Shown here: positions 1 through 64,000 of the stretch, piece after piece
Numbering within the stretch: position 1 is the stretch's first letter
Layout of the letters: each line of letters opens with the position of its first letter
Source of the DNA: Arthrobacter sp. NicSoilB8
GTDB lineage: Bacteria; Actinomycetota; Actinomycetes; Actinomycetales; Micrococcaceae
NCBI RefSeq assembly: GCF_019977355.1
Contig: NZ_AP024655.1
Location: 868,001 to 932,000 of the forward strand
Reading direction: 5' to 3'
Length of the DNA stretch: 64,000 bases
Made by a program: the position numbers and the translations under genes
Notes under the pieces: model-generated
Told to the model about the DNA's origin: nothing
The model's database searches: none
What the model saw: only the letters and a program-made list of their open reading frames with translations

Positions 1-1906
<1,906 letters not shown>

Positions 1907-1918
1907 GGACAGCCAACG

Positions 1919-3082
<1,164 letters not shown>

Positions 3083-3131
3083 CCGGGCTGGGTCGGTCCC
3101 GAAGCCGTGCGCCTCACCGGTGCCCGGCTCC

Positions 3132-3370
3132 GGGGCCGGCTGGCCCCAGTTTTCACGCGTGCTGCTCCTTCGTCGCTTTGACGCACGCTTTCGAAAACCG
3201 CGGCCAGCCAGCCCCTCAAGGGCAGCTCACCTTTGATACCACGCTCCAGAACCGGACCAACGGGAAGCAGCGCTTTCGAATACCAAAGGTGCTGGGGATG
3301 TACCGCCTACCGCGGCCCGGCTCTAGAAGAATACGAAAGGCCAGGGTTTCTTTCCGGAGAACCGCTGGCC
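3132..3370. repeat. Three consecutive large imperfect inverted repeats in the gcvT-gcvH spacer
   Basis: The 466 bases between gcvT and gcvH (3083-3548) hold no convincing gene. They contain three successive imperfect hairpins. The first pairs 3132-3162 with 3183-3215: a 14-bp block with one mismatch, then GTTTTC/GAAAAC and GCGTGC/GCACGC. The second pairs 3223-3240 (CACCTTTG core) with 3279-3294 (CAAAGGTG core). The third pairs GGCCAG at 3339 with CTGGCC ending at 3370. I see no glycine-riboswitch core. They may form a structured leader for gcvH, a terminator after gcvT, or a small palindromic repeat family. The sequence alone does not decide. Confidence 0.6.
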
Positions 3371-3548
3371 CCGAAAACTGAACTGAATAGCGGTGGGGCG
3401 CGGCATCCGGAAGCGTGCGTCTAAGGGAGCGTCACGTCCGCCCAGCGGGCGCCTTCGCGACCGAGCACGCGGAGGATGGCGAGTCCCGCCGCCTGACCCA
3501 GCCACAATTGATTTAGCCCACGACTTTTCAACGTAAAGGAAGAAACAC

Positions 3549-3944
3549 ATGGCAAGAGTTGCCCCTGAACTGCAGTACTCCGACGAGCACGAGTGGGTTG
3601 CGAGGGATTCCGGCAACGCCGGATCCAACATCGTGTCCATCGGCATCTCCGCGGTCGCCACGGACGCCCTGGGCGACATCGTCTATGTGGACCTGCCCGA
3701 GGTCGGCTCCGCGGTGACCGCGGGGGAGACCTGCGGCGAAGTTGAGTCGACCAAGTCCGTCTCGGACCTGTACGCCCCCGTGACGGGCGAGGTCACCGAA
3801 GTCAACGCGGCCGTCGTCGAGGACCCCGCGCTGATCAACAGCGATCCTTATGGTGCCGGCTGGCTCTTCAAGGTGGCCGCCGACTCGGAGGGCCCGCTGC
3901 TTTCGGCCGAGGAATACGCCTCCAAGAACGGCGGCGAACTGTGA
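3549..3944 (+). CDS. gcvH: Glycine cleavage system H protein
   Basis: GcvH is the small lipoylated carrier that shuttles the aminomethyl intermediate between the P, T and L proteins. It has 131 residues, the usual size. The lipoylation site is Lys69 in [18 protein letters not shown], and YSDEHEWV near the N-terminus is the usual family start. The ATG has a purine-rich ribosome site (AAAGGAAGAAA) just upstream. The stop overlaps the GTG start of glyA by 4 bases, so glyA translation is probably coupled. No L-protein gene is in view; dihydrolipoamide dehydrogenase is normally shared and encoded elsewhere. Confidence 0.97.
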
Positions 3945-5266
3945 GCGCGGCCGCAGGCACAGAGACTGCCTTCGAGCAGGTCGTCTCTCCGAGCCTGGAC
4001 GCGGACCTGTCCGCCTTGGATCCGGAGATCGCCGCGAAAATCGACGCCGAACTCACCCGCCAGCGCGATGGCCTGGAGATGATCGCCTCGGAGAACCACA
4101 CCGCGAAGGCCGTCATGCAGGCGCAGGGTTCGGTCCTGACGAACAAGTACGCCGAGGGCTACCCGGGCAAGCGCTACTATGGCGGCTGCGAGCACGTTGA
4201 CGTGATCGAGCAGCTCGCCATCGACCGGGTCAAGGCTTTGTTCGGCGCCGAGTACGCCAACGTCCAGCCGCACTCCGGCGCCCAGGCCAACGCCTCGGTG
4301 ATGCACGCCCTGATCCGTCCGGGCGACACCATCATGGGCCTGAACCTGGCCCACGGCGGCCACCTGACGCACGGCATGAAGATCAACTTCTCCGGCCGGC
4401 TTTACAACGTCATCCCGTACCAGGTCAGCGAGGAGGACCACCGGATCGACATGGCCGAGGTCGAGCGCCTGGCCCAGGAACACAAGCCGCAGCTGATCGT
4501 TGCCGGCTGGTCCGCGTACGCCCGCCAGCTCGACTTCGCGGAGTTCCGCCGGATTGCCGACTCTGTGGGTGCCTACCTCATGGTTGACATGGCCCACTTC
4601 GCCGGCCTCGTGGCCGCCGGGCTGCACCCGAGCCCGGTCCCGCACGCCCACGTCACCACGTCCACCACGCACAAGACCCTTGCCGGTCCGCGCGGCGGCA
4701 TCATCCTCTCCAACGACGCCGACATCGCCAAGAAGATCAACTCGGCGGTGTTCCCGGGACAGCAGGGCGGCCCGCTGGAGCACGTCATCGCGGGCAAGGC
4801 CGTGGCATTCAAGATCGCCGCGTCGCCGGAATTCAAGGAGCGCCAGGAGCGTGTCCTGGCCGGTGCGCGGATCCTCGCCGACCGCCTGGTCCAGCCGGAC
4901 GTCACGGCCAAGGGGATCAACGTGATCTCCGGCGGCACCGATGTGCACCTGGTCCTCGTGGACCTGCGCAACTGCGAGCTCAACGGCCAGGAAGCCGAGG
5001 ACCGTCTCGCGGCCATCGACATCACGGTCAACCGCAACGCCGTCCCGTTCGATCCTCGTCCGCCGATGGTCACCTCGGGGCTGCGGATCGGCACCCCGGC
5101 GCTGGCCACCCGCGGATTCGGCGAAGCTGCCTTTGCCGAGGTTGCGGACATCATCGCCGAGGCCCTGACCGCCGACGCCGGTGCGGACCTGTCCGGTCTG
5201 CGCTCACGGGTGGAGGCCCTCGCCGCCGCCCACCCGCTCTACCCCTCAGTTGATAACCTCGCCTAG
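3941..5266 (+). CDS. glyA: Serine hydroxymethyltransferase
   Basis: GlyA interconverts serine and glycine with tetrahydrofolate/methylene-tetrahydrofolate, using PLP. The PLP lysine is Lys245 in [40 protein letters not shown] and [13 protein letters not shown] are classic SHMT motifs. The 441 residues include an N-terminal extension of about 25 residues relative to compact homologs. The GTG start at 3941 overlaps the gcvH stop (GTGA), which supports the assignment. Its place in the glycine-cleavage operon fits the one-carbon role: GCS makes methylene-THF and GlyA uses it to turn a second glycine into serine. Confidence 0.97.
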
Positions 5267-5287
5267 GCGACGTATGACTGAATAAGA

Positions 5288-5334
5288 CACGACGCCGGGC
5301 GGGCCGCGGCCACAAGCCGCCGCCCGGCGTCGTG
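5288..5334 (+). terminator. Strong hairpin downstream of glyA
   Basis: A perfect 15-bp stem pairs 5288-5302 with 5320-5334 around a 17-base GC-rich loop, 21 bp past the glyA stop. There is no T-tract, as is common for actinobacterial terminators. It probably ends or attenuates the gcvH-glyA transcript before sdaA, whose start is 91 bp further on. Confidence 0.7.
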
Positions 5335-5425
5335 CACCTGGCGGGACTGCCGCCTACCGGCGGCCGCACCGCCTTCCGGCAAGACCCTCTGCCGGGCCAC
5401 AGCAAGACCTAGTTAGGAACCGACA

Positions 5426-6838
5426 ATGGCTGTTGGAGTCTTCGACCTCTTTTCCATCGGATTAGGGCCATCCAGCTCGCACACAGTGGGCCCCATGCGG
5501 GCCGCCGCCGTCTTCGCCGAAGAACTCAAAGCCTCCGGGGACCTGGACCGCGTGGCATCGCTGCGGGTTGACCTCTACGGCTCCCTCGCCGCCACGGGCC
5601 ACGGCCACGGCACCATGACGGCCATCCTGCTCGGACTCGAGGGCTTCCACCCCGAGCTGATCCTCCCCGAGGAAGTGGAGGAACGGCTGGCGACGATCGC
5701 GGAGACCGGCACCCTGCAGCTTGCTGGAGCCGTTCCGTTGCCTTACGGGGTCAAGGACATGGTCCTGCGGCCCCTGACCATCCTGCCCCGGCACACCAAC
5801 GGGATGACGTTCACGGTCTCCGACGCCGGGGGCGAAACCCTGCACAGCGCCACGTTCTTCTCGGTCGGCGGCGGCTTCATTGTCCGCGAAGGCGAGGAGG
5901 ACGCGGCGCTAAAGGAACTCGACGAGTCGAAGAAGGAACTTCCCCTGCCCTTCCGCACGGCCGCTGAACTGCTGGGCCGCTGCCAGTCCAAGGGCCTCTC
6001 GATCGGCGACATCATGTTCGTCAACGAGCGCGCCTCCCGCACCGAGGAGGAGATCCGCGAAGGCCTCCTGCACATTTACTCGGTGATGGAAGGCTGCGTC
6101 GAGGTCAGCCTCAAGCGCGAGGGGCTGCTGCCCGGCGGGCTCAAGGTCCGGCGTCGTGCGCCCGACTGGCACGAGCGTCTCATGAAGGAAACCACGGGGC
6201 AGGACCCCGACTTCCGGGACCCTAAGTACTGGCAGGAATGGGTCAACCTGATCGCCCTGGCCGTGAACGAGGAAAACGCCTCGGGCGGCCGCGTGGTCAC
6301 GGCCCCCACCAACGGCGCCGCGGGCATCATCCCGGCCGTGCTCTACTACGCGCTGCACTTCGCCCCCGGCATGGACAAGGCAACCCAGGCCGACCGCGAC
6401 GACGTCGTGGTGAAGTTCCTGCTGACCGCCGGCGCCATCGGGGTGCTGTACAAGGAACAGGCCTCGATCTCCGGCGCGGAGGTCGGCTGCCAGGGCGAGG
6501 TGGGTTCGGCCTCCTCGATGGCCGCCGCCGGCCTCGCCGAAGTCATGGGCGGCACGCCGCAGCAAGTGGAGAACGCCGCGGAAATCGCGATGGAGCACAA
6601 CCTCGGCCTGACCTGCGACCCGATCGGCGGGCTCGTCCAGATTCCGTGCATCGAGCGCAACGCGATTGCCGCCGCGAAGGCCATCAACGCCGCCAAGATG
6701 GCCCTGTGGGGCGACGGGTCGCACCGGGTCTCGCTGGACGAGGTCATCGTGACCATGCGCGAGACCGGCAAGGACATGAGCTCCAAGTACAAGGAAACCG
6801 CGATGGGCGGCCTCGCCGTGAACGTCGTGGAGTGCTAG
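5426..6838 (+). CDS. sdaA: L-serine ammonia-lyase, single-chain iron-sulfur type
   Basis: This enzyme deaminates L-serine to pyruvate and ammonia with an oxygen-sensitive [4Fe-4S] cluster. The protein has 470 residues, with the beta domain first ([15 protein letters not shown] at about residues 13-27) and the catalytic alpha domain second. Three cluster cysteines are at 355 ([10 protein letters not shown]), 397 (LTCDPIGG) and 408 (IPCIERN). Their 42- and 11-residue spacing is that of characterised single-chain bacterial serine dehydratases. [13 protein letters not shown] is the other family signature. It follows glyA on the same strand and completes a route from glycine through serine to pyruvate. 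Confidence 0.96.
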
Positions 6839-6888
6839 GGAGCGCGTACAGCTGGTAGGCGTCCGCGTCCGCGCCAGCGGTACGGCCG

Positions 6889-7455
6889 TTAGTTGTGCAG
6901 CGCGGCCCACAGGTTCAGCGAGGACGCGAACACGATCCAGGACAGGTAGGGCAGCATCAGCAGCCCTGCCGTCCGGCTGATGGGTCCGAAGAGCACCACT
7001 GTCACGGCCACGGCCACGGCGAGCGCCACGATGATCACGAACGCGATCCACAGCGCCGGCGTCCCGAGCACCGGGTAGAGGGCAAAGAAGACCGGGGTCC
7101 AGAGCAGGTTCAGCACCAGCTGGACACCATAGGCTGTCAGGGCCGCTTTGGACCCTTCGGCGTGGCTGCGCCAGACGAGCCACGCCGCGACGGCCATGGC
7201 GATGTACAGGACCGTCCAGACCGGCCCGAAGACCCAGTTCGGCGGAGACCAGGGCGCCTTGTCCGCGGCGGCGTACCAGCCGTTGACGTGGTTGGCGGTG
7301 GCCAGGCCGCCAAGCGCGGCAACGAGCGCCGACGCGACGAGGAATACCAACAGCGCGACGACTTGGGAGCCGGCGCCGAAGCCGCTCCCGGCGCCCCGTG
7401 AGCGGCGGCCGGAGGCTCCGGGACGGGCTTCCAGCGGTTCTTGCTGAGCCTGCAT
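6889..7455 (-). CDS. TspO/MBR family tryptophan-rich membrane protein
   Basis: This 188-residue five-helix membrane protein belongs to the translocator protein family, whose members bind tetrapyrroles and are linked to stress and porphyrin handling. The first 30 residues are polar, and the membrane part follows. Conserved features are WYAAADKAPWSPPNWVFGPV followed by WTVLYIAMAVAAWLVW, LVLNLLWTPVFFALY, and the C-terminal PYLSWIVFASSLNLW. The ATG at 7455 gives a normal family length. The frame stays open much further upstream but runs antisense into the FemX gene, so the longer version was not used. It converges on sdaA with only 50 bp between them. Confidence 0.92.
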   Translation of the reverse strand: MQAQQEPLEARPGASGRRSRGAGSGFGAGSQVVALLVFLVASALVAALGGLATANHVNGWYAAADKAPWSPPNWVFGPVWTVLYIAMAVAAWLVWRSHAEGSKAALTAYGVQLVLNLLWTPVFFALYPVLGTPALWIAFVIIVALAVAVAVTVVLFGPISRTAGLLMLPYLSWIVFASSLNLWAALHN

Positions 7456-7554
7456 GAGACCAGCGTAACCGTCTTTCCCGGACCGGCGGCAGGGTGCGGA
7501 CCGATAGACTTGGGGGTGCATGTCTGCATGCCGCCGAAGCTCGTACCGCAATGA

Positions 7555-8643
7555 TTGGATACCGCACCCTTGCGTGAATTCACTGCCCGCTTTGCCTCTG
7601 CCGAAGAGATTGCCAACTGGGATGCCCACGTCACCGCGAACCCCAATGGCGGCAATCTCCTGCAATCGGAAGCGTTCGCCGAGGTCAAGCAGCACTTTGG
7701 CTGGAAACCCCTGCACCTCGTGTACGAGACCGCCGATTACACGAGCTACAACCTGGTCCTGGAGAAGTCCTTTCCGCTCCTGGGCAAGCTCTGGTACCTG
7801 ATCAAGGGCCCCGACGTGGCCGCCGTCGAGGACATCCCCGGGATCGCCGCCGCCAACGCGGACTTCGTAAAAAGGGCCCGGCTGGGCGTCTTCGCGATCA
7901 AGATCGAGCCGGACATCATCCTCTCCGACGACGCCACGCGCGTCCTGGAGGCGGCGGGACTGGTCAAGACCCACAACCTGCAGCCCAACGACTCCACTGC
8001 GCTTCTCGACATTGCACCGGAGGAAAACCAGCTGCTGCGCAACCTCCATTCCCGCGGCCGCAATGCCGTGCGCCGCGCCATCCGCGAGGGCGTCGAGGTT
8101 CACAACGTCGAGCCCACGGAAGAGAACTTCCAGGCCATGTACTCCCTGATGACCACCACCGTGGAGGCCAAGTCCCAGGTCCGCGTCCGCGAGTATGAGT
8201 ACTACCGCCAGTTCTGGACCAACTTCCTGGCCCGCGACCAGGGCAGGCTCCTGTTCGTGTACGAAAACGACGTGCCCTCGGTTGGCGCGTTTGTGATCAA
8301 CTACGGCCGCAAGGGAACGTACAAGGACGGCGGCTCACTGCAGAAGCGGAGCCAGTACGGCGACTCCCACCTCGTGCAGTGGACAGCGATCAACCAGCTC
8401 AAGGACCTTGGCTGCACCGAATACGACTTCTGCGGCACGCCGCCAAGCGACAAGCTCAAGGACACGTCGAACCCGTTCCACGGGCTGGGCCTGTTCAAGA
8501 CCAGCTTCAGCAAGACCGTCACCGACTTCGTCGGCTGCTATGACCAGGTCCTGAACCCGCTGAAGTACAAGGCCTGGATGACGGCGGGGGAGCGCGTGGC
8601 ACGCCAGCTCTACACCCGGCGCACGGGCCAGCAGTTTTACTAA
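7555..8643 (+). CDS. FemX/FemAB-type peptidoglycan bridge aminoacyltransferase
   Basis: FemABX enzymes use aminoacyl-tRNA to add residues to lipid II, building the interpeptide bridge. Micrococcaceae have such bridges, so the role fits, although the amino acid cannot be read from sequence. The 362-residue protein shows the GNAT-like two-domain pattern of the family: NGGNLLQSEAFAEVK near the N-terminus, RNLHSRGRNAVRRAIREGV before the coiled segment, and FVINYGRKGTYKDGGS plus CTEYDFCGTPPSDKL later on. An in-frame TGA directly precedes the TTG at 7555, so this is the earliest possible start. A slightly later start is also possible because no good ribosome site is visible. Confidence 0.9.
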   Translation: MDTAPLREFTARFASAEEIANWDAHVTANPNGGNLLQSEAFAEVKQHFGWKPLHLVYETADYTSYNLVLEKSFPLLGKLWYLIKGPDVAAVEDIPGIAAANADFVKRARLGVFAIKIEPDIILSDDATRVLEAAGLVKTHNLQPNDSTALLDIAPEENQLLRNLHSRGRNAVRRAIREGVEVHNVEPTEENFQAMYSLMTTTVEAKSQVRVREYEYYRQFWTNFLARDQGRLLFVYENDVPSVGAFVINYGRKGTYKDGGSLQKRSQYGDSHLVQWTAINQLKDLGCTEYDFCGTPPSDKLKDTSNPFHGLGLFKTSFSKTVTDFVGCYDQVLNPLKYKAWMTAGERVARQLYTRRTGQQFY

Positions 8644-8699
8644 CCCAGGCAAGGACAGCCAGACAGGCGGGGACAGCCAAGAACAGTGAGGAGGCCGCA

Positions 8700-10196
8700 A
8701 TGAACAACCAACCCGACGGCCACCGCAGGCCGCCCACCGACGGCCTGCCCCGGACGCAGCCGATGTCGGCCATGCAGGTGCGCCAGAACGCCGCCGCCAA
8801 GCGCATGCTGCGCCGGCTGGTCCAGGGAGAAAACCCGCCGACGGCGCCGCTGAGCATCGTGGACCGGCTCGCCGGCAGCCCCTACGCGAACCCGATGATC
8901 CAGGTCGGCGGGGTGGACGCCTCAGCCCGCAAGACTATTGACTTCGCCTTGAAACTGGCGGAATCCATGTTCCGGTACGGGGCCGGCGCCCTTGAGGTCG
9001 AGACCAGCATCATCGCGATCACCGCAGCGTTGGGCCTGAAGAATATCGAGGTGGACATCACCAACCAGTCGGTGGCCATCAACTACGCCCCGAAAGACCA
9101 GACGCCCATCTCTTTGCTGCGCGTCGTGCGGTCCTGGACCAATAACTACGCGGGCCTCTCGCAAGTCCACCAGCTGGTGACGGACATCGTGGCCGGCGGC
9201 GTCGGCCGCGAGGAAGCTGTGCGCCGGCTCGAGGACATTACCCGCAGCGCCAAGCCGTTCCCGCGGTGGATGGTCACGGTGGCCTTCGGAGTGTTCTCCG
9301 CTGTCTTCGTCGGCGTCCTGGGCGGCGGGCTGGGCGCCTCGATGGTCGCTTTCGCCTCCAACCTGCTGGTCAGCCTGCTGGCCCGCCAGCTAGGCCGGTG
9401 GCGTACGCCGGACTTCTTCATCACGGCCTCGTGTTCGTTCCTGGTGACCATCATCGCCCTGCTGCTGTGGCGCTTCGGCAGCCCGTTGGGCGTGCAGATA
9501 GCGCCCGCGATCGTGGTGGTCGGCGGGATCCTGCTGCTGCTGCCGACGGGACGCCTCGTGTCCTCCGTGCAGGATGCGATCAACGGCTTCCCGGTCACGG
9601 CGGCGGGCCGGTTCCTGTCCACCATGCTGACCTTCGGTGCGCTGGTTGCCGGCATCGCCGTCGGGTTCGTCGTGGGCGACATGACCGGCATGGAGCCGAT
9701 CGACGTCACTGAAACATTCCCGCCCAAGTATGACTTGTGGGTTCTCGTCATCCTGATCGCCATTGCGGTGCTCATGATCGGCATCACCGAACAGACCGGC
9801 TGGAAGCTCCTGCTGCCGACTGCGGCCGTCGGGGTGGTGGGCTATCTGGTCCTGATCGGGGGCGACGCCCTGGGCATCGGGTCCCGGTTCGCGCCGGCCC
9901 TCGCCGCCGTGGTCATCGGGCTTCTGGCCCGGGTGGTGGCCCTCCGGATGGGCGCTCCCCAGCTGGTCGTGGCCGTCCCCGCGGCTCTCATCCTGCTCCC
10001 CGGGCTCACCATATTCCGATCCATGTATGTCTTGACCATCGAGGAATCGGAGATTCTTATCGGCGCCGGCGGGATGCTGAACGCCGGGGCGATTGTGCTG
10101 GGCGTCGCCGCCGGCATCGTGCTCGGTGACACCCTGGCGCGGCCCCTGACGCGGAGCCTCGCCAGCAATGAGCGGCGCCGGGCCCGCCGCCGCTAG
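8700..10196 (+). CDS. Threonine/serine exporter family protein (ThrE type)
   Basis: ThrE-type carriers export threonine and serine from actinobacteria. The 498-residue chain has a cytosolic N-terminal domain (about residues 60-190, with the family pattern FALKLAESMFRYGAGALEVE) and about ten hydrophobic segments from residue 195 to 480. The order is the fused YjjP-YjjB arrangement known for ThrE. A clear ribosome site (GTGAGGAGG) precedes the ATG. The gene follows femX by 56 bp and may share its transcript. Serine enzymes lie upstream (glyA, sdaA), but a functional link is only inferred. Confidence 0.9.
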   Translation: MNNQPDGHRRPPTDGLPRTQPMSAMQVRQNAAAKRMLRRLVQGENPPTAPLSIVDRLAGSPYANPMIQVGGVDASARKTIDFALKLAESMFRYGAGALEVETSIIAITAALGLKNIEVDITNQSVAINYAPKDQTPISLLRVVRSWTNNYAGLSQVHQLVTDIVAGGVGREEAVRRLEDITRSAKPFPRWMVTVAFGVFSAVFVGVLGGGLGASMVAFASNLLVSLLARQLGRWRTPDFFITASCSFLVTIIALLLWRFGSPLGVQIAPAIVVVGGILLLLPTGRLVSSVQDAINGFPVTAAGRFLSTMLTFGALVAGIAVGFVVGDMTGMEPIDVTETFPPKYDLWVLVILIAIAVLMIGITEQTGWKLLLPTAAVGVVGYLVLIGGDALGIGSRFAPALAAVVIGLLARVVALRMGAPQLVVAVPAALILLPGLTIFRSMYVLTIEESEILIGAGGMLNAGAIVLGVAAGIVLGDTLARPLTRSLASNERRRARRR

Positions 10197-10230
10197 TTCG
10201 TGCGAAGTCAGCCCGTCTGGCTGCCCTGAA

Positions 10231-10333
10231 GCGCCGGGTTTCCCCGCTTTTGCCGGGACCCGGCGGCGTGTCAGCCCGCCGCGCCGGCGGGTCCCGGCGT
10301 CGTGGTGGCAAAAGTGGGGAAACTCCGCGGCGC
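10231..10333. repeat. 103-bp imperfect inverted repeat between convergent genes
   Basis: The arms at 10231-10254 and 10307-10333 pair almost completely (GTTTCCCC-N-CTTTTGCC against GGCAAAAG-N-GGGGAAAC, with flanking GCGCCG/CGGCGC). An inner stem pairs GGGACCCG (10255-10262) with CGGGTCCC (10288-10295). It lies between the ends of the ThrE gene and the siderophore-interacting protein gene and could terminate both. Its size and symmetry also resemble a dispersed palindromic element. Confidence 0.65.
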
Positions 10334-10351
10334 CCTTAGAAGGTGGGCCGC

Positions 10352-10393
10352 TAGGTCTTCCCTGTTAGATCTTCCCTGCTAGATCTTCCCTAT
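10352..10393. repeat. Three tandem 14-bp copies over the stop codon of the SIP gene
   Basis: The units begin at 10352, 10366 and 10380 and share the core AGATCTTCCCT with small changes. The stop codon of the minus-strand gene (10379-10381) sits at a unit boundary. The same position in the next two units carries TAA (10365-10367) and TAG (10351-10353), placing stops in all three frames. Confidence 0.75.
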
Positions 10394-11218
10394 GGGTAGC
10401 TTCTTCTCCGCCTGGAAATCGTCCTCCACCCGGCCCTTGGCCCAATAGCCGGAGAGGGAAACCTGGGCCCGTTCCAGCCCGCGCTGGGCGTAGAAAACCT
10501 CCCGGAGGCCCTTCATGTAGCCCCGCTCGCCGTGGGCAAAGACCTGCACCCTGCCCTCGGGCCACTCGGCGTCGCGCACGGCGGCGACCAGCAGGTCGCT
10601 GTCCCCGGCGGGGACCCCGCGGCGCATCACCCAGCGCAGTTCGACGCCGGCAGGGCCGGCGATCGGCTGGATGTCGGCGTCGCTGTCCACCTCGAGAATG
10701 GCCAGGCCGCGGGCGTCCCGTGGCAGGGACTCGATGGCGGCGCCGATGGCCGGCAGGGCTGATTCGTCGCCGGCAAACAGGTACCAGTCCGCCACCGGGT
10801 CAGGGTTATAACCGCCGCCCGGGCCCGTGAAAGTCAGCCGGTCGCCGGGCCGGGCCGAGGCCGCCCAGGGGCCGGCGAGGCCCTCGTCGCCGTGGATGAC
10901 GAAGTCGATGGCGAGTTCCTGGGCCGCTGCGTCTACCCAGCGGACCGTGTAGGTCCGGGTGTACGGCCACTGGCTGCGCGGCATGGATTCCCTGATGGCC
11001 CACAGGTCCAGCGGGTCCGGGTATTCGACGCCGGGCTGTGGAAACGCGATCTTGACGTACCGGTCCACGTAGCCGTTGTTGACGTATCCGGCGAAGCCCG
11101 GGCCGCCGGCGATTATCCGGACCATGTGCGGGGTGAGCTGTTCGCGGCGCAGGACCGTCAGGTCAGTCTGGGGACGCGAGTTCCGGTTGGCGGTGGTGGC
11201 GGCGGGGGCGGAGGTCAT
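10379..11218 (-). CDS. Siderophore-interacting protein (FAD-binding ferric-siderophore reductase family)
   Basis: SIP-family flavoproteins reduce ferric siderophores in the cytoplasm and release iron. The 279-residue protein has the FAD-binding barrel (PQTDLTVLRREQLTPHMVRI, with SQWPYTRTYTVRWVD matching the R-x-Y-[ST] flavin motif) and a C-terminal NAD-binding-like SIP domain (YLFAGDESALPAIGAAIESL, VQVFAHGERGYMKGLR, SLSGYWAKGR). I chose the ATG at 11218, which gives the usual length. A longer version would run into the uracil-DNA glycosylase gene. An iron-box-like sequence overlaps the start, so repression by the DtxR-type regulator at 29382 is plausible. Confidence 0.92.
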   Translation of the reverse strand: MTSAPAATTANRNSRPQTDLTVLRREQLTPHMVRIIAGGPGFAGYVNNGYVDRYVKIAFPQPGVEYPDPLDLWAIRESMPRSQWPYTRTYTVRWVDAAAQELAIDFVIHGDEGLAGPWAASARPGDRLTFTGPGGGYNPDPVADWYLFAGDESALPAIGAAIESLPRDARGLAILEVDSDADIQPIAGPAGVELRWVMRRGVPAGDSDLLVAAVRDAEWPEGRVQVFAHGERGYMKGLREVFYAQRGLERAQVSLSGYWAKGRVEDDFQAEKKLPIGKI

Positions 11219-11236
11219 GAGGCTAAGCCTAACCAA
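11218..11236. promoter_or_regulatory. Candidate DtxR/IdeR iron box at the SIP start
   Basis: The 19 bases 11218-11236 contain the palindrome AGGCTAAGCCT and match the DtxR/IdeR consensus TWAGGTWAGSCTWACCTWA at 13 of 19 positions by hand count. They overlap the SIP start codon and the bases just upstream, where a bound repressor could block expression. The gene's function (ferric-siderophore use) makes iron control likely. Confidence 0.5.
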
Positions 11237-11270
11237 GAACCCTGGCCGGGAACTGTGGCCGCGAGGCCTG

Positions 11271-12044
11271 TTACGGCAGAGGCGGCAGTTCCCAGTCGAC
11301 TGTGCCGTTGCCCTGCTCCTGCAGCATGGCGTTGGTGCGGCTGAAGGGACGCGACCCGAAGAAGCCGCGCGAGGCCGAGAGCGGGCTGGGGTGGGCGCTG
11401 GAGATAACAGCGGCGGACCCCAGCAGCGGCCGCACGGATTCGGCATCCTTCCCCCACAGGATCACCACAAGGGGAGCCGGCCCCGCGCTGTCCGCCGACA
11501 CACGGTCGGCGACTGCCCGGATGGCCGCGGCCGTGACGGCCTCCCAGCCCTTGTTCCGGTGCGAACCCGCGGCACCGGCCCGGACACTGAGGACCCTGTT
11601 GAGCAGCAGCACGCCCTGCTCCGCCCACCGGCTGAGGTCACCGTGGACGCGCGGCGGGAAGCCGAGATCGGTCTGCAGTTCCTTGTACATGTTCGCGAGG
11701 CTGCGGGGGATCGGCCGGGTGGCGCCATCCACGGCGAAGGACAGCCCCACGGCGTGCCCCGGCGTCGGATAGGGGTCCTGGCCCACGATCAGGACCCGGA
11801 CGCCCGCCAGCGGCTGCCGGAAGGCCCGCAGCATGTTGGACGGTGACGGCAGCACCTCGTGACCGGCGGCCACCTCGCCGTCCAGGAACGCAAGGACTTC
11901 CCGTAACTGCGGCTCCACGGGCGCCAGCGCCTCCGCCCAGTCCGGAGCCACCAATTCGTTCAGCGGCCGCCGCGCCAGGTCCGCGAAGCTCACGCTGTCA
12001 GCGGCCGGGGGCTCAAGCTCGAACAGGGCATCGGAATCAAACAC
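11271..12044 (-). CDS. ung: Uracil-DNA glycosylase, family 1
   Basis: Ung removes uracil from DNA to start base-excision repair. The water-activating motif is [16 protein letters not shown], with the catalytic aspartate at Asp90. The second motif is [19 protein letters not shown], with the conserved histidine and minor-groove loop. [10 protein letters not shown] in the middle is also typical. The 257-residue length is usual for actinobacteria and the ATG gives the full fold. It lies head-to-tail with the SIP gene (52 bp gap) but has no functional connection to it. Confidence 0.96.
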
Positions 12045-12094
12045 AGGTCCTATTCTTCCGCAGGATTCCCCGCCGCCAGCCCCCGCTCAGGCGC

Positions 12095-12126
12095 ACGGCC
12101 GAATGACAACCCTGTCATTCGGCCGT
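12095..12126. promoter_or_regulatory. Perfect 14-bp inverted repeat in a divergent promoter region
   Basis: The arms at 12095-12108 and 12113-12126 are exact reverse complements around a four-base loop (ACCC). The element lies between ung (minus) and the DUF3263 gene (plus), 64 bp before the latter's chosen start. It is either an operator for a dimeric regulator or a leader hairpin. Confidence 0.6.
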
Positions 12127-12189
12127 AGCATGGGATTGGCTTTTTTACCGGATCCAGCCAGTTTTTTCGGAATCAACCAGGAGTGTGTC

Positions 12190-12531
12190 GTGGCCGAAAC
12201 AGCGCAAGAGTACGTGCCCGCGGGGGACGCCGCCGGAGTTTTTGCAGGCGGCGACGGCCTGGGCGGGGTATCCACGGATTCTCCGCTGAGCGCCCGTGAC
12301 CAGCAGATCCTCGCCCTGGAGCGGCAGTGGTGGAAGTACGCCGGGGCCAAGGAACAGGCCATCCGCGAGCTGTTCGACCTCTCCGCCACGCACTACTACC
12401 AGATCCTCAACGCCCTCATAGATACCGAGGACGCCCTGGCCCACGATCCGATGCTGGTCAAGAGATTGCGTAGACTACGTACATCACGCCAACGTGCCCG
12501 CACTGCCCGCCGTCTGGGAACAGATTCGTAA
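12190..12531 (+). CDS. DUF3263 domain protein
   Basis: This 113-residue protein has a conserved actinobacterial DUF3263 domain of unknown function in its second half: LSARDQQILALERQWWKYAG, then KEQAIRELFDLSATHYYQ and LNALIDTEDAL. The helical segment resembles a helix-turn-helix sigma-like fold, so DNA binding is possible but unproven. I chose the GTG at 12190 because AGGAG sits seven bases upstream. An in-frame ATG at 12103 lies inside the perfect palindrome and lacks a ribosome site. The basic tail (RLRRLRTSRQRARTARR) fits nucleic-acid contact. The LytR_C gene follows 93 bp downstream, the usual neighbour order in this group. Confidence 0.85.
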   Translation: MAETAQEYVPAGDAAGVFAGGDGLGGVSTDSPLSARDQQILALERQWWKYAGAKEQAIRELFDLSATHYYQILNALIDTEDALAHDPMLVKRLRRLRTSRQRARTARRLGTDS

Positions 12532-12624
12532 AGTCGCGTCACGCGCGGCCGGATGCGCAAGTCCTGTTGCGTCCGTTTCCGGCCCCGGGCACCCGTATGA
12601 ACTCAGCAAGGACGTCGTTTTACC

Positions 12625-13257
12625 ATGACCAAATACGCTCGGGATGAATTTGATCGGGTCCCGGAGACCTCTACCCGGCAGGGTGTCCACCGGGCAGTCG
12701 CCGAATCGCGCCGCCGGAGCCTGGCGCCCATCCTGGCGGCTGGCTGCGTAGCCCTGGCCATCGGCCTGGTGGCCTTCCTGATCCTGCCGAAGCTCGGTTT
12801 TTCCGGCGGGCAGGCCGCCGCCGTGACCGCCGACGCCAGCGCGTCCGCCTCGAGCACGGCAAGCCCCAGCCCCACGCAGACAAGCCCCCAGGCGGCCGGC
12901 ACTGCGCTGGCCAGCCCGGAAGCGGCCGGCACAGCGCCGGAGGCATCGCCCTCTGCGACCCCCAGCGCCACCGCCCCCGGCGTGGACAAGACGCAGCCGG
13001 TGACGATCTACAACGGGACCACCACTGCCGGTCTCGCCGGCCGCGTCGGCGGCACCGTCAGTTCCGCCGGCTGGGTCCTGGGCCAGACGGGCAACTGGGG
13101 CGGCGTCCCGCAGCAGACGTCCGTGATCTTCTACAGCAGCGCCGAGCAGAAGGGCAACGCGGAGGCTCTGGGCACGCTCCTCGGCATCGACACCCTCGTG
13201 GAGTCCGCCGAGTTCAACATGCCCCTTGTCGTGGTGATCGGACCCGGCTTCCAGTAA
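12625..13257 (+). CDS. LytR C-terminal domain protein, membrane-anchored
   Basis: The 210-residue protein has a cytosolic N-terminus, one membrane segment at about residues 33-55 (LAPILAAGCVALAIGLVAF), and a Ser/Thr/Ala/Pro-rich extracytoplasmic linker. A LytR_C domain follows from about residue 127 (VTIYNGTTTAGLAGRV to the C-terminal LVVVIGPGFQ). LytR_C domains often accompany LCP ligases that attach polymers to peptidoglycan, but no LCP domain is present, so this is a stand-alone LytR_C protein of unknown partner. It follows the DUF3263 gene on the same strand. Confidence 0.88.
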   Translation: MTKYARDEFDRVPETSTRQGVHRAVAESRRRSLAPILAAGCVALAIGLVAFLILPKLGFSGGQAAAVTADASASASSTASPSPTQTSPQAAGTALASPEAAGTAPEASPSATPSATAPGVDKTQPVTIYNGTTTAGLAGRVGGTVSSAGWVLGQTGNWGGVPQQTSVIFYSSAEQKGNAEALGTLLGIDTLVESAEFNMPLVVVIGPGFQ

Positions 13258-13416
13258 GCCATTCCGGTTACGCCTCAATAACTATTAGCCCGCGGCCCTG
13301 CCCGGCGGCGGCATTACTGAGGGACGCTGTGGGTACAGTATCTGCGGATTTCTCTTCGCAGTCCGCGGCACACATCGAGGTGGGCCGCACACAAGCTAGC
13401 TGAAAGTGTGGACGCC

Positions 13417-13620
13417 ATGGCACTGGGAACCGTCAAATGGTTCAACGCCGAAAAAGGGTACGGCTTCATCACCGTGGACGGCTCCGAGAACGACGTCTTC
13501 GTGCATTGGTCCGCGATCATCGGGGAAGGCTACCGCGCCCTGGACGAGGGCCAGCGGGTGGAGCTCGAAATCGGCGAAGGCGAAAAGGGCCCGCAGGCAG
13601 AAAGTGTCCGGCCCGCCTAG
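13417..13620 (+). CDS. Cold-shock domain protein, 67 residues
   Basis: This is a single cold-shock domain that binds single-stranded RNA and DNA. RNP1 is KGYGFI (residues 13-18) and RNP2 is VFVHW (27-31). A tryptophan (VHWSAI) replaces the usual Phe/Tyr after the RNP2 histidine. The ATG at 13417 begins the canonical [14 protein letters not shown]. An upstream GTG at 13408 would add three residues. The stop TAG shares its last base with the GTG start of the next gene, an unusually tight junction for a cold-shock gene. Confidence 0.93.
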
Positions 13621-14969
13621 TGGCACTTCCTGCCGTCACGAACGCCCTGCGGGACCCAGCCCCGCGTGATCCAGCCCGGCACGCGTCAGGAACGATCCGG
13701 CTGGGCCGCGCCCTGGCTGCGGGGACAGCGGCGGCCCTTGCCTTGACGGGCTGTCTCGGGCCCGCGGGAAGTGCCCGTGTGGCCAGCGCCGACGCAAGCG
13801 GTGACGGCACCCTGCGCATCGGCCTGATCCTGGACAACACGGGGCAGCAGAATTTTCTCAACGCCCCGCAGCTCGCGGCGGCCAAGCTTGCTGTCAAGGA
13901 CATCAACGCCGCCGGCGGCCACAAAGGAAAACCGGTGGAGCTCCTGCCGGAAACCATCAGCACGGACACTGCCGCCCAGGCCAGAGCGCTCGTGGCCGCC
14001 AAGGCCGACGTTGTGATCGGCCCGACCGATTCCAGCCGTGCCCCTGCCGCCGTCGACGTGCTGGCAAACGCCAAAGTCGCCATCATCTCGCCGGCAAACA
14101 CCGCCCCCGGGCTGAGCAACTACAAGAGCGGCGGCTACTATTTCCGCACCTCGGCGGCCGACACCGCCCAGGCGTCAGTCCTTGCCAAACTCGTCAAGGA
14201 CGGCGGCGCCAGGACCCTGGCGGTGCTGCACGAGAAGGGCGACTACGGCAAAGACGTCGCAGCTGCCGTCGCTGACGCGGCCAAGCAATCCGGACTGGAC
14301 ACTGTGGGGGACGCGGAGTTCACGCCGGGTGCAGCGCAACAGGCCGTCAATTCCGTGAAAGCCGCAAACCCCGACGCCGTGGTCCTGGTCGCGCGCGAAG
14401 ACGCGCAGGGTGCCATCGCCGAACTGAACAACGCCGGCCTGGCCGGCAAGAAACTCGTCCTAAGCGACGGAGCAGTCAACAAGTACGGCTCCGGACTGGG
14501 CGCACGGGCGCTCGAGGGCGCACGCGGAGTCCAGCCCGGCGTGTTCCCCTCCGCCGCATTCCAGACGGACCTCGTTGCCGTGGATCCCGGTCTGAAAGAC
14601 ATGATGTTCGCCGCCGAAACGTACGACGCCGTCATCCTCGCCGCCGTCGCTGCCGCCGCGGCAGAGGACGACGCCGGAACCTCCATCGCGGCGTCCCTCG
14701 TCTCCGTTTCCGGGGGAACTGCGGGAGCAGTCGGAAATGCGGGCGGCCAGCCGGGCGCCCAGCCCGCCAGCCAGTCGTGCACGAGCTACAAAGACTGTGT
14801 CGAAGCCCTGCGGGCAGGCCGGCGCCCCGACTACGACGGCCAATCCGGACGGATCAACTTCGATTCCCGCGGGGACATCACCCAGGCGAACTACATGGTC
14901 TACACGTACGGCGAGGACAACCTGGCCTCGATGAGCGGCACGGAAGCCGCCACGAGCAGCGGCGGCTGA
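13620..14969 (+). CDS. Substrate-binding lipoprotein of the branched-chain amino acid (LivJ) type
   Basis: This 449-residue periplasmic-binding-protein family member has a lipoprotein signal: basic N-region, hydrophobic stretch ALAAGTAAALALTGC, and lipobox LTGC with the cysteine about 44 residues in. The mature part is a type-I binding fold (LRIGLILDNTGQQNF, AAKLAVKDINAAGG, VVIGPTDSSRAPAA, VAIISPANTAPGLS). I chose the GTG at 13620 because the frame further upstream only overlaps the cold-shock gene and this start leaves a complete signal peptide. No permease or ATPase genes are adjacent, so it is an orphan receptor in this window. The ligand is unknown. Its one-base overlap with the cold-shock gene implies co-transcription. 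Confidence 0.88.
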   Translation: MALPAVTNALRDPAPRDPARHASGTIRLGRALAAGTAAALALTGCLGPAGSARVASADASGDGTLRIGLILDNTGQQNFLNAPQLAAAKLAVKDINAAGGHKGKPVELLPETISTDTAAQARALVAAKADVVIGPTDSSRAPAAVDVLANAKVAIISPANTAPGLSNYKSGGYYFRTSAADTAQASVLAKLVKDGGARTLAVLHEKGDYGKDVAAAVADAAKQSGLDTVGDAEFTPGAAQQAVNSVKAANPDAVVLVAREDAQGAIAELNNAGLAGKKLVLSDGAVNKYGSGLGARALEGARGVQPGVFPSAAFQTDLVAVDPGLKDMMFAAETYDAVILAAVAAAAAEDDAGTSIAASLVSVSGGTAGAVGNAGGQPGAQPASQSCTSYKDCVEALRAGRRPDYDGQSGRINFDSRGDITQANYMVYTYGEDNLASMSGTEAATSSGG

Positions 14970-15020
14970 TCGCTCGTAGCGTATTGGGCCCGCGTGGCGG
15001 GCGGTTCGGGCCGGGCACTG

Positions 15021-15047
15021 CTTGCACTCTCCCCGGGGGAGTGCTAA
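15021..15047 (+). promoter_or_regulatory. CIRCE operator 1 (HrcA) upstream of groL
   Basis: CTTGCACTC-N9-GAGTGCTAA at 15021-15047 matches the CIRCE consensus TTAGCACTC-N9-GAGTGCTAA. The right arm is perfect and the left arm differs at two positions. Spacing is exact. HrcA is the known CIRCE repressor. Confidence 0.9.
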
Positions 15048-15055
15048 TTATTGAC

Positions 15056-15082
15056 TTAGCACTCCAGCGCACTGACTGCTAA
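15056..15082 (+). promoter_or_regulatory. CIRCE operator 2 overlapping the groL promoter
   Basis: TTAGCACTC-N9-GACTGCTAA at 15056-15082 has a perfect left arm and one mismatch in the right arm. It begins eight bases after the first CIRCE. TTGACT at 15051-15056 is a plausible -35 box that touches this operator, so the -10 region would lie inside it. The rest of 15083-15265 is a leader of about 180 bases, with the ribosome site GAAAGGA at 15248. Confidence 0.82.
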
Positions 15083-15157
15083 CACGACGCCCGGTCCGAC
15101 CGGACGCGACGTGGTGGCGGCCGGTCCAGGAGCTAAAGAAACACCTTGCTGGGGTGA

Positions 15158-16903
<1,746 letters not shown>

Positions 16904-16938
16904 ACCCCCGGCTTCCAGCCACCTGAACTAATCGTTCA

Positions 16939-16976
16939 ACGACGGCGGTCCCACCTTCGGGTGGGGCCGCCGTCGT
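16939..16976 (+). terminator. Terminator of groL
   Basis: A 17-bp stem (one G-U pair) joins 16939-16955 to 16960-16976 with a stable TTCG tetraloop, 36 bp after the groL stop. There is no T-run. The length and position make a transcription terminator the best reading. Confidence 0.85.
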
Positions 16977-17099
16977 CGGTTAAGCACCTCTCGGTGAATC
17001 ACGTCTCGGCCCAGATAGCCTCCGTCAGCTGCTGCGGTGGTTTGGCGACGGATCCGGGGAGGGTCGGCGGGTGTCGGCGGTGTCTGGCAGGATAGATCA

Positions 17100-18230
17100 G
17101 TGACGATTACAGCAGCGGCCGACGGTTCGGCCTTAGGAAATCCCGGCCCGGCCGGCTGGGCCTGGTACGTGAATGACGACTGCTGGCGGGCCGGCGGGTG
17201 GCCCCACGGCACGAACAACCAGGGCGAACTGATGGCGGTGCTGGACTTGTTCCGGGCCACGGCCCACGTGCCGGGGGAAGACCTGCTGATCCTCTGCGAC
17301 AGCCAGTACGTCATCAACGCCGTGACCAAGTGGATGCCCGGCTGGAAGCGCAAAGGCTGGCGCAAGGCCGATGGCAAGCCGGTGCTGAACGTGGACCTCC
17401 TCAAGGAAATCGACCGGGAGCTTGTGGGCCGCAAGTACACCTTCGAATGGGTGCGGGGCCATGCAGGTCACGATCTCAACGAGGCGGCGGATGACCGCGC
17501 CCGGGCGGCAGCCACGGCATACCAGCAGGGCGTTGCCGTCCGGCAGGGGCCCGGGTTCGGTACCCCGGCGGGAACGCCCGCACCGGCAGCCCGGGCAGAC
17601 TCCACGACACCCCGGAGCGCGCCGGCAAGTCCGCAGGCGGCCCCGCCGACGTCGGCACGGCCAGCGGGCACCACGACGCCGCCAGACCGGCAGGCGGCCC
17701 GGCACACGGCACCGCAGGCCGCGCCTGCCCCCTCCGGCCAGCAGGACCTGTTCGACGCACCCGGCCGCCACGACGAAACCAGCCGTTACGACGCAACCGG
17801 CCGTTACGGCGCACCCAGCCTCTTTGACGAACCGGACCTTTTCAGCGAACTCGAAGCGGAACAGGCCGCAGCCGCGGCCGGGGCGCACGCCAGCCCCGAA
17901 AGCGTCGTCGAGTCCCTCGAACGTGAACTGCTCCGCCCGGAAACCCGGGCGGACCTGGGACGCACCGGCGTCCTGCTCCACCCGGACTTCACCGAGATCG
18001 GCAGCTCCGGCAGGATGTGGACACGCGACGCCATGATGATGGCCCTGGAGGACAACCCGGGCGGACCCACCGAGCTGGAGCTCCTGGGGGCGGACCGGCT
18101 GGGCGAGAAGACCCTGCTCCTGACCTACCGCAGCCGCACGCGCGAGGGATCAGCCCTGCGCAGCTCCCTGTGGGTCCTCGACGGCGCGCAGTGGCGGCTG
18201 CGCTTCCATCAGGGCACCCCCGAGGCCTAA
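17100..18230 (+). CDS. RNase HI fused to a C-terminal DUF4440/NTF2-like domain
   Basis: The N-terminal domain (residues 1-140) is a ribonuclease HI that would cut RNA in RNA-DNA hybrids. The four acidic catalytic residues are visible as Asp8 (AADGSALGNPGP), Glu43 (NNQGELMAV), Asp67 (ILCDSQYVI) and Asp131 (NEAADDRAR), with His124 in the HAGH loop. Residues about 150-265 are a long Ala/Pro/Thr-rich disordered linker. Residues about 266-376 (ERELLRPETRADLGRTGVLL through SSLWVLDGAQWRLRFHQG) look like a DUF4440/SnoaL-type NTF2 fold, which in other proteins binds small molecules. The GTG at 17100 has an AGGAT site seven bases upstream and starts directly at the RNase H strand. The fusion is unusual. 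Confidence 0.88.
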   Translation: MTITAAADGSALGNPGPAGWAWYVNDDCWRAGGWPHGTNNQGELMAVLDLFRATAHVPGEDLLILCDSQYVINAVTKWMPGWKRKGWRKADGKPVLNVDLLKEIDRELVGRKYTFEWVRGHAGHDLNEAADDRARAAATAYQQGVAVRQGPGFGTPAGTPAPAARADSTTPRSAPASPQAAPPTSARPAGTTTPPDRQAARHTAPQAAPAPSGQQDLFDAPGRHDETSRYDATGRYGAPSLFDEPDLFSELEAEQAAAAAGAHASPESVVESLERELLRPETRADLGRTGVLLHPDFTEIGSSGRMWTRDAMMMALEDNPGGPTELELLGADRLGEKTLLLTYRSRTREGSALRSSLWVLDGAQWRLRFHQGTPEA

Positions 18231-18254
18231 CCGGCCCAGGCCGCCCTGTGAGGC

Positions 18255-18542
18255 TCACATGAAGCGCTGCGCGTTGCCCAGCTCTGCCTGGGCGTAGGTG
18301 GCCGCCGCAGAATTCAGCGCGAGGTTGATGGACGCCAGGGAGGCCTCGACCCGGCCCTGGGTCAGCGTCCACTCAGCGACCAGGCTTTGGAAATTTGTCG
18401 CCGCGGAGCCGCGCCAGCTGCCCTGGAGCTCGTCCAGCCCGCGCTTCATGGCGTGGACGTCCGCGCTGATCCGCTCCACCGTGGCCTGCACATTGGCCGA
18501 TTTCAGCTGAAGGAGTTCCGTGTCGACGGAGATGATGCTCAT
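18255..18542 (-). CDS. WXG100-family (ESAT-6-like) protein, orphan
   Basis: This 95-residue helical-hairpin protein has the WXG turn at residues 43-45 (GSWRGSAATNF). The two predicted helices on either side and the size are standard for type VII secretion substrates. The ATG at 18542 has GAGAGGG upstream. The frame is open further but would overlap the kinase gene, so the short start was used. No EccC ATPase, EccB/D/E or partner WXG gene is in the window, so its secretion route must be encoded elsewhere. It lies 88 bp beyond the histidine kinase gene, on the same strand. Confidence 0.88.
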   Translation of the reverse strand: MSIISVDTELLQLKSANVQATVERISADVHAMKRGLDELQGSWRGSAATNFQSLVAEWTLTQGRVEASLASINLALNSAAATYAQAELGNAQRFM

Positions 18543-18630
18543 GGCAATGCCCTCTCGAATGGTCACCCGGATCTTCCGGACACCTCGAGCGTAGGCGGGC
18601 AGCGCACCGCGGGGACACCGCCGTCGGCCC

Positions 18631-20097
18631 CTATGTGGACATCTCTGCGGCGGACATTTCCTTAGCGTTTTCATCCAGGTACGGGATGCTGACCACCAGC
18701 GTGGCCCCGCCGCCGTCGGTCTTCCCGACCCGCACGGAGCCGGAATGCGCGCCGACAATGGCGGCCACGATCGCCAGGCCGAGCCCGCTGCCGCCGGTTT
18801 CCCTGGTCCTCGAGGTGTCCGCCCGGTAAAAGCGCTCGAAGATCCGGGCAGCCTCGTCGTCCGGGACGCCCGGACCGTGGTCCCGGACCTCGATCACGGA
18901 CTGCTGTGCGCCATCCGGTGCCGTCCGGACTCCCACGCCGATTTCAATGGGGCTGCCCTCCGGCGTGTACCGCAGGGCATTGCCGACCAGGTTGCTGACC
19001 ACCTGGCGCAATTTGGCTTCGTCGCCCAGCACTGGTGCGGCAGCGGGGGCCGCGCCGTCCAGGCCGGTCAGCGTGATGGTGCGGCTGCGGTCGCTCGCCT
19101 GGGTGTCCACCACGGCGTCGTTGGCCAGCAGCAGCAGATCCGCCGGTTTCTGCTGCAGCGGGCGCTGCTCGTCGATCCTCGCCAGCAGCAGCAGGTCCTC
19201 CACCATGGCTCCCATGCGTTTGGCTTCGCTTTCGATCCGTCCCATCGCGGTGGCCACGTCTTCCGGGGTGGACAGGGCGCCGTGCCGGTACAGCTCGGAG
19301 AAGCCCCGAATGGTCACCAGCGGGGTGCGCAGTTCGTGCGAGGCATCGGCGGCGAAGCGCCGCATCCGTGCCTCGGACGCCATCCGGGCGGCGAACGCGG
19401 TTTCAATGTGCGCGAGCATGGCGTTGAGGGAACTGCCGAGCCGGCCCACCTCCGTTCCCGGATTTTCCACTTCCACGCGCCGGGACAAATCTCCCGCGGC
19501 GATCGCCGCGGCCGTCTTCTCCACCCGGGTCAGCGGCCGGAAGGACCGCGAGACGGTCCACGTAGCGATGAAGAACGCCAGCACGAGGGTCAGCAGCCCT
19601 ACCCCCACCACCACCAGGGCGGCGTGCTCCATCACGGAATCGACGGGGTCCAGCGGCAGTCCGATCACGACGACGGCGCTGCGCTGGTTGTTGTCCACGA
19701 CGTTGACCGCCACGACCCGCCAGTTGCCGCCGTCGGAGCCGCGCACCTGGAAGGGCATCTGCTGGCGCTCCCGGGCCTCGACGGTGGAGAACGTGGCGAT
19801 GGCGGGGTGGGAATCCTTGTCGCCACCGAACACCCAGGGCTTCAGGCCCGGGCTGAAGAGCATGAGGGAGTAGTCGGTGGGAACGTTGGAAGTGGTTTCC
19901 TGCAGCTGGCTGAAGGATTTCTCCTGGCGCGCGGAATCGACGGCGGCCCGGAGCTTGTCGTCCACCTGGCCCTGCAGGAAGCTGTGCAGCAGCGTCAGCG
20001 TGCCCGCGCCCGTGGCGGTGAGGGCCACGAGCATGAGCGCCATCATGATGGCCACAAGCTGCGACCGCAGCGAGGCCGACTTCCAGCGGTGCAGCAA
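18631..20097 (-). CDS. Two-component sensor histidine kinase
   Basis: This 488-residue membrane kinase has TM1 at about 13-38, an extracytoplasmic sensor of about 120 residues, TM2 at about 159-181 and a HAMP domain to about 235. The HisKA box follows (FAADASHELRTPL, His254), then an HATPase domain (NLVGNALRYTPEGSPIEIGV, DHGPGVPDDEAARIFERFYR, GSGLGLAIVAAIV). The layout resembles actinobacterial TrcS/TcrY-type kinases. It begins 2 bp after the response regulator stop, so the two are one operon. The signal is unknown. The last codons contain two GGACAT motifs similar to those in the arrays near 54-56 kb, perhaps by chance. Confidence 0.94.
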   Translation of the reverse strand: MLHRWKSASLRSQLVAIMMALMLVALTATGAGTLTLLHSFLQGQVDDKLRAAVDSARQEKSFSQLQETTSNVPTDYSLMLFSPGLKPWVFGGDKDSHPAIATFSTVEARERQQMPFQVRGSDGGNWRVVAVNVVDNNQRSAVVVIGLPLDPVDSVMEHAALVVVGVGLLTLVLAFFIATWTVSRSFRPLTRVEKTAAAIAAGDLSRRVEVENPGTEVGRLGSSLNAMLAHIETAFAARMASEARMRRFAADASHELRTPLVTIRGFSELYRHGALSTPEDVATAMGRIESEAKRMGAMVEDLLLLARIDEQRPLQQKPADLLLLANDAVVDTQASDRSRTITLTGLDGAAPAAAPVLGDEAKLRQVVSNLVGNALRYTPEGSPIEIGVGVRTAPDGAQQSVIEVRDHGPGVPDDEAARIFERFYRADTSRTRETGGSGLGLAIVAAIVGAHSGSVRVGKTDGGGATLVVSIPYLDENAKEMSAAEMST

Positions 20098-20099
20098 GG

Positions 20100-20810
20100 T
20101 CAGCGCTTCTCGGCAGTCCGCAGAACGTAGCCGACGCCGCGCTTGGTCTGGATCAGTGCGGGGGCGTCGGGGTCGATATCGACCTTGCGGCGCAGGTAGG
20201 AAATGTAGGACTCCACGATCGAGGCATCACCGTTGAAGTCGTATTCCCACACGTGGTCGAGGATCTGGGCCTTGGACAGGACCCGGTTCGGGTTAAGCAT
20301 CAGGTAGCGCAGGAGCTTGAATTCTGTGGGGGACAGCTCGATCACGGTTCCGCCGCGGCGGACCTCGTGGGCGTCGTCGTCGAGCTGCAGGTCATCGACC
20401 CGAATCACGGCGTCGTCGTCGATCTGCGGCTGCGTGCGCCGGAGCACCGCGCGGATGCGGGCTACCACCTCGTCGAGGCTGAAGGGCTTGGTGACGTAGT
20501 CGTCGCCGCCCACCGTCAGGCCGGTGACCTTGTCCTCGGTGTCGTCCTTGGCCGTCAGGAACAGCACGGGGAAGTGCTTGCCGGCGGCGCGGAGGCGGCG
20601 GGTGACCGTGAAACCGTCCATGTCCGGCAGCATGACGTCCAGGACCGCCAGATCGGGGGCATGCAGCTCGGCCGCAGCCAGTGCCTCGCGTCCGCTGCCG
20701 GCCGAGACAACTTCAAAACCTGCGAAGCGCAGGGATGTCGACAGCAGCTCGCGGATGTTCGGTTCATCATCGACGACGAGCAGCTTGGCTTCGGGACCGT
20801 TCTTCTTCAT
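20100..20810 (-). CDS. OmpR/PhoB-type response regulator
   Basis: This 236-residue regulator has a receiver domain with acidic pocket LLVVDDEPNIR, phospho-acceptor Asp58 (LAVLDVMLPDMDG) and Lys108 (DDYVTKPFS). A winged-helix output domain follows (IELSPTEFKLLRYLMLNPNR, ASIVESYISYLRRKVD, IQTKRGVGYVLR). I chose the ATG at 20810 (MKKNGPEAK), which has GGGA upstream. A start at 20867 would add a 19-residue tail not usual for the family. It forms a two-gene operon with the kinase downstream. Its targets are unknown. Confidence 0.95.
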   Translation of the reverse strand: MKKNGPEAKLLVVDDEPNIRELLSTSLRFAGFEVVSAGSGREALAAAELHAPDLAVLDVMLPDMDGFTVTRRLRAAGKHFPVLFLTAKDDTEDKVTGLTVGGDDYVTKPFSLDEVVARIRAVLRRTQPQIDDDAVIRVDDLQLDDDAHEVRRGGTVIELSPTEFKLLRYLMLNPNRVLSKAQILDHVWEYDFNGDASIVESYISYLRRKVDIDPDAPALIQTKRGVGYVLRTAEKR

Positions 20811-20873
20811 GTTCCCATGATGCTCCCAGACTCTGGGAGTTCTCTGAATGGACGATGAGTGTTGCATGGGCTC

Positions 20874-22520
20874 TCAACCGGCGGTGCCGACGTCCTTGGC
20901 GTCCATGATCCCGTAGGCATAGCCCTGCTCGGCGAGGAAGCGCTGCCGTTTGGCGGCGAAGTCCTGATCCAGGGTGTCCCGGGCCACGAGCGAGTAGAAC
21001 CGGGCGGCACGGCCGTCCTTCTTCGGGCGCAGCAGCCGGCCCAGGCGCTGGGCCTCCTCCTGGCGGGACCCGAACGAGCCCGAAACCTGGATCGCGACCG
21101 ACGCCTCGGGCAGGTCAATGGAGAAGTTGGCCACCTTGGACACCACGAGGGTCTTCACCTCGCCGGCACGGAAGGCGTCAAAGAGCCGCTGGCGCTCCTT
21201 GACCGGCGTGTCGCCCTTGATCACCGGCGCGTCGAGGCGCTCGGCGATCTCGTCGAGCTGGTCGATGTACTGCCCGATCACCAGCAGCTGCTCGCCCGCG
21301 TGTTCGGCCACAAGCTCCTCCACCACCCGGGTCTTCGTCTCGGACGTGGCGCACAGGCGGTATTTGTCGGCATCTTCGGCCATTGCGTAGGCCACCCGTT
21401 CGTCCCGGGGCAGGTCCACCCGGACCTCCACGCAGTCGGCGGGGGCGATGTAGCCCTGGGTCTCGATGTCCTTCCACGGCGCGTCGTAGCGTTTCGGCCC
21501 GATCAGGCTGAAGACCTCGCCTTCCCGGCCGTCCTCCCGCACCAAAGTGGCGGTGAGCCCGAGCCGGCGCCGGGCCTGGAGGTCCGCCGTCATCCGGAAG
21601 ATCGGGGCCGGAAGCAGGTGGACCTCGTCGTAGATGATCAGGCCCCAGTCGTTGCCGTCGACGAGTTCCAGGTGCGGATACAGCCCGCCGCGCTTCGTGG
21701 TCAGGACCTGGTACGTGGCGATCGTGACCGGGCGGACTTCCTTGACGGAGCCGGAGTATTCGCCGATCTCTTCCTCCGTCAGCGACGTGCGCTTGAGGAG
21801 CTCGTCCTTCCACTGCCGCGCCGCGACGGTGTTGGTCACCAGGATCAGCGTGGTGGTGGAGCTGGTGGCCATGGCGGCCGCACCAACCAGCGTCTTGCCG
21901 GCGCCGCAGGGAAGCACGACGACGCCGCTGCCGCCGGCCCAGAAGTTCTCCGTGGCCAGTTGCTGGTACGGGCGCAGCTTCCAGCCGGTTTCGTTGAGCA
22001 CGATGGGGTGCGGCGTGCCGTCCACGTAGCCGGCCAGGTCCTCCGCCGGCCAGCCGATCTTGAGCAGAAGCTGCTTGAGCTGGCCGCGCGCGGAGGAATG
22101 CACCACCACGGTCTCGCCGTCGATCCGCGGCCCGAGCAGCGGGGCGATCTTCTTGGCCCGGCTGATCTCTTCCAGCACCGGATAGTCGGATGTGCGCATG
22201 ACCAGGCCGTGCTGTGGGTCCTTTTCCAGCCGAAGCCGGCCGTACCGGGACATGGTCTCTTCGACGTCGATCAGGAGCGAGTGTGGCACCGGGAACCGGG
22301 AGTACTTGAGCAGGGTGTCCAGCACCTTCTCGGCGTCCAGCCCGGCCGCCCGGGCGTTCCAGAGCCCCAGCGGCGTCAGCCGGTAGCTGTGCACATGCTC
22401 CGGGGCCCGTTCCAGCTCGGCGAACGCGGCGATGGCGTGCCGGGCTTCTGTGGCGAGCTCGTGGTCGACCTCCAGGAGGATGGTCTTGTCACTTTGGACG
22501 ATCAGGGGCCCGTCATTCAC
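20874..22520 (-). CDS. XPB/ERCC3-type DNA repair helicase
   Basis: This is a superfamily-2 helicase of the XPB family, found in actinobacteria and studied as a 3'-5' DNA helicase in mycobacteria. The N-terminal 180 residues hold the damage-recognition-like region. Walker A is LPCGAGKTLVG (203-213), motif II is IIYDEVHLLPAP, motif III-like GLTATLVREDGREGE follows, and motif VI is QRLGRLLRPK. The 548-residue length is normal. The start overlaps the upstream gene by 4 bases (ATGA), so the two are translated together. That pairing is conserved in mycobacteria (Rv0861c/Rv0862c order, from general knowledge). Confidence 0.95.
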   Translation of the reverse strand: MNDGPLIVQSDKTILLEVDHELATEARHAIAAFAELERAPEHVHSYRLTPLGLWNARAAGLDAEKVLDTLLKYSRFPVPHSLLIDVEETMSRYGRLRLEKDPQHGLVMRTSDYPVLEEISRAKKIAPLLGPRIDGETVVVHSSARGQLKQLLLKIGWPAEDLAGYVDGTPHPIVLNETGWKLRPYQQLATENFWAGGSGVVVLPCGAGKTLVGAAAMATSSTTTLILVTNTVAARQWKDELLKRTSLTEEEIGEYSGSVKEVRPVTIATYQVLTTKRGGLYPHLELVDGNDWGLIIYDEVHLLPAPIFRMTADLQARRRLGLTATLVREDGREGEVFSLIGPKRYDAPWKDIETQGYIAPADCVEVRVDLPRDERVAYAMAEDADKYRLCATSETKTRVVEELVAEHAGEQLLVIGQYIDQLDEIAERLDAPVIKGDTPVKERQRLFDAFRAGEVKTLVVSKVANFSIDLPEASVAIQVSGSFGSRQEEAQRLGRLLRPKKDGRAARFYSLVARDTLDQDFAAKRQRFLAEQGYAYGIMDAKDVGTAG

Positions 22521-25003
22521 TGGAGCAGTTCCTCTGTAGCTTCTACGTCGATAATCCGATGGATGGACAGGACACGTTCGGTCTCCTTGTCCGGATCGAA
22601 CACGCGCACCCGCCCGCCATTCACAGCTACCGGAACAACAGTCTCTCGGCTGGCATTCCCCATGCTGTCCACGACGTTCATGACCACCCGCTGCTTGAGG
22701 CGGATCGCCTTCAGCAGGGTCTCCAGTCCGAGCTGGGTCGCTTCCTCGCTGCCAGGCGCCGGGTGGCCGGCGTCGCCCGGCGCCAGGTGCCCGTCACTGC
22801 GCAGCACGGCCAGCTGGGCGTCCATGTCGGCCTCTGGCGGAGCGGTGCGCGGGGCCGTGTACACCGGCCGGCCGTGGCCCGGAACCGGGGTGCTGCGGCG
22901 CAGCCGGACGACGCCCGCGGCGGCGTCCTCGAGGACGGGGGACAGGCCCAAGGCCTTGAGCACCTGGGCGGTTTCCCGGGGTGGGGCGTGCGAGATCACC
23001 ACGGTGGGCGCGATGCGCACCAGCCGGAGGCCGGAGGCGGCCGGGGCATTGAGCACGTCCAGCAAGGCCGTCTCGTCCTCGCTTTGGATGAAGCTGGCCG
23101 CAGCCCCTACGCGGAGCCGGGAATGGCGGGCGGCGGTGTCTTCGATGAGGTACTGGAGCGGCTGCGGGATGGCGGTGGCTGAATGCTGGCGCAGGAAGTC
23201 CAGCATCGCCGCGGCATCCTGGCCGGCGTCGAGGGCCCGGCGAACCGATGCGACGGAAAAGCGGTAGATGGTGGCCGGCCCCTGGCCTTCTGCGGCGGCC
23301 ATGGTGAGGAGCCGGTCGGTCAGCTCCGGATCGAGATAGCCCGGTGCCACCGCCGTCAGGTCCGCCTGCAGTAATACGTGCTGGAGGGCTGCCGGCAGGT
23401 GCTCGCCCAGGATCCCCAGGGCCTCGTCCGGCTGCTCTCCGGCAATCGCGGCGCCCAGCTGGCTGAGGGCCCCGGAACCGATCAGGCCAAGCATCTCGGC
23501 CTCCGTGAGGATGCCGCGGATCAGCGAGCTGAACCGGCGGGCCATCCGGGGCTGGGCCCATTCGGCACGCTCCAGCACGGCGGCGGCATCCAGGACCGGC
23601 GCCTGGCCATCGGGCGCTGTGGCCTCCAGGGTGAGCTCATGCAGGATTTCCAGGACGCGTTTGCGGACCACCGGGGCGTCGGGCCGCTGCGCCTCGGCAG
23701 AGAGAGCGTTGATGGTGGTCCCGGCCTGGCCCCGGTGGCCGGCCGTCCCCGCGGCGGCGGCATTGACGGGTTGCCCCACGAGGGAGGGTGCGCGCTCGCT
23801 GGCCAGCCACGCATTGACCAGCCACAGCCACTGTTCCTGCCGCGGAAGCGCCAGCCACTCCAGTTGCGGCGGCTGCACCCACGCGGAACTGTCAACGTCC
23901 AGCCGCAGGAGACCGGCCATCCCGCAGAACTCCGCGAGGACACCGGCCTCGTTCACGTCGATCCGCAGGGACTCCGCCAGCCGCCGCATCTCCCGGACTC
24001 CGACGCCCCCGCTGCGCAGCGTCGCCAGGGGCTGCTCGCGCACGGTGTACAGCACCTCGCCCACGAGCCGCAGCGTCTCGGCGATCGCGCCCAGCGCGGC
24101 GTTGCGGCGCAGCCCCGCGCTCGTGTGGCCCAGCTGGGGCACCGGCGGCGCCAGGGAAAAGTTCTCAATTACAAACCCGCCGCGCAGCGACACTCCAACG
24201 CTGTGCGGCAGTTCGACGTGGGCGGCGTCCAACGGCACCAGCAGCCCCCGCGCCAGCAGCCAGTCCACCGGTCCGACGTCGGCGCCTTCGTGGAGCACGG
24301 AGGCGCGGCGTTGCGCCTGGGGGACGGCACCCATGGCCCAGTTTCCGAACCGGGCCAGGAGCGCGGCCGTCCGGTCCGGCGCCGTGGCCAGGATGGCCTG
24401 GAGCGACTCCGGAGTCGCCGTCCAGTGCTGCAGCGCCAGCGCCGCTTCCATCGGCGTCGTGGCCGGGGAGATGGACGCCCCGCTGCGGTGCAGTTCCCCG
24501 ACCAGCTGCACCACGCGCTGCGCGAAAGCCGGCTGGAGCCGCACGAGTTCGGTGTAGCTGCGCCCCAGCCCGGCGGGGTAGATGCCGATCACATCTTTGA
24601 GGCTGCCGACCGGGAGGTAGTGCCGCTGCTTGGCTGCGGCGGCGGTTACTCCGTGCGGCGGATCGGCGCGGTGGACGAGCGCCAGTTCCTGCAGGGAATG
24701 GAGCAGTCGGTCGATGGCGGCGACCGAGGCGCCGTTGATCAGTTTCTTCAGCATCGCCGCCGACGCGCTGTGTCCGGTGTCGGCGTTGGTGCACAGGTGG
24801 AGGGTTTCCAGCACCTGCATCTGCGGCCGGTTGAGGCGCTCGAGCGCCCGCTGCACGCTGACGCGTCCGCTGGCACGGGCGGCCAGGGCGGCGAAATCCG
24901 GGACGCCGGGAGAAATCAGGTCCGGCCGCGCGGAGAACAAGGCCCGCAACGAGTCGTCGCTTCGTGCCTGAAGTTCCTTGCTGAGCGCGCGGATGAGGGA
25001 CAT
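22517..25003 (-). CDS. Helicase-associated domain protein, XPB partner
   Basis: This large 828-residue protein is the usual upstream partner of actinobacterial XPB. It has no Walker motif in view. The C-terminus has the WYL-like/helicase-associated pattern (LETLLKAIRLKQRVVMNVVD to GRVRVFDPDKETERVLSIH), and earlier parts are helical with many Leu/Ala segments (LRALFSARPDLISPGVPDFA near the N-terminus). I chose the ATG at 25003, which is the conserved MSLIRALSKELQ start. The longer frame overlaps a small membrane protein gene. The stop overlaps the XPB start by 4 bases. It may load or regulate XPB, which is inference. Confidence 0.88.
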   Translation of the reverse strand: MSLIRALSKELQARSDDSLRALFSARPDLISPGVPDFAALAARASGRVSVQRALERLNRPQMQVLETLHLCTNADTGHSASAAMLKKLINGASVAAIDRLLHSLQELALVHRADPPHGVTAAAAKQRHYLPVGSLKDVIGIYPAGLGRSYTELVRLQPAFAQRVVQLVGELHRSGASISPATTPMEAALALQHWTATPESLQAILATAPDRTAALLARFGNWAMGAVPQAQRRASVLHEGADVGPVDWLLARGLLVPLDAAHVELPHSVGVSLRGGFVIENFSLAPPVPQLGHTSAGLRRNAALGAIAETLRLVGEVLYTVREQPLATLRSGGVGVREMRRLAESLRIDVNEAGVLAEFCGMAGLLRLDVDSSAWVQPPQLEWLALPRQEQWLWLVNAWLASERAPSLVGQPVNAAAAGTAGHRGQAGTTINALSAEAQRPDAPVVRKRVLEILHELTLEATAPDGQAPVLDAAAVLERAEWAQPRMARRFSSLIRGILTEAEMLGLIGSGALSQLGAAIAGEQPDEALGILGEHLPAALQHVLLQADLTAVAPGYLDPELTDRLLTMAAAEGQGPATIYRFSVASVRRALDAGQDAAAMLDFLRQHSATAIPQPLQYLIEDTAARHSRLRVGAAASFIQSEDETALLDVLNAPAASGLRLVRIAPTVVISHAPPRETAQVLKALGLSPVLEDAAAGVVRLRRSTPVPGHGRPVYTAPRTAPPEADMDAQLAVLRSDGHLAPGDAGHPAPGSEEATQLGLETLLKAIRLKQRVVMNVVDSMGNASRETVVPVAVNGGRVRVFDPDKETERVLSIHRIIDVEATEELLQ

Positions 25004-25013
25004 CGTTCCAACG

Positions 25014-25247
25014 TTACCTTTCGCCGGGCCCGCGCGGACGCCGCCGGGCCACCACCGCGTCCACAACGAGCGCGAGCATGAGCAGGAAGGCCGCCGGGAG
25101 CCCGTAGAGGGCCACCGAAGTAATCCAGGCGGGTGAGACGACATTGTTGAAGGCCATGGCCATGACTGCGCCGACGGCAACCAGGGACAGGACAGCAAGG
25201 GTGGCCGCAACGATCATGACCGGCCGCCGGTAACGCATCAGTGTCAT
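25014..25247 (-). CDS. Small two-helix membrane protein
   Basis: This 77-residue protein has two hydrophobic segments (VMIVAATLAVLSLVAVGAVM and ITSVALYGLPAAFLLMLALV) separated by a short polar stretch, and it ends in an Arg-rich tail (RRRPRGPGER). I do not recognise a family. The ATG at 25247 is preferred. A GTG a few codons upstream is possible. It ends 10 bp before the helicase-associated gene and is probably the first gene of that operon. A role with the repair helicase is not implied by the sequence. Confidence 0.65.
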   Translation of the reverse strand: MTLMRYRRPVMIVAATLAVLSLVAVGAVMAMAFNNVVSPAWITSVALYGLPAAFLLMLALVVDAVVARRRPRGPGER

Positions 25248-25425
25248 GTGGGCAACGCTAACAGTACGGCCTCGCCCGCGCCTCACGCCGCTAAAGTGAA
25301 CAAGGCAGGATAACCTTGAAAGATACAGACCAACACGGTCCGGGCAGTCATACCCTGAACCCGCGTATCCATGCGGATGCGGTGACCGCCGGCCGTGTCC
25401 CCGCAGAACGAAGAAGGTTGATTAC

Positions 25426-25809
25426 GTGCCTACCGGCAAGGTCAAGTGGTATGACAAGGAAAAAGGCTTCGGATTCCTCGCTGGCGAGGACGGCCAGGAA
25501 GTCTTCCTGCCCAAGTCCGCGCTGCCCGAGGGCGTCACGGAACTCAAGGCCGGAACGCGCGTTGAATTTGGGGTAGCCGACGGCCGCAAGGGCGCCCAGG
25601 CCCTCGGCCTGCGGGTGCTGGACAAGACGCCGTCCATCGCCAAGGCCAAGCGGCCCAGCGCCAAGGACCTCGCCCCGCTGGTGCAGGATCTCGTCAGCGT
25701 GCTGGACAACCTGTCCGGGACCCTGTCCGCGGGCAAGTACCCGGAAGGCAACAAGGGCAAGGCGATCGCAGCGGCCCTGCGTAAGGTTGCCGACGAGCTG
25801 GACGTGTAA
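25426..25809 (+). CDS. Cold-shock protein with C-terminal extension, 127 residues
   Basis: An N-terminal cold-shock domain (residues 1-66) has RNP1 EKGFGFL and RNP2 QEVFLPKSAL. It is followed by a basic hinge (IAKAKRPSAKD) and a helical C-terminal part of about 55 residues (LVQDLVSVLDNL, GKAIAAALRKVADELDV). This long form is characteristic of actinobacteria. RNP2 has Leu-Pro in place of the usual Val-His, so nucleic-acid contacts may differ from the short protein at 13417. The GTG start has GAAGAAGG eight bases upstream. DUF3027 follows after 8 bp in the same operon. Confidence 0.93.
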   Translation: MPTGKVKWYDKEKGFGFLAGEDGQEVFLPKSALPEGVTELKAGTRVEFGVADGRKGAQALGLRVLDKTPSIAKAKRPSAKDLAPLVQDLVSVLDNLSGTLSAGKYPEGNKGKAIAAALRKVADELDV

Positions 25810-25817
25810 GGCTCTTG

Positions 25818-26438
25818 ATGACTCAGGAACCTGACCAGTTGCCGGCGCCGGATGCCGGACCCACAGTGCCTGCCGGGTCCAAGGGAGCCGGCTCCAAGCA
25901 GGGATCCCGTCCGCGCGCCGGTGTACCCGTCTGGCGCACCGGCAAGCCGGACGCCTTCCTGGCCGCCGCCGTCGACGTCGCCCGCACCGCTGTGGAGGGC
26001 ATTGCCCCCGCCGAGCAGATCGGCGAGCACATCGGGGCCCGCAGCGAAGGTGACCGCCTCGTCACCCACCTTTTCGAATCCAAGCTGCCCGGATACCTGG
26101 GCTGGCAGTGGTACGCCGTGCTGACCCGCAACTCGCGGTCCAAGGTGGTGACGGTCGACGAACTCGGCCTCCTGCCTTCGGAAGATTCCATTCTGGCGCC
26201 GGCCTGGATTCCGTGGGCTGAGCGTGTCCGCCCCGAAGACGCGCAGGCAGACGAGGCCGCCGAGGAAGCGCCCGGCGCCGGAACGCCGTCGCAGTCGTCC
26301 GACGCCGGCCGGCAGGGTGCTGACGACGCGGACGCGGACGACGAACAGGACGACGACGAGCAGGACGAAGACGCCGACGACGCGGACGCGGCGGACGCCG
26401 ACGACGAACGGGAACGCCCCGCAGGCGAGGCCGACTAG
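25818..26438 (+). CDS. DUF3027 domain protein with acidic tail
   Basis: This 206-residue protein has an N-terminal Pro/Gly-rich stretch and a DUF3027 core at about residues 35-135 (FESKLPGYLGWQWYAVLTRN, VVTVDELGLLPSEDSILAPA, WIPWAERVRPEDAQ). The last 65 residues are almost only Asp, Glu, Ala and Gln (for example DDADADDEQDDDEQDED), a low-complexity acidic tail. DUF3027 occurs next to the long cold-shock gene in many actinobacteria, so a role with that RNA-binding protein is plausible. Function is unknown. The ATG at 25818 directly follows a TTG that could extend it by one residue. Confidence 0.88.
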   Translation: MTQEPDQLPAPDAGPTVPAGSKGAGSKQGSRPRAGVPVWRTGKPDAFLAAAVDVARTAVEGIAPAEQIGEHIGARSEGDRLVTHLFESKLPGYLGWQWYAVLTRNSRSKVVTVDELGLLPSEDSILAPAWIPWAERVRPEDAQADEAAEEAPGAGTPSQSSDAGRQGADDADADDEQDDDEQDEDADDADAADADDERERPAGEAD

Positions 26439-26479
26439 CGGTTGAAAGCGTCCGGGAGCGTGCAGGCGGAGGGCTGGGC

Positions 26480-29114
<2,635 letters not shown>

Positions 29115-29265
29115 TTATTCTGCCTTGCCATTTTGCCTCACAGGTCCCGGCGATACGGAAAATGGGCTGTCACAGTCCGGTCATTGAGACGCCGCGCGAA
29201 GGGCCGGAGGGCGGACGGCGTGAGGCCGCCCGGGCAGGACGAAGGATTATCCGGAGTAATTCAAA

Positions 29266-29284
29266 ATAGGCTAGGCTGTCCTGC
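29266..29284. promoter_or_regulatory. Candidate iron box and -10 region before the DtxR-type gene
   Basis: Between serC and the regulator lie 345 bases (29037-29381) with no gene visible. Within them 29266-29284 reads ATAGGCTAGGCTGTCCTGC. It matches the DtxR/IdeR consensus at 13 of 19 positions by hand count, and TAGGCT at 29267 or 29272 can serve as a -10 box. This would allow autoregulation by iron. The match is weaker on its right arm. Confidence 0.4.
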
Positions 29285-29381
29285 GAACGTACGGCGGATC
29301 TCGCCAGGGCGCATCCTGCACGCAGCCCGCACGCGGTACGGTGGGAATGACGCAAGGACTGCGCTCGAGGAGCTGAGCTGA

Positions 29382-30077
29382 ATGACGGATCTGATCGATA
29401 CCACGGAGATGTATCTTCGGACCATTCTGGAACTTGAAGAAGAAAACATCGTCGCCCTCCGCGCCCGCATCGCCGAACGGCTCCGCCACTCCGGCCCCAC
29501 CGTTTCCCAGACCATCGGCCGGATGGAACGTGACGGGCTGGTGGTTGTTTCGGGCGACCGGCACCTTGAGCTGACAGAAACCGGGCGGAAACGCGCCGTC
29601 GGCGTGATGCGCAAGCACCGTCTCGCCGAACGTCTGCTGGCTGACGTGATCGGGCTCGACTGGGCCTACGTCCACGAGGAAGCCTGCCGCTGGGAGCACG
29701 TCATGAGTGAACGCGTCGAGCGACGCATCTTCGAGATGCTCAACCACCCCACGGTTTCGCCCTACGGGAACCCGATTCCGGGGCTTGCGGAACTGGGCGG
29801 TGCGCCCTCCGGCGCCCACATGGACGGGGTTGTGAACCTGCTGGACGCCATGGCCGGCTACGGTCCGGGCTCGCGGATCAGGGTCAACCGGCTCGCGGAG
29901 CCGATCCAGGTGGAACCGGAGCTCCTGGCCCAGCTCGACGAGGGCGGAATCCGGCCCGGTGCGCTGGTGTCGCTGGAGCGGGTCGGGGAGTACATCTCGG
30001 TCCGGGTCCCGGATATCGAAGGCGCGCTGGAGCTGCCGCCCGAGGTTGCCGCGCACGTGTTTGTAACAGTCGCCTGA
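29382..30077 (+). CDS. DtxR/IdeR-family metal-dependent repressor
   Basis: This 231-residue regulator aligns with diphtheria toxin repressor without register shift in its first two domains. All metal ligands keep their DtxR numbers: Met10, Cys102, Glu105 and His106 (EEACRWEHVMSE), and His79, Glu83 and His98. The HTH is SGPTVSQTIGRMERDGLVV. A C-terminal SH3-like domain follows a Pro-rich hinge (GNPIPGLAELGGAP). Cys102 points to iron (IdeR-like) and not manganese (MntR-like) sensing. The ATG at 29382 has AGGAG about ten bases upstream. Candidate targets in the window are the SIP gene and itself. Confidence 0.94.
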   Translation: MTDLIDTTEMYLRTILELEEENIVALRARIAERLRHSGPTVSQTIGRMERDGLVVVSGDRHLELTETGRKRAVGVMRKHRLAERLLADVIGLDWAYVHEEACRWEHVMSERVERRIFEMLNHPTVSPYGNPIPGLAELGGAPSGAHMDGVVNLLDAMAGYGPGSRIRVNRLAEPIQVEPELLAQLDEGGIRPGALVSLERVGEYISVRVPDIEGALELPPEVAAHVFVTVA

Positions 30078-30200
30078 CCAGCCACGACGTCCCGGAGATG
30101 GGACGACCCATGAGTTGTGCACAAAAGCGATTACGGATTTATTACCGGGCGGCTTAATCGCCTATAGTTAGTGGCCAGTACCGATACCAAAGCGTTACCT

Positions 30201-30430
30201 GATCCGAAGCCGAGCCCTGCCAGCGGATCAGTCGCAGAACCACCTTCTGGCAGGGGCGGGGGAACCACTTTCGGCTGCTTCTTCGGCAGCCTTGGGGTGA
30301 AGTCCGTCAGCGGCAAGCAACTTCCACCGAGGGATCCCTGAGGATGCCCCTGTGTCTGGGCGCTTGCAACGGCGGACCGGGTCTTTGATCTCTCTGACCC
30401 GAATCCGACAGCTAACTTCGCAGGCTATCC
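30201..30430 (+). promoter_or_regulatory. ydaO-type (cyclic di-AMP) riboswitch 1
   Basis: The leader of the M23 peptidase carries the conserved ydaO core. It has CCCTGCCAG paired with CTGGCAGGG, then GCGGGGGAACCA at about 30255, CTTGGGGTGAAG at about 30292, and the 3' block CCCGAATCCGACAGCTAAC followed by TTCGCAGGCT near 30400-30426. These blocks define the c-di-AMP riboswitch class that normally turns genes off when c-di-AMP is bound. A promoter with -10 TATAGT lies at 30163-30168. The ribosome site (AGAGAGGA) lies immediately after the aptamer, so control may act on both elongation and ribosome access. Confidence 0.92.
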
Positions 30431-30445
30431 AGAGAGGAACCGTTC

Positions 30446-31267
30446 TTGACCACCCAGACCGCCAGGGGCCGTCGCCGCGCGAGCGGTCCCGCTCCGGAGC
30501 CGCGTCCCGTACTCGCCTATACGGCCGAACGCCCGCGCGACGTGCACCGGGATGAACGCCGTCGCCGGCGCGGTCCGTTCCGTCAGGTAACGGACTTCGC
30601 AGCGGCCAGCGGCGTCGGGCAGAAGGCCGGGATCGCCCTGGCCGCAACCGGCCTGATCCTCACGGTAACGGTCCCCGTCACCAGCCCGGTCATGGCCTCG
30701 AACACCGACGGATCGGGCGCCCTGGCCGCCGCAGTGCAGCCGGATGTCACGGCTGCCGCCGCCGCGAAGGTCGATTTCAGCCGCACCGCCGTCACCACCA
30801 AGGGCGATCCGGACGGGAAGCTCAAGCAGCTGCTGAGTGCGCAGTCCGTGGGCAGCATCACCCGTGCGGCATCGGCCGGCACGCTCGGTGCGCCGCTGGA
30901 CCAGATGGTCACGGCCTCGCCGTTCGGCTACCGCGTCAGCCCCATCACCGGCGGCGCGGGCGAGTTCCACCGCGGCCAGGATTACGTCGCCCAGTGCGGC
31001 ACTCAGGTCCATGCAGCGGCCAGCGGCACCGTTACCTTCAACGGATGGCACCCCTACGGCGGCGGAAACCGCGTGGTGATCGATCACGGCAACGGCCTGG
31101 AGACCACGTACAACCACCTGTCCTCGTCGTCGGTCACGGTCGGCCAGAAGGTCTCCCGCGGCGATGTCATTGCGATGAGCGGCACCACGGGCGCCTCCAC
31201 GGGCTGCCACCTTCACTTTGAAGTCATGGTCAACGGCGATGTCGTTGACCCGCTCGGCTGGCTCTAG
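30446..31267 (+). CDS. M23 family peptidase (LytM-type peptidoglycan hydrolase)
   Basis: This 273-residue exported protein begins with a long basic cytosolic stretch, then a hydrophobic segment at about residues 60-85 that acts as signal or anchor. The LytM domain spans about 153-273. Zinc and catalytic residues are His175 and Asp179 (FHRGQDYV), His224 (TYNHLSS) and the HxH pair His255/His257 (GCHLHFEV). Such enzymes cut peptide cross-links in peptidoglycan. The start is a TTG with AGAGAGGA upstream. The whole leader is a c-di-AMP riboswitch, tying wall hydrolysis to that second messenger. Confidence 0.93.
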   Translation: MTTQTARGRRRASGPAPEPRPVLAYTAERPRDVHRDERRRRRGPFRQVTDFAAASGVGQKAGIALAATGLILTVTVPVTSPVMASNTDGSGALAAAVQPDVTAAAAAKVDFSRTAVTTKGDPDGKLKQLLSAQSVGSITRAASAGTLGAPLDQMVTASPFGYRVSPITGGAGEFHRGQDYVAQCGTQVHAAASGTVTFNGWHPYGGGNRVVIDHGNGLETTYNHLSSSSVTVGQKVSRGDVIAMSGTTGASTGCHLHFEVMVNGDVVDPLGWL

Positions 31268-31316
31268 AAAGATGATGGGCCGCTCTCAAATCCACGCGAC
31301 ACGCCGTGATCTGAAT

Positions 31317-31376
31317 GTGACATTGGGTCCGGACTCCTGTAGGGTTTGAAGCACGCCAACTTTTCCGAAGTTGGCG
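31317..31376 (+). promoter_or_regulatory. Promoter and 5' hairpin before riboswitch 2
   Basis: GTGACA (31317-31322) and TAGGGT (31340-31345) are separated by 17 bp and form a convincing promoter. Transcription would start near 31352. Right there a perfect 9-bp hairpin (31354-31362 with 31368-31376, loop TTCCG) caps the 5' end of the transcript, which continues into the riboswitch. Confidence 0.65.
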
Positions 31377-31386
31377 CTCTTGAGTG

Positions 31387-31563
31387 GATTGCCTAGCTCT
31401 GCCACCGCTCAAGGTCCGTTCGCATTACATCGTCTGGCAGGGGCGGGGGAACCAATTTTGGCCTTCGAAAGAAGGCCTTGGGGTTAAGTCGCAACGCTTC
31501 CCAGGAAGCAGCGCGGCCGGGTGACTCCCATCCGAATCCGACAGCTCACCTCGTAGGCATTGG
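31387..31563 (+). promoter_or_regulatory. ydaO-type (cyclic di-AMP) riboswitch 2
   Basis: The same core as riboswitch 1 is present. The closing stem TGCCTA (31390-31395) pairs with TAGGCA (31554-31559), and TGCCA pairs with TGGCA. GCGGGGGAACCA is followed by a perfect hairpin in GGCCTTCGAAAGAAGGCC, and CTTGGGGTTAAG is next. ATCCGAATCCGACAGCTCAC and CTCGTAGGCA close the aptamer. A short open frame follows at 31578 and the NlpC/P60 gene at 31869. Confidence 0.93.
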
Positions 31564-31577
31564 GAGAGGCTACTTTC

Positions 31578-31766
31578 GTGTCTTCACGCCACAATGCTGC
31601 GCGTCTGCGCACTGGCGCGGCTCTTATGAGCCCGCTGAAATCCATGTCTCGTGCCGCCCTTGCCGGCGCCCGGATTGGATCACGTTCCGCTGGCTCGATT
31701 TCCACTGAGTCCGGACAGCATGCAGTTCCCGCTTTTGGCGCGTCTTCGCAGTACACCCTTCGCTAA
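31578..31766 (+). CDS. Short protein directly behind riboswitch 2
   Basis: This 62-residue frame starts at a GTG with GGGAGAGG eight bases upstream, in the same position relative to the riboswitch as the M23 start is to riboswitch 1. It begins SSRHNAARLRTGAAL and is Ser/Ala/Arg-rich with no membrane segment. Its first 45 residues align without gaps to the N-terminus of the next gene with about 12 identities, including the R-x4-AR-x-R pattern. It could be a truncated hydrolase paralog, a leader peptide, or a remnant after duplication. I do not recognise a domain. Confidence 0.5.
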   Translation: MSSRHNAARLRTGAALMSPLKSMSRAALAGARIGSRSAGSISTESGQHAVPAFGASSQYTLR

Positions 31767-31868
31767 GTAACCCATTTCGGGGCGATCCGGCGTACCCCCA
31801 AGATGCCGGAGCGTCCTCAGTCCGCGCCCAAAAACGCGCGGTCCAAGGATCACGAAAGAGAGAACTTA

Positions 31869-32627
31869 ATGACTACTCGTGCAACCATTGCACGGCACCG
31901 CGCCGAGGTCACCAAGACCAACTCGCTGGCTGTTATTGCCAAGGCAGTCGGCGACAACGCCGGCGGCATGGGCCGTCAGGCCGCGGTCATCGCCGCAGCT
32001 TCCGGTCTGGTTCTGACCAGTGGAATCGCAGCCAACGCTGCTGAGACCAACGTTCAGCGCGAATCCACCTCCGCTTCCGCCCTTGAGGTCCAGGCGTCCG
32101 CTCCGGCCACGATCTCGGCCGCGTCCACCATTGCGATCTCCTACGAGAAGCCCGCCGTCACCACGTCGCCGGCTCCCGTCGTCGAGGCTCCCAAGCCCGT
32201 CGTGCAGGTCCAGGACGCCACGGCTTCCCAGGCCGGCGGCGCCCAGCTTGGCGTCAGCGGCGGCGTCGCTGCGCAGGCTCCCGCCGGCATCGGAAGCGGC
32301 GCCGGGGCGACCATCGCCGCTGCCGCCTACGCACAGATCGGCGTGGCGCAGGACTGCACCGCCCTCGCCACCAACGCCCTGGCCGCGGCCGGCATCCACT
32401 ACCACGGCTGGCCGGCAGGTTACCTGTCCCTCGGCCGCACCGTGAGCGCCGCCGAAGCACGTCCGGGCGACCTCGCCTACTACCAGAACGGCGGCGTGGG
32501 CCTGGCCCACATCGCTGTTTACGTCGGCAACGGCATGGCCGTCCACGGCGGCTGGAACGGTGGCACCACCGCGCTGTACAGCGTGAACGTCGGCTCCGGC
32601 CCGGTCTTCATCCGCGTCGGCGGCTAG
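31869..32627 (+). CDS. NlpC/P60-like cysteine hydrolase, secreted
   Basis: This 252-residue protein has a basic N-terminus, a hydrophobic signal region (GRQAAVIAAASGLVLTSGIA then ANA, about 35-57) and a long Ala/Val/Pro-rich linker. A C-terminal catalytic domain runs from about 145 to 252. The likely triad is Cys163 (AQDCTALATNAL), His214 (GLAHIAVYVGNG) and His226 (MAVHGGW). The usual WGG-T-P-x-G-x-DCSG context is reduced to QDCTA, so it is a divergent member. It probably cuts peptidoglycan stem peptides. The ATG at 31869 has AAAGAGAGAAC before it. Riboswitch 2 lies about 300 bp upstream and should control it. Confidence 0.88.
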   Translation: MTTRATIARHRAEVTKTNSLAVIAKAVGDNAGGMGRQAAVIAAASGLVLTSGIAANAAETNVQRESTSASALEVQASAPATISAASTIAISYEKPAVTTSPAPVVEAPKPVVQVQDATASQAGGAQLGVSGGVAAQAPAGIGSGAGATIAAAAYAQIGVAQDCTALATNALAAAGIHYHGWPAGYLSLGRTVSAAEARPGDLAYYQNGGVGLAHIAVYVGNGMAVHGGWNGGTTALYSVNVGSGPVFIRVGG

Positions 32628-32647
32628 GCACAAGCCCTCCGCACTTC

Positions 32648-32683
32648 AAAAGACCCCCGCCTCTTGTGAGGCGGGGGTCTTTT
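32648..32683 (+). terminator. Rho-independent terminator after the NlpC/P60 gene
   Basis: A perfect 16-bp stem (32648-32663 with 32668-32683) with loop TTGT includes an A-run on the left and TTTT on the right. It is the clearest classical terminator in the window. Confidence 0.93.
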
Positions 32684-32851
32684 GCGTTACCGCCTCATTA
32701 ACTTTCCGCGTCAATCACCGCGTCCGTGAAAAAATATTCGGTGATCCGGCAGTTGAGTGTTTACTCTTGTCTTGTCGATCCATAGCCCGACCATGCACAG
32801 GGCAGCCGGCCCTCGTGCCCCTGGCGGGTGCGGCCGTGAAGAGGTATGCGG

Positions 32852-33352
32852 ATGCGCACACTCGTTCTGAATGCTGGATATGAACCGCTGGCGGTAGTGA
32901 CCTTCCGCCGGGCGCTAGTCCTTGTCCTGACCGGAAAGGCCAGCGTCGTGGCCGAAGGTGAGGACCCTGTCGTCGGCCCCCAGGACATTTTGGGCCGCCC
33001 CTCCGTGATCCTCCTGAACCGGTACATCCGGCCGCGGTACAACACGATGACAGCGGTCAGCCGCCGCGGCGTGCTCCGCCGCGATGCCCACCGCTGCGCC
33101 TACTGCGGCAAGGCTGCCCACACCATCGACCACGTCCAGCCCAAGTCCCGGGGCGGCGCCGATTCCTGGGAGAACCTGGTCGCGGCCTGCCTGCGCTGCA
33201 ACAACGCCAAGGGAGACCATACGCCAGCGGAGATGGGCTGGAAGGTCGGGTTCGTGCCGGGGCCGCCGAAGGGCACCATCTGGCAGATCAAGGAACTCGA
33301 AAAGCCGACGCCGGCGTGGGACCCGTTCCTGCTGCCTGAATCGGCCGCCTGA
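32852..33352 (+). CDS. HNH endonuclease family protein
   Basis: This 166-residue protein has an N-terminal conserved part (MRTLVLNAGYEPLAVVTFRR) and a C-terminal HNH fold. Structural zinc cysteines are Cys82/Cys85 (RCAYCGKA) and Cys113/Cys116 (ACLRCNNAKGD). The nuclease motif is TIDHVQPKSRGG (His94) with ENLVAAC (Asn108) and His123. This single-copy type is widespread in actinobacterial chromosomes and not tied to mobile DNA. Its role is unclear. I chose the ATG at 32852 because GAAGAGG lies seven bases upstream. The ATG at 32846 would touch that site. Confidence 0.93.
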   Translation: MRTLVLNAGYEPLAVVTFRRALVLVLTGKASVVAEGEDPVVGPQDILGRPSVILLNRYIRPRYNTMTAVSRRGVLRRDAHRCAYCGKAAHTIDHVQPKSRGGADSWENLVAACLRCNNAKGDHTPAEMGWKVGFVPGPPKGTIWQIKELEKPTPAWDPFLLPESAA

Positions 33353-33464
33353 ACCAGGCCCCTGCGTCGGTGACCCGGAGCGGCCGCCTGCCGCTCGAAG
33401 GAGCCGGGGGCGGCGCCGGCCCGGCGGCAACCGTCGGCAGCCCCCGCCGCGATAGGCTGAACCG

Positions 33465-34166
33465 GTGGAGTTCGATGCCATCATTCTCGCCGGGGGACGG
33501 TCGTCCCGCCTGGGCGGCGTGCCCAAGTCCCGGCTGATCTACGACGGCGCCACTCTCCTGGAGCGGTCACTGCGTTCCGCGGCCGCGGCAGGGCGCACGG
33601 TCGTCGTCGGTCCTGACCCCGGGGGCCTGCCCGTCGGCGTCCTCAGTTGCCGGGAAGACCCGCCGTTCGCGGGCCCGGCCGCCGCCATCGCCGCGGGAGT
33701 GGGCGCGCTGGCCGCCGATTACGCTGGCCGCCCTGAAGCGGGCTACCCCGCGCCGTTCATCCTTGTCCTCGCCTGCGACATGCCGCGGTCGGCCGCGGCC
33801 GTCCGCACCCTGGCCGACGCGCTGGCCGCTTCGCCCGCTGATTCGCCCGCTGTGACGCCGGACGGTACGACGGGCAGCGAAGGGCGCGACGGCGTCATGG
33901 CCGTCTCGGCTGACGGCCGGAAGCAGCCGCTCCTGGGGTTTTATAGCACGGCCGGGCTACAACGATGCGCCGAGGACGCCGCGCGCGCGGGCAGCCTGGA
34001 AAACGCGTCGGTCTTCGCCCTTCTTGCTAGGCTGGACGTGCGGGAAGTTCGCGTTCCCTCCGGTTCCACGGATGATGTTGACACCTGGGATGACGCTTCC
34101 GCATTAGGGATGTCCGACAGGTTTCCAGACCTCGGTCCGGGAACCGGTCCGGAATTCCGCAGCTGA
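33465..34166 (+). CDS. mobA: Molybdenum cofactor guanylyltransferase, MobA-like
   Basis: MobA attaches GMP to molybdopterin to form the guanine dinucleotide cofactor. The 233-residue nucleotidyltransferase has the signature ILAGGRSSRLGGVPKSRL at the N-terminus, ILVLACDMP for the metal-binding aspartate, and PLLGFYSTAGL further on. The GTG start at 33465 places the AGG motif correctly. Its neighbours DUF6457, moeA and fdhD make this a molybdenum-enzyme maturation operon. A CTP-specific homolog cannot be excluded, but the context favours MobA. Confidence 0.88.
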   Translation: MEFDAIILAGGRSSRLGGVPKSRLIYDGATLLERSLRSAAAAGRTVVVGPDPGGLPVGVLSCREDPPFAGPAAAIAAGVGALAADYAGRPEAGYPAPFILVLACDMPRSAAAVRTLADALAASPADSPAVTPDGTTGSEGRDGVMAVSADGRKQPLLGFYSTAGLQRCAEDAARAGSLENASVFALLARLDVREVRVPSGSTDDVDTWDDASALGMSDRFPDLGPGTGPEFRS

Positions 34167-34188
34167 ACTCGACCATGGAGGCAAAACG

Positions 34189-34476
34189 GTGAAGAGCCAG
34201 GATGAAACGCTGGAAGACTGGTGCCGTGCCCTGCTCCAGGCGCTGGAGCTGGAAGACATTGAGATTGACGTGAACGAGGTGCTCGCCCTGGCAGGCGTGG
34301 CCGCCCATTCCGTGGTGCGCCCGGCGGCGCCGCTGACCACATTCATTGCCGGCTTTGCCGCCGGTCTGGCCTCCGGTTCCGGGCGGGCCACGGACACCGC
34401 CTCCATGCAGGCCGCCATGGCTGTCGCGCGCCGACTCGCCACGGACTACGCAGCCGCCGAAGCTTCCGGGGCATGA
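34189..34476 (+). CDS. DUF6457 domain protein
   Basis: This 95-residue helical protein begins TLEDWCRALLQALELEDIEI and continues with VNEVLALAGVAAHSVVRPAA, matching the DUF6457 family, which is found next to or fused with MobA in actinobacteria. Its function is unknown; a role in cofactor handling is inferred from context. The GTG start lies 22 bp after the mobA stop. The stop overlaps the moeA ATG by 4 bases. Confidence 0.85.
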   Translation: MKSQDETLEDWCRALLQALELEDIEIDVNEVLALAGVAAHSVVRPAAPLTTFIAGFAAGLASGSGRATDTASMQAAMAVARRLATDYAAAEASGA

Positions 34477-36140
34477 CGCCTGCGCCCCCGGACGGCGGCG
34501 GACCGGCTGCCCCTGGCGAACAGGGGCATGAGAGCGGCCCCGGGAACGGTCCCGACAGCAGCCCTGCGGCTCCGTTTATCCATACAGAACAAGACATCGC
34601 CGACACAGACATATCGGGTCAGGCCGACGCGGACCGGGACACGCTAGCCCAGGTCGCGGCGGCAGACACTTCGGGTACGGACACTTCAGACGGGGACGCG
34701 GCGGAGGTTCAGCACCGGCACCTGGCGCACACGTGGCAGGAGGCCCGGCAGCTAGCTTTCGATTGTGCCACTCCCATCCCTGCCGCCCCCGTCCCGCTCC
34801 GGCAGGCCCTGGGCCGGACCCTGGCCGCCGACGTGGTCGCCCTGCAGGATATGCCGCACTATGCCTCCTCTGCCATGGACGGCTGGGCTGTCAACGGCAG
34901 CGGCCCCTGGGTCCTGGCCGAACCCAACCAGTTGCTGGCGCCGCACCAGGCAAGTCCGATTGCCACCGGCGGCCTCATCCCGGCCGGGGCAAAGGCGGTC
35001 CTCCGCAGTGAAAGCGGCGTGATCGACACCGACGAGGACGGCCTGCCCGTGCTTAAGCTGGGCGGCACCGCGAAGCCGGGTGACCCGCGGAACGGTGACC
35101 ACATCAGGAAGGCGGGGCAGGAGGCTGCCGCAGGGGACCTCCTGATCAAGCGCGGCACCGTCCTGAACCCCGCTCACCTCGCCCTCGCCGCGCTGGCCGG
35201 ACTTGACATGCTTCCCGTGCTCGGCAAGGCCGTGGTGCGGCTCGTCTTCACCGGCTCCGAGGTTGTGACATCGGGGACGCCGGCGCCCGGGCAGGTCCGC
35301 GACACGTTCGGACCCCAACTGGCGGCCGTCGTGGACATGCTCGGCGGGATCTGCACGGAAGAATTGAAAATCGGCGACACCTACGCCGAATGGCTCGCCG
35401 CCCTCGAGGACAACGAGCCCGTCACCGCGGCCAGCGACCCCACCCGCGCTCAGCCCGGCGGCGCAGCCAGCGAGCCGTTCCGCGACCCCACCGGGAATCC
35501 CTCCGGCCACAAACACTCGGCTCCGGCTGCCGAGCCCGCCGATGAAAGCCTGCCCGCCGACGTCGTCATCACCACCGGCGGCACGGGACGCTCCGGAACG
35601 GACCACCTCCGGCGTTCGGTCGCCGACCTCGGCGGACGCCTGCTGATCGACGGGATCGCGATGCGGCCAGGCCACCCCGCCGTCCTGGCCGAACTGCCGG
35701 ACGGCAGGTACATCCTCGGCCTGCCGGGAAACCCGCTCGCGGCCATGATGGCGCTGTCCACCATCGGAGCCCCTCTCCTGGCAGCCCTGGGGCACCGTCC
35801 CATTCCTCCGCTCAGCGAGGTGCCCTGCGGCTCGACGATTGACCCCGATCCCGGCCGGACACGGCTCATGCCCTTCCGCCTGCTCTACGGCATGGCGTCG
35901 CCGGCACAACACACGGGACCGGGAATGATGCGGGGCCTGGCCGCCGCCGACGGAGTCCTGGTGGTCCCGCCCCACGGCGTGCAGCTGGGCGAGCTGGTCC
36001 CCGCCTTCGCGCTCCCGTGGGGCGCACCGCTCCCGGACCCGGCGACCGCCTCCGCCGCGCCAAAGCCCGCCGCGAAGCGGACGGCCAGGAAACCCGCAGC
36101 CAGCGACGGGCCGGTGGACTGGAGTGCCTTGCTGGGCTGA
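34473..36140 (+). CDS. moeA: Molybdopterin molybdotransferase MoeA, with extra segments
   Basis: MoeA inserts molybdate into adenylylated molybdopterin. The domains are recognisable as HTWQEARQLAFDCATPIPA, YASSAMDGWAV, LIPAGAKAVLRSE, GDHIRKAGQEAAAGDLLI, LVFTGSEVV, VVITTGGTGRSGTDHL and GLPGNPLAAMMAL. The 555-residue chain is about 140 longer than usual. About 85 low-complexity Asp/Thr/Gly-rich residues precede the first domain. A disordered insert of about 45 residues (around 310-350) splits the MogA-like domain, and an Ala/Lys-rich tail follows. The ATG overlaps the DUF6457 stop (ATGA), supporting the long N-terminus. Confidence 0.93.
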   Translation: MTPAPPDGGGPAAPGEQGHESGPGNGPDSSPAAPFIHTEQDIADTDISGQADADRDTLAQVAAADTSGTDTSDGDAAEVQHRHLAHTWQEARQLAFDCATPIPAAPVPLRQALGRTLAADVVALQDMPHYASSAMDGWAVNGSGPWVLAEPNQLLAPHQASPIATGGLIPAGAKAVLRSESGVIDTDEDGLPVLKLGGTAKPGDPRNGDHIRKAGQEAAAGDLLIKRGTVLNPAHLALAALAGLDMLPVLGKAVVRLVFTGSEVVTSGTPAPGQVRDTFGPQLAAVVDMLGGICTEELKIGDTYAEWLAALEDNEPVTAASDPTRAQPGGAASEPFRDPTGNPSGHKHSAPAAEPADESLPADVVITTGGTGRSGTDHLRRSVADLGGRLLIDGIAMRPGHPAVLAELPDGRYILGLPGNPLAAMMALSTIGAPLLAALGHRPIPPLSEVPCGSTIDPDPGRTRLMPFRLLYGMASPAQHTGPGMMRGLAAADGVLVVPPHGVQLGELVPAFALPWGAPLPDPATASAAPKPAAKRTARKPAASDGPVDWSALLG

Positions 36141-36365
36141 AGACCGCAGGCACCCGGGCGCGAACCCGGCCGGTCCCGCCCGATCGGGTCCCCCGGTCCC
36201 GCCAAGCGGATCAGGCCCCGCGGTCCCGAGCGGGACAGGTCCGCCGAACAGGCCCACGGAAGGTCCACCACCCCCGCTGCGCTGGCCTCACGGTCCGGCG
36301 CTTGCAATGATGGAACCAGCCAGAGAATCAAAACAACCGCACACCATGTTGCTTAGGAGTACCGG

Positions 36366-37238
36366 ATGGGCCGCCTGACACAGCGCCGCAAGGTGCACAA
36401 GATCGTCTTGGACGGTTCCCCGCAGGCTCTCGAATTCCCGGTCCGGCACCGGGAGGACGTCCTTGCCGTCGAGGAGCCGCTGGAAATCCGTCTCGGCAGC
36501 ATGCCGTTCTCCGTCACCATGCGAACGCCTGGCCATGATTTCGACCTCGTCGCGGGGTTCCTTGTCTCAGAGGGTGTCATTTGGACCCCCGAGCAGCTGG
36601 TCTCGCTCAGGTTCTGCGCCGGCGAAGACGCCGACGGTGTGCAGACGTTCAACGTTGTGGAGGCTCAACTCCGGCCCGACGTCGCGCGTCCGGAGACCGG
36701 ACGCAACGTCTTCACCTCCAGTTCCTGCGGCATTTGCGGGACGGACTCGATTGATGCGGTGCGGAAATCCTCGCACTACAGCCCGGCCGGGGATCCGCTG
36801 ACCGTTCCCGTGGCAACCCTGGCGGCCCTCCCGGACGCCCTCCGCTCCGCCCAGGACATCTTCGATGTCACCGGCGGCGTGCATGCCGCCGGTCTGTTCA
36901 GGATCTCCGACGACGGCTCGGCGGAGCTGCTGTGCCTCCGGGAAGACGTCGGACGGCACAACGCGGTGGACAAAGTCGTGGGCTGGGCGCTCCGCGAAGG
37001 CATGCTTCCGCTCCGGGGGACCGTGCTGCAGGTGTCCGGCAGGGCGTCGTTCGAGCTCGTCCAAAAAGCATCCCTTGCCGGAATTCCGGTCCTCGCCGCT
37101 GTCAGCGCCCCCTCCAGCCTCGCCGTCGAGCTTGCCGAGGCCAGCGGGATGACCCTGGCAGGGTTCAGCCGCCGGACCAGCCTGAACGTGTACGCGGGCG
37201 AGCACCGCATAAAGGTTCCGTCCCCCGCGGTCGGCTAG
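36366..37238 (+). CDS. fdhD: Formate dehydrogenase accessory sulfurtransferase
   Basis: FdhD carries sulfur from a cysteine desulfurase to the bis-MGD cofactor of formate dehydrogenase. The 290-residue protein has the conserved Cys pair in SSSCGICGTDSID, the N-terminal VEEPLEIRLGSMPFSVTMRT and the C-terminal REDVGRHNAVDKVVGWAL. The ATG has AGGAG about nine bases before it. It follows moeA by 225 bp. No formate dehydrogenase structural gene is within the window, so its client is elsewhere. The stop codon lies inside a 13-bp tandem repeat. Confidence 0.96.
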   Translation: MGRLTQRRKVHKIVLDGSPQALEFPVRHREDVLAVEEPLEIRLGSMPFSVTMRTPGHDFDLVAGFLVSEGVIWTPEQLVSLRFCAGEDADGVQTFNVVEAQLRPDVARPETGRNVFTSSSCGICGTDSIDAVRKSSHYSPAGDPLTVPVATLAALPDALRSAQDIFDVTGGVHAAGLFRISDDGSAELLCLREDVGRHNAVDKVVGWALREGMLPLRGTVLQVSGRASFELVQKASLAGIPVLAAVSAPSSLAVELAEASGMTLAGFSRRTSLNVYAGEHRIKVPSPAVG

Positions 37239-37267
37239 CGCTGTGGGCTAGCGCGGGCGGCCAGCGC
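37233..37267. repeat. Three 13-bp tandem copies over the fdhD stop
   Basis: GGCTAGCGC occurs at 37233 and 37246, and GGCCAGCGC at 37259, with four-base spacers (13-bp period). The fdhD stop TAG is in the first copy, and the second copy puts TAG in another frame. The third has lost it. Confidence 0.75.
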
Positions 37268-37424
37268 CGTCGGCTGGAACGGGCACCTGCTCCGGTCATC
37301 GGGCCGGGAGGCACGGCTGGCCGGCAGGACCGGCCAACGTCGGCACTTGGCCAAAGGCTTGCCTGCGGCGTAAGTTTTATCCACCGATTGGAGTCAATCG
37401 GACCCCGGGCTGAAGAGGAACACC

Positions 37425-40400
37425 TTGCACGATGACCGCCGTCTTACCGAAGTCCGGCTGGACCGCTTTCTGCGTGACCGCATCGGCCCCGCGGTGTACC
37501 CGCGCAGCATTCCCCTGACGCTAAGCAACTGGGACGCGCCGGAGGAACCGGTACCGGCGCTGGAGGCGCTGCGGCACAAGTTCATGCCCCAGGAACACGG
37601 CGCGGCCTGGGGCCGTCCTTGGAGCACCAAGTGGCTGCGGCTCCAGGGCGAGGTGCCGGACACCTGGGGCACGGCGGCCGGCACATCGGTGGAAGTCCTG
37701 GTGGACCTCGGTTTCAGCGGTGATCTCCCGGGCTTCCAGTGCGAAGGCATCGCGTGGCGGTCCGACGGGACCATCATCAAGGCGATCTCACCACGGAACC
37801 AGTACATCCCGCTCAAGCTCCTGGGCGGCGGCATGGCCGTCGATTTCTACGTCGAAGCCGCCGCCAACCCCGACCTGTCACAGAACTGGACCTTCGCGGC
37901 CACCCCCTACGGCGACAAGGCGACGTCGGGCAGCGAGCCGAAATACCGCCTCGGCAGGATCGCCATCGCCGAGCGCAACCAGACGGTCTGGGAGTTGCAG
38001 CAGGACATCCTGGCCCTTAGCGGGCTCATGCACGAACTTCCCATGGACCTGCCCCGACGCCATGAGATCCTGCGGGCGCTCGAACGCATGCTGGACATCA
38101 TGGACCCCGATGACGTTGCCGGCACCGCGGATGCGGGACGGTCAGCCCTGGCCGAGGTCCTGTCCCGGCCGGCGTATGCCTCGGCTCATCGGCTCGTGGC
38201 CACGGGGCACGCCCATATTGATTCAGCCTGGCTGTGGCCCGTACGGGAAACCATCCGCAAGTGCGCGCGGACCTTCTCCAACGTCGTCGCGCTCATGGAC
38301 GAGCACCCCGATTTCGTCTTCTCGTGTTCCTCGGCCCAGCAGCTCGCGTGGATGAAGGAGTACTATCCGGAGCTCTTCGGGCGCATCCTGGACAAGGTCC
38401 GGGGCGGCCAGTTCGTTCCCGTCGGCGGGATGTGGGTCGAATCGGACTCCAACATGCCCGGCGGCGAGGCCATGGCACGGCAGTTCCTCGAGGGCAAGAG
38501 CTTTTTCCTGGCCGAGTTCGGCGTGGATTGCCAGGAGGCCTGGCTCCCGGACACGTTCGGGTACTCCGCGGCGCTGCCGCAGATCATCAAGGCCGCAGGC
38601 AGCCGCTGGTTCCTGACCCAGAAAATCTCGTGGAACCAGGTCAACAGGATGCCGCACCACACGTTCAACTGGGAGGGCATCGACGGCACTAGGGTGTTTG
38701 CCCATTTCCCGCCGGTGGACAGCTACAACTCCGACCTCAGCGCCCGGGACCTGGCCCACGCGGAACGCAACTACCGGGATCATGGCCACGGAACCACGTC
38801 GCTGGTTCCGTTCGGGTACGGCGACGGCGGCGGAGGTCCCACCCGCGAGATGCTGGCCGCGGCCCGGCGCACGGCTGACCTGGAAGGGTCCCCGAAGGTG
38901 CGGATCGGCTCGGCAGCCAGCTTCTTTGCCCAGGCCCAGGCCGAATACGAGCCCCTGCCGGTCTGGGTGGGGGAGATGTACCTGGAACTGCACCGTGGCA
39001 CCTACACCAGCCAGGCCAAGACCAAGCTGGGAAACCGGCGCAGCGAGCACCTGCTCCGGGAAGCCGAACTCTGGAGTGCCACGGCGGCAGTTCGTGCCGG
39101 GCACAGCTACCCGGCCGCGGAGCTCAAGCGTCTGTGGCGGCTGGTGCTGCTCCAGCAGTTTCACGACATCCTGCCGGGGAGCGCCATCGCGTGGGTACAC
39201 CAGGACGCCGAACGGAACTACGCAGCCGTCGAACGGGGGCTGGAGGCGATCATCACGGATGCCGCGGCCGCGGCACTGGGGGCCGGGAACCGGGAATTCC
39301 TCCTCAATGCCGCCCCGCACGAGCGCAGGGGCGTGCCGGCACTGGCCGTTGCCGAACCCGCAGGGCCAGGGCAGCCGGTGGCTGTCACCGCAGCCGACGG
39401 CGGCTACATCCTGGACAACGGCATCATCCGGGCGGTGGTGGATGCCAACGGGCTGCTGGCTTCGCTCATGGACCACGCCACCGGCCGCGAGGCGATCGTT
39501 CCCGGGGAGTGCGGCAACCTCCTGGAGTTGCACCGGGACACGCCGAATGAATGGGACGCCTGGGATATCGACGCGTTCTACCGCCGAAACGTGGTCCGGC
39601 TGGTCGAGGCGCGTTCGGTGACGCTGGAGCGCGACCCCCGAGGAGACAGCCCGAACGCCGTCGTGGTGGTGGAGCGGATGGCCGGCTCCTCGGCGGTGAC
39701 GCAGCGGATCGTGCTGGAGGCAGGAGCCGACTCGCTCGCGATCTCCACGGTCGTGGACTGGCAGGAGAGCGAAAAACTGCTCAAGCTCGGCTTTGCGCTG
39801 GACGTCAGGGCCGACCGCTCGGCGGCCGAGACGCAGTTCGGACACGTCTTCCGCCCCACCCATCTCAATACCTCCTGGGAGGCCGCCAAATTCGAGATCT
39901 GTGCCCACCGCTGGATCCACGTCGCCGAGCCGGGCTACGGGGTGGCCATCTCCAACGCGTCCAGCTACGGCCACGACGTCACCCGCAATATCCGGGACAA
40001 CGACGGCGGGACCACCACCACCGTGCGGGTCTCGCTCCTGCGGGCACCGAAGTTTCCGGATCCCGGCGCAGACCAGGGCAGGCACGACCTCCACGTCACG
40101 ATCCGGCCGGGCGCAACCATCGCGGACGCCGTCGAAGAGGGCTACCGCACCAACCTGGCACCGCGCGTGGTGAAAGGTGCCCACGGGGTGGAACCGCTCT
40201 TCACCGTGGTCAACCGCGCCCTCGCCATTGAGGCGGTCAAACTCGCCGAGGACGGCTCCGGCGACGTGATCGTGCGGCTGTACGAATCGCTGGGGGAGCG
40301 GTCCGCCGGACTCGTGACCGCCAACTTCCAGGTCCGCGGAGTGCATACCGTGGACCTGCTGGAGCGGCCCGTCGCCGCCCCGGGGGTGACGGCAGGCCTC

Positions 40401-40460
40401 GATTTTGCCGAGCTCACGCTGCGGCCGTTCCAGCTGGTCACGCTGCGGTTCACGCGCTGA
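37425..40460 (+). CDS. Alpha-mannosidase, glycoside hydrolase family 38
   Basis: This cytosolic 1011-residue GH38 enzyme cleaves alpha-mannosides. Zinc-site residues are His264 and Asp266 (ATGHAHIDSAWLWPVRET), and the catalytic nucleophile is Asp341 (MWVESDSNMPGGEAMAR). FLPDTFGY-type motif AWLPDTFGYSAALPQI follows, then FHDILPGSAIAWVHQD. Beta domains make up the C-terminal 400 residues. There is no signal peptide. The start is a TTG with GAAGAGGAA upstream. Its neighbours give no sugar-uptake context, so the substrate is unknown. Confidence 0.94.
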   Translation: MHDDRRLTEVRLDRFLRDRIGPAVYPRSIPLTLSNWDAPEEPVPALEALRHKFMPQEHGAAWGRPWSTKWLRLQGEVPDTWGTAAGTSVEVLVDLGFSGDLPGFQCEGIAWRSDGTIIKAISPRNQYIPLKLLGGGMAVDFYVEAAANPDLSQNWTFAATPYGDKATSGSEPKYRLGRIAIAERNQTVWELQQDILALSGLMHELPMDLPRRHEILRALERMLDIMDPDDVAGTADAGRSALAEVLSRPAYASAHRLVATGHAHIDSAWLWPVRETIRKCARTFSNVVALMDEHPDFVFSCSSAQQLAWMKEYYPELFGRILDKVRGGQFVPVGGMWVESDSNMPGGEAMARQFLEGKSFFLAEFGVDCQEAWLPDTFGYSAALPQIIKAAGSRWFLTQKISWNQVNRMPHHTFNWEGIDGTRVFAHFPPVDSYNSDLSARDLAHAERNYRDHGHGTTSLVPFGYGDGGGGPTREMLAAARRTADLEGSPKVRIGSAASFFAQAQAEYEPLPVWVGEMYLELHRGTYTSQAKTKLGNRRSEHLLREAELWSATAAVRAGHSYPAAELKRLWRLVLLQQFHDILPGSAIAWVHQDAERNYAAVERGLEAIITDAAAAALGAGNREFLLNAAPHERRGVPALAVAEPAGPGQPVAVTAADGGYILDNGIIRAVVDANGLLASLMDHATGREAIVPGECGNLLELHRDTPNEWDAWDIDAFYRRNVVRLVEARSVTLERDPRGDSPNAVVVVERMAGSSAVTQRIVLEAGADSLAISTVVDWQESEKLLKLGFALDVRADRSAAETQFGHVFRPTHLNTSWEAAKFEICAHRWIHVAEPGYGVAISNASSYGHDVTRNIRDNDGGTTTTVRVSLLRAPKFPDPGADQGRHDLHVTIRPGATIADAVEEGYRTNLAPRVVKGAHGVEPLFTVVNRALAIEAVKLAEDGSGDVIVRLYESLGERSAGLVTANFQVRGVHTVDLLERPVAAPGVTAGLDFAELTLRPFQLVTLRFTR

Positions 40461-40546
40461 CGCGGGGCGCCGACACGTGGCGCCACGTTCGGCACGGCGG
40501 GCCGCAGCCGGGGGGAAACCGGAGGGAAAGCACCCTTAAACAGGCT

Positions 40547-40580
40547 GAGTGGGAGCGGTCCTTGCGGACCGCTACCACTC
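40547..40580. terminator. Bidirectional hairpin terminator
   Basis: A 15-bp stem (40547-40561 with 40566-40580, one mismatch, loop TTGC) lies between the convergent alpha-mannosidase and membrane-protein genes, 87 bp past the former's stop. There is no clear T-run on either side. Confidence 0.75.
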
Positions 40581-40706
40581 ATCCCCCCAATGGCGCTTGG
40601 ACGACTGCCTCGGCTTTGCACGGCTGACTTCCGTACACAAAGCGAATGTCGCTTTCACACATTCATGATTCTTTCACGGTCTAATGATTTTGTGAATGCC
40701 CTGTCC

Positions 40707-41444
40707 TTAGTTCTTGCGGAATGTTGCGCGAGCGTTACCAGATTCCTTCGCAACGAGCCCGGAAACCCAGAACAGGCCCAGCCCCAGGACATAGCCCAGG
40801 ACGGCCAGATAGTTGACGGTCTGCTGCGCGGGGACCCAGGCCTCCGGGGCGAAGGAGGCGGGGATGCTGAGGACGGCGGCCACGGCGCCGATGCACGTCA
40901 GGGAGGCCCCGGCCCGCACCAGCCGGGGCAAGTGGCTGCGGGCCGTGGCCAGCAAGGCGGGCAGGAGAGCGAGGGAGACAAAGGCCGGATAGGTGCGGCC
41001 GGCGGCGGCATAGAACGGCGCCAGGACGGCATTGTGGCCGCCGTTGTCCGCCACGTCCAGGAGGCCCACCGAGGACCCTCGGGTGTCCATGAAGGCGAAG
41101 GTGGCAGCCACGGCGACACTGCTGACGGCCAGGGCCCAGCGTCCTGCCGGGCCTGTTATGAGGCGGTGGCCGCGCGGGTCTCCCAGTCCCCTGGCCACCC
41201 GCACGCCCACCAGCAGGACCGCGGCGAAGACGATGAATCGCAGGATGAGGTGGGTGAGATTCCAGCCTCCGAGAGCCGCGTCGATCGCCTCATAGGGCCC
41301 GGGGACCGAGAGCAGGCTGCACAGGGTCGCGAGAACCATAATCCCGAAAACCGTCCTGTTCCGCCCCCGGATCGCATCCGGAACGCGGAGGAGGAGCACC
41401 ACGGAACAAATGATCAGCGTGCCCCACTGGAGGATTGCTATCAT
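40707..41444 (-). CDS. Seven-helix membrane protein, tandem paralog 3
   Basis: This 245-residue integral membrane protein is the last gene of the four-gene minus-strand operon. It starts MIAILQWGTLIICSVVLLLR and shares with its two neighbours the RVP-x-A-[IL]-RG-x-NR motif, PYEAIDAALGG, LILRFIVFAAVLLVGVRVAR and AAGRTYPAFVSLALLP. Seven hydrophobic segments are visible. The loop between helices 1 and 2 is basic. It is the most diverged of the three, begins 46 bp after the second copy, and has its own GGGAGAA ribosome site. The pattern resembles the N-terminal membrane part of the MAB_1171c/DUF6545 putative transporters, which is a tentative match. Function is unknown. Confidence 0.8.
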   Translation of the reverse strand: MIAILQWGTLIICSVVLLLRVPDAIRGRNRTVFGIMVLATLCSLLSVPGPYEAIDAALGGWNLTHLILRFIVFAAVLLVGVRVARGLGDPRGHRLITGPAGRWALAVSSVAVAATFAFMDTRGSSVGLLDVADNGGHNAVLAPFYAAAGRTYPAFVSLALLPALLATARSHLPRLVRAGASLTCIGAVAAVLSIPASFAPEAWVPAQQTVNYLAVLGYVLGLGLFWVSGLVAKESGNARATFRKN

Positions 41445-41490
41445 GCCGGGTTCTCCCACATCACTGGCCTGGGCCTTAAAATCAAGGAAC

Positions 41491-42222
41491 TCAGGTGAAG
41501 CTAGCTTGCTTCTTCGGCGCCCGCTTCGCAAGGACCTTGGCCACCCAGACCAGGACCAAACCCAGAACCAGGCACAGCACGGCAGTGTAGTTAAAGACGA
41601 ACCGCAGGAATCCAAGCGACGGAGGAATGACCGGGGACAGCAGGCTCAGGGAGATGGCCACGGTGCCCAGCGCCAGCAACGCCGCGCTGCACCGCACCAG
41701 GGCAGGAAGCCCGCCGCGCACGGTCCGCACCATAGCCGGGAACAGCGCCACGGTGATGTACGCCGGATAGAGACGACCGGCCGCTCCGTAGTACTCGACC
41801 AAGGCGGCATTTCGGCCGTCCTTGGCGGACACGCCGACCAACCCCGCCGTGGAGCCGGCCGTGTCCATCATGAAGAACACCGCCACCACAGCGGCCGAGG
41901 CGGCTGCGGCTACAGCAATGCCGGCGGGGCCGGTGATGAGACGGAGGGCATCGTCCGCGCTGAAGCCCCGGGCAACCCGGAGCCCGAGGAAGAAAATGGC
42001 GGCGAAAACGACGAATCGGAGCACCAGATTGGCGACGTTCAGGCCGCCCAGGACACGGTCCACGGCCAAGTACGGGGCATCGATGCTGAGCAGGATTGCC
42101 ACGGTCATCAGGGCGAAGATAGAGAACAGGGACCGGTTCTCGCCCCGGAGGGCGCTCGGAACGCGGGCGAGCGTGACCACGCCGCACACCGCGAGCGTGC
42201 CCCACTGCAGGATCCCGATCAT
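41491..42222 (-). CDS. Seven-helix membrane protein, tandem paralog 2
   Basis: This 243-residue paralog begins MIGILQWGTLAVCGVVTLAR. Shared motifs are ARVPSALRGENRSLFSIFAL, PYLAVDRVLGGLNVANLVLR, AAGRLYPAYITVALFPAMV, and a last helix ending in a basic tail (KRAPKKQASF). The loop between helices 4 and 5 contains GSTAGLVGVSAKDGRN, which corresponds to the TSTGLTHLPDQSPHN loop of paralog 1. That is the most variable stretch. Its start overlaps the stop of paralog 1 by 4 bases (ATGA), so they are translated in coupling. No catalytic motif is apparent. Confidence 0.82.
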   Translation of the reverse strand: MIGILQWGTLAVCGVVTLARVPSALRGENRSLFSIFALMTVAILLSIDAPYLAVDRVLGGLNVANLVLRFVVFAAIFFLGLRVARGFSADDALRLITGPAGIAVAAAASAAVVAVFFMMDTAGSTAGLVGVSAKDGRNAALVEYYGAAGRLYPAYITVALFPAMVRTVRGGLPALVRCSAALLALGTVAISLSLLSPVIPPSLGFLRFVFNYTAVLCLVLGLVLVWVAKVLAKRAPKKQASFT

Positions 42223-42941
42223 CGTCGCAGGGCCTGCCTGCCGGCCCGAACCCGTCCCGCCCAGATCAGGGCCAGGCCAACTACCAAGCCCAGCACGGCC
42301 GTGGAACTGATGAAGTACTGCAGGTATGCGAGCTGTTGAGGCAGCATGTCGCTGAGGGCGAGAACAATCATCGCGACCGCGCCGACCAGCAAGATCGCGG
42401 CACCGATGCGTACCAGCCGGGGAAGAACCCGGCGTTTCAGGACACCCAGGATGGGAGGAAGCAGGCACGCCGCGATATAGGCGGGGTAGAACCGGCCCGC
42501 AGCGGTGTACAACCTGATCAAGTCCCTGTTGTGGGGCGACTGGTCCGGCAGGTGGGTCAGTCCCGTGGAAGTGCCGGCGGTATTGGCCATGAGGAAGGGG
42601 ACCAGCGTGGCAACTGAAACAAGGGCGAGTACTGCCACTCCCCAGGGGCCCACGATTGACCGGACACTGGGCGCCGAGTCGAACCCGTTGGCGATCCGGT
42701 AACCGGCCAGCAGGACTGTGCCGTAGATGACGAAACGCAACAGGACATTGGCGACGTTGTTGGCGCCGAGGAACGAATCCACGGCGGTGTAGCCGGCCTC
42801 GATACTCAGGGAGATGGCAATGGTCATCAGCACGAAGATTCCGAACAGCGAGCGGTTTTCGCCCCGGAGCGCGCTGGGGACACGGGCTGCCGCGATGAGT
42901 GCGCAGATGGCCAAAGTGGTCCACTGCAGGATCGCGATCAT
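42219..42941 (-). CDS. Seven-helix membrane protein, tandem paralog 1
   Basis: This 240-residue paralog is first of the three. It begins MIAILQWTTLAICALIAAAR and has ARVPSALRGENRSLFGIFVL, GYTAVDSFLGANNVANVLLR and AAGRFYPAYIAACLLPP. It ends in an Arg-rich tail. The ATG at 42941 has GGGAG about eight bases upstream and overlaps the stop of the upstream regulator gene by 4 bases. A TTG 15 bases earlier is less likely. Coupling to a DNA-binding-like protein and tandem duplication suggest a regulated membrane system. The role is unknown. Confidence 0.83.
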   Translation of the reverse strand: MIAILQWTTLAICALIAAARVPSALRGENRSLFGIFVLMTIAISLSIEAGYTAVDSFLGANNVANVLLRFVIYGTVLLAGYRIANGFDSAPSVRSIVGPWGVAVLALVSVATLVPFLMANTAGTSTGLTHLPDQSPHNRDLIRLYTAAGRFYPAYIAACLLPPILGVLKRRVLPRLVRIGAAILLVGAVAMIVLALSDMLPQQLAYLQYFISSTAVLGLVVGLALIWAGRVRAGRQALRR

Positions 42942-43684
42942 CCGAGATTCTCCCAAATCTTCTCTGTTTGTGCTTGTTCCTGCTCCTGGCGGCGCAGCGA
43001 TTTTCCGAGCGCCTGAAGCCGTTCCCCGGCCAGGGCGGTAAGTTCTCCATCGGAGAGTGCATCCAAGGCGGACTGCTTGGCCCCAGGCGGCCAGCCGGCC
43101 TCGTCCTCGGTGATTAGGCCGGTGGCGACGAGCCCGCCCGTGAATCCTACGCCCGCCGCGCGGGAAGTAGCGACCGCCAGTTCGGGGGAGAGCCGATTGG
43201 CCGTGAGCTGGGCCGAATAGTTCTGCGGCGCGACGCCGGTCGCGGCCGAAACCCTGTGACGCAACTCGCCGTCGTCGATCGCGTCCACCCAGTTCCGGAC
43301 GGACGTGGCGTGCGGGGCCGGACTCAACGCGGGGGTCATTGAGCTGCCCTCGTCGCCATAGCCGCCGTAGGCCGGCGAGGACCTCGAAATGACCGCCCGC
43401 AACAGGTCCATGGTGGCAATCTGGCTGACGAGTTCGGCCGGGGTCGGCGGCTGCGGCCGGGTGCCCAGCTCCTTGTAGTGCTCGAACGAGGCCAAAGCGG
43501 CCAGCGGGTTCAAGTCCAAGGCCCTGCTGATGCTCACCAGGGTCGATTCGGCCACCTTGCCGCGCACCAGCTGCTGTGCCAGCGTGGTGCGCTTGATCCC
43601 GGAGATCCTGCAGATATCGGCTGTGCTCGCGGACGGGGCAACCTGATGAAGCCAGAGTTGGAACGCCTTGGCGGGTAGGGGCAT
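42938..43684 (-). CDS. Helix-turn-helix (XRE-like) regulator of the membrane-protein operon
   Basis: This 248-residue protein has a lambda-repressor-like HTH at about residues 20-70: ADICRISGIKRTTLAQQLVR as the first helices, then STLVSISRALDLNPLAALAS. The middle is Ser/Pro-rich. The C-terminal half is helical (VRNWVDAIDDGELRHRVSAA and SALDALSDGELTALAGERLQ), with a Gln/Glu-rich end. It is the first gene of the operon and overlaps paralog 1 by 4 bases. It could regulate the operon or act with the membrane proteins as a signal module. No peptidase or known effector domain is seen. Confidence 0.78.
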   Translation of the reverse strand: MPLPAKAFQLWLHQVAPSASTADICRISGIKRTTLAQQLVRGKVAESTLVSISRALDLNPLAALASFEHYKELGTRPQPPTPAELVSQIATMDLLRAVISRSSPAYGGYGDEGSSMTPALSPAPHATSVRNWVDAIDDGELRHRVSAATGVAPQNYSAQLTANRLSPELAVATSRAAGVGFTGGLVATGLITEDEAGWPPGAKQSALDALSDGELTALAGERLQALGKSLRRQEQEQAQTEKIWENLG

Positions 43685-43783
43685 CTAGGGCTTCCTGCGG
43701 AGTCGTTGGACAGTGTGGCTACTGGCATACGGTGGGGCGACGGAGGCTGGTGGTAACGGTGCTGCAGTGCTGCGGGCCGGGAT

Positions 43784-43865
43784 TTTACGTGAGGTGCTAA
43801 TTCAACTATGCTAAGTGGTCGAACCCGCTGGTCCGTACACCCCCCAAGTCCGGACCGGCGGGTTC
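43784..43865 (+). promoter_or_regulatory. Promoter and leader hairpin of the ABC-F gene
   Basis: TTTACG (43784-43789) and TATGCT (43807-43812) are spaced by 17 bp. Transcription would start near 43819. A 15-bp stem (43821-43835 with 43851-43865, one G-U pair) forms at once and is followed by TTCTTCT. A further 90-base leader precedes the ABC-F start. A hairpin at this position is compatible with attenuation control, known for several ABC-F resistance genes. The rest of the 271-bp divergent region shows no gene. Confidence 0.6.
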
Positions 43866-43955
43866 TTCTATGCCCGGTGCGGTTTCGCCCGGTCGGGACG
43901 GCGGTATCTGCCAGCGGGGACTGCCCGTTTTGGGCCGCAGTGAGAGGATGAACTA

Positions 43956-45623
43956 ATGACTGCAACCCTTGTTGCCAAAGATCTTTCCGGTGGTCACGAT
44001 CACCGCACACTCTTCTCAAAACTCTCCCTGACGGTGGCCCCCGGTGACGTCGTCGGCGTCGTCGGCGCCAATGGCGCCGGCAAATCCACCTTGCTGCGGC
44101 TGCTGGCCGGCGTCGACGAACCGCAGGAGGGCACAGTGAGCCTGGCCCCGGCCGACGCCTTCGTGGGCTGGCTGCCCCAGGAACACGAACGGATTGCCGG
44201 CGAAACGGTCGCCGGGTACATCGCCCGGCGCACGGGCTGCGCCCAGGCCACCGCAGCCATGGAGTCCACCGCCGAGGCCCTCGGATCCGGCGCCCCGGGC
44301 GCCGACGACGCGTACTCCCTCGCATTCGACCGCTGGATGGCCTCCGGCGCCGCCGACCTCGAGGACCGGATCCCGGCCGTTCTGGCGGACCTGGGCCTTG
44401 AGGTGGGGCCGGATGCCGGGATGACAGGGCTGTCCGGCGGCCAGGCCGCGCGCGTTGCCCTCGCAGCCCTGCTGCTCAGCCGCTTCGACATCGTGCTCCT
44501 CGACGAGCCCACCAACGACCTCGACCTGGGCGGCCTGGCCAAACTGGAGGCCTTCGTGCAGGGCCTGCGCGGCGGCGTGGTCCTGGTCTCGCATGACCGC
44601 GAGTTCCTGGCGCGCTGCGTGTCCACGGTGGTGGAACTGGACCTGGCCCAGAACTCGGTGGCCGTGTACGACGGCGGGTACGAGTCCTACCTGGAGGAGC
44701 GCGCCGTCGCGCGCCGGCACGCACGTGAACGCTTCGAGGAATTTGCCGCCACCAAGGCCGACCTCGTCTCGCGGGCCCGCACGCAGCGCGAGTGGAGCTC
44801 CCAGGGCGTCCGGAATGCCATGAAGAAGAACCCGGACAACGACAAGATCCGCCGGGCGGCCAGTACCGAGTCCTCGGAAAAGCAGGGGCAGAAGGTCCGG
44901 CAGATGGAATCGCGCATCGCCCGGCTCGAAGAGGTCGAGGAGCCGCGCAAGGAGTGGCAGCTGCAGTTCAGCATCGGGGCGGCGCCCCGGTCCAGTGCCG
45001 TGGTGGCCACCCTGCGCGACGCCGTCGCGCACCAGGGCGACTTCACCCTGGGACCGGTGAACCTGCAGCTGAATGCGGGGGAGCGGATCGGGATCACGGG
45101 TCCCAACGGTGCCGGCAAGTCCACCCTGCTCCGGCTCCTGCTGGGCGTCCAGAAGCCCGATTCCGGGGATGCCTCCATGGGTGCGTCCGTGGCCGTCGGG
45201 GAGATCGACCAGGCCCGCGGGCTGCTGGCCGGCGAACTGAGGCTGGGCGACGCCGTCGAGGCCGTGCTGACGGAACAGACCCCGGCGGAGGTGCGCACCT
45301 TGCTGGCCAAGTTCGGCCTCAAGGCCGATCACACCAGCCGGTCCGTCGACTCGCTCTCCCCGGGGGAGCGGACCCGGGCCGCGCTCGCGCTGCTGCAGGC
45401 CCGCGGCGTCAACCTCCTGGTCCTGGACGAACCGACCAACCACCTCGACCTGCCCGCCATTGAACAGCTCGAGGAAGCCCTCGAGAGCTACGACGGCGCC
45501 CTGCTGCTCGTCACCCACGACCGCCGGCTCCTGGAAAACGTGCGCCTCGACGCACGCTGGAACGTCGAGAACGGCGTCGTCACCGAACTGCACGCCGATG
45601 CCCCGAAAGGCAACACCAAATGA
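43956..45623 (+). CDS. ABC-F family ATPase
   Basis: ABC-F proteins have two ATP-binding domains and no membrane part. They act on the ribosome as translation factors or antibiotic-protection proteins. Domain 1 has GANGAGKSTLLRLL, LSGGQAARVALAALLLSR and VLLDEPTNDLDL. Domain 2 has GPNGAGKSTLLRLLLG, LSPGERTRAALALLQARG and LVLDEPTNHLDL. They are joined by a basic linker (KKNPDNDKIRRAASTESSEK) that would reach the peptidyl-transferase region. The 555-residue length is normal. The gene overlaps the ABC exporter by 4 bases. Which antibiotic, if any, is protected against cannot be read. Confidence 0.93.
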   Translation: MTATLVAKDLSGGHDHRTLFSKLSLTVAPGDVVGVVGANGAGKSTLLRLLAGVDEPQEGTVSLAPADAFVGWLPQEHERIAGETVAGYIARRTGCAQATAAMESTAEALGSGAPGADDAYSLAFDRWMASGAADLEDRIPAVLADLGLEVGPDAGMTGLSGGQAARVALAALLLSRFDIVLLDEPTNDLDLGGLAKLEAFVQGLRGGVVLVSHDREFLARCVSTVVELDLAQNSVAVYDGGYESYLEERAVARRHARERFEEFAATKADLVSRARTQREWSSQGVRNAMKKNPDNDKIRRAASTESSEKQGQKVRQMESRIARLEEVEEPRKEWQLQFSIGAAPRSSAVVATLRDAVAHQGDFTLGPVNLQLNAGERIGITGPNGAGKSTLLRLLLGVQKPDSGDASMGASVAVGEIDQARGLLAGELRLGDAVEAVLTEQTPAEVRTLLAKFGLKADHTSRSVDSLSPGERTRAALALLQARGVNLLVLDEPTNHLDLPAIEQLEEALESYDGALLLVTHDRRLLENVRLDARWNVENGVVTELHADAPKGNTK

Positions 45624-47533
45624 GCATGGACCGCGTCGCCTGGAGTTCCCTCTACAACATCACCCGCGCCTCGAGCGGGTCCAAGCCGTTCTCGAAGGAG
45701 ACACTGAAGCGCGTCTTCAGTTTCGCCCGCCCGCACCGCGGCAAGCTGATTGCCTTCGTGCTGCTGTCCATCGTGATGGCCTTCCTGGCGGTCGCCACCC
45801 CGGTCCTCGCCGGGCAGGTGGTTGACGAGATCATCGCCCACGCGGATGCCGCGACGGTGATCTGGCTCGCCGTCCTGATCGCGATCGTCGCGGTGGCTGA
45901 GGCTGGGCTGGGCCTCGTGACGCGCTGGCTGTCCTCCACGATCGGCGAAGGCGTGATCGTGGATCTGCGCACCAAGGTGTTCGACCACGTCCAGAAGATG
46001 CCGATTGCCTTCTTCACCAGGACCCGGACCGGTGCCCTCGTGAGCCGGCTGAACAACGACGTCATCGGAGCGCAGTCGGCCTTCGCCGGCACGCTCTCCG
46101 GAGTGGTCAGCAATGTCGTGGCCCTGGCCCTGACCCTCGCGGTCATGCTCAACAAGTCCTGGCTCGTGACGGTACTTGCCATGATCCTGCTGCCGATCTT
46201 CCTGATTCCGGCCCGCCGGATGGGTTCCAAGCTGGCCGATCTGCGCCGCGAAGCAGCCGAACACAACGCCGCCATGGGCACCCAGATGACCGAGCGCTTC
46301 TCCGCGCCGGGCGCCACCCTGGTCAAGCTCTTCGGCCGCCCCAACGAGGAGTCCCGCGAGTTCGCGCTCCGGGCCGGCCGGGTCCGGGACATCGGCGTCC
46401 GCACCGCCATGCTGCAGTTCACCTTCGTCACGGCCCTGACGCTGGTCTCGGCCCTGGCCCTTGCACTGGTCTACGGACTGGGCGGCTGGCTCGCGCTCGC
46501 CGGGCAGCTGGCCGCGGGCGACGTCGTGGTGCTGGCACTGCTGCTCACCCGCCTCTACGCGCCGCTCACGTCGCTCTCGAATGCCCGGGTGGAGATCATG
46601 AGCGCCCTGGTCAGCTTCGAGCGCGTCTTCGAGATCCTAGACCTCAAGCCGCTCATCGAGCAGAAGCCGGATGCGGTGGCCTCCCCGCGCGGTCCGCTCG
46701 CGGTGGAGTTCGATAACGTCCGCTTCGCCTACCCTTCCGCGGACAAGGTCTCACTGGCCTCCCTGGAGGACGTGCTGACTCTCGACACCCGCGGCGGCGA
46801 GGAGGTGCTGCACGGCGTCAGTTTCCGGGTGGAGCCCGGCCAGACCGTGGCCCTGGTGGGTTCCTCGGGCGCCGGGAAGTCCACCATCGCGCAGCTTCTG
46901 TCCCGCCTGTACGACGTCGATTCGGGCGCCGTCCGCTTCGGCGGCACCGAGCCCGGCACGGGCGTGGACGTCCGCGACCTCACTTTCGATTCGATGCGCG
47001 AGACCCTCGGCATGGTGACACAGGACGGTCACCTGTTTCACGAGAGCATCGCGTCCAACCTGCGCCTGGCCCGGCCCGAGGCCACCGAAGAGCAGATGTG
47101 GGATGTGCTGCGGCGTGCCCGGCTCGAAGACATGATCCGCTCCCTGCCGGATGGCCTGAACACCGTGGTGGGGGAGCGCGGCTACCGGCTCTCCGGCGGC
47201 GAACGGCAACGCCTGACGATCGCGCGCCTGCTCATCGCGCAGCCGCGGGTGGTCATCCTCGACGAAGCCACCGCCGCACTGGACTCCACCAACGAGGCCG
47301 CGGTCCAGGAGGCGTTGGGCGCCGCGCTGGAAGGCCGCACCGCCGTCGTGATCGCCCACCGGCTCTCCACGATCCGCGCGGCCGACGCGATCCTGGTGGT
47401 GGAGGGCGGCTCGATTGTGGAGCGCGGCACCCACAGCGAGCTTCTCGCCGCCGAGGGCCGTTACGCGGAGCTGTACCGGACGCAGTTCGCCGAGGCCAGT
47501 GCTGTCGCTCAGGAGGCCGTGCCCGGGTATTAA
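45620..47533 (+). CDS. ABC exporter, fused permease and ATPase
   Basis: This 637-residue half-transporter has six membrane segments between residues about 45 and 320 and an ATPase domain from about 350 to 620: Walker A VGSSGAGKSTIAQLL, signature LSGGERQRLTIARLL, Walker B VVILDEATAALDS. The EAA-free exporter fold works as a homodimer or with a partner. Its start overlaps the ABC-F gene (ATGA), so a drug-protection and export pair is an attractive but unproven reading. The protein ends just before stop-rich tandem repeats. Confidence 0.93.
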   Translation: MSMDRVAWSSLYNITRASSGSKPFSKETLKRVFSFARPHRGKLIAFVLLSIVMAFLAVATPVLAGQVVDEIIAHADAATVIWLAVLIAIVAVAEAGLGLVTRWLSSTIGEGVIVDLRTKVFDHVQKMPIAFFTRTRTGALVSRLNNDVIGAQSAFAGTLSGVVSNVVALALTLAVMLNKSWLVTVLAMILLPIFLIPARRMGSKLADLRREAAEHNAAMGTQMTERFSAPGATLVKLFGRPNEESREFALRAGRVRDIGVRTAMLQFTFVTALTLVSALALALVYGLGGWLALAGQLAAGDVVVLALLLTRLYAPLTSLSNARVEIMSALVSFERVFEILDLKPLIEQKPDAVASPRGPLAVEFDNVRFAYPSADKVSLASLEDVLTLDTRGGEEVLHGVSFRVEPGQTVALVGSSGAGKSTIAQLLSRLYDVDSGAVRFGGTEPGTGVDVRDLTFDSMRETLGMVTQDGHLFHESIASNLRLARPEATEEQMWDVLRRARLEDMIRSLPDGLNTVVGERGYRLSGGERQRLTIARLLIAQPRVVILDEATAALDSTNEAAVQEALGAALEGRTAVVIAHRLSTIRAADAILVVEGGSIVERGTHSELLAAEGRYAELYRTQFAEASAVAQEAVPGY

Positions 47534-47589
47534 TCCGGTAATTAGTCCGGTGTTGAGCCGGTCTTAGGCCGGTTTTAGGCCGGGCCTAG
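47531..47589. repeat. Stop-rich 11-12-bp tandem repeats after the ABC exporter
   Basis: Units related to TTAGGCCGGTN follow one another from the stop codon onward. Stops occur at 47531 (TAA), 47543 (TAG), 47554 (TGA), 47565 (TAG), 47576 (TAG) and 47587 (TAG), covering all three plus-strand frames. The last unit reaches the stop of the convergent NUDIX gene. Confidence 0.7.
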
Positions 47590-48002
47590 CCCGGCGGTTT
47601 CACGGGTTGGGCCGACAGTGCCGGCAGCACATGGTCCGTCAGGAGCGGGGCGAGGTCGCCGGGCAGCTCGGCGGCCAGGTCCAGCCAGCGGATCTCGGCG
47701 ATTTCGGCCGACGGCCGGGCACTCCACACCCCGGGAGCCGTAAAGACGGTGGCCTCGATCTGGGTGGCGGCCTCGTTCGCGGCGTCCGCCAGCCAGCAGC
47801 CCAGCAGATCCAGCCGGTCCGGGGCCAGCACGATCCCCACCTCCTCCCGGAGCTCGCGCACCGCGGCCTCTGCTGCCGTTTCGCCGGCCTCCGGTTTGCC
47901 GCCGGGATGCATGAACTTGTCCGTGCCGCGCTTGCGGACGGTCAGGAGGCGTCCGGCGTCATCGAAGACGCAGACGGCGGAGACGACAATGCGGGGGTTC
48001 AC
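47586..48002 (-). CDS. NUDIX hydrolase
   Basis: This 138-residue nucleoside-diphosphate-X hydrolase carries the full NUDIX box at residues 35-57, GX5EX7REUXEEXGU, read here as GKPEAGE, VRELREEVGI. HPGGKPEAGE and RKRGTDKFMH place it in the MutT-like small group. The substrate is not predictable. It overlaps the DUF6314 gene upstream by 4 bases and is therefore coupled to it. Confidence 0.93.
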   Translation of the reverse strand: MNPRIVVSAVCVFDDAGRLLTVRKRGTDKFMHPGGKPEAGETAAEAAVRELREEVGIVLAPDRLDLLGCWLADAANEAATQIEATVFTAPGVWSARPSAEIAEIRWLDLAAELPGDLAPLLTDHVLPALSAQPVKPPG

Positions 48003-48592
48003 TCTGCAGGCCTTGGGCCGGGGGCAGGGCCGGTGGCGGGTGCGGGGGCTGCGTCCTGATCCGGGTCCTGATCTTGGTTCTGATCCGGGTCCTGATCCGG
48101 GTCCGGCGCGGCGTCCAGCCGGCGCAGGACCGATTCGAGCAGCTGGTCCTTGGCCGGCCCGGTGACGTCCCAGCGGTAGCCGTATTCGTCCGGACCCAGC
48201 ACCGTGTACGTCACGCGGTACGTGTCAGGATCGCACCAGTGCACGTCCTGGTTGGTCTGCCCGGCAAAGCCCATCCGGTGGAAGGGACGGCCATCCGGAA
48301 AGTACACGTCCAAGACGGCTGGCGCGTCCGCGGGCCGCAAGACGTATTCCCGGCTCGCCGGCCCGCTGAACGGCGCGCCGCTCGAGGAGGCCAAGCGCAC
48401 GGTGCCCTCTTCGCGCCAGTACAGGCCGCCGTCGTCGTGGTCCGTGAAGCGCACGACGCCGGTGAAGGTCCCGCGGGTCCCGTTGCTGCGGTCCAGCAGG
48501 GTGCGGTCGACGGACCAGGAGCCGCGCAGGTAGGTGCGGAGGTCAAAGTCCGGACCCGGGTCCGGGGTTTCGTCCGGGGCAGGAATATTCAA
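47999..48592 (-). CDS. DUF6314 family protein
   Basis: This 197-residue protein has the core DLRTYLRGSWSVDRTLLDR at about 17-35, then VRFTDHDDGGLYWREEGTVR and the C-terminal VHWCDPDTYRVTYTVLGPDE. It fits the DUF6314 family, probably a lipocalin-like barrel. The last 35 residues are Asp-Pro-Gln repeats, encoded by a short tandem repeat (DPDQ units at about 48060-48105). The only upstream start is the TTG at 48592, one base after the tRNA 3' end, so the message may begin with tRNA processing. The start is therefore uncertain. Function is unknown. Confidence 0.8.
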   Translation of the reverse strand: MNIPAPDETPDPGPDFDLRTYLRGSWSVDRTLLDRSNGTRGTFTGVVRFTDHDDGGLYWREEGTVRLASSSGAPFSGPASREYVLRPADAPAVLDVYFPDGRPFHRMGFAGQTNQDVHWCDPDTYRVTYTVLGPDEYGYRWDVTGPAKDQLLESVLRRLDAAPDPDQDPDQNQDQDPDQDAAPAPATGPAPGPRPAE

Positions 48593-48593
48593 G

Positions 48594-48666
48594 TGCCCTC
48601 GATTGGAATCGAACCAACGACACCGGCTTTAGGAGAGCCGTGCTCTATCCACTGAGCTACGAGGGC
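48594..48666 (-). tRNA. tRNA-Arg (anticodon CCT)
   Basis: On the minus strand the 73-base cloverleaf begins GCCCTCG and pairs with CGAGGGC before discriminator A. The anticodon arm is CGGCT-CTCCTAA-AGCCG with anticodon CCT, which reads AGG arginine codons. The T arm GGTTCGATTCC is standard. CCA is not encoded. Confidence 0.96.
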
Positions 48667-48749
48667 GCGCATCCGGGGCCGGTCAAGGGCCGGCCCGGTC
48701 GGACACGGATATAAGCATACAAGGTGAGCGCGCGTACTACGCTCTTGGC

Positions 48750-49580
48750 ATGACCGCAGGAACCACCGAGCTTTCCGCCGGAGCCCTCTACTACCCGGAC
48801 GTCGCGTCCACGCGGTTCTACGTGGGGGCACTCGCGAAGCTGAGCGTGTTGCAGTATTTCGTGGCAGAGTCGGCCGTGATTGGGGCCTGGGCAGGCCAGG
48901 GACCGTACAGCCGCCGCACGGGCTACATCAGCGACCTCGGTGCCCTGGCCTGCGGGGATTTTTCCGGCCGCGACGTCTGCTCGCCGGCGCATCTGCTGAT
49001 GAACGTGTCCTTCGCGGTCCAGGGCCTTGGCATGATCGTCGGGGCGTTCCTGCTCGGTTCGGCGCTCTTGTGCTGCGCCGCGCGGACCGGCGTCCCGTTC
49101 GCGCGGGGCGGCGTCCCGTTCGCGCGGGGCATTGCGGCGGGCCCGGCCGGCCGCGCAGGGCAGGCGGCGCGGGCGGCGCGGGCGCGCTGGGGCGCGGGGG
49201 TGGCCGCCGCGGGCACCGCCCGGCTGCTGACCGGCACCGCCGGTGCGGGCACGGTGATCGTGGGGCTCGTGCCCGAGGACACGGGATCCGCCTGGCATGT
49301 GGCCGGTGCCCTGATGTACTTCGCGGCAGGCTCCCTGGCCCTCCTGGTCCTGGGCGGGCTTTGGCTGCGTCAGACACCCTTGGCGTGGATCATCCTGGCC
49401 TGCGGCGTGGTGTCCTTCGCAGCGCTTATTGCGGGCGGACTGACGGGCATGCGCGTGCCGGAACCAGGCACGCTGGAGCGGCTCATGGGGTACCCCATTA
49501 CGGTTGGAGTCGCCGCGGCCGGACTCGTCATTGCCCAGCGGGTCCAGTATGAGCGCACGCTGCGTCGGCGGGCGCGCTGA
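48750..49580 (+). CDS. DUF998 family membrane protein
   Basis: This 276-residue protein has about six hydrophobic segments. It fits DUF998: SVLQYFVAESAVIGAW near the N-terminus, TGYISDLGALACGDFSGRDV after helix 1, and HLLMNVSFAVQGLGMIVGAF. A loop between helices 2 and 3 is lengthened by a duplicated GVPFARG segment and an Ala/Arg-rich run. The function of DUF998 is unknown. The ATG has no strong ribosome site. It lies behind the tRNA on the other strand. Confidence 0.87.
   Translation: MTAGTTELSAGALYYPDVASTRFYVGALAKLSVLQYFVAESAVIGAWAGQGPYSRRTGYISDLGALACGDFSGRDVCSPAHLLMNVSFAVQGLGMIVGAFLLGSALLCCAARTGVPFARGGVPFARGIAAGPAGRAGQAARAARARWGAGVAAAGTARLLTGTAGAGTVIVGLVPEDTGSAWHVAGALMYFAAGSLALLVLGGLWLRQTPLAWIILACGVVSFAALIAGGLTGMRVPEPGTLERLMGYPITVGVAAAGLVIAQRVQYERTLRRRAR
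49089..49130 (+). repeat. Perfect 2 x 21-bp tandem duplication in the DUF998 gene
   Basis: Two identical 21-base units (49089-49109 and 49110-49130) encode GVPFARG twice in a loop. The duplication is in frame and looks recent, since the copies are identical. Confidence 0.9.
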
Positions 49581-49754
49581 CACTTCCGGGGACCGGTGCC
49601 GGCTCGGGGTCGGGTAATTATTCGGACACAAGTCACGCGGGGGGGCAGTTTCGTTGATGAACCGGCAAGCGCCGGCCTCCGGTATCAGCCCGGGTGATTT
49701 CGGTGGTGTCTGATGTCCGGTAAGCGTCTTAGCTTGCATTATCATGAGGGCACT

Positions 49755-49772
49755 CACCGGAACATTCCGGTG
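49755..49772. promoter_or_regulatory. Near-perfect 18-bp palindrome, candidate operator
   Basis: CACCGGAA-CA-TTCCGGTG (8-bp arms) lies ten bases after a possible -10 box (TATCAT, 49740-49745), where a repressor would act. It precedes the small open frames that lead into the c-di-GMP operon. Bases 49581-49754 otherwise show nothing I can name. Confidence 0.5.
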
Positions 49773-49834
49773 CGGTGTGCGAGTTCTGCCGTGGCGCATG
49801 CCAAGATGCCGACTTTGCAGTCTTATGGGGACTA

Positions 49835-50230
49835 ATGCCAGATCAGCCTGTGTTGCCGCGATTGGATGCGGCGAGCGTGACCTCCGAACAGGACGGTAAC
49901 GTCTGGCACCGGCAGCCGGGGATCGAAGGACCTTCCGCGACGCCGTCAATTTTTCATCCCATTTCGTCCCGGCGCCAATTCGGCCCTGGCTGGCTGCGAA
50001 TTCCCACGTCACCTGCCGCCGGGATTACGGTCGCTATTTGCGTCATTCTGAAGGATTTCGCGGATAACCCTAATGCAGGTTTTAGGTTTCAGTTTGCGAT
50101 GCTCTCCCACCTTCTCGTCGTAATATTCCTGACGTTTTTCTGCCTTGAGGTAGCTCCTGTGCGCAGGTGCCGGCTTCGCCCGTATCCGGGTCCGCAACTC
50201 CGCAGTGGATGTGATCATCGGGATGGTTAA
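49835..50230 (+). CDS. Uncertain open frame with one or two hydrophobic segments
   Basis: This 131-residue frame starts MPDQPVLPRLDAASV with GGGGA before the ATG. It contains two hydrophobic stretches (ITVAICVILKDF and FAMLSHLLVVIFLTFFCLEV) and then a tail of Arg/Pro-rich sequence that looks like a frame-shifted reading. The frame just after it carries a third hydrophobic stretch (VDVIIGMVNLLYVSR, 50205-50249), so the region could be one membrane protein broken by a frameshift. Base composition is lower in GC than the neighbours. No family is recognised. Confidence 0.3.
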   Translation: MPDQPVLPRLDAASVTSEQDGNVWHRQPGIEGPSATPSIFHPISSRRQFGPGWLRIPTSPAAGITVAICVILKDFADNPNAGFRFQFAMLSHLLVVIFLTFFCLEVAPVRRCRLRPYPGPQLRSGCDHRDG

Positions 50231-50276
50231 CTTGCTGTATGTCAGTCGCCGGTCCAAGACAGCGAAGGAGAGCCAA

Positions 50277-50396
50277 GTGATTGCCGAGACAGGTAACGAC
50301 GTTGGCTGGGAAGCGATTCTTAATCACGGCGATCGCCGGCTGAGCGTAGGCCTCCGGGATTTCACGGACCGTCGTCGTCGAATTGCGGTCCGGTGA
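50277..50396 (+). CDS. Short coupled open frame before the STAS-like gene
   Basis: This 39-residue frame begins at a GTG with a strong ribosome site (GAAGGAGAG, six bases before). It reads IAETGNDVGWEAILNHGDRR and ends in RRRRIAVR. Its TGA overlaps the GTG start of the next gene (GTGA), the usual sign of translational coupling, and the next gene has no ribosome site of its own. It may be a true small protein, or the start of the following protein after a frameshift. Confidence 0.45.
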   Translation: MIAETGNDVGWEAILNHGDRRLSVGLRDFTDRRRRIAVR

Positions 50397-50902
50397 CGGT
50401 CGAGGCCCTGGTCGGGCCCGACGAGCGGCTTCCGGACGAGGCAAACGGTGCCCCCACGTCCAATGCTGCCGTCACGACAATAGGGACGGCTGCGACGAAC
50501 GACGTGCTGTTCGCCGACCCGGGTGCGGACCGCGATGCGGACCGCGCCATCGGGGTGCGGATGATCGACGGCGGAATCATCGAAGTCCTGATTCCCCCCA
50601 ATCAGGAGATCGAAGGGCCGGAGGCACGCGTTGCCGGTGACGCGGTCCGTGCCCTCGCCGCGGGACGGCGGATGCCGGTGCTCCTGGTGATCACCGGCGT
50701 CGTGGGTGTCAGCGTTGAGGCGCGGCAGGTCTACACGGGATCCATAGCGGCGACCGCGTTCGCCCTGGTGGGCGAGAGCCCGGTGGACCGGGTCATCGCG
50801 CATTATCTCCTGCGGTCCAGAAGCGAGACGATCCCGGCCCAGTTCTTCAGCTCTGAATCCGCGGCCGTCGAGTGGCTAAGGCAGTTCGCCCGTGAAGAGT
50901 GA
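50393..50902 (+). CDS. STAS/SpoIIAA-like (DUF7793-type) domain protein
   Basis: This 169-residue protein has about 55 variable N-terminal residues, then a compact alpha/beta domain: IGVRMIDGGIIEVLIPPNQE, ARVAGDAVRALAAGRRMPVL, VYTGSIAATAFALVGESPVD and SSESAAVEWLRQFA at the end. The order of strands and helices and the AALVG-type helix resemble SpoIIAA/STAS-like proteins (DUF7793). The assignment is by pattern, not search. The stop overlaps the GGDEF-EAL start by 11 bases, so it probably serves as its partner or sensor. Confidence 0.6.
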   Translation: MTVEALVGPDERLPDEANGAPTSNAAVTTIGTAATNDVLFADPGADRDADRAIGVRMIDGGIIEVLIPPNQEIEGPEARVAGDAVRALAAGRRMPVLLVITGVVGVSVEARQVYTGSIAATAFALVGESPVDRVIAHYLLRSRSETIPAQFFSSESAAVEWLRQFAREE

Positions 50903-52424
50903 CGCGCCGGACCCCCGTCTGCACGCCCTGGTGGAGGGCATAGTGCGGATCGCGGGAGGCGACCTGAGCACCAGGATCCCGCATTCCGGGGCCCGCGACG
51001 ACGTTGCCGCCGTCATCGCCGGCATCAACCTGATGGCTGATGACCTGCAGACCATCTACCAGGAGCTCGAGGAACGGGTCGAAAGCCGCACGGCCATGTT
51101 GCGCGAGGCGCAGGTGGAACTCGAACGCATGGCGCTGACTGACCCCCTGACCCAACTCGCCAACCGGACAGCGCTCAACTCGGTCCTGAGCCATGCCCTG
51201 GCCGAATCCGCGCGAGGCGAGTTGCCGCCGGCACTCCTGGTTCTCGATCTCGATTCGTTCAAGGGCATCAATGACACCCTCGGACACAGCGCCGGCGACG
51301 ACGTCCTGCGGGTGATTGCACGCCGGCTCCAGGCCGCCGTCCGTGAGACAGACACCGTGGCGCGGCTGGGCGGGGACGAATTCGCCGTCATGCTGCCGAA
51401 GTCCAATCTTGTCCGGGCCCGCCGGGTGGCGAACCGGATCCTCACCGCGCTCAATGAGAGCCTCGACGTCGGTGACCTGAGAATCACGTGCGGAACCAGC
51501 ATCGGCCTGCGGGTCGCTGAACCCGGCCAGGCGGTCGACGACCTCGTCATGGAGGCCGACACGGCCATGTACGCCGCCAAGGCCCAGCCGCACGGCAGCA
51601 TCAAGGTGTTCGAGCCCGCCCTGCTGTACGCGCGCCGGCTCCAGAGCGTCATGGTCACGGAAATGCGCGAGGCGATCCGGCAGGACCAGCTGACCCTGCA
51701 TTACCAGCCGGTGGTGGACCTTGCCACGGGAAGGATCGAGGGCGTGGAGGCGCTGGTCCGATGGAACCACCCGGGGCGCGGCCTGCTCATGCCGGACCAG
51801 TTCATTCCCCTGGCCGAGGAAACCGGCATGATCGTCGACTTGGGCCACTGGGTGCTGCGCAATTCCGTGCGCCAATTGCGGCAGTGGCAGCAGGAACTGC
51901 AGGTCGACAGCGACTTCAACGTCCGCGTCAACATCTCAACCACCGAACTGCAAAACCTCGAGCTGATCGAACATGTGCGGGACATCCTCAGGGAAACCGG
52001 GGTGGATGCGTCAAACCTGATCGTGGAACTGACGGAATCCATGGCCGTCAACGGCGGCGATGTGGACCAGTATTCGCTCAACGGCCTCCGGCGACTCGGC
52101 GTGCAGCTTGAGATCGATGACTTCGGGACCGGCTATTCGTCCATCAGCTACCTGCGCAAGCTGCCAGTGAACGTGGTGAAGATCGACCGGAGCCTGATCA
52201 GCGGCCTGGGCGACGACGAGCAACAGCGGGACTTCGTGGCCGCGGTACTGCACCTCATCCATGCCTGCGGTCTCAAGGCGCTGGCCGAGGGCATTGAGAC
52301 GGCGCAACAGGCCGAGATGCTCCGGGAGATGGGCTGCGGCAGCGGCCAGGGCTACTTTTTCGGCCGGCCCGCTCCGGCCGCTGACATTGTCGAGTTGATG
52401 AACCGCAGTACGCCGGGTTCCTAG
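50892..52424 (+). CDS. GGDEF-EAL cyclic di-GMP enzyme with HAMP-like N-terminus
   Basis: This 510-residue cytosolic protein has a HAMP-like segment (residues about 8-60, IVRIAGGDLSTRI) and a short coiled coil (LEERVESRTAMLREAQVELE). The GGDEF domain follows, with intact LGGDEF (160-164) and an inhibitory RETD site five residues before it. The EAL domain has GVEALVRWNHPGRGLL, NISTTELQNLELI, VELTESMAVNG and IDDFGTGYSSISYL. Both active sites look intact, so it could make or break c-di-GMP. It has no membrane segment despite the HAMP-like start. The GTG start overlaps the upstream STAS-like gene. Confidence 0.93.
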   Translation: MKSDAPDPRLHALVEGIVRIAGGDLSTRIPHSGARDDVAAVIAGINLMADDLQTIYQELEERVESRTAMLREAQVELERMALTDPLTQLANRTALNSVLSHALAESARGELPPALLVLDLDSFKGINDTLGHSAGDDVLRVIARRLQAAVRETDTVARLGGDEFAVMLPKSNLVRARRVANRILTALNESLDVGDLRITCGTSIGLRVAEPGQAVDDLVMEADTAMYAAKAQPHGSIKVFEPALLYARRLQSVMVTEMREAIRQDQLTLHYQPVVDLATGRIEGVEALVRWNHPGRGLLMPDQFIPLAEETGMIVDLGHWVLRNSVRQLRQWQQELQVDSDFNVRVNISTTELQNLELIEHVRDILRETGVDASNLIVELTESMAVNGGDVDQYSLNGLRRLGVQLEIDDFGTGYSSISYLRKLPVNVVKIDRSLISGLGDDEQQRDFVAAVLHLIHACGLKALAEGIETAQQAEMLREMGCGSGQGYFFGRPAPAADIVELMNRSTPGS

Positions 52425-52476
52425 TGCCGGATCGTGTCCGCGTCCCGAGGGTCAGTCTTTGAGGCGACACAGCGAC

Positions 52477-52508
52477 GGCGGGTGCCGGAATAACTTCCGG
52501 CACCCGCC
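52477..52508. terminator. Bidirectional terminator between GGDEF-EAL and the peptide gene
   Basis: A perfect 14-bp stem (52477-52490 with 52495-52508, loop TAAC) sits between the convergent stops at 52424 and 52529. It can end both transcripts. Confidence 0.85.
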
Positions 52509-52528
52509 GCCTGTCAATGCCGTCTCCG

Positions 52529-52678
52529 CTACTTCTTAGTGGAGTCCGGCCACCAGCCGTAGGCCGCGATGGAGCCTTGACCCGAGTTGTCGCCGGCCGC
52601 CGAGATGGCAGATGCAGCAGACAGGCCAGCCGCGGCCAGCGCACCGGCGACGAGGAGTGTTGCGAGGGTTTTCTTCAT
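52529..52678 (-). CDS. 49-residue secreted peptide precursor
   Basis: The frame starts ATG with AGGAG five bases upstream. It encodes MKKTLATLLVAGALAAAGLS, a textbook Sec signal (two Lys, then a hydrophobic run), with a likely cut after SAASA at residue 24. The mature part would be 25 residues, ISAAGDNSGQGSIAAYGWWP followed by DSTKK, without cysteines. The gene is divergent from the TPR-like gene (210 bp shared region) and ends at a perfect terminator. I know no family for it. The geometry (small exported peptide opposite a helical repeat protein) recalls peptide-signal systems, which is inference. Confidence 0.75.
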   Translation of the reverse strand: MKKTLATLLVAGALAAAGLSAASAISAAGDNSGQGSIAAYGWWPDSTKK

Positions 52679-52888
52679 GAAGACTCCTGATACGTAAGAG
52701 GCTGATGTGGCTCGTGTGATGCAAGATCAGTATATGGGTATGCGACACGCCGCCGTATAAAGATTCGCACCCCGATGCGCGGATTCGTGTTATTCGCGCG
52801 AAGCTTGGCAAGTCCTGAGCCAATACTGCGCAGGTCTTGCTTGTGCGGTTTGTTCGATTCCGCTCGCGCGGCAACGGATAATTGATAC
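52679..52888. promoter_or_regulatory. Divergent promoter region of peptide and TPR genes
   Basis: On the minus strand TATACT (52734-52729) is a good -10 for the peptide gene, giving a leader of about 44 bases. On the plus strand GATAAT (52877-52882) lies six bases before the TPR ATG, so transcription would begin at or next to the start codon and the message would be leaderless. -35 boxes are weak on both sides. The region is less GC-rich than its surroundings. Confidence 0.5.
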
Positions 52889-53911
52889 ATGCAACAAAGC
52901 TCCGTTTCACCCTCGTACGCCGCCGCAGAGCTGCGGGCGCGCGAACACTGGTCCAGCCACGACTTCCGCGAGGCCGCAATCGCCGCGCAGGCGGCCGCGG
53001 ACATTGCCGGTGACGAAGGTGATTCGTCGTCATGGTGGCATATGACGTTCTTCCGCGCGGAGAGCCTGCTTGCCGCCGGGGACTTTGAAGCCTGCGCGCA
53101 AGTTGCCGGGGCGCTCCTTGACGAACCGGGGGACGGAAACCTTCAGCTTCAGGCGCAGGTGCGGATCCTCAAGGCGAAAGCGCGCCACGGCCTCGGAATG
53201 CTCGATGAGGTTGCCGATGAAGCCCGGGCCGCCGCCGATCTGACGAAAGACGAGGGCGACGTGGAAATAAACGTGAAGGCCCGGCAGGCACTGATCGCCG
53301 CGCTGGCTGACAGCGGAAAGCTTGAGGAGGCATGGGCGGAAAGCCTCATCATGGCCGAAGTCATATCCGGTGAAGTCGATGACCAGTTGGTGGGTAAGGC
53401 CTACTGGGTTATCGGAAACGTCGCATTTCTCTCCAACAATGTGCACGACGGGCTGTATTACCACGACCTCGCGGCCGCGACGTTTTCCCCGGCCCGGAAC
53501 CTCACTGTCTGGGCAAAGTTCAACAACGCTTCTGCGGCCATGCGGCTCGCGGCCGACGTCGCGGATGCGGATGCGTTGCGTTGCATTGAAAGGGCCGAAC
53601 TCGCCACGGACGTCATCGGTGGGTCCGACGAGGATCACATATTGCTGAAGCTGAACCGCGGTCACTGGAACTATCTCGCCGGCGACCCGAGGCAAGCGAT
53701 AGAGATTCTGAGCGGCATCTTTCCGGCACCGGAGAGTACCTCGCCGCAGATTCTGGGCGAAGCGTGCTTGCTGCTGGGCAGGTCACACGCCGCACTCGGA
53801 ATCGGCGCCGAAGCCCGGAAGCACTTGCTGGACGCCGCCGACCACTTTGAAAAGGCAGGAGCCCCGCAGCGCGCGGAGCAGGCCCTTGAGTTCCTAACGG
53901 ACGTGTCCTGA
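52889..53911 (+). CDS. TPR-like helical repeat protein
   Basis: This 340-residue soluble protein is made of helix pairs in the TPR style: ELRAREHWSSHDFREAAIAA, FRAESLLAAGDFEACAQVAG, RILKAKARHGLGMLDEVADE, ALIAALADSGKLEEAWAESL, LKLNRGHWNYLAGDPRQAIE and LLLGRSHAALGIGAEARKHL. Seven to eight repeats fill the chain. No HTH, enzyme or membrane domain is visible. TPR proteins of this size bind peptides or protein partners, as in Rap/PlcR-type regulators, some of which also lack an HTH. Its divergent neighbour is the small secreted peptide. No ribosome site is seen, in line with a leaderless message. Confidence 0.8.
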   Translation: MQQSSVSPSYAAAELRAREHWSSHDFREAAIAAQAAADIAGDEGDSSSWWHMTFFRAESLLAAGDFEACAQVAGALLDEPGDGNLQLQAQVRILKAKARHGLGMLDEVADEARAAADLTKDEGDVEINVKARQALIAALADSGKLEEAWAESLIMAEVISGEVDDQLVGKAYWVIGNVAFLSNNVHDGLYYHDLAAATFSPARNLTVWAKFNNASAAMRLAADVADADALRCIERAELATDVIGGSDEDHILLKLNRGHWNYLAGDPRQAIEILSGIFPAPESTSPQILGEACLLLGRSHAALGIGAEARKHLLDAADHFEKAGAPQRAEQALEFLTDVS

Positions 53912-53944
53912 TCCTTCGCTGAAGACATACCCACCGGGCGAGGA

Positions 53945-53969
53945 CTGGACACAGCGGGACTGTGTCCAG
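53945..53969 (+). terminator. Hairpin after the TPR gene
   Basis: A perfect 10-bp stem pairs CTGGACACAG (53945-53954) with CTGTGTCCAG (53960-53969) around CGGGA, 33 bp after the stop. It probably terminates the transcript. It also carries the TGTCC motif of the adjacent repeat array. Confidence 0.65.
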
Positions 53970-53986
53970 CGGCAACGTTCACGGAT

Positions 53987-54223
53987 GGACATGTCCCGCC
54001 TCGGATGTTGCGGCACGGCGGACATGCCCCGTGCCGGGTCTGAATAATGGACATAAGCCCACTTGGTCCGATGCTCGTGCCCAGGACTGGACATGTCCCG
54101 CGTTCCCAACCAGGCGCAGGTGAGGAGTCCAGTGACCGGAACTAGGACTGGACATGTCCCGTAGTTTCAAACCGGGCGCAGGTGAGGAGTCCAGTGACCG
54201 GAACTAGGACTGGACATGTCCCG
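53987..54223. repeat. Array of GGACATGTCC palindromes with a 48-bp direct repeat
   Basis: The 10-bp palindrome GGACATGTCC occurs at 53987, 54089, 54150 and 54212, and GGACATGCCC at 54020 inside a hairpin (CGGCACGG/CCGTGCCG, 54011-54036). A 48-base block is perfectly repeated at 54114-54161 and 54176-54223. The spacing of the last three palindromes is 61 and 62 bp. The array runs into the 3' end of the next gene. A related array lies at 55855-56180. Confidence 0.85.
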
Positions 54224-54854
54224 CGGCGGGGGAAGCGGCCGCAGCCCTGCGTCCCAGGAAGACGGCCACGCCGCCGGCAACGAGGCTGAGCGCCAGGAGT
54301 GTCCAGCCGGCCACAGTGAGCCCGGACGCCAGGGCGACCTGGCCGCCGTCGACGGTGTCAGCGGACATCATGGCATCGATCACCGTATTGCCCCAGAGCC
54401 TGACCGCCGCGAAGAGCAGCGGCAGCGCCCACAAGGCCCAGCGCAGGGATTTCCGGGCCACGTTGGTGCCGATCAGCAGCAGCCAGGTGAAGCCGAAGAT
54501 CAGCGGGAAGAGCGTGCCGGCTGTCTTGTGGACATAGCTCAGCTGGCCCCGGGCGTCGGAGTCCATGGCCGCGCGCAGTTGCTCCACGAACCCCTGGTCG
54601 AAGCCGCCCACCAGCGAGTCCGGCATCGGCTGGCCGTCGGACAACTGCGTCAGCTGGTTCAGGGTGAGCAGGTGCAGGTACCAGAACAGGAACAAGCTGG
54701 CCACGACCCCGGCAATGACAATCAGATTGCTGTTGCTCTGCGCCTTCTGCGGCGTCCGGCTGGTGGTCGGGTTGATCACCGGAGGGAGATGGTGCTGGGG
54801 GACCGCCGCATTCGCGCCGTGCTTCTTGATCCGCTGTGCGGGTGTCTTGGCCAT
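54204..54854 (-). CDS. Four-helix membrane protein of unknown function
   Basis: This 216-residue protein has a polar N-terminus, TM1 (LIVIAGVVASLFLFWYLHLL) at about 46-65, an outside loop of about 55 residues and three further hydrophobic segments (LFPLIFGFTWLLLIGTNV, LWALPLLFAAVRLW, LTVAGWTLLALSLVAGGVAV). No family is recognised. I chose the ATG at 54854, because a longer frame would read through 13-bp tandem repeats. The last residues (AAGHVQS) and the stop are encoded inside the GGACATGTCC repeat, so the C-terminus appears to have been replaced or extended by the array. Confidence 0.72.
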   Translation of the reverse strand: MAKTPAQRIKKHGANAAVPQHHLPPVINPTTSRTPQKAQSNSNLIVIAGVVASLFLFWYLHLLTLNQLTQLSDGQPMPDSLVGGFDQGFVEQLRAAMDSDARGQLSYVHKTAGTLFPLIFGFTWLLLIGTNVARKSLRWALWALPLLFAAVRLWGNTVIDAMMSADTVDGGQVALASGLTVAGWTLLALSLVAGGVAVFLGRRAAAASPAAGHVQS

Positions 54855-54869
54855 GGCTCCATTATCGCC

Positions 54870-54928
54870 CGCCTGGCACGCCCGCCTGGCACGCCCGCCT
54901 GGCACGGCCGCCCGGCACGGCCGCCTGC
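54870..54928. repeat. 4.5 copies of a 13-bp tandem repeat in a divergent promoter
   Basis: CGCCTGGCACGCC is repeated head-to-tail at 54870, 54883, 54896 and 54909, plus a partial fifth copy. The first two copies are identical and later ones differ by one or two bases. It fills the region between the membrane-protein gene and the inositol-monophosphatase-like gene. Confidence 0.9.
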
Positions 54929-54970
54929 GCTGGCTGTTCACTGCGAACAGGCGCCGATAGTCTGGAAGGC

Positions 54971-55828
54971 GTGACCGAACTAGGAAGACACCGGCTTGGC
55001 CGGCACAGCACCGCTGATCTCGACCCGTCGCTGGATGACTACCAACTCGCCGAAGCCTTGGTCCGCGAAGCCGGCACGCTGGCGCTGCTGATGCGGCAGG
55101 CGGGACTTGAAGGCAGGCAGAAGACCTCGGTCTCGGATGTGGTGACGGCTGCCGACCACGCCGCCGAGTCCTACGTGCTGGAGCAGCTCCGGCGCTGCCG
55201 GCCCGATGACGGGATCCTGGGCGAAGAGGGTGCCTCCGTGGCGGGCAGCAGCGGCCGGACCTGGGTCATTGACCCCGTCGACGGGACCTACAACTTCCTC
55301 CACGGGTCCACATACTGGTGCTCGGCCCTTGCCCTGAAGGATTCAACCGGTGCAAGGCTTGGCGCCGTTTTCCAGCCCGACGAGGACAAGCTTTGGCTCG
55401 GCGGGACATCGCGGGCAGCCACACTCAACGGCGAACGGCTGCTCACGTTCCTGCCCGGCGTGTCCGGCGGCCAGGGGAGGTCCGATACCCCGGTGTCCGA
55501 GCTCGGTGCCGCGACGTACATCCACCCGACGTGGCTCGCCGATCCGATGTGCGCCATGCCCTGGCACGCGGCAGCGACGTCGGCGGCCGCGCTGCGCATG
55601 TTCGGGTCCGGGTCCTGCGACCTCAGCAGGGTGGCCGACGGCGAGCTCGGCTGCTGGTTCCAGCACAGTTGCCCTGAGTGGGACTGGCTGCCCGGCAAGG
55701 CAATCGTCGAGGCGGCCGGCGGCGCGACCGACGTCGTGCGCGTTAACGGACTCGAGTGGTTCATCGCGGGAGGCTCGACGGCGGTGCAACAGTTGCGCGC
55801 GGCGCTCACCTCGGGCGCGGTCGGCTAG
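54971..55828 (+). CDS. Inositol monophosphatase family protein
   Basis: This is a magnesium-dependent, lithium-sensitive type phosphatase of 285 residues. Metal ligands are visible as GEE at 84-86 (DDGILGEEGAS) and Asp101/Asp104 in VIDPVDGTYNFLHG, with the C-terminal WDWLPGKAIVEAAGG supplying the last aspartate. Substrates of the family include inositol, histidinol or nucleotide phosphates, and this one cannot be assigned. I chose the GTG at 54971, where GGAAGG lies very close upstream. A start a few codons later is possible. The longer frame covers the tandem repeats. Confidence 0.9.
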   Translation: MTELGRHRLGRHSTADLDPSLDDYQLAEALVREAGTLALLMRQAGLEGRQKTSVSDVVTAADHAAESYVLEQLRRCRPDDGILGEEGASVAGSSGRTWVIDPVDGTYNFLHGSTYWCSALALKDSTGARLGAVFQPDEDKLWLGGTSRAATLNGERLLTFLPGVSGGQGRSDTPVSELGAATYIHPTWLADPMCAMPWHAAATSAAALRMFGSGSCDLSRVADGELGCWFQHSCPEWDWLPGKAIVEAAGGATDVVRVNGLEWFIAGGSTAVQQLRAALTSGAVG

Positions 55829-56236
55829 GCTCCCCGCGGACGGGCCTCGCTGGAGGACATGCTCGTTCTTCAGTCCAGGGGGCGGGGGGCATGCTCATTC
55901 TTCGTGGTCGGGACAGGGCATAAAGGGATCATGTCCGATCGTTGTTTGCTACGTGCGACATGCTCACTGCTCAGCCCAGGGTCCGCGGGACATGCTCATT
56001 CGCCAGCGCCGTGTCCGGGGAACTCGCTCGTTCTTCGCCGTCAGGACCGGGGATGATGTCCGGACGGTTTGCGTGGGACATGCTCATTTCTTAGTGCTGG
56101 ATCCGTGGGACATGCTCATTCTTCGCGGTGAGGAACGGGCACAAGGGCATCATGTCCATTGGCGGCGGGCGGCGGAGGGCATGTCCGGGAGGGGCGGACC
56201 CAGCCGTCAGTGCCACCGCCTAGACTTAGATACACC
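55829..56236. repeat. Intergenic array of GGACATGCTCATTC repeats
   Basis: The 408 bases between the phosphatase and pcrA contain no gene I can support. They hold at least six copies of GGACATGCTCATTCTT (or close) at 55855, 55888, 55957, 55988, 56076 and 56108, a degenerate one near 56023, and ATCATGTCC or a close variant at about 55928, 56053 and 56149. Copies come in pairs about 32 bp apart, and each pair is followed by an ATGTCC motif. The compound unit of roughly 100-120 bp is present three times. The core GGACAT/ATGTCC is shared with 53987-54223. Confidence 0.85.
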
Positions 56237-58789
56237 ATGGATATGTTGTTTGACCCTTACGCCGACGGACCCTTCCAAGCTGCCCCCACGGCGGCGGCAG
56301 GGGCCAAAGCGCGCGCCGGGACGGGCCTCGCGGGCCTGGATTCAGGCGCGGGACACGGCGCTGCCTATGCCCCGGAGGGTAACGCCGCGGACGCCAACGG
56401 ACCCGGAAACGCCCAAGGCGGCGGCTGGGATCGCCCGCAGCTTCCGGACGCCAGCGAGCTCCTCGAAGGACTGAACCCGCAGCAGGAGGAAGCCGTCAAG
56501 CACGCCGGCAGTGCCCTGCTGATCGTGGCCGGGGCGGGGTCGGGCAAGACCCGGGTGCTCAGTAACCGGATCGCGTACCTCATCGCGACGGGGCGGGCGC
56601 ACCACGGTGAGATCCTCGCCATCACCTTCACCAACAAGGCCGCGGCCGAGATGCGGGAACGGATCGAGGCCCTGGTCGGCGGCCGGGCCAAGACCATGTG
56701 GATCTCCACGTTCCACTCCTCCTGCGTCCGGATCCTGCGCCGCGAGGCCAAGAACGTCGGGCGGAACTCCAACTTCTCGATCTACGACTCCGCGGACTCG
56801 CTGCGTCTGATCACGCTCGTCGCCAAGAACCTGGACCTCGACCCCAAGCGGTTCGCGCCCAAGGCCATCCAGCACAAGATTTCCGCGCTCAAGAACGAGC
56901 TGATCGACGCCGACAGCTACACCTCCAGCGCCAACTACAACGATCCTTTCGAGCAGGCCGTCGCCGAGGTCTTCAAGGGTTACACCCAGCGGCTGCACCA
57001 GGCCAACGCCATGGACTTCGATGACCTGATCGCCGAAACCGTCTACATGTTCCGGGCCTTCCCGGCCCTCGCCGATTCCTACCGGCGCCGTTTCCGGCAC
57101 GTCCTCGTGGACGAATACCAGGACACGAACCACGCCCAGTACGCCCTGGTGCGCGAGATCGTCGGCGAGGGCCCCGGCGCTGCCGAGCTCACCGTCGTCG
57201 GCGACTCCGACCAGTCCATCTATGCGTTCCGCGGCGCGGACATCCGCAACATCGTGGAGTTCGAGAAGGACTACCCGGACGCCCGGACCATCAAGCTCGA
57301 GCAGAACTACCGCTCCACCCAGACCATCCTCAGCGCCGCGAACTCGGTCATCTCCCGCAACCCCAACCGGCCGGAGAAACGGCTCTGGACGGCTGAGGGG
57401 GACGGCGAAAAGATTGTCGGCTATGTCGGCGAGAATGAGCACGACGAGGCCCAGTTCATCGCGAAGGAAATCGACCGCCTGCAGGATGAGGGCGACCTGC
57501 GCCCCGGTGACGTCGCCATTTTCTACCGCACCAACGCCCAGTCCCGTTCGATCGAGGATGTTCTGGTGCGGGTGGGCCTGCCGTACAAGGTGGTCGGCGG
57601 CACCCGCTTCTACGAGCGCAAGGAGATCAAGGACGCCCTCGCCTACCTGCGGGTCCTGGTCAACCCGGACGACGACGTCAACCTCCGCCGGATCCTCAAC
57701 GAACCCAAACGCGGCATCGGCGACCGTGCCGAGGGCGCCGTCGCTGCCCTTGCCGAGCGCGAGCGCACCTCCTTCATGGCCGCCGCGCGGCGCGCCGACG
57801 AGGCCCCGGGCATGGCGACACGCTCCGTCAATGCCGTGCTGGGCTTCGTGAAACTCCTCGACGACCTCGCCGAAGTGGCCTCCGGCTCCGGTGCGGCCGC
57901 CGCCCTGGAAGCGGTGCTCGAACAGACCGGCTACCTGGCGGCGCTGCGCTCGAGCACGGACCCCCAGGACGAATCGCGGGTGGAAAACCTTGCGGAACTG
58001 GTCGCCGTCGTGCGCGAATACGAACGCGACAACCCCGAAGGTTCCCTCGGAGCGTTCCTGGAGCAGGTCTCCCTCGTGGCCGACGCCGACCAGATCCCGG
58101 ATGCCCCGGCGGGGACCGCCGACCAGCTGGCCGCGGCCGTCGCCGAGGCCAAGCGACTGGGCGTCGTCACGCTGATGACCCTGCACACCGCGAAGGGGCT
58201 GGAATTCCCGGTGGTGTTCCTCACCGGCATGGAACACGGGCTGTTCCCGCACCAGCGCTCCGCCACGGATCCCAAGGAACTGGCCGAGGAACGCCGTCTG
58301 GCCTACGTGGGACTGACCCGCGCCCGGAAGCGCCTCTACCTGACCCGGTCCGAGGTCCGGAGCATGTGGGGCCAGAGCCAGTACAACCCCGCCAGCCAGT
58401 TCATCGAGGAGATCCCGGCCGAGCTCGTCGAGTGGAAGCGGGAAGGCGCCACCCGCCAGAGCGGGGGCTGGGGGAGCGGCGCTCCGATCGGTTCCAGCCG
58501 CTATGGCGGATCATTCTGGGGTGCCGGAACGGCGCGCGGCACCGGCGCCAGCCCGTCCGCGGGCTTCAACGCCGATGTTCCCGCCGCCGTCGCCAAGAAC
58601 CGGGTCCAGCCGCAGAAGGAAATCGTCGCCGTCAGTGTGGGGGACAAGGTCAACCACACAAGTTTCGGCAACGGCACCGTCCTGGCGGTGGAGGGCGCCG
58701 GGGACAAGACGGTCGCCAAGGTGACGTTCGACGTCGGCGAGAAGCGGCTGCTGCTGCGTTACGCGCCGCTCACCAAGCTGGACGCCTGA
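56237..58789 (+). CDS. pcrA: ATP-dependent DNA helicase PcrA/UvrD
   Basis: This is a superfamily-1 helicase for repair and replication restart. The 850-residue chain has about 70 disordered N-terminal residues, then the Q motif (GLNPQQEEAV, about 79-88) and Walker A (VAGAGSGKTRVLSN, 97-110). VDEYQDTNHAQY is motif II, GDSDQSIYAFRGADI motif III and VTLMTLHTAKGLEFPVVFL motif V. YVGLTRARKRLYLTRS is motif VI. The last 50 residues form a Tudor-like domain (VSVGDKVNHTSFGNGTVLAV) that contacts RNA polymerase in PcrA. TAGACT at 56221 lies ten bases before the ATG, suggesting a nearly leaderless message. Confidence 0.96.
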   Translation: MDMLFDPYADGPFQAAPTAAAGAKARAGTGLAGLDSGAGHGAAYAPEGNAADANGPGNAQGGGWDRPQLPDASELLEGLNPQQEEAVKHAGSALLIVAGAGSGKTRVLSNRIAYLIATGRAHHGEILAITFTNKAAAEMRERIEALVGGRAKTMWISTFHSSCVRILRREAKNVGRNSNFSIYDSADSLRLITLVAKNLDLDPKRFAPKAIQHKISALKNELIDADSYTSSANYNDPFEQAVAEVFKGYTQRLHQANAMDFDDLIAETVYMFRAFPALADSYRRRFRHVLVDEYQDTNHAQYALVREIVGEGPGAAELTVVGDSDQSIYAFRGADIRNIVEFEKDYPDARTIKLEQNYRSTQTILSAANSVISRNPNRPEKRLWTAEGDGEKIVGYVGENEHDEAQFIAKEIDRLQDEGDLRPGDVAIFYRTNAQSRSIEDVLVRVGLPYKVVGGTRFYERKEIKDALAYLRVLVNPDDDVNLRRILNEPKRGIGDRAEGAVAALAERERTSFMAAARRADEAPGMATRSVNAVLGFVKLLDDLAEVASGSGAAAALEAVLEQTGYLAALRSSTDPQDESRVENLAELVAVVREYERDNPEGSLGAFLEQVSLVADADQIPDAPAGTADQLAAAVAEAKRLGVVTLMTLHTAKGLEFPVVFLTGMEHGLFPHQRSATDPKELAEERRLAYVGLTRARKRLYLTRSEVRSMWGQSQYNPASQFIEEIPAELVEWKREGATRQSGGWGSGAPIGSSRYGGSFWGAGTARGTGASPSAGFNADVPAAVAKNRVQPQKEIVAVSVGDKVNHTSFGNGTVLAVEGAGDKTVAKVTFDVGEKRLLLRYAPLTKLDA

Positions 58790-58989
58790 CTCCTCTGGAC
58801 GGCTGGCGCGTCACACCGGATCGTCAGCCAAAACCCCGCACCCGAGCGGCTTCGGGCATCGGCTAGCGATCGGCTGCCGCTGCCCTGAAGCATTGTGCCG
58901 CGGACGCAAGCCGCCTACAGTCTGAGCATCGAGCGCCGCGAAGCGGAATTCCGTCCGCGACGCCGCATCAGGACAGCGACGGAGCCGGC

Positions 58990-60321
58990 ATGAAAGTTCT
59001 GTTGGCCAGCCAGGCCATCCCCGGGCACTTCAATCCCATGACGGGCATCGGTGTCCGGCTGAAGGACGAGGGCCACGACGTCGGCTGGTATACGGGCCGC
59101 ACGCTCGCCGGCAAACTGGAGGGCCTGGGCATCCCGCACTACCCGTTCGATCGCGCGATTGAGCACACCGGGGACAACCTCAATGAGCTCTACCCGCAAC
59201 GCGCCAAGCTCAAGGGACCGATGGCCATCCGCTTCGACGGCGAACGGATCGTTGCCAGCAACGTCACCAATTTCTTCGAAGACATCAGGGATGTCCAACA
59301 GCAGTTTCCGTTCGATGTCGTCGTCGTGGACAACACCATGTTCGTCCAGCGGCTCGTGGCTGTTGTGCTGGGCAAACCGGTGGTCAGCTTCGTCCCCATC
59401 GGCAACATGGAAAGTGACCCGCTGGTGCCCCCGATGTTCTTCGGCTTCGCCCCGGCCCGTACCCCCGCCCACAAGATCCTCCATGCCGGTGCGCGGCTGG
59501 TGTCGGACCAGTTCGTCACGAAACCGGCGCGCAACAGCTATGTCCGGCAATTGCGCGGCTATGGTCTCCACACCGAGCGGGGGAAACCCATCACCGACGA
59601 GCCGTACCGATGGTCCGATGCGATCATCCAGACGGGCACCGCCTCCCTGGACTTTCCGCGGCGGACCGTTAACCCGAAAGTCCACTATGTCGGCGCCCTG
59701 TTGCCGCACCGTCCGGGAGGCACGGCGAGCCCCGGGACGGCTGCTGCCCTGACCGCGGACGCCCGGCAGCCGACGTCGGACGGGACCTACCGCCGGACCG
59801 TCGTCGTCACCCAGGGAACCGTTGACAACAGGGACCCGGCAAAGCTGATGGTCCCCACGATCGAGGCGCTGAAAGACACTGATTCGCGCATCATCGTGGC
59901 GACCGGCGGTGCGGGCACCGAAGAACTGCGACGGCGGTATCCGCAGCCCAATGTCGTTGTCGAGGACTACATCGACTTTGCCCGGGTCTTTCCCTTCACG
60001 GATGTTTTCGTCACCAACGGCGGATTCGGCGGAGTGCTGCTGAGCCTGTCCTACGGCGTCCCGCTCGTGACGGCAGGCCTCAACGAGGGGAAGAACGATG
60101 TCAACGCCCGGGTGGAATTCGCCGGCGTCGGGGTCAACTTGAAGACGGAGACGCCCAGCGCCGCGGCGGTCCGCTCCGCCGTCGACACCTTACTGAGCGA
60201 TCCGTCCTGGCGCGCGCGGGCGCAGGAGATGCGCGGACAGTTCGAGGCGGAAGACAGCGTCGGGGCCGCCATCGAGGTCATCAAAGCCGCCGCCGGCTCC
60301 GGCGGGACACCAGCCGTCTGA
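58990..60321 (+). CDS. Glycosyltransferase, GT1/MGT-like
   Basis: This 443-residue GT-B enzyme has the N-terminal acceptor domain pattern LLASQAIPGHFNPMTGIGVR and GHDVGWYTGRTLAGKLEGLG. The C-terminal donor domain has VVTQGTVDNRDPAKLMVPTI and VVEDYIDFARVFPFTDVFVT, then NGGFGGVLLSLSYGVPLVTA, the UDP-sugar pocket. It resembles macrolide/UDP-glucuronosyl-type transferases that glycosylate small molecules or drugs. The donor and acceptor are unknown. It stands alone, with GGAG before the ATG and a terminator behind it. Confidence 0.9.
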   Translation: MKVLLASQAIPGHFNPMTGIGVRLKDEGHDVGWYTGRTLAGKLEGLGIPHYPFDRAIEHTGDNLNELYPQRAKLKGPMAIRFDGERIVASNVTNFFEDIRDVQQQFPFDVVVVDNTMFVQRLVAVVLGKPVVSFVPIGNMESDPLVPPMFFGFAPARTPAHKILHAGARLVSDQFVTKPARNSYVRQLRGYGLHTERGKPITDEPYRWSDAIIQTGTASLDFPRRTVNPKVHYVGALLPHRPGGTASPGTAAALTADARQPTSDGTYRRTVVVTQGTVDNRDPAKLMVPTIEALKDTDSRIIVATGGAGTEELRRRYPQPNVVVEDYIDFARVFPFTDVFVTNGGFGGVLLSLSYGVPLVTAGLNEGKNDVNARVEFAGVGVNLKTETPSAAAVRSAVDTLLSDPSWRARAQEMRGQFEAEDSVGAAIEVIKAAAGSGGTPAV

Positions 60322-60404
60322 GCCCGGCGCCGGCAGCGGCAATCGCCGTCATCCCCGCAGCCGTCGCGGACCCCAGAGACCTCCCAGTGGGCATCGAACA
60401 CCCC

Positions 60405-60430
60405 AAAAACCGCGTAATCTAGCGGTTTTT
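60405..60430 (+). terminator. Terminator after the glycosyltransferase gene
   Basis: AAAAACCGC (60405-60413) pairs with GCGGTTTTT (60422-60430) around an 8-base loop, and the T-run is part of the stem. Within the 320-base interval to sucC, TAGAAT (60441-60446) may be a -10 box of the sucCD promoter. The leader of about 190 bases shows no recognised riboswitch. Confidence 0.75.
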
Positions 60431-60641
60431 CTACGCTCCATAGAATAGTGTCCTTACTCACATAACGGGTACTCTGGAACGGGCTGGTCCGATCGAAGGA
60501 CTAGAGTTCCCAGAGGAGCATTGCGCCGTGTGGCTCGTTTCCAAGCTTGTCGCAGGGTGCGTTTATTCCGCAGCCCGGTAACCGCGAGTACGTGGGGTCC
60601 GGCTGTACAGAAACTACTTCGACGTAGAAGGACACTAAACC

Positions 60642-61811
60642 GTGGACCTGTTTGAATACCAGGCGCGCGATATGTTCGAGGCGCACGGTGTACCCGTGCT
60701 TGCTGGCATCGTGGCGCACACCCCTGAAGAAGCAAAGGCAGCTGCCGAGAAAATCGGCGGCGTAACTGTCGTCAAGGCACAGGTTAAGGCCGGAGGCCGC
60801 GGCAAGGCCGGCGGCGTCAAGGTCGCCAAGACCGCTGATGAGGCATTTGAACACTCCACCAACATCCTCGGGATGGACATCAAGGGCCACACCGTCCACC
60901 GCGTGATGATCGCCCAGGGCGCGGACATCGCCGAGGAATACTACTTCTCTGTCCTGCTGGACCGGGCCAACCGCAATTACCTGGCCATGTGCTCGGTTGA
61001 AGGCGGCATGGAAATCGAGCAGCTCGCCGTTGAGCGCCCCGAAGCCCTGGCCAAGATCGCGATCGACCCGGCCGTCGGCATCGACCAGGCCAAGGCCGAT
61101 GAAATCGTTGCCGCTGCAGGCTTCGCCGAGGAACTGCGCGGCAAGGTCGCCGGCGTAATTCTGAAGCTCTGGGACGTTTTCAAGAAGGAAGACGCCACCC
61201 TCGTGGAGGTCAACCCGCTCGTCCTGACCGGCGCCGGCGACATCGTTGCCCTCGATGGCAAGGTCTCCCTGGATGAGAACGCGGACTTCCGCCACCCGAA
61301 GCACGCCCACCTTGAAGACAAGGATGCTGCTGACCCGCTCGAGGCCAAGGCCAAGGCGCAGGACCTCAACTACGTCAAGCTGGACGGCGAAGTCGGCATC
61401 ATCGGTAACGGTGCCGGTCTCGTGATGTCCACCCTCGACGTCGTTGCTTACGCCGGCGAGAACCACGGCAACGTCAAGCCCGCGAACTTCCTGGACATCG
61501 GCGGTGGAGCGTCCGCCGAGGTTATGGCAGCAGGCCTCGACGTCATCCTGGGCGACCCGCAGGTCAAGTCCGTCTTCGTCAACGTCTTCGGCGGCATCAC
61601 CGCGTGTGACGCCGTCGCCAAGGGCATCGTCGGTGCGCTGGCCGAGCTCGGCCACTCCGCGAACAAGCCGCTGGTCGTCCGCCTCGACGGCAACAACGTT
61701 GAGGAAGGCCGCCGCATCCTGGCCGAGGCCAACCACCCGCTGGTTACCCTGGCCGCCACCATGGACGAGGGCGCCGACAAGGCTGCCGAGCTCGCCAACG
61801 CAGCGAAGTAG
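60642..61811 (+). CDS. sucC: Succinyl-CoA synthetase beta subunit
   Basis: SucC is the nucleotide-binding beta subunit of the TCA-cycle ligase that turns succinyl-CoA into succinate with ATP or GTP formation. The 389-residue protein has the ATP-grasp domain ([38 protein letters not shown]), [20 protein letters not shown], and the C-terminal [13 protein letters not shown] and [16 protein letters not shown]. The start is a GTG with GAAGGAC before it. sucD follows after 12 bp. Confidence 0.97.
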
Positions 61812-61823
61812 AGGGACTGGACT

Positions 61824-62726
61824 ATGTCTATTTATCTGAACAAGGACTCCAAGGTCATCGTCCAGGGCATCACCGGCGGCGAAGGCACCAAGCACACCGC
61901 CCTGATGCTCAAGGCCGGCACCAACGTTGTTGGCGGCGTCAACGCCCGCAAGGCCGGCACCACGGTCCTGCACGGCGACACCGAGATCACCGTTTTCGGC
62001 ACCGTCAAGGAAGCCATGGCCGAGACCGGCGCTGACGTTTCCATCGTCTTCGTCCCGCCGGCCTTCACCAAGGACGCCGTCGTTGAAGCCATCGAGGCCG
62101 GCATCGGCCTGGTCGTCGTCATCACCGAAGGCGTGCCGGTCCAGGACTCCGCCGAGTTCTGGGCACTGGCCCAGTCCAAGGTCGATGCCAACGGCAAGCA
62201 GGTCACCCGCATCATCGGACCGAACTGCCCCGGCATCATCACCCCGGGTGAGGCCCTCGTCGGCATCACCCCGGCCAACATCACGGGCAAGGGCCCGATC
62301 GGCCTCGTCTCCAAGTCAGGCACCCTGACCTACCAGATGATGTACGAACTGCGCGACCTGGGCTTCTCCACCGCCATCGGCATTGGCGGCGACCCGGTCA
62401 TCGGCACCACCCACATCGATGCCCTCGAAGCCTTCGAAGCCGACCCGGAAACCAAGGCGATCGTGATGATCGGCGAAATCGGCGGCGACGCCGAAGAGCG
62501 TGCCGCCGACTACATCAAGGCGCACGTCACGAAGCCGGTTGTCGGCTACGTGGCCGGCTTCACCGCCCCGGAAGGCAAGACCATGGGCCACGCAGGCGCC
62601 ATCGTCTCGGGTTCCGCAGGCACCGCCCAGGCCAAGAAGGAAGCCCTCGAGGCTGCCGGCGTCAAGGTCGGCAAGACGCCGTCCGAGACCGCCAAGCTCC
62701 TGCGCGAAGTCTTCGCAACCCTCTAG
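61824..62726 (+). CDS. sucD: Succinyl-CoA synthetase alpha subunit
   Basis: The alpha subunit binds CoA and carries the phosphohistidine. The catalytic residue is His256 in [15 protein letters not shown], and the CoA site is near [33 protein letters not shown] and [20 protein letters not shown] are further signatures. The 300 residues are the normal length. It forms a two-gene operon with sucC and ends 17 bp before a 63-bp palindromic element that probably terminates the transcript. Confidence 0.97.
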
Positions 62727-62743
62727 GCTCCAAGCACCAGAAG

Positions 62744-62806
62744 CAACGCGGGGTCACTTTCGGCCCATTCCACTCGCTGGGATGGGCGCGAAGTGACCCC
62801 GCGTTG
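62744..62806. repeat. 63-bp palindromic element, copy 1
   Basis: Perfect 16-bp outer arms (starting CAACGCGGGGTCACTT and ending with its reverse complement) enclose a less perfect inner stem (CGGCCCAT/ATGGGCGCG). It lies between sucD and the convergent AHSA1 gene. A second element of the same length with identical outer arms is at 63776-63838. Confidence 0.92.
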
Positions 62807-62831
62807 TTTGTTTAAGTCAGGGACGCTCTTC

Positions 62832-63314
62832 CTAGACCTTTGCCCCGGTGAGAACTTCCTCCAGCCGCTCATAGCCTTCGGACATGCCGCCCTCCATCCC
62901 GGACTGTGCCATGCCGTCGCGCGCCTCCATGCTGGGGTAGACCGCGCGGCCGCTGAGCCGGGAACGGCCGCCGCCGAGGTCTTCAAAGGTCAGGAACTCG
63001 ATGCTCACCACGTCCGGGTAGCCGTCGAATTCGAAGGTCTGGATGGCGAAGTCGTTCTCGCGGACAGTGTGGAAGACGCCGCTGAAGACGTACGCGCTGC
63101 CGTCCGGTGCGGTGTGGGTGTAGCGGTAGCTGCCGCCGGTCCGGAAGTCGTAGTGGTCAATGGTCATGGTCATCCGCCGCGGACCGAGCCACTGGGCGAC
63201 GAGCTCGGGGTCCTTGTGCGCACGGTAGACCTCGGAAACGGGAAAGTCGAACTCTCGCTCGAAGTCGATGAAGGGCAGCCCCTCGGGGACTGTCAGTGTC
63301 AGTGCGTTGCTCAT
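62832..63314 (-). CDS. SRPBCC (AHSA1-like) protein
   Basis: This 160-residue START/Bet-v-1-like fold protein of the AHSA1 group has FDFPVSEVYRAHKDPELVAQ, WLGPRRMTMTIDHYDFRTGG and FHTVRENDFAIQTFEFDGYP, with a C-terminal helix (MSEGYERLEEVLTGAKV). It overlaps the ArsR gene start/stop by 4 bases. ArsR-AHSA1 pairs are very common in actinobacteria, where the ligand is normally unknown. It probably binds a hydrophobic small molecule. Confidence 0.92.
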   Translation of the reverse strand: MSNALTLTVPEGLPFIDFEREFDFPVSEVYRAHKDPELVAQWLGPRRMTMTIDHYDFRTGGSYRYTHTAPDGSAYVFSGVFHTVRENDFAIQTFEFDGYPDVVSIEFLTFEDLGGGRSRLSGRAVYPSMEARDGMAQSGMEGGMSEGYERLEEVLTGAKV

Positions 63315-63673
63315 GATGCATCCTTTGCCTGGGTGCCGCCCTCGGCGGCGCGGGTTTCAAGCACGGCGTCAAGGCTGCGGAACTGCCCTTCGCGGACCAG
63401 CCGGTACTGGTCAATCCAAGCGGTGAGCGCTTCCAGCCGTGCGGGGTTCAGGTGCACGGGCCGGCGCTGGGCGTCACGGGTGCGCGTGACCAGCTGAGCC
63501 TGCTCGAGGACCTGGATGTGTTTCGAGACCGCCTGCTTGGTGATCGCGAAAGGTTCCGCCAATTCATTGACGGTGGCCGGACCCCGGCTAAGCCGGGCAA
63601 TGATGCGGCGGCGGACCGGGTCGGCGAGGGCCAGGAAGGCCGCGTCGAGCCCGCCGTCGTCGCTGGAATCCAT
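63311..63673 (-). CDS. ArsR-family transcriptional regulator
   Basis: This 120-residue winged-helix protein has ADPVRRRIIARLSRGPATVN, then ITKQAVSKHIQVLEQAQLVT as recognition helix and wing, and TRDAQRRPVHLNPARL. There are no metal-binding cysteines, so it is of the non-metal ArsR type that accompanies AHSA1 proteins. It is the first gene of a two-gene operon and probably represses it from the ATCAAC-rich sites at 63705-63738. Confidence 0.92.
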   Translation of the reverse strand: MDSSDDGGLDAAFLALADPVRRRIIARLSRGPATVNELAEPFAITKQAVSKHIQVLEQAQLVTRTRDAQRRPVHLNPARLEALTAWIDQYRLVREGQFRSLDAVLETRAAEGGTQAKDAS

Positions 63674-63704
63674 GGGTGGGCGCCTCCTCGACAGCAGTGT
63701 TCGG

Positions 63705-63738
63705 TGATCAACTTATTCTTTGATCAACCTCTTGGTTG
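63705..63738. promoter_or_regulatory. Candidate ArsR operator
   Basis: TGATCAAC occurs at 63705 and 63721, and CAACC-TCTT-GGTTG (63725-63738) is a small inverted repeat. They lie 32-65 bases upstream of the arsR start, in an AT-rich stretch suitable for promoter and operator. Confidence 0.5.
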
Positions 63739-63775
63739 TTAACGCTACGCCGACACTTCGCGCCGCGCAATACCC

Positions 63776-63838
63776 CAACGCGGGGTCACTTGGCGCCCGT
63801 CCCGCACCCCGGGATGGGCGCCAAGTGACCCCGCGTTG
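63776..63838. repeat. 63-bp palindromic element, copy 2
   Basis: It has the same outer 16-bp arms as copy 1, and here the inner stem is also complementary (GGCGCCC/GGGCGCC), giving arms of over 20 bp around CGCACCCC. It lies in a divergent promoter interval between arsR and the tautomerase gene, so it is not acting as a terminator for either. Confidence 0.92.
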
Positions 63839-63877
63839 CTTTGTGGGGGGCGGGGATGCTTGCACCGCCTCTTGAGA

Positions 63878-63902
63878 GTTTGTTAGTATGTCAGGACAAA
63901 CT
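63878..63902. promoter_or_regulatory. Inverted repeat upstream of the tautomerase gene
   Basis: AGTTTGT (63878-63884) and ACAAACT (63896-63902) form 7-bp arms 11 bases apart, just before the ribosome site of the last gene. TTGAGA at 63872 is a weak -35. A regulator site is likely, but the regulator is unknown. Confidence 0.45.
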
Positions 63903-63918
63903 ACTGAAGGAGATGCGA

Positions 63919-64000
63919 GTGCCCCTCGTGCGAATCGACGTCAATCAGGGCCGGACCCCGGAGCAGCTCCGCGGGCTCAGTCAGGGAATCCATGCGGCCA
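63919..64000 (+). CDS. Tautomerase family protein (4-oxalocrotonate tautomerase-like), N-terminal part
   Basis: Only 27 codons are inside the window. The GTG start at 63919 has GAAGGAG before it, and the frame begins PLVRIDVNQGRTPEQLRGLS after the initiator. Proline directly after the initiator is the catalytic residue of tautomerases, and the strand-then-helix pattern (RTPEQLRGLSQGIHAA) is theirs. The substrate cannot be given from this fragment. Confidence 0.7.
   Translation, partial: MPLVRIDVNQGRTPEQLRGLSQGIHAA

Follow-up and report, generated by a model that had tools for sequence, protein, structure and literature searches.

Peptide quorum sensing with intracellular receptors has been described so far for the Bacillota, in systems such as NprR-NprX, PlcR-PapR, AimR-AimP and Rap-Phr. 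All RRNPPA receptors other than Rap carry an N-terminal HTH, and in the Rap phosphatases a helix bundle lies ahead of the TPRs. PMC9765709 gives 5-9 tandem TPR motifs as a feature of RRNPPA receptors, places the Bacillales propeptide gene immediately downstream of the receptor gene, and counts repeated pheromones in propeptides (NprR, 17/17 atypically large; AimR, 3/11; PlcR, 3/15). Tandemly duplicated propeptides are known for Rap-Phr (PMC11343458), and PMC10075063 describes actinobacterial signals as typically small molecules made by enzymes. A preliminary description of the Arthrobacter sp. NicSoilB8 locus analyzed here proposed that a divergently encoded exported peptide and TPR protein form an RRNPP-type pair, which would be new in an actinobacterium. 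No earlier actinobacterial RRNPP-like system was found among the literature matches listed, which were drawn from sources other than preprints and most subscription journals. A literature search with the core strings of the peptides returned only one unrelated engineering paper.

The divergent propeptide and TPR genes

The window is a 64,000-nucleotide stretch of contig NZ_AP024655.1. Its relevant features are the following.

50393..50902 (+): 169-aa DUF7793 protein whose gene overlaps the start of GGDEF-EAL; in several relatives, too, it adjoins GGDEF-EAL
50892..52424 (+): HAMP-GGDEF-EAL protein, 510 aa, conserved neighbor of HTH-less receptors and probable output
52529..52678 (-): propeptide gene encoding 49 aa, a Sec-type signal plus 25 mature residues that hold one GWWPD core
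52544..52558 (-): G-W-W-P-D core codons (residues 41-45); within WP, W is 98% and P 99% conserved among 97 aligned homologs
52684..52688 (-): AGGAG, ribosome-binding site ahead of the propeptide ATG, retained in aligned intergenic regions
52729..52734 (-): TATACT, probable -10 of a putative propeptide promoter, retained in most alignment rows
52877..52882 (+): GATAAT, probable -10, 6 nt ahead of the TPR start codon, where it would give a leaderless mRNA
52889..53911 (+): 340-aa TPR protein lacking an HTH, predicted to be a peptide receptor in the cytoplasm

The propeptide reads MKK...ASA followed by ISAAGDNSGQGSIAAYGWWPDSTKK: KK, a hydrophobic run and ASA precede a mature part that would have 25 residues if cleavage follows ASA and that ends in YGWWPDSTKK. 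The signal was called by eye and with a simple hydrophobicity score. The two genes are divergent, with 210 bp between them (52679-52888). The ORF and its coordinates thus agree with the 49-residue exported peptide, the clean Sec signal and the arrangement given in the preliminary description. Neither Pfam nor NCBIfam returned anything above cut-off for the propeptide, and 106 homologs were found among 5.8 billion proteins, all hypothetical or unnamed apart from six rows that carry an ABC-transporter name; the concern that the peptide might be a conserved member of an unrelated family was therefore not borne out. The pattern [WYF]WP[DNH] occurs in 99/106 homologs, and the remaining seven resemble frameshifts. 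Strict conservation of W and P, as well as a C-terminal CC in related systems, would also be compatible with a RiPP-like precursor of a modified product in which the W-P and CC motifs are modification sites. This origin is very improbable: a Sec signal is unusual for RiPP-like precursors, and no modification enzyme is among the conserved neighbors found, which comprise GGDEF-EAL, DUF7793 and an unnamed protein.

The ORF, the Pfam results and an AlphaFold2 model (pLDDT 91.6, pTM 0.83) all support the TPR-type protein without a DNA-binding domain that had been reported. Pfam detected two TPR-like matches, both sub-threshold; nothing was above cut-off in Pfam or NCBIfam, and no HTH was seen in Pfam or in the model. 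The 17 modeled helices can be grouped into eight TPR-like pairs and one cap, within the 5-9 motifs of RRNPPA receptors. The protein has no signal sequence, as expected of a cytoplasmic receptor, and the adjacent small gene encodes an exported propeptide within the 10-100 aa typical of that group. The N-terminal HTH of the group is lacking in the window protein and present in a paralog. A Rap-type N-terminal bundle is also absent from the model, in which helices begin at residue 8 and all appear to belong to the array and cap. The groove helices are conserved among receptor relatives. In PDB searches the models resembled Rap/NprR and PlcR/AimR, and generic TPR folds matched equally or better; because TPR folds match widely, no PDB row was taken as proof of kinship. 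A tblastn search for phage relatives of the window TPR protein gave no match.

Of the 23 aligned loci, the window included, 21 have the GATAAT hexamer unchanged, and L018 and L056 deviate by a single base. No conserved Shine-Dalgarno sequence was seen by eye ahead of the TPR ATG in these 23 loci. The leaderless TPR message suggested earlier is therefore plausible, as a prediction from sequence. Just downstream of the TPR gene (53987-54221) there are four GGACATGTCC palindromes in direct repeats (0.11 expected in the window). The 12-mer GGACATGTCCCG has 36 copies in the genome, often clustered, against one for the backward control, and is a dispersed repeat.

Conservation of the pair and the peptide codes

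TPR relatives were present in 101/101 sampled genomes of the genus and are of two kinds. Those of the first kind share 40-80% identity with the window protein (the window itself, 100%) and are full-length in 57 genomes; G073 and G092 gave weak matches only and are outside the 57. Those of the second kind share 35-39% identity in long open frames, with an HTH in all nine loci fetched. The locus sample includes 18 named Arthrobacter or Paenarthrobacter loci. A strict scan required an exported ORF of 25-130 aa that starts divergently at 50-360 bp from the receptor and has a WP-type or CC motif past residue 18. Its input of 169 loci was reduced to 151 distinct receptors by collapsing identical ones and removing rows without an assignable start; L048, with a broken receptor, and L151, L153 and L164, which fall outside the phylum set of 21, were left out.

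A divergent exported WP-core ORF accompanies 50 of the 51 distinct HTH-less Micrococcaceae receptors (49/50 by the strict scan, plus L061) and all 17 HTH-less-type loci from other genera. For HTH-TPR receptors of the family the strict scan found a precursor in 33/42. Around 82 non-receptor control genes, taken from related Micrococcaceae loci and in part not independent of one another, the scan found four exported ORFs, one with the motif. Chance pairing of peptide and receptor was rejected for the Micrococcaceae on this comparison (1/82 against 50/51). The preliminary description had called for a comparative search of this kind, with homologs that regularly lack the peptide gene counting against the pair; among the HTH-less homologs the search found the peptide gene regularly present.

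The sole HTH-less exception, L030, has its peptide gene displaced by inserted DNA and represents the same place as L041 (L041:2097-4001, Arthrobacter sp. MA-N2), where precursor and receptor are ~1.6 kb apart instead of the ~0.17 kb seen in relatives. The other Micrococcaceae-side loci without a strict-scan precursor were L085 and L090-L092 (one genus), L093 and L094 (one genus), L096, L113 and L116. A relaxed look at L096, L113, L116, L100, L101, L122 and L142 gained only a signal-less ORF at L096. At L094 a 32-aa signal-less ORF that ends in GIGDWPHAA, and at L096 one of 21 aa ending in CVGDWPD, lie divergently upstream of the receptor in place of an exported precursor. They are possibly leaderless signals or remnants. 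Signal-less short peptide genes also adjoin the RopB-type receptors of Firmicutes; the window peptide differs from these in having a signal sequence. Among other variants, the receptor gene of Arthrobacter sp. Hiyo8 (L048:3968-5085) is seemingly split across several frames, and L172 (3596-6481) has two tandem HTH-less receptors, each with its own divergent precursor (one ending in DDWPH, the other with 2x VGNWPG), followed by GGDEF-EAL. Precursors at L177, L178 and L186-L189 have WPY or WPL cores.

Many related precursors are strings of cores, such as AIGWWPNAATQGAAQAIGWWPN... and PGWWPDVKPSAAPGWWPD..., and the window precursor is the single-core version. At HTH-less loci one core was counted in 23 precursors and two to six in 26. 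For HTH-bearing receptors, a count that takes in three from outside the family, there were two to eight in 33 and none in two of the CC type. Among the 35 precursors with at least three cores, the core DNA differs in 28 and a single core is encoded in 34; L086, for instance, has eight GDWPH cores in eight DNA versions, and L072 has one extra unit, GNLPDPM, outside the core pattern. Since this pattern fixes W and P, what is informative is that the DNA changes are silent and that the remaining core residues stay constant. This combination indicates, at the level of sequence, selection on a short peptide, which is what a pheromone precursor should show. The yeast alpha-factor is likewise made as a secreted precursor with tandem pheromone units, although in a eukaryote and for a surface receptor. 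The codes of the HTH-TPR precursors vary by genus: GNWPDPM, GNWPDPS/F, GNWPDA, GIWPN, GDWPH and GEWPH.

These data also bear on the idea that the cell exports the peptide as an antimicrobial or other effector, with a TPR protein that merely regulates or protects. Small exported Trp-rich peptides can indeed be membrane-active. However, tandem short conserved cores with free linkers are a precursor pattern, the TPR fold has conserved groove helices, the receptor relatives have a DNA-binding domain, and beside the peptide gene neither a dedicated exporter nor an immunity gene was recognized. We give an effector role very little credence. Our best reading is a conserved module of signal precursor and TPR receptor that would work like the RRNPP systems, with peptide binding as a prediction. 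RRNPPA membership is not claimed, as the window protein has no HTH, the fold matches extend to generic TPR proteins, and binding is predicted. The signal and receptor step, taken alone, is very likely.

The HTH-bearing paralog and the GGDEF-EAL neighbor

The window genome also encodes a 421-aa XRE-HTH-TPR protein (G000:C1:4114872-4116131; HTH_31 match at L065, E 1.8e-11) that shares 38% identity with the window TPR protein over the TPR region. Its divergent precursor contains three GNWPDPM units. The paralog profile matched 54/120 genomes of the family, in 16/32 genera, and tblastn gave no match to plasmid relatives. At L049 (G000:C1:4110339-4119048) the paralog has a two-gene ABC transporter on one side and purC- and purD-like genes on the other; there is no GGDEF-EAL gene nearby at this locus.

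A quickly built tree of 94 receptors shows a single change of HTH state (51 rows without HTH, SH-aLRT 99); the core label requires 14 changes for 13 states, and long branches were flagged. Because the HTH is present in relatives from other families, the single change is a loss. On this tree, then, the HTH was lost once and secondarily, and the HTH-less receptor descends from an XRE-HTH-TPR regulator. Having lost the HTH, the receptor would most likely act by protein contact.

A HAMP-GGDEF-EAL gene was found in the fetched flank of 54 of the 55 HTH-less loci among L001-L064. L030, which has an insertion, lacks it, and the longer locus L041 from the same place has it. The order in the window clade is DUF7793 and GGDEF-EAL on one strand, then the divergent peptide and TPR genes. 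In the second clade the GGDEF-EAL gene follows the TPR gene, directly or with DUF7793 in between, and in three loci inspected the TPR stop is 2 nt ahead of the GGDEF-EAL ATG. On the genome scale, in 56 of the 57 genus genomes with a full-length receptor this receptor is encoded within 3 kb of GGDEF-EAL and on its strand, in 30 upstream and in 26 downstream, the exception, G085, being split over contigs. In other genera 13/17 HTH-less-type loci have it (absent at L180, L182, L188 and L189). Beside HTH-TPR loci it was found in 0/9, and in 0/3 further loci. The enzyme itself is encoded in 99/101 genus genomes; at 12 GGDEF-EAL loci of genomes without an HTH-less receptor, there was no WP precursor and DUF7793 was nearby once. 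Peptide and receptor therefore look like a joint add-on to GGDEF-EAL.

Given a receptor without a DNA-binding domain and an adjoining cytoplasmic cyclase/phosphodiesterase, control of the enzyme by contact is the simplest reading. Linked genes are co-inherited, so tree congruence alone is no proof of contact. The linkage is observed, and we hold with moderate confidence that the adjacent GGDEF-EAL protein is the target through which c-di-GMP would be tuned. In the proposed pathway Sec would export the propeptide, whose clean signal suggests cutting by signal peptidase. Extracellular proteolysis would then release a short fragment that includes the GWWP[D/N] core, and an oligopeptide ABC importer may return it to the cell; import-type genes are present (10 SBP_bac_5 matches; 16 oligo_HPY matches, 12 above cut-off). 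The fold and the conserved groove helices point to binding in the groove on the concave side of the TPR protein, which would contact the HAMP-GGDEF-EAL protein. We regard this explanation as a whole, a peptide signal and a cytoplasmic RRNPP-like receptor acting on the adjacent enzyme, as likely. If true, a peptide quorum signal would be read straight into second-messenger turnover, and in the HTH-less branch a secreted peptide would be linked directly to c-di-GMP, through a receptor born by a single HTH loss.

The paralog offers another possible target. The HTH-less protein could modulate it through mixed dimers or by soaking up peptide, rather than acting on GGDEF-EAL. PlcR and AimR dimerize through their TPRs, the two proteins are similar over this region and occur in the same genome, the HTH-less branch arose once, and four HTH-less-type loci are away from GGDEF-EAL. 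Nonetheless, the codes are kept apart in the genus (WWP[DN] or YWP versus NWPD), the GGDEF-EAL linkage is found in two gene orders, including the pair spaced by 2 nt, and no operator common to the intergenic regions of the window and the paralog was seen by eye. Such modulation is unlikely, and since no shared operator was seen, control of the window locus by the paralog is not claimed.

The preferred pathway through the GGDEF-EAL protein can be placed among the described systems. The resemblance to NprR, PlcR and AimR lies in the HTH plus TPR architecture of the paralog, the adjacent exported propeptide and the fold match; the Arthrobacter system differs in being actinobacterial, in its divergent upstream propeptide and WP or CC code, and in a window member without HTH. 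Rap-Phr shares an HTH-less TPR receptor that acts on proteins, as we propose here, but the window system has a GGDEF-EAL neighbor and a separate HTH loss in an actinobacterial family. The RRNPP-like pair put forward in the preliminary description gained support from conserved pairing, tandem precursors, an HTH paralog with its own peptide and RRNPPA-like folds, whereas its Rap-like detail did not hold, since the additional helix bundle at the N-terminus is missing from the model. In the Gram-negative DSF/RpfR system a quorum signal is also tied to a GGDEF-EAL protein, RpfR; there a fatty acid is bound by the enzyme itself, while a peptide and a separate TPR protein are proposed here.

Related systems beyond the Micrococcaceae

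In hhalign, the profile of HTH-TPR proteins from other families and that of the paralogs could be aligned across 396 columns (99.9%, E 4e-36). The strict scan found precursors in 3/10 receptors from other families of the order, 24/27 of the class set and 10/21 of the phylum set; the control genes come from Micrococcaceae loci. Genome counts outside the family are lower bounds, as only some candidates per genome were scored, for example 5 in one search and up to 7 or up to 9 in others. No strict-scan precursor was found at L100, L101 and L102-L106 in the order, at L122, L142 and L145 in the class, and at 11/21 in the phylum. In the order set L102-L108 a small exported CC ORF was present in 7/7, with CC near the end in six and internal in L102; two of the seven are co-directional with the receptor, and two pass the strict rule. 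In the class set an exported ORF has CC as its last two residues in 25/27, rows that are not independent because 20/27 belong to a single family, which the names of relatives indicate to be Jiangellaceae. At L145 the CC ORF is convergent to the receptor. The L118 precursor has three VGGSWPT units, and in other classes ORFs of 25-35 aa divergent from the receptor end, for example, in ...AANWPHH, ...GFPWPK or ...APWPPCC.

We see about an even chance that these loci form a phylum-wide, undescribed superfamily of actinobacterial pheromones and HTH-TPR receptors, with WP and CC codes and tandem precursors, and that a Micrococcaceae branch of it, having shed its DNA-binding domain, directly switches a c-di-GMP enzyme instead. 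If the receptors bind peptides, actinobacteria own a large set of such systems with readable codes, predictable from sequence. At L134-L137 one receptor is flanked by two propeptides: a second CC propeptide, ending in GGSDFCC, GGSLYCC or GGSDYCC, lies convergently right behind the receptor gene.
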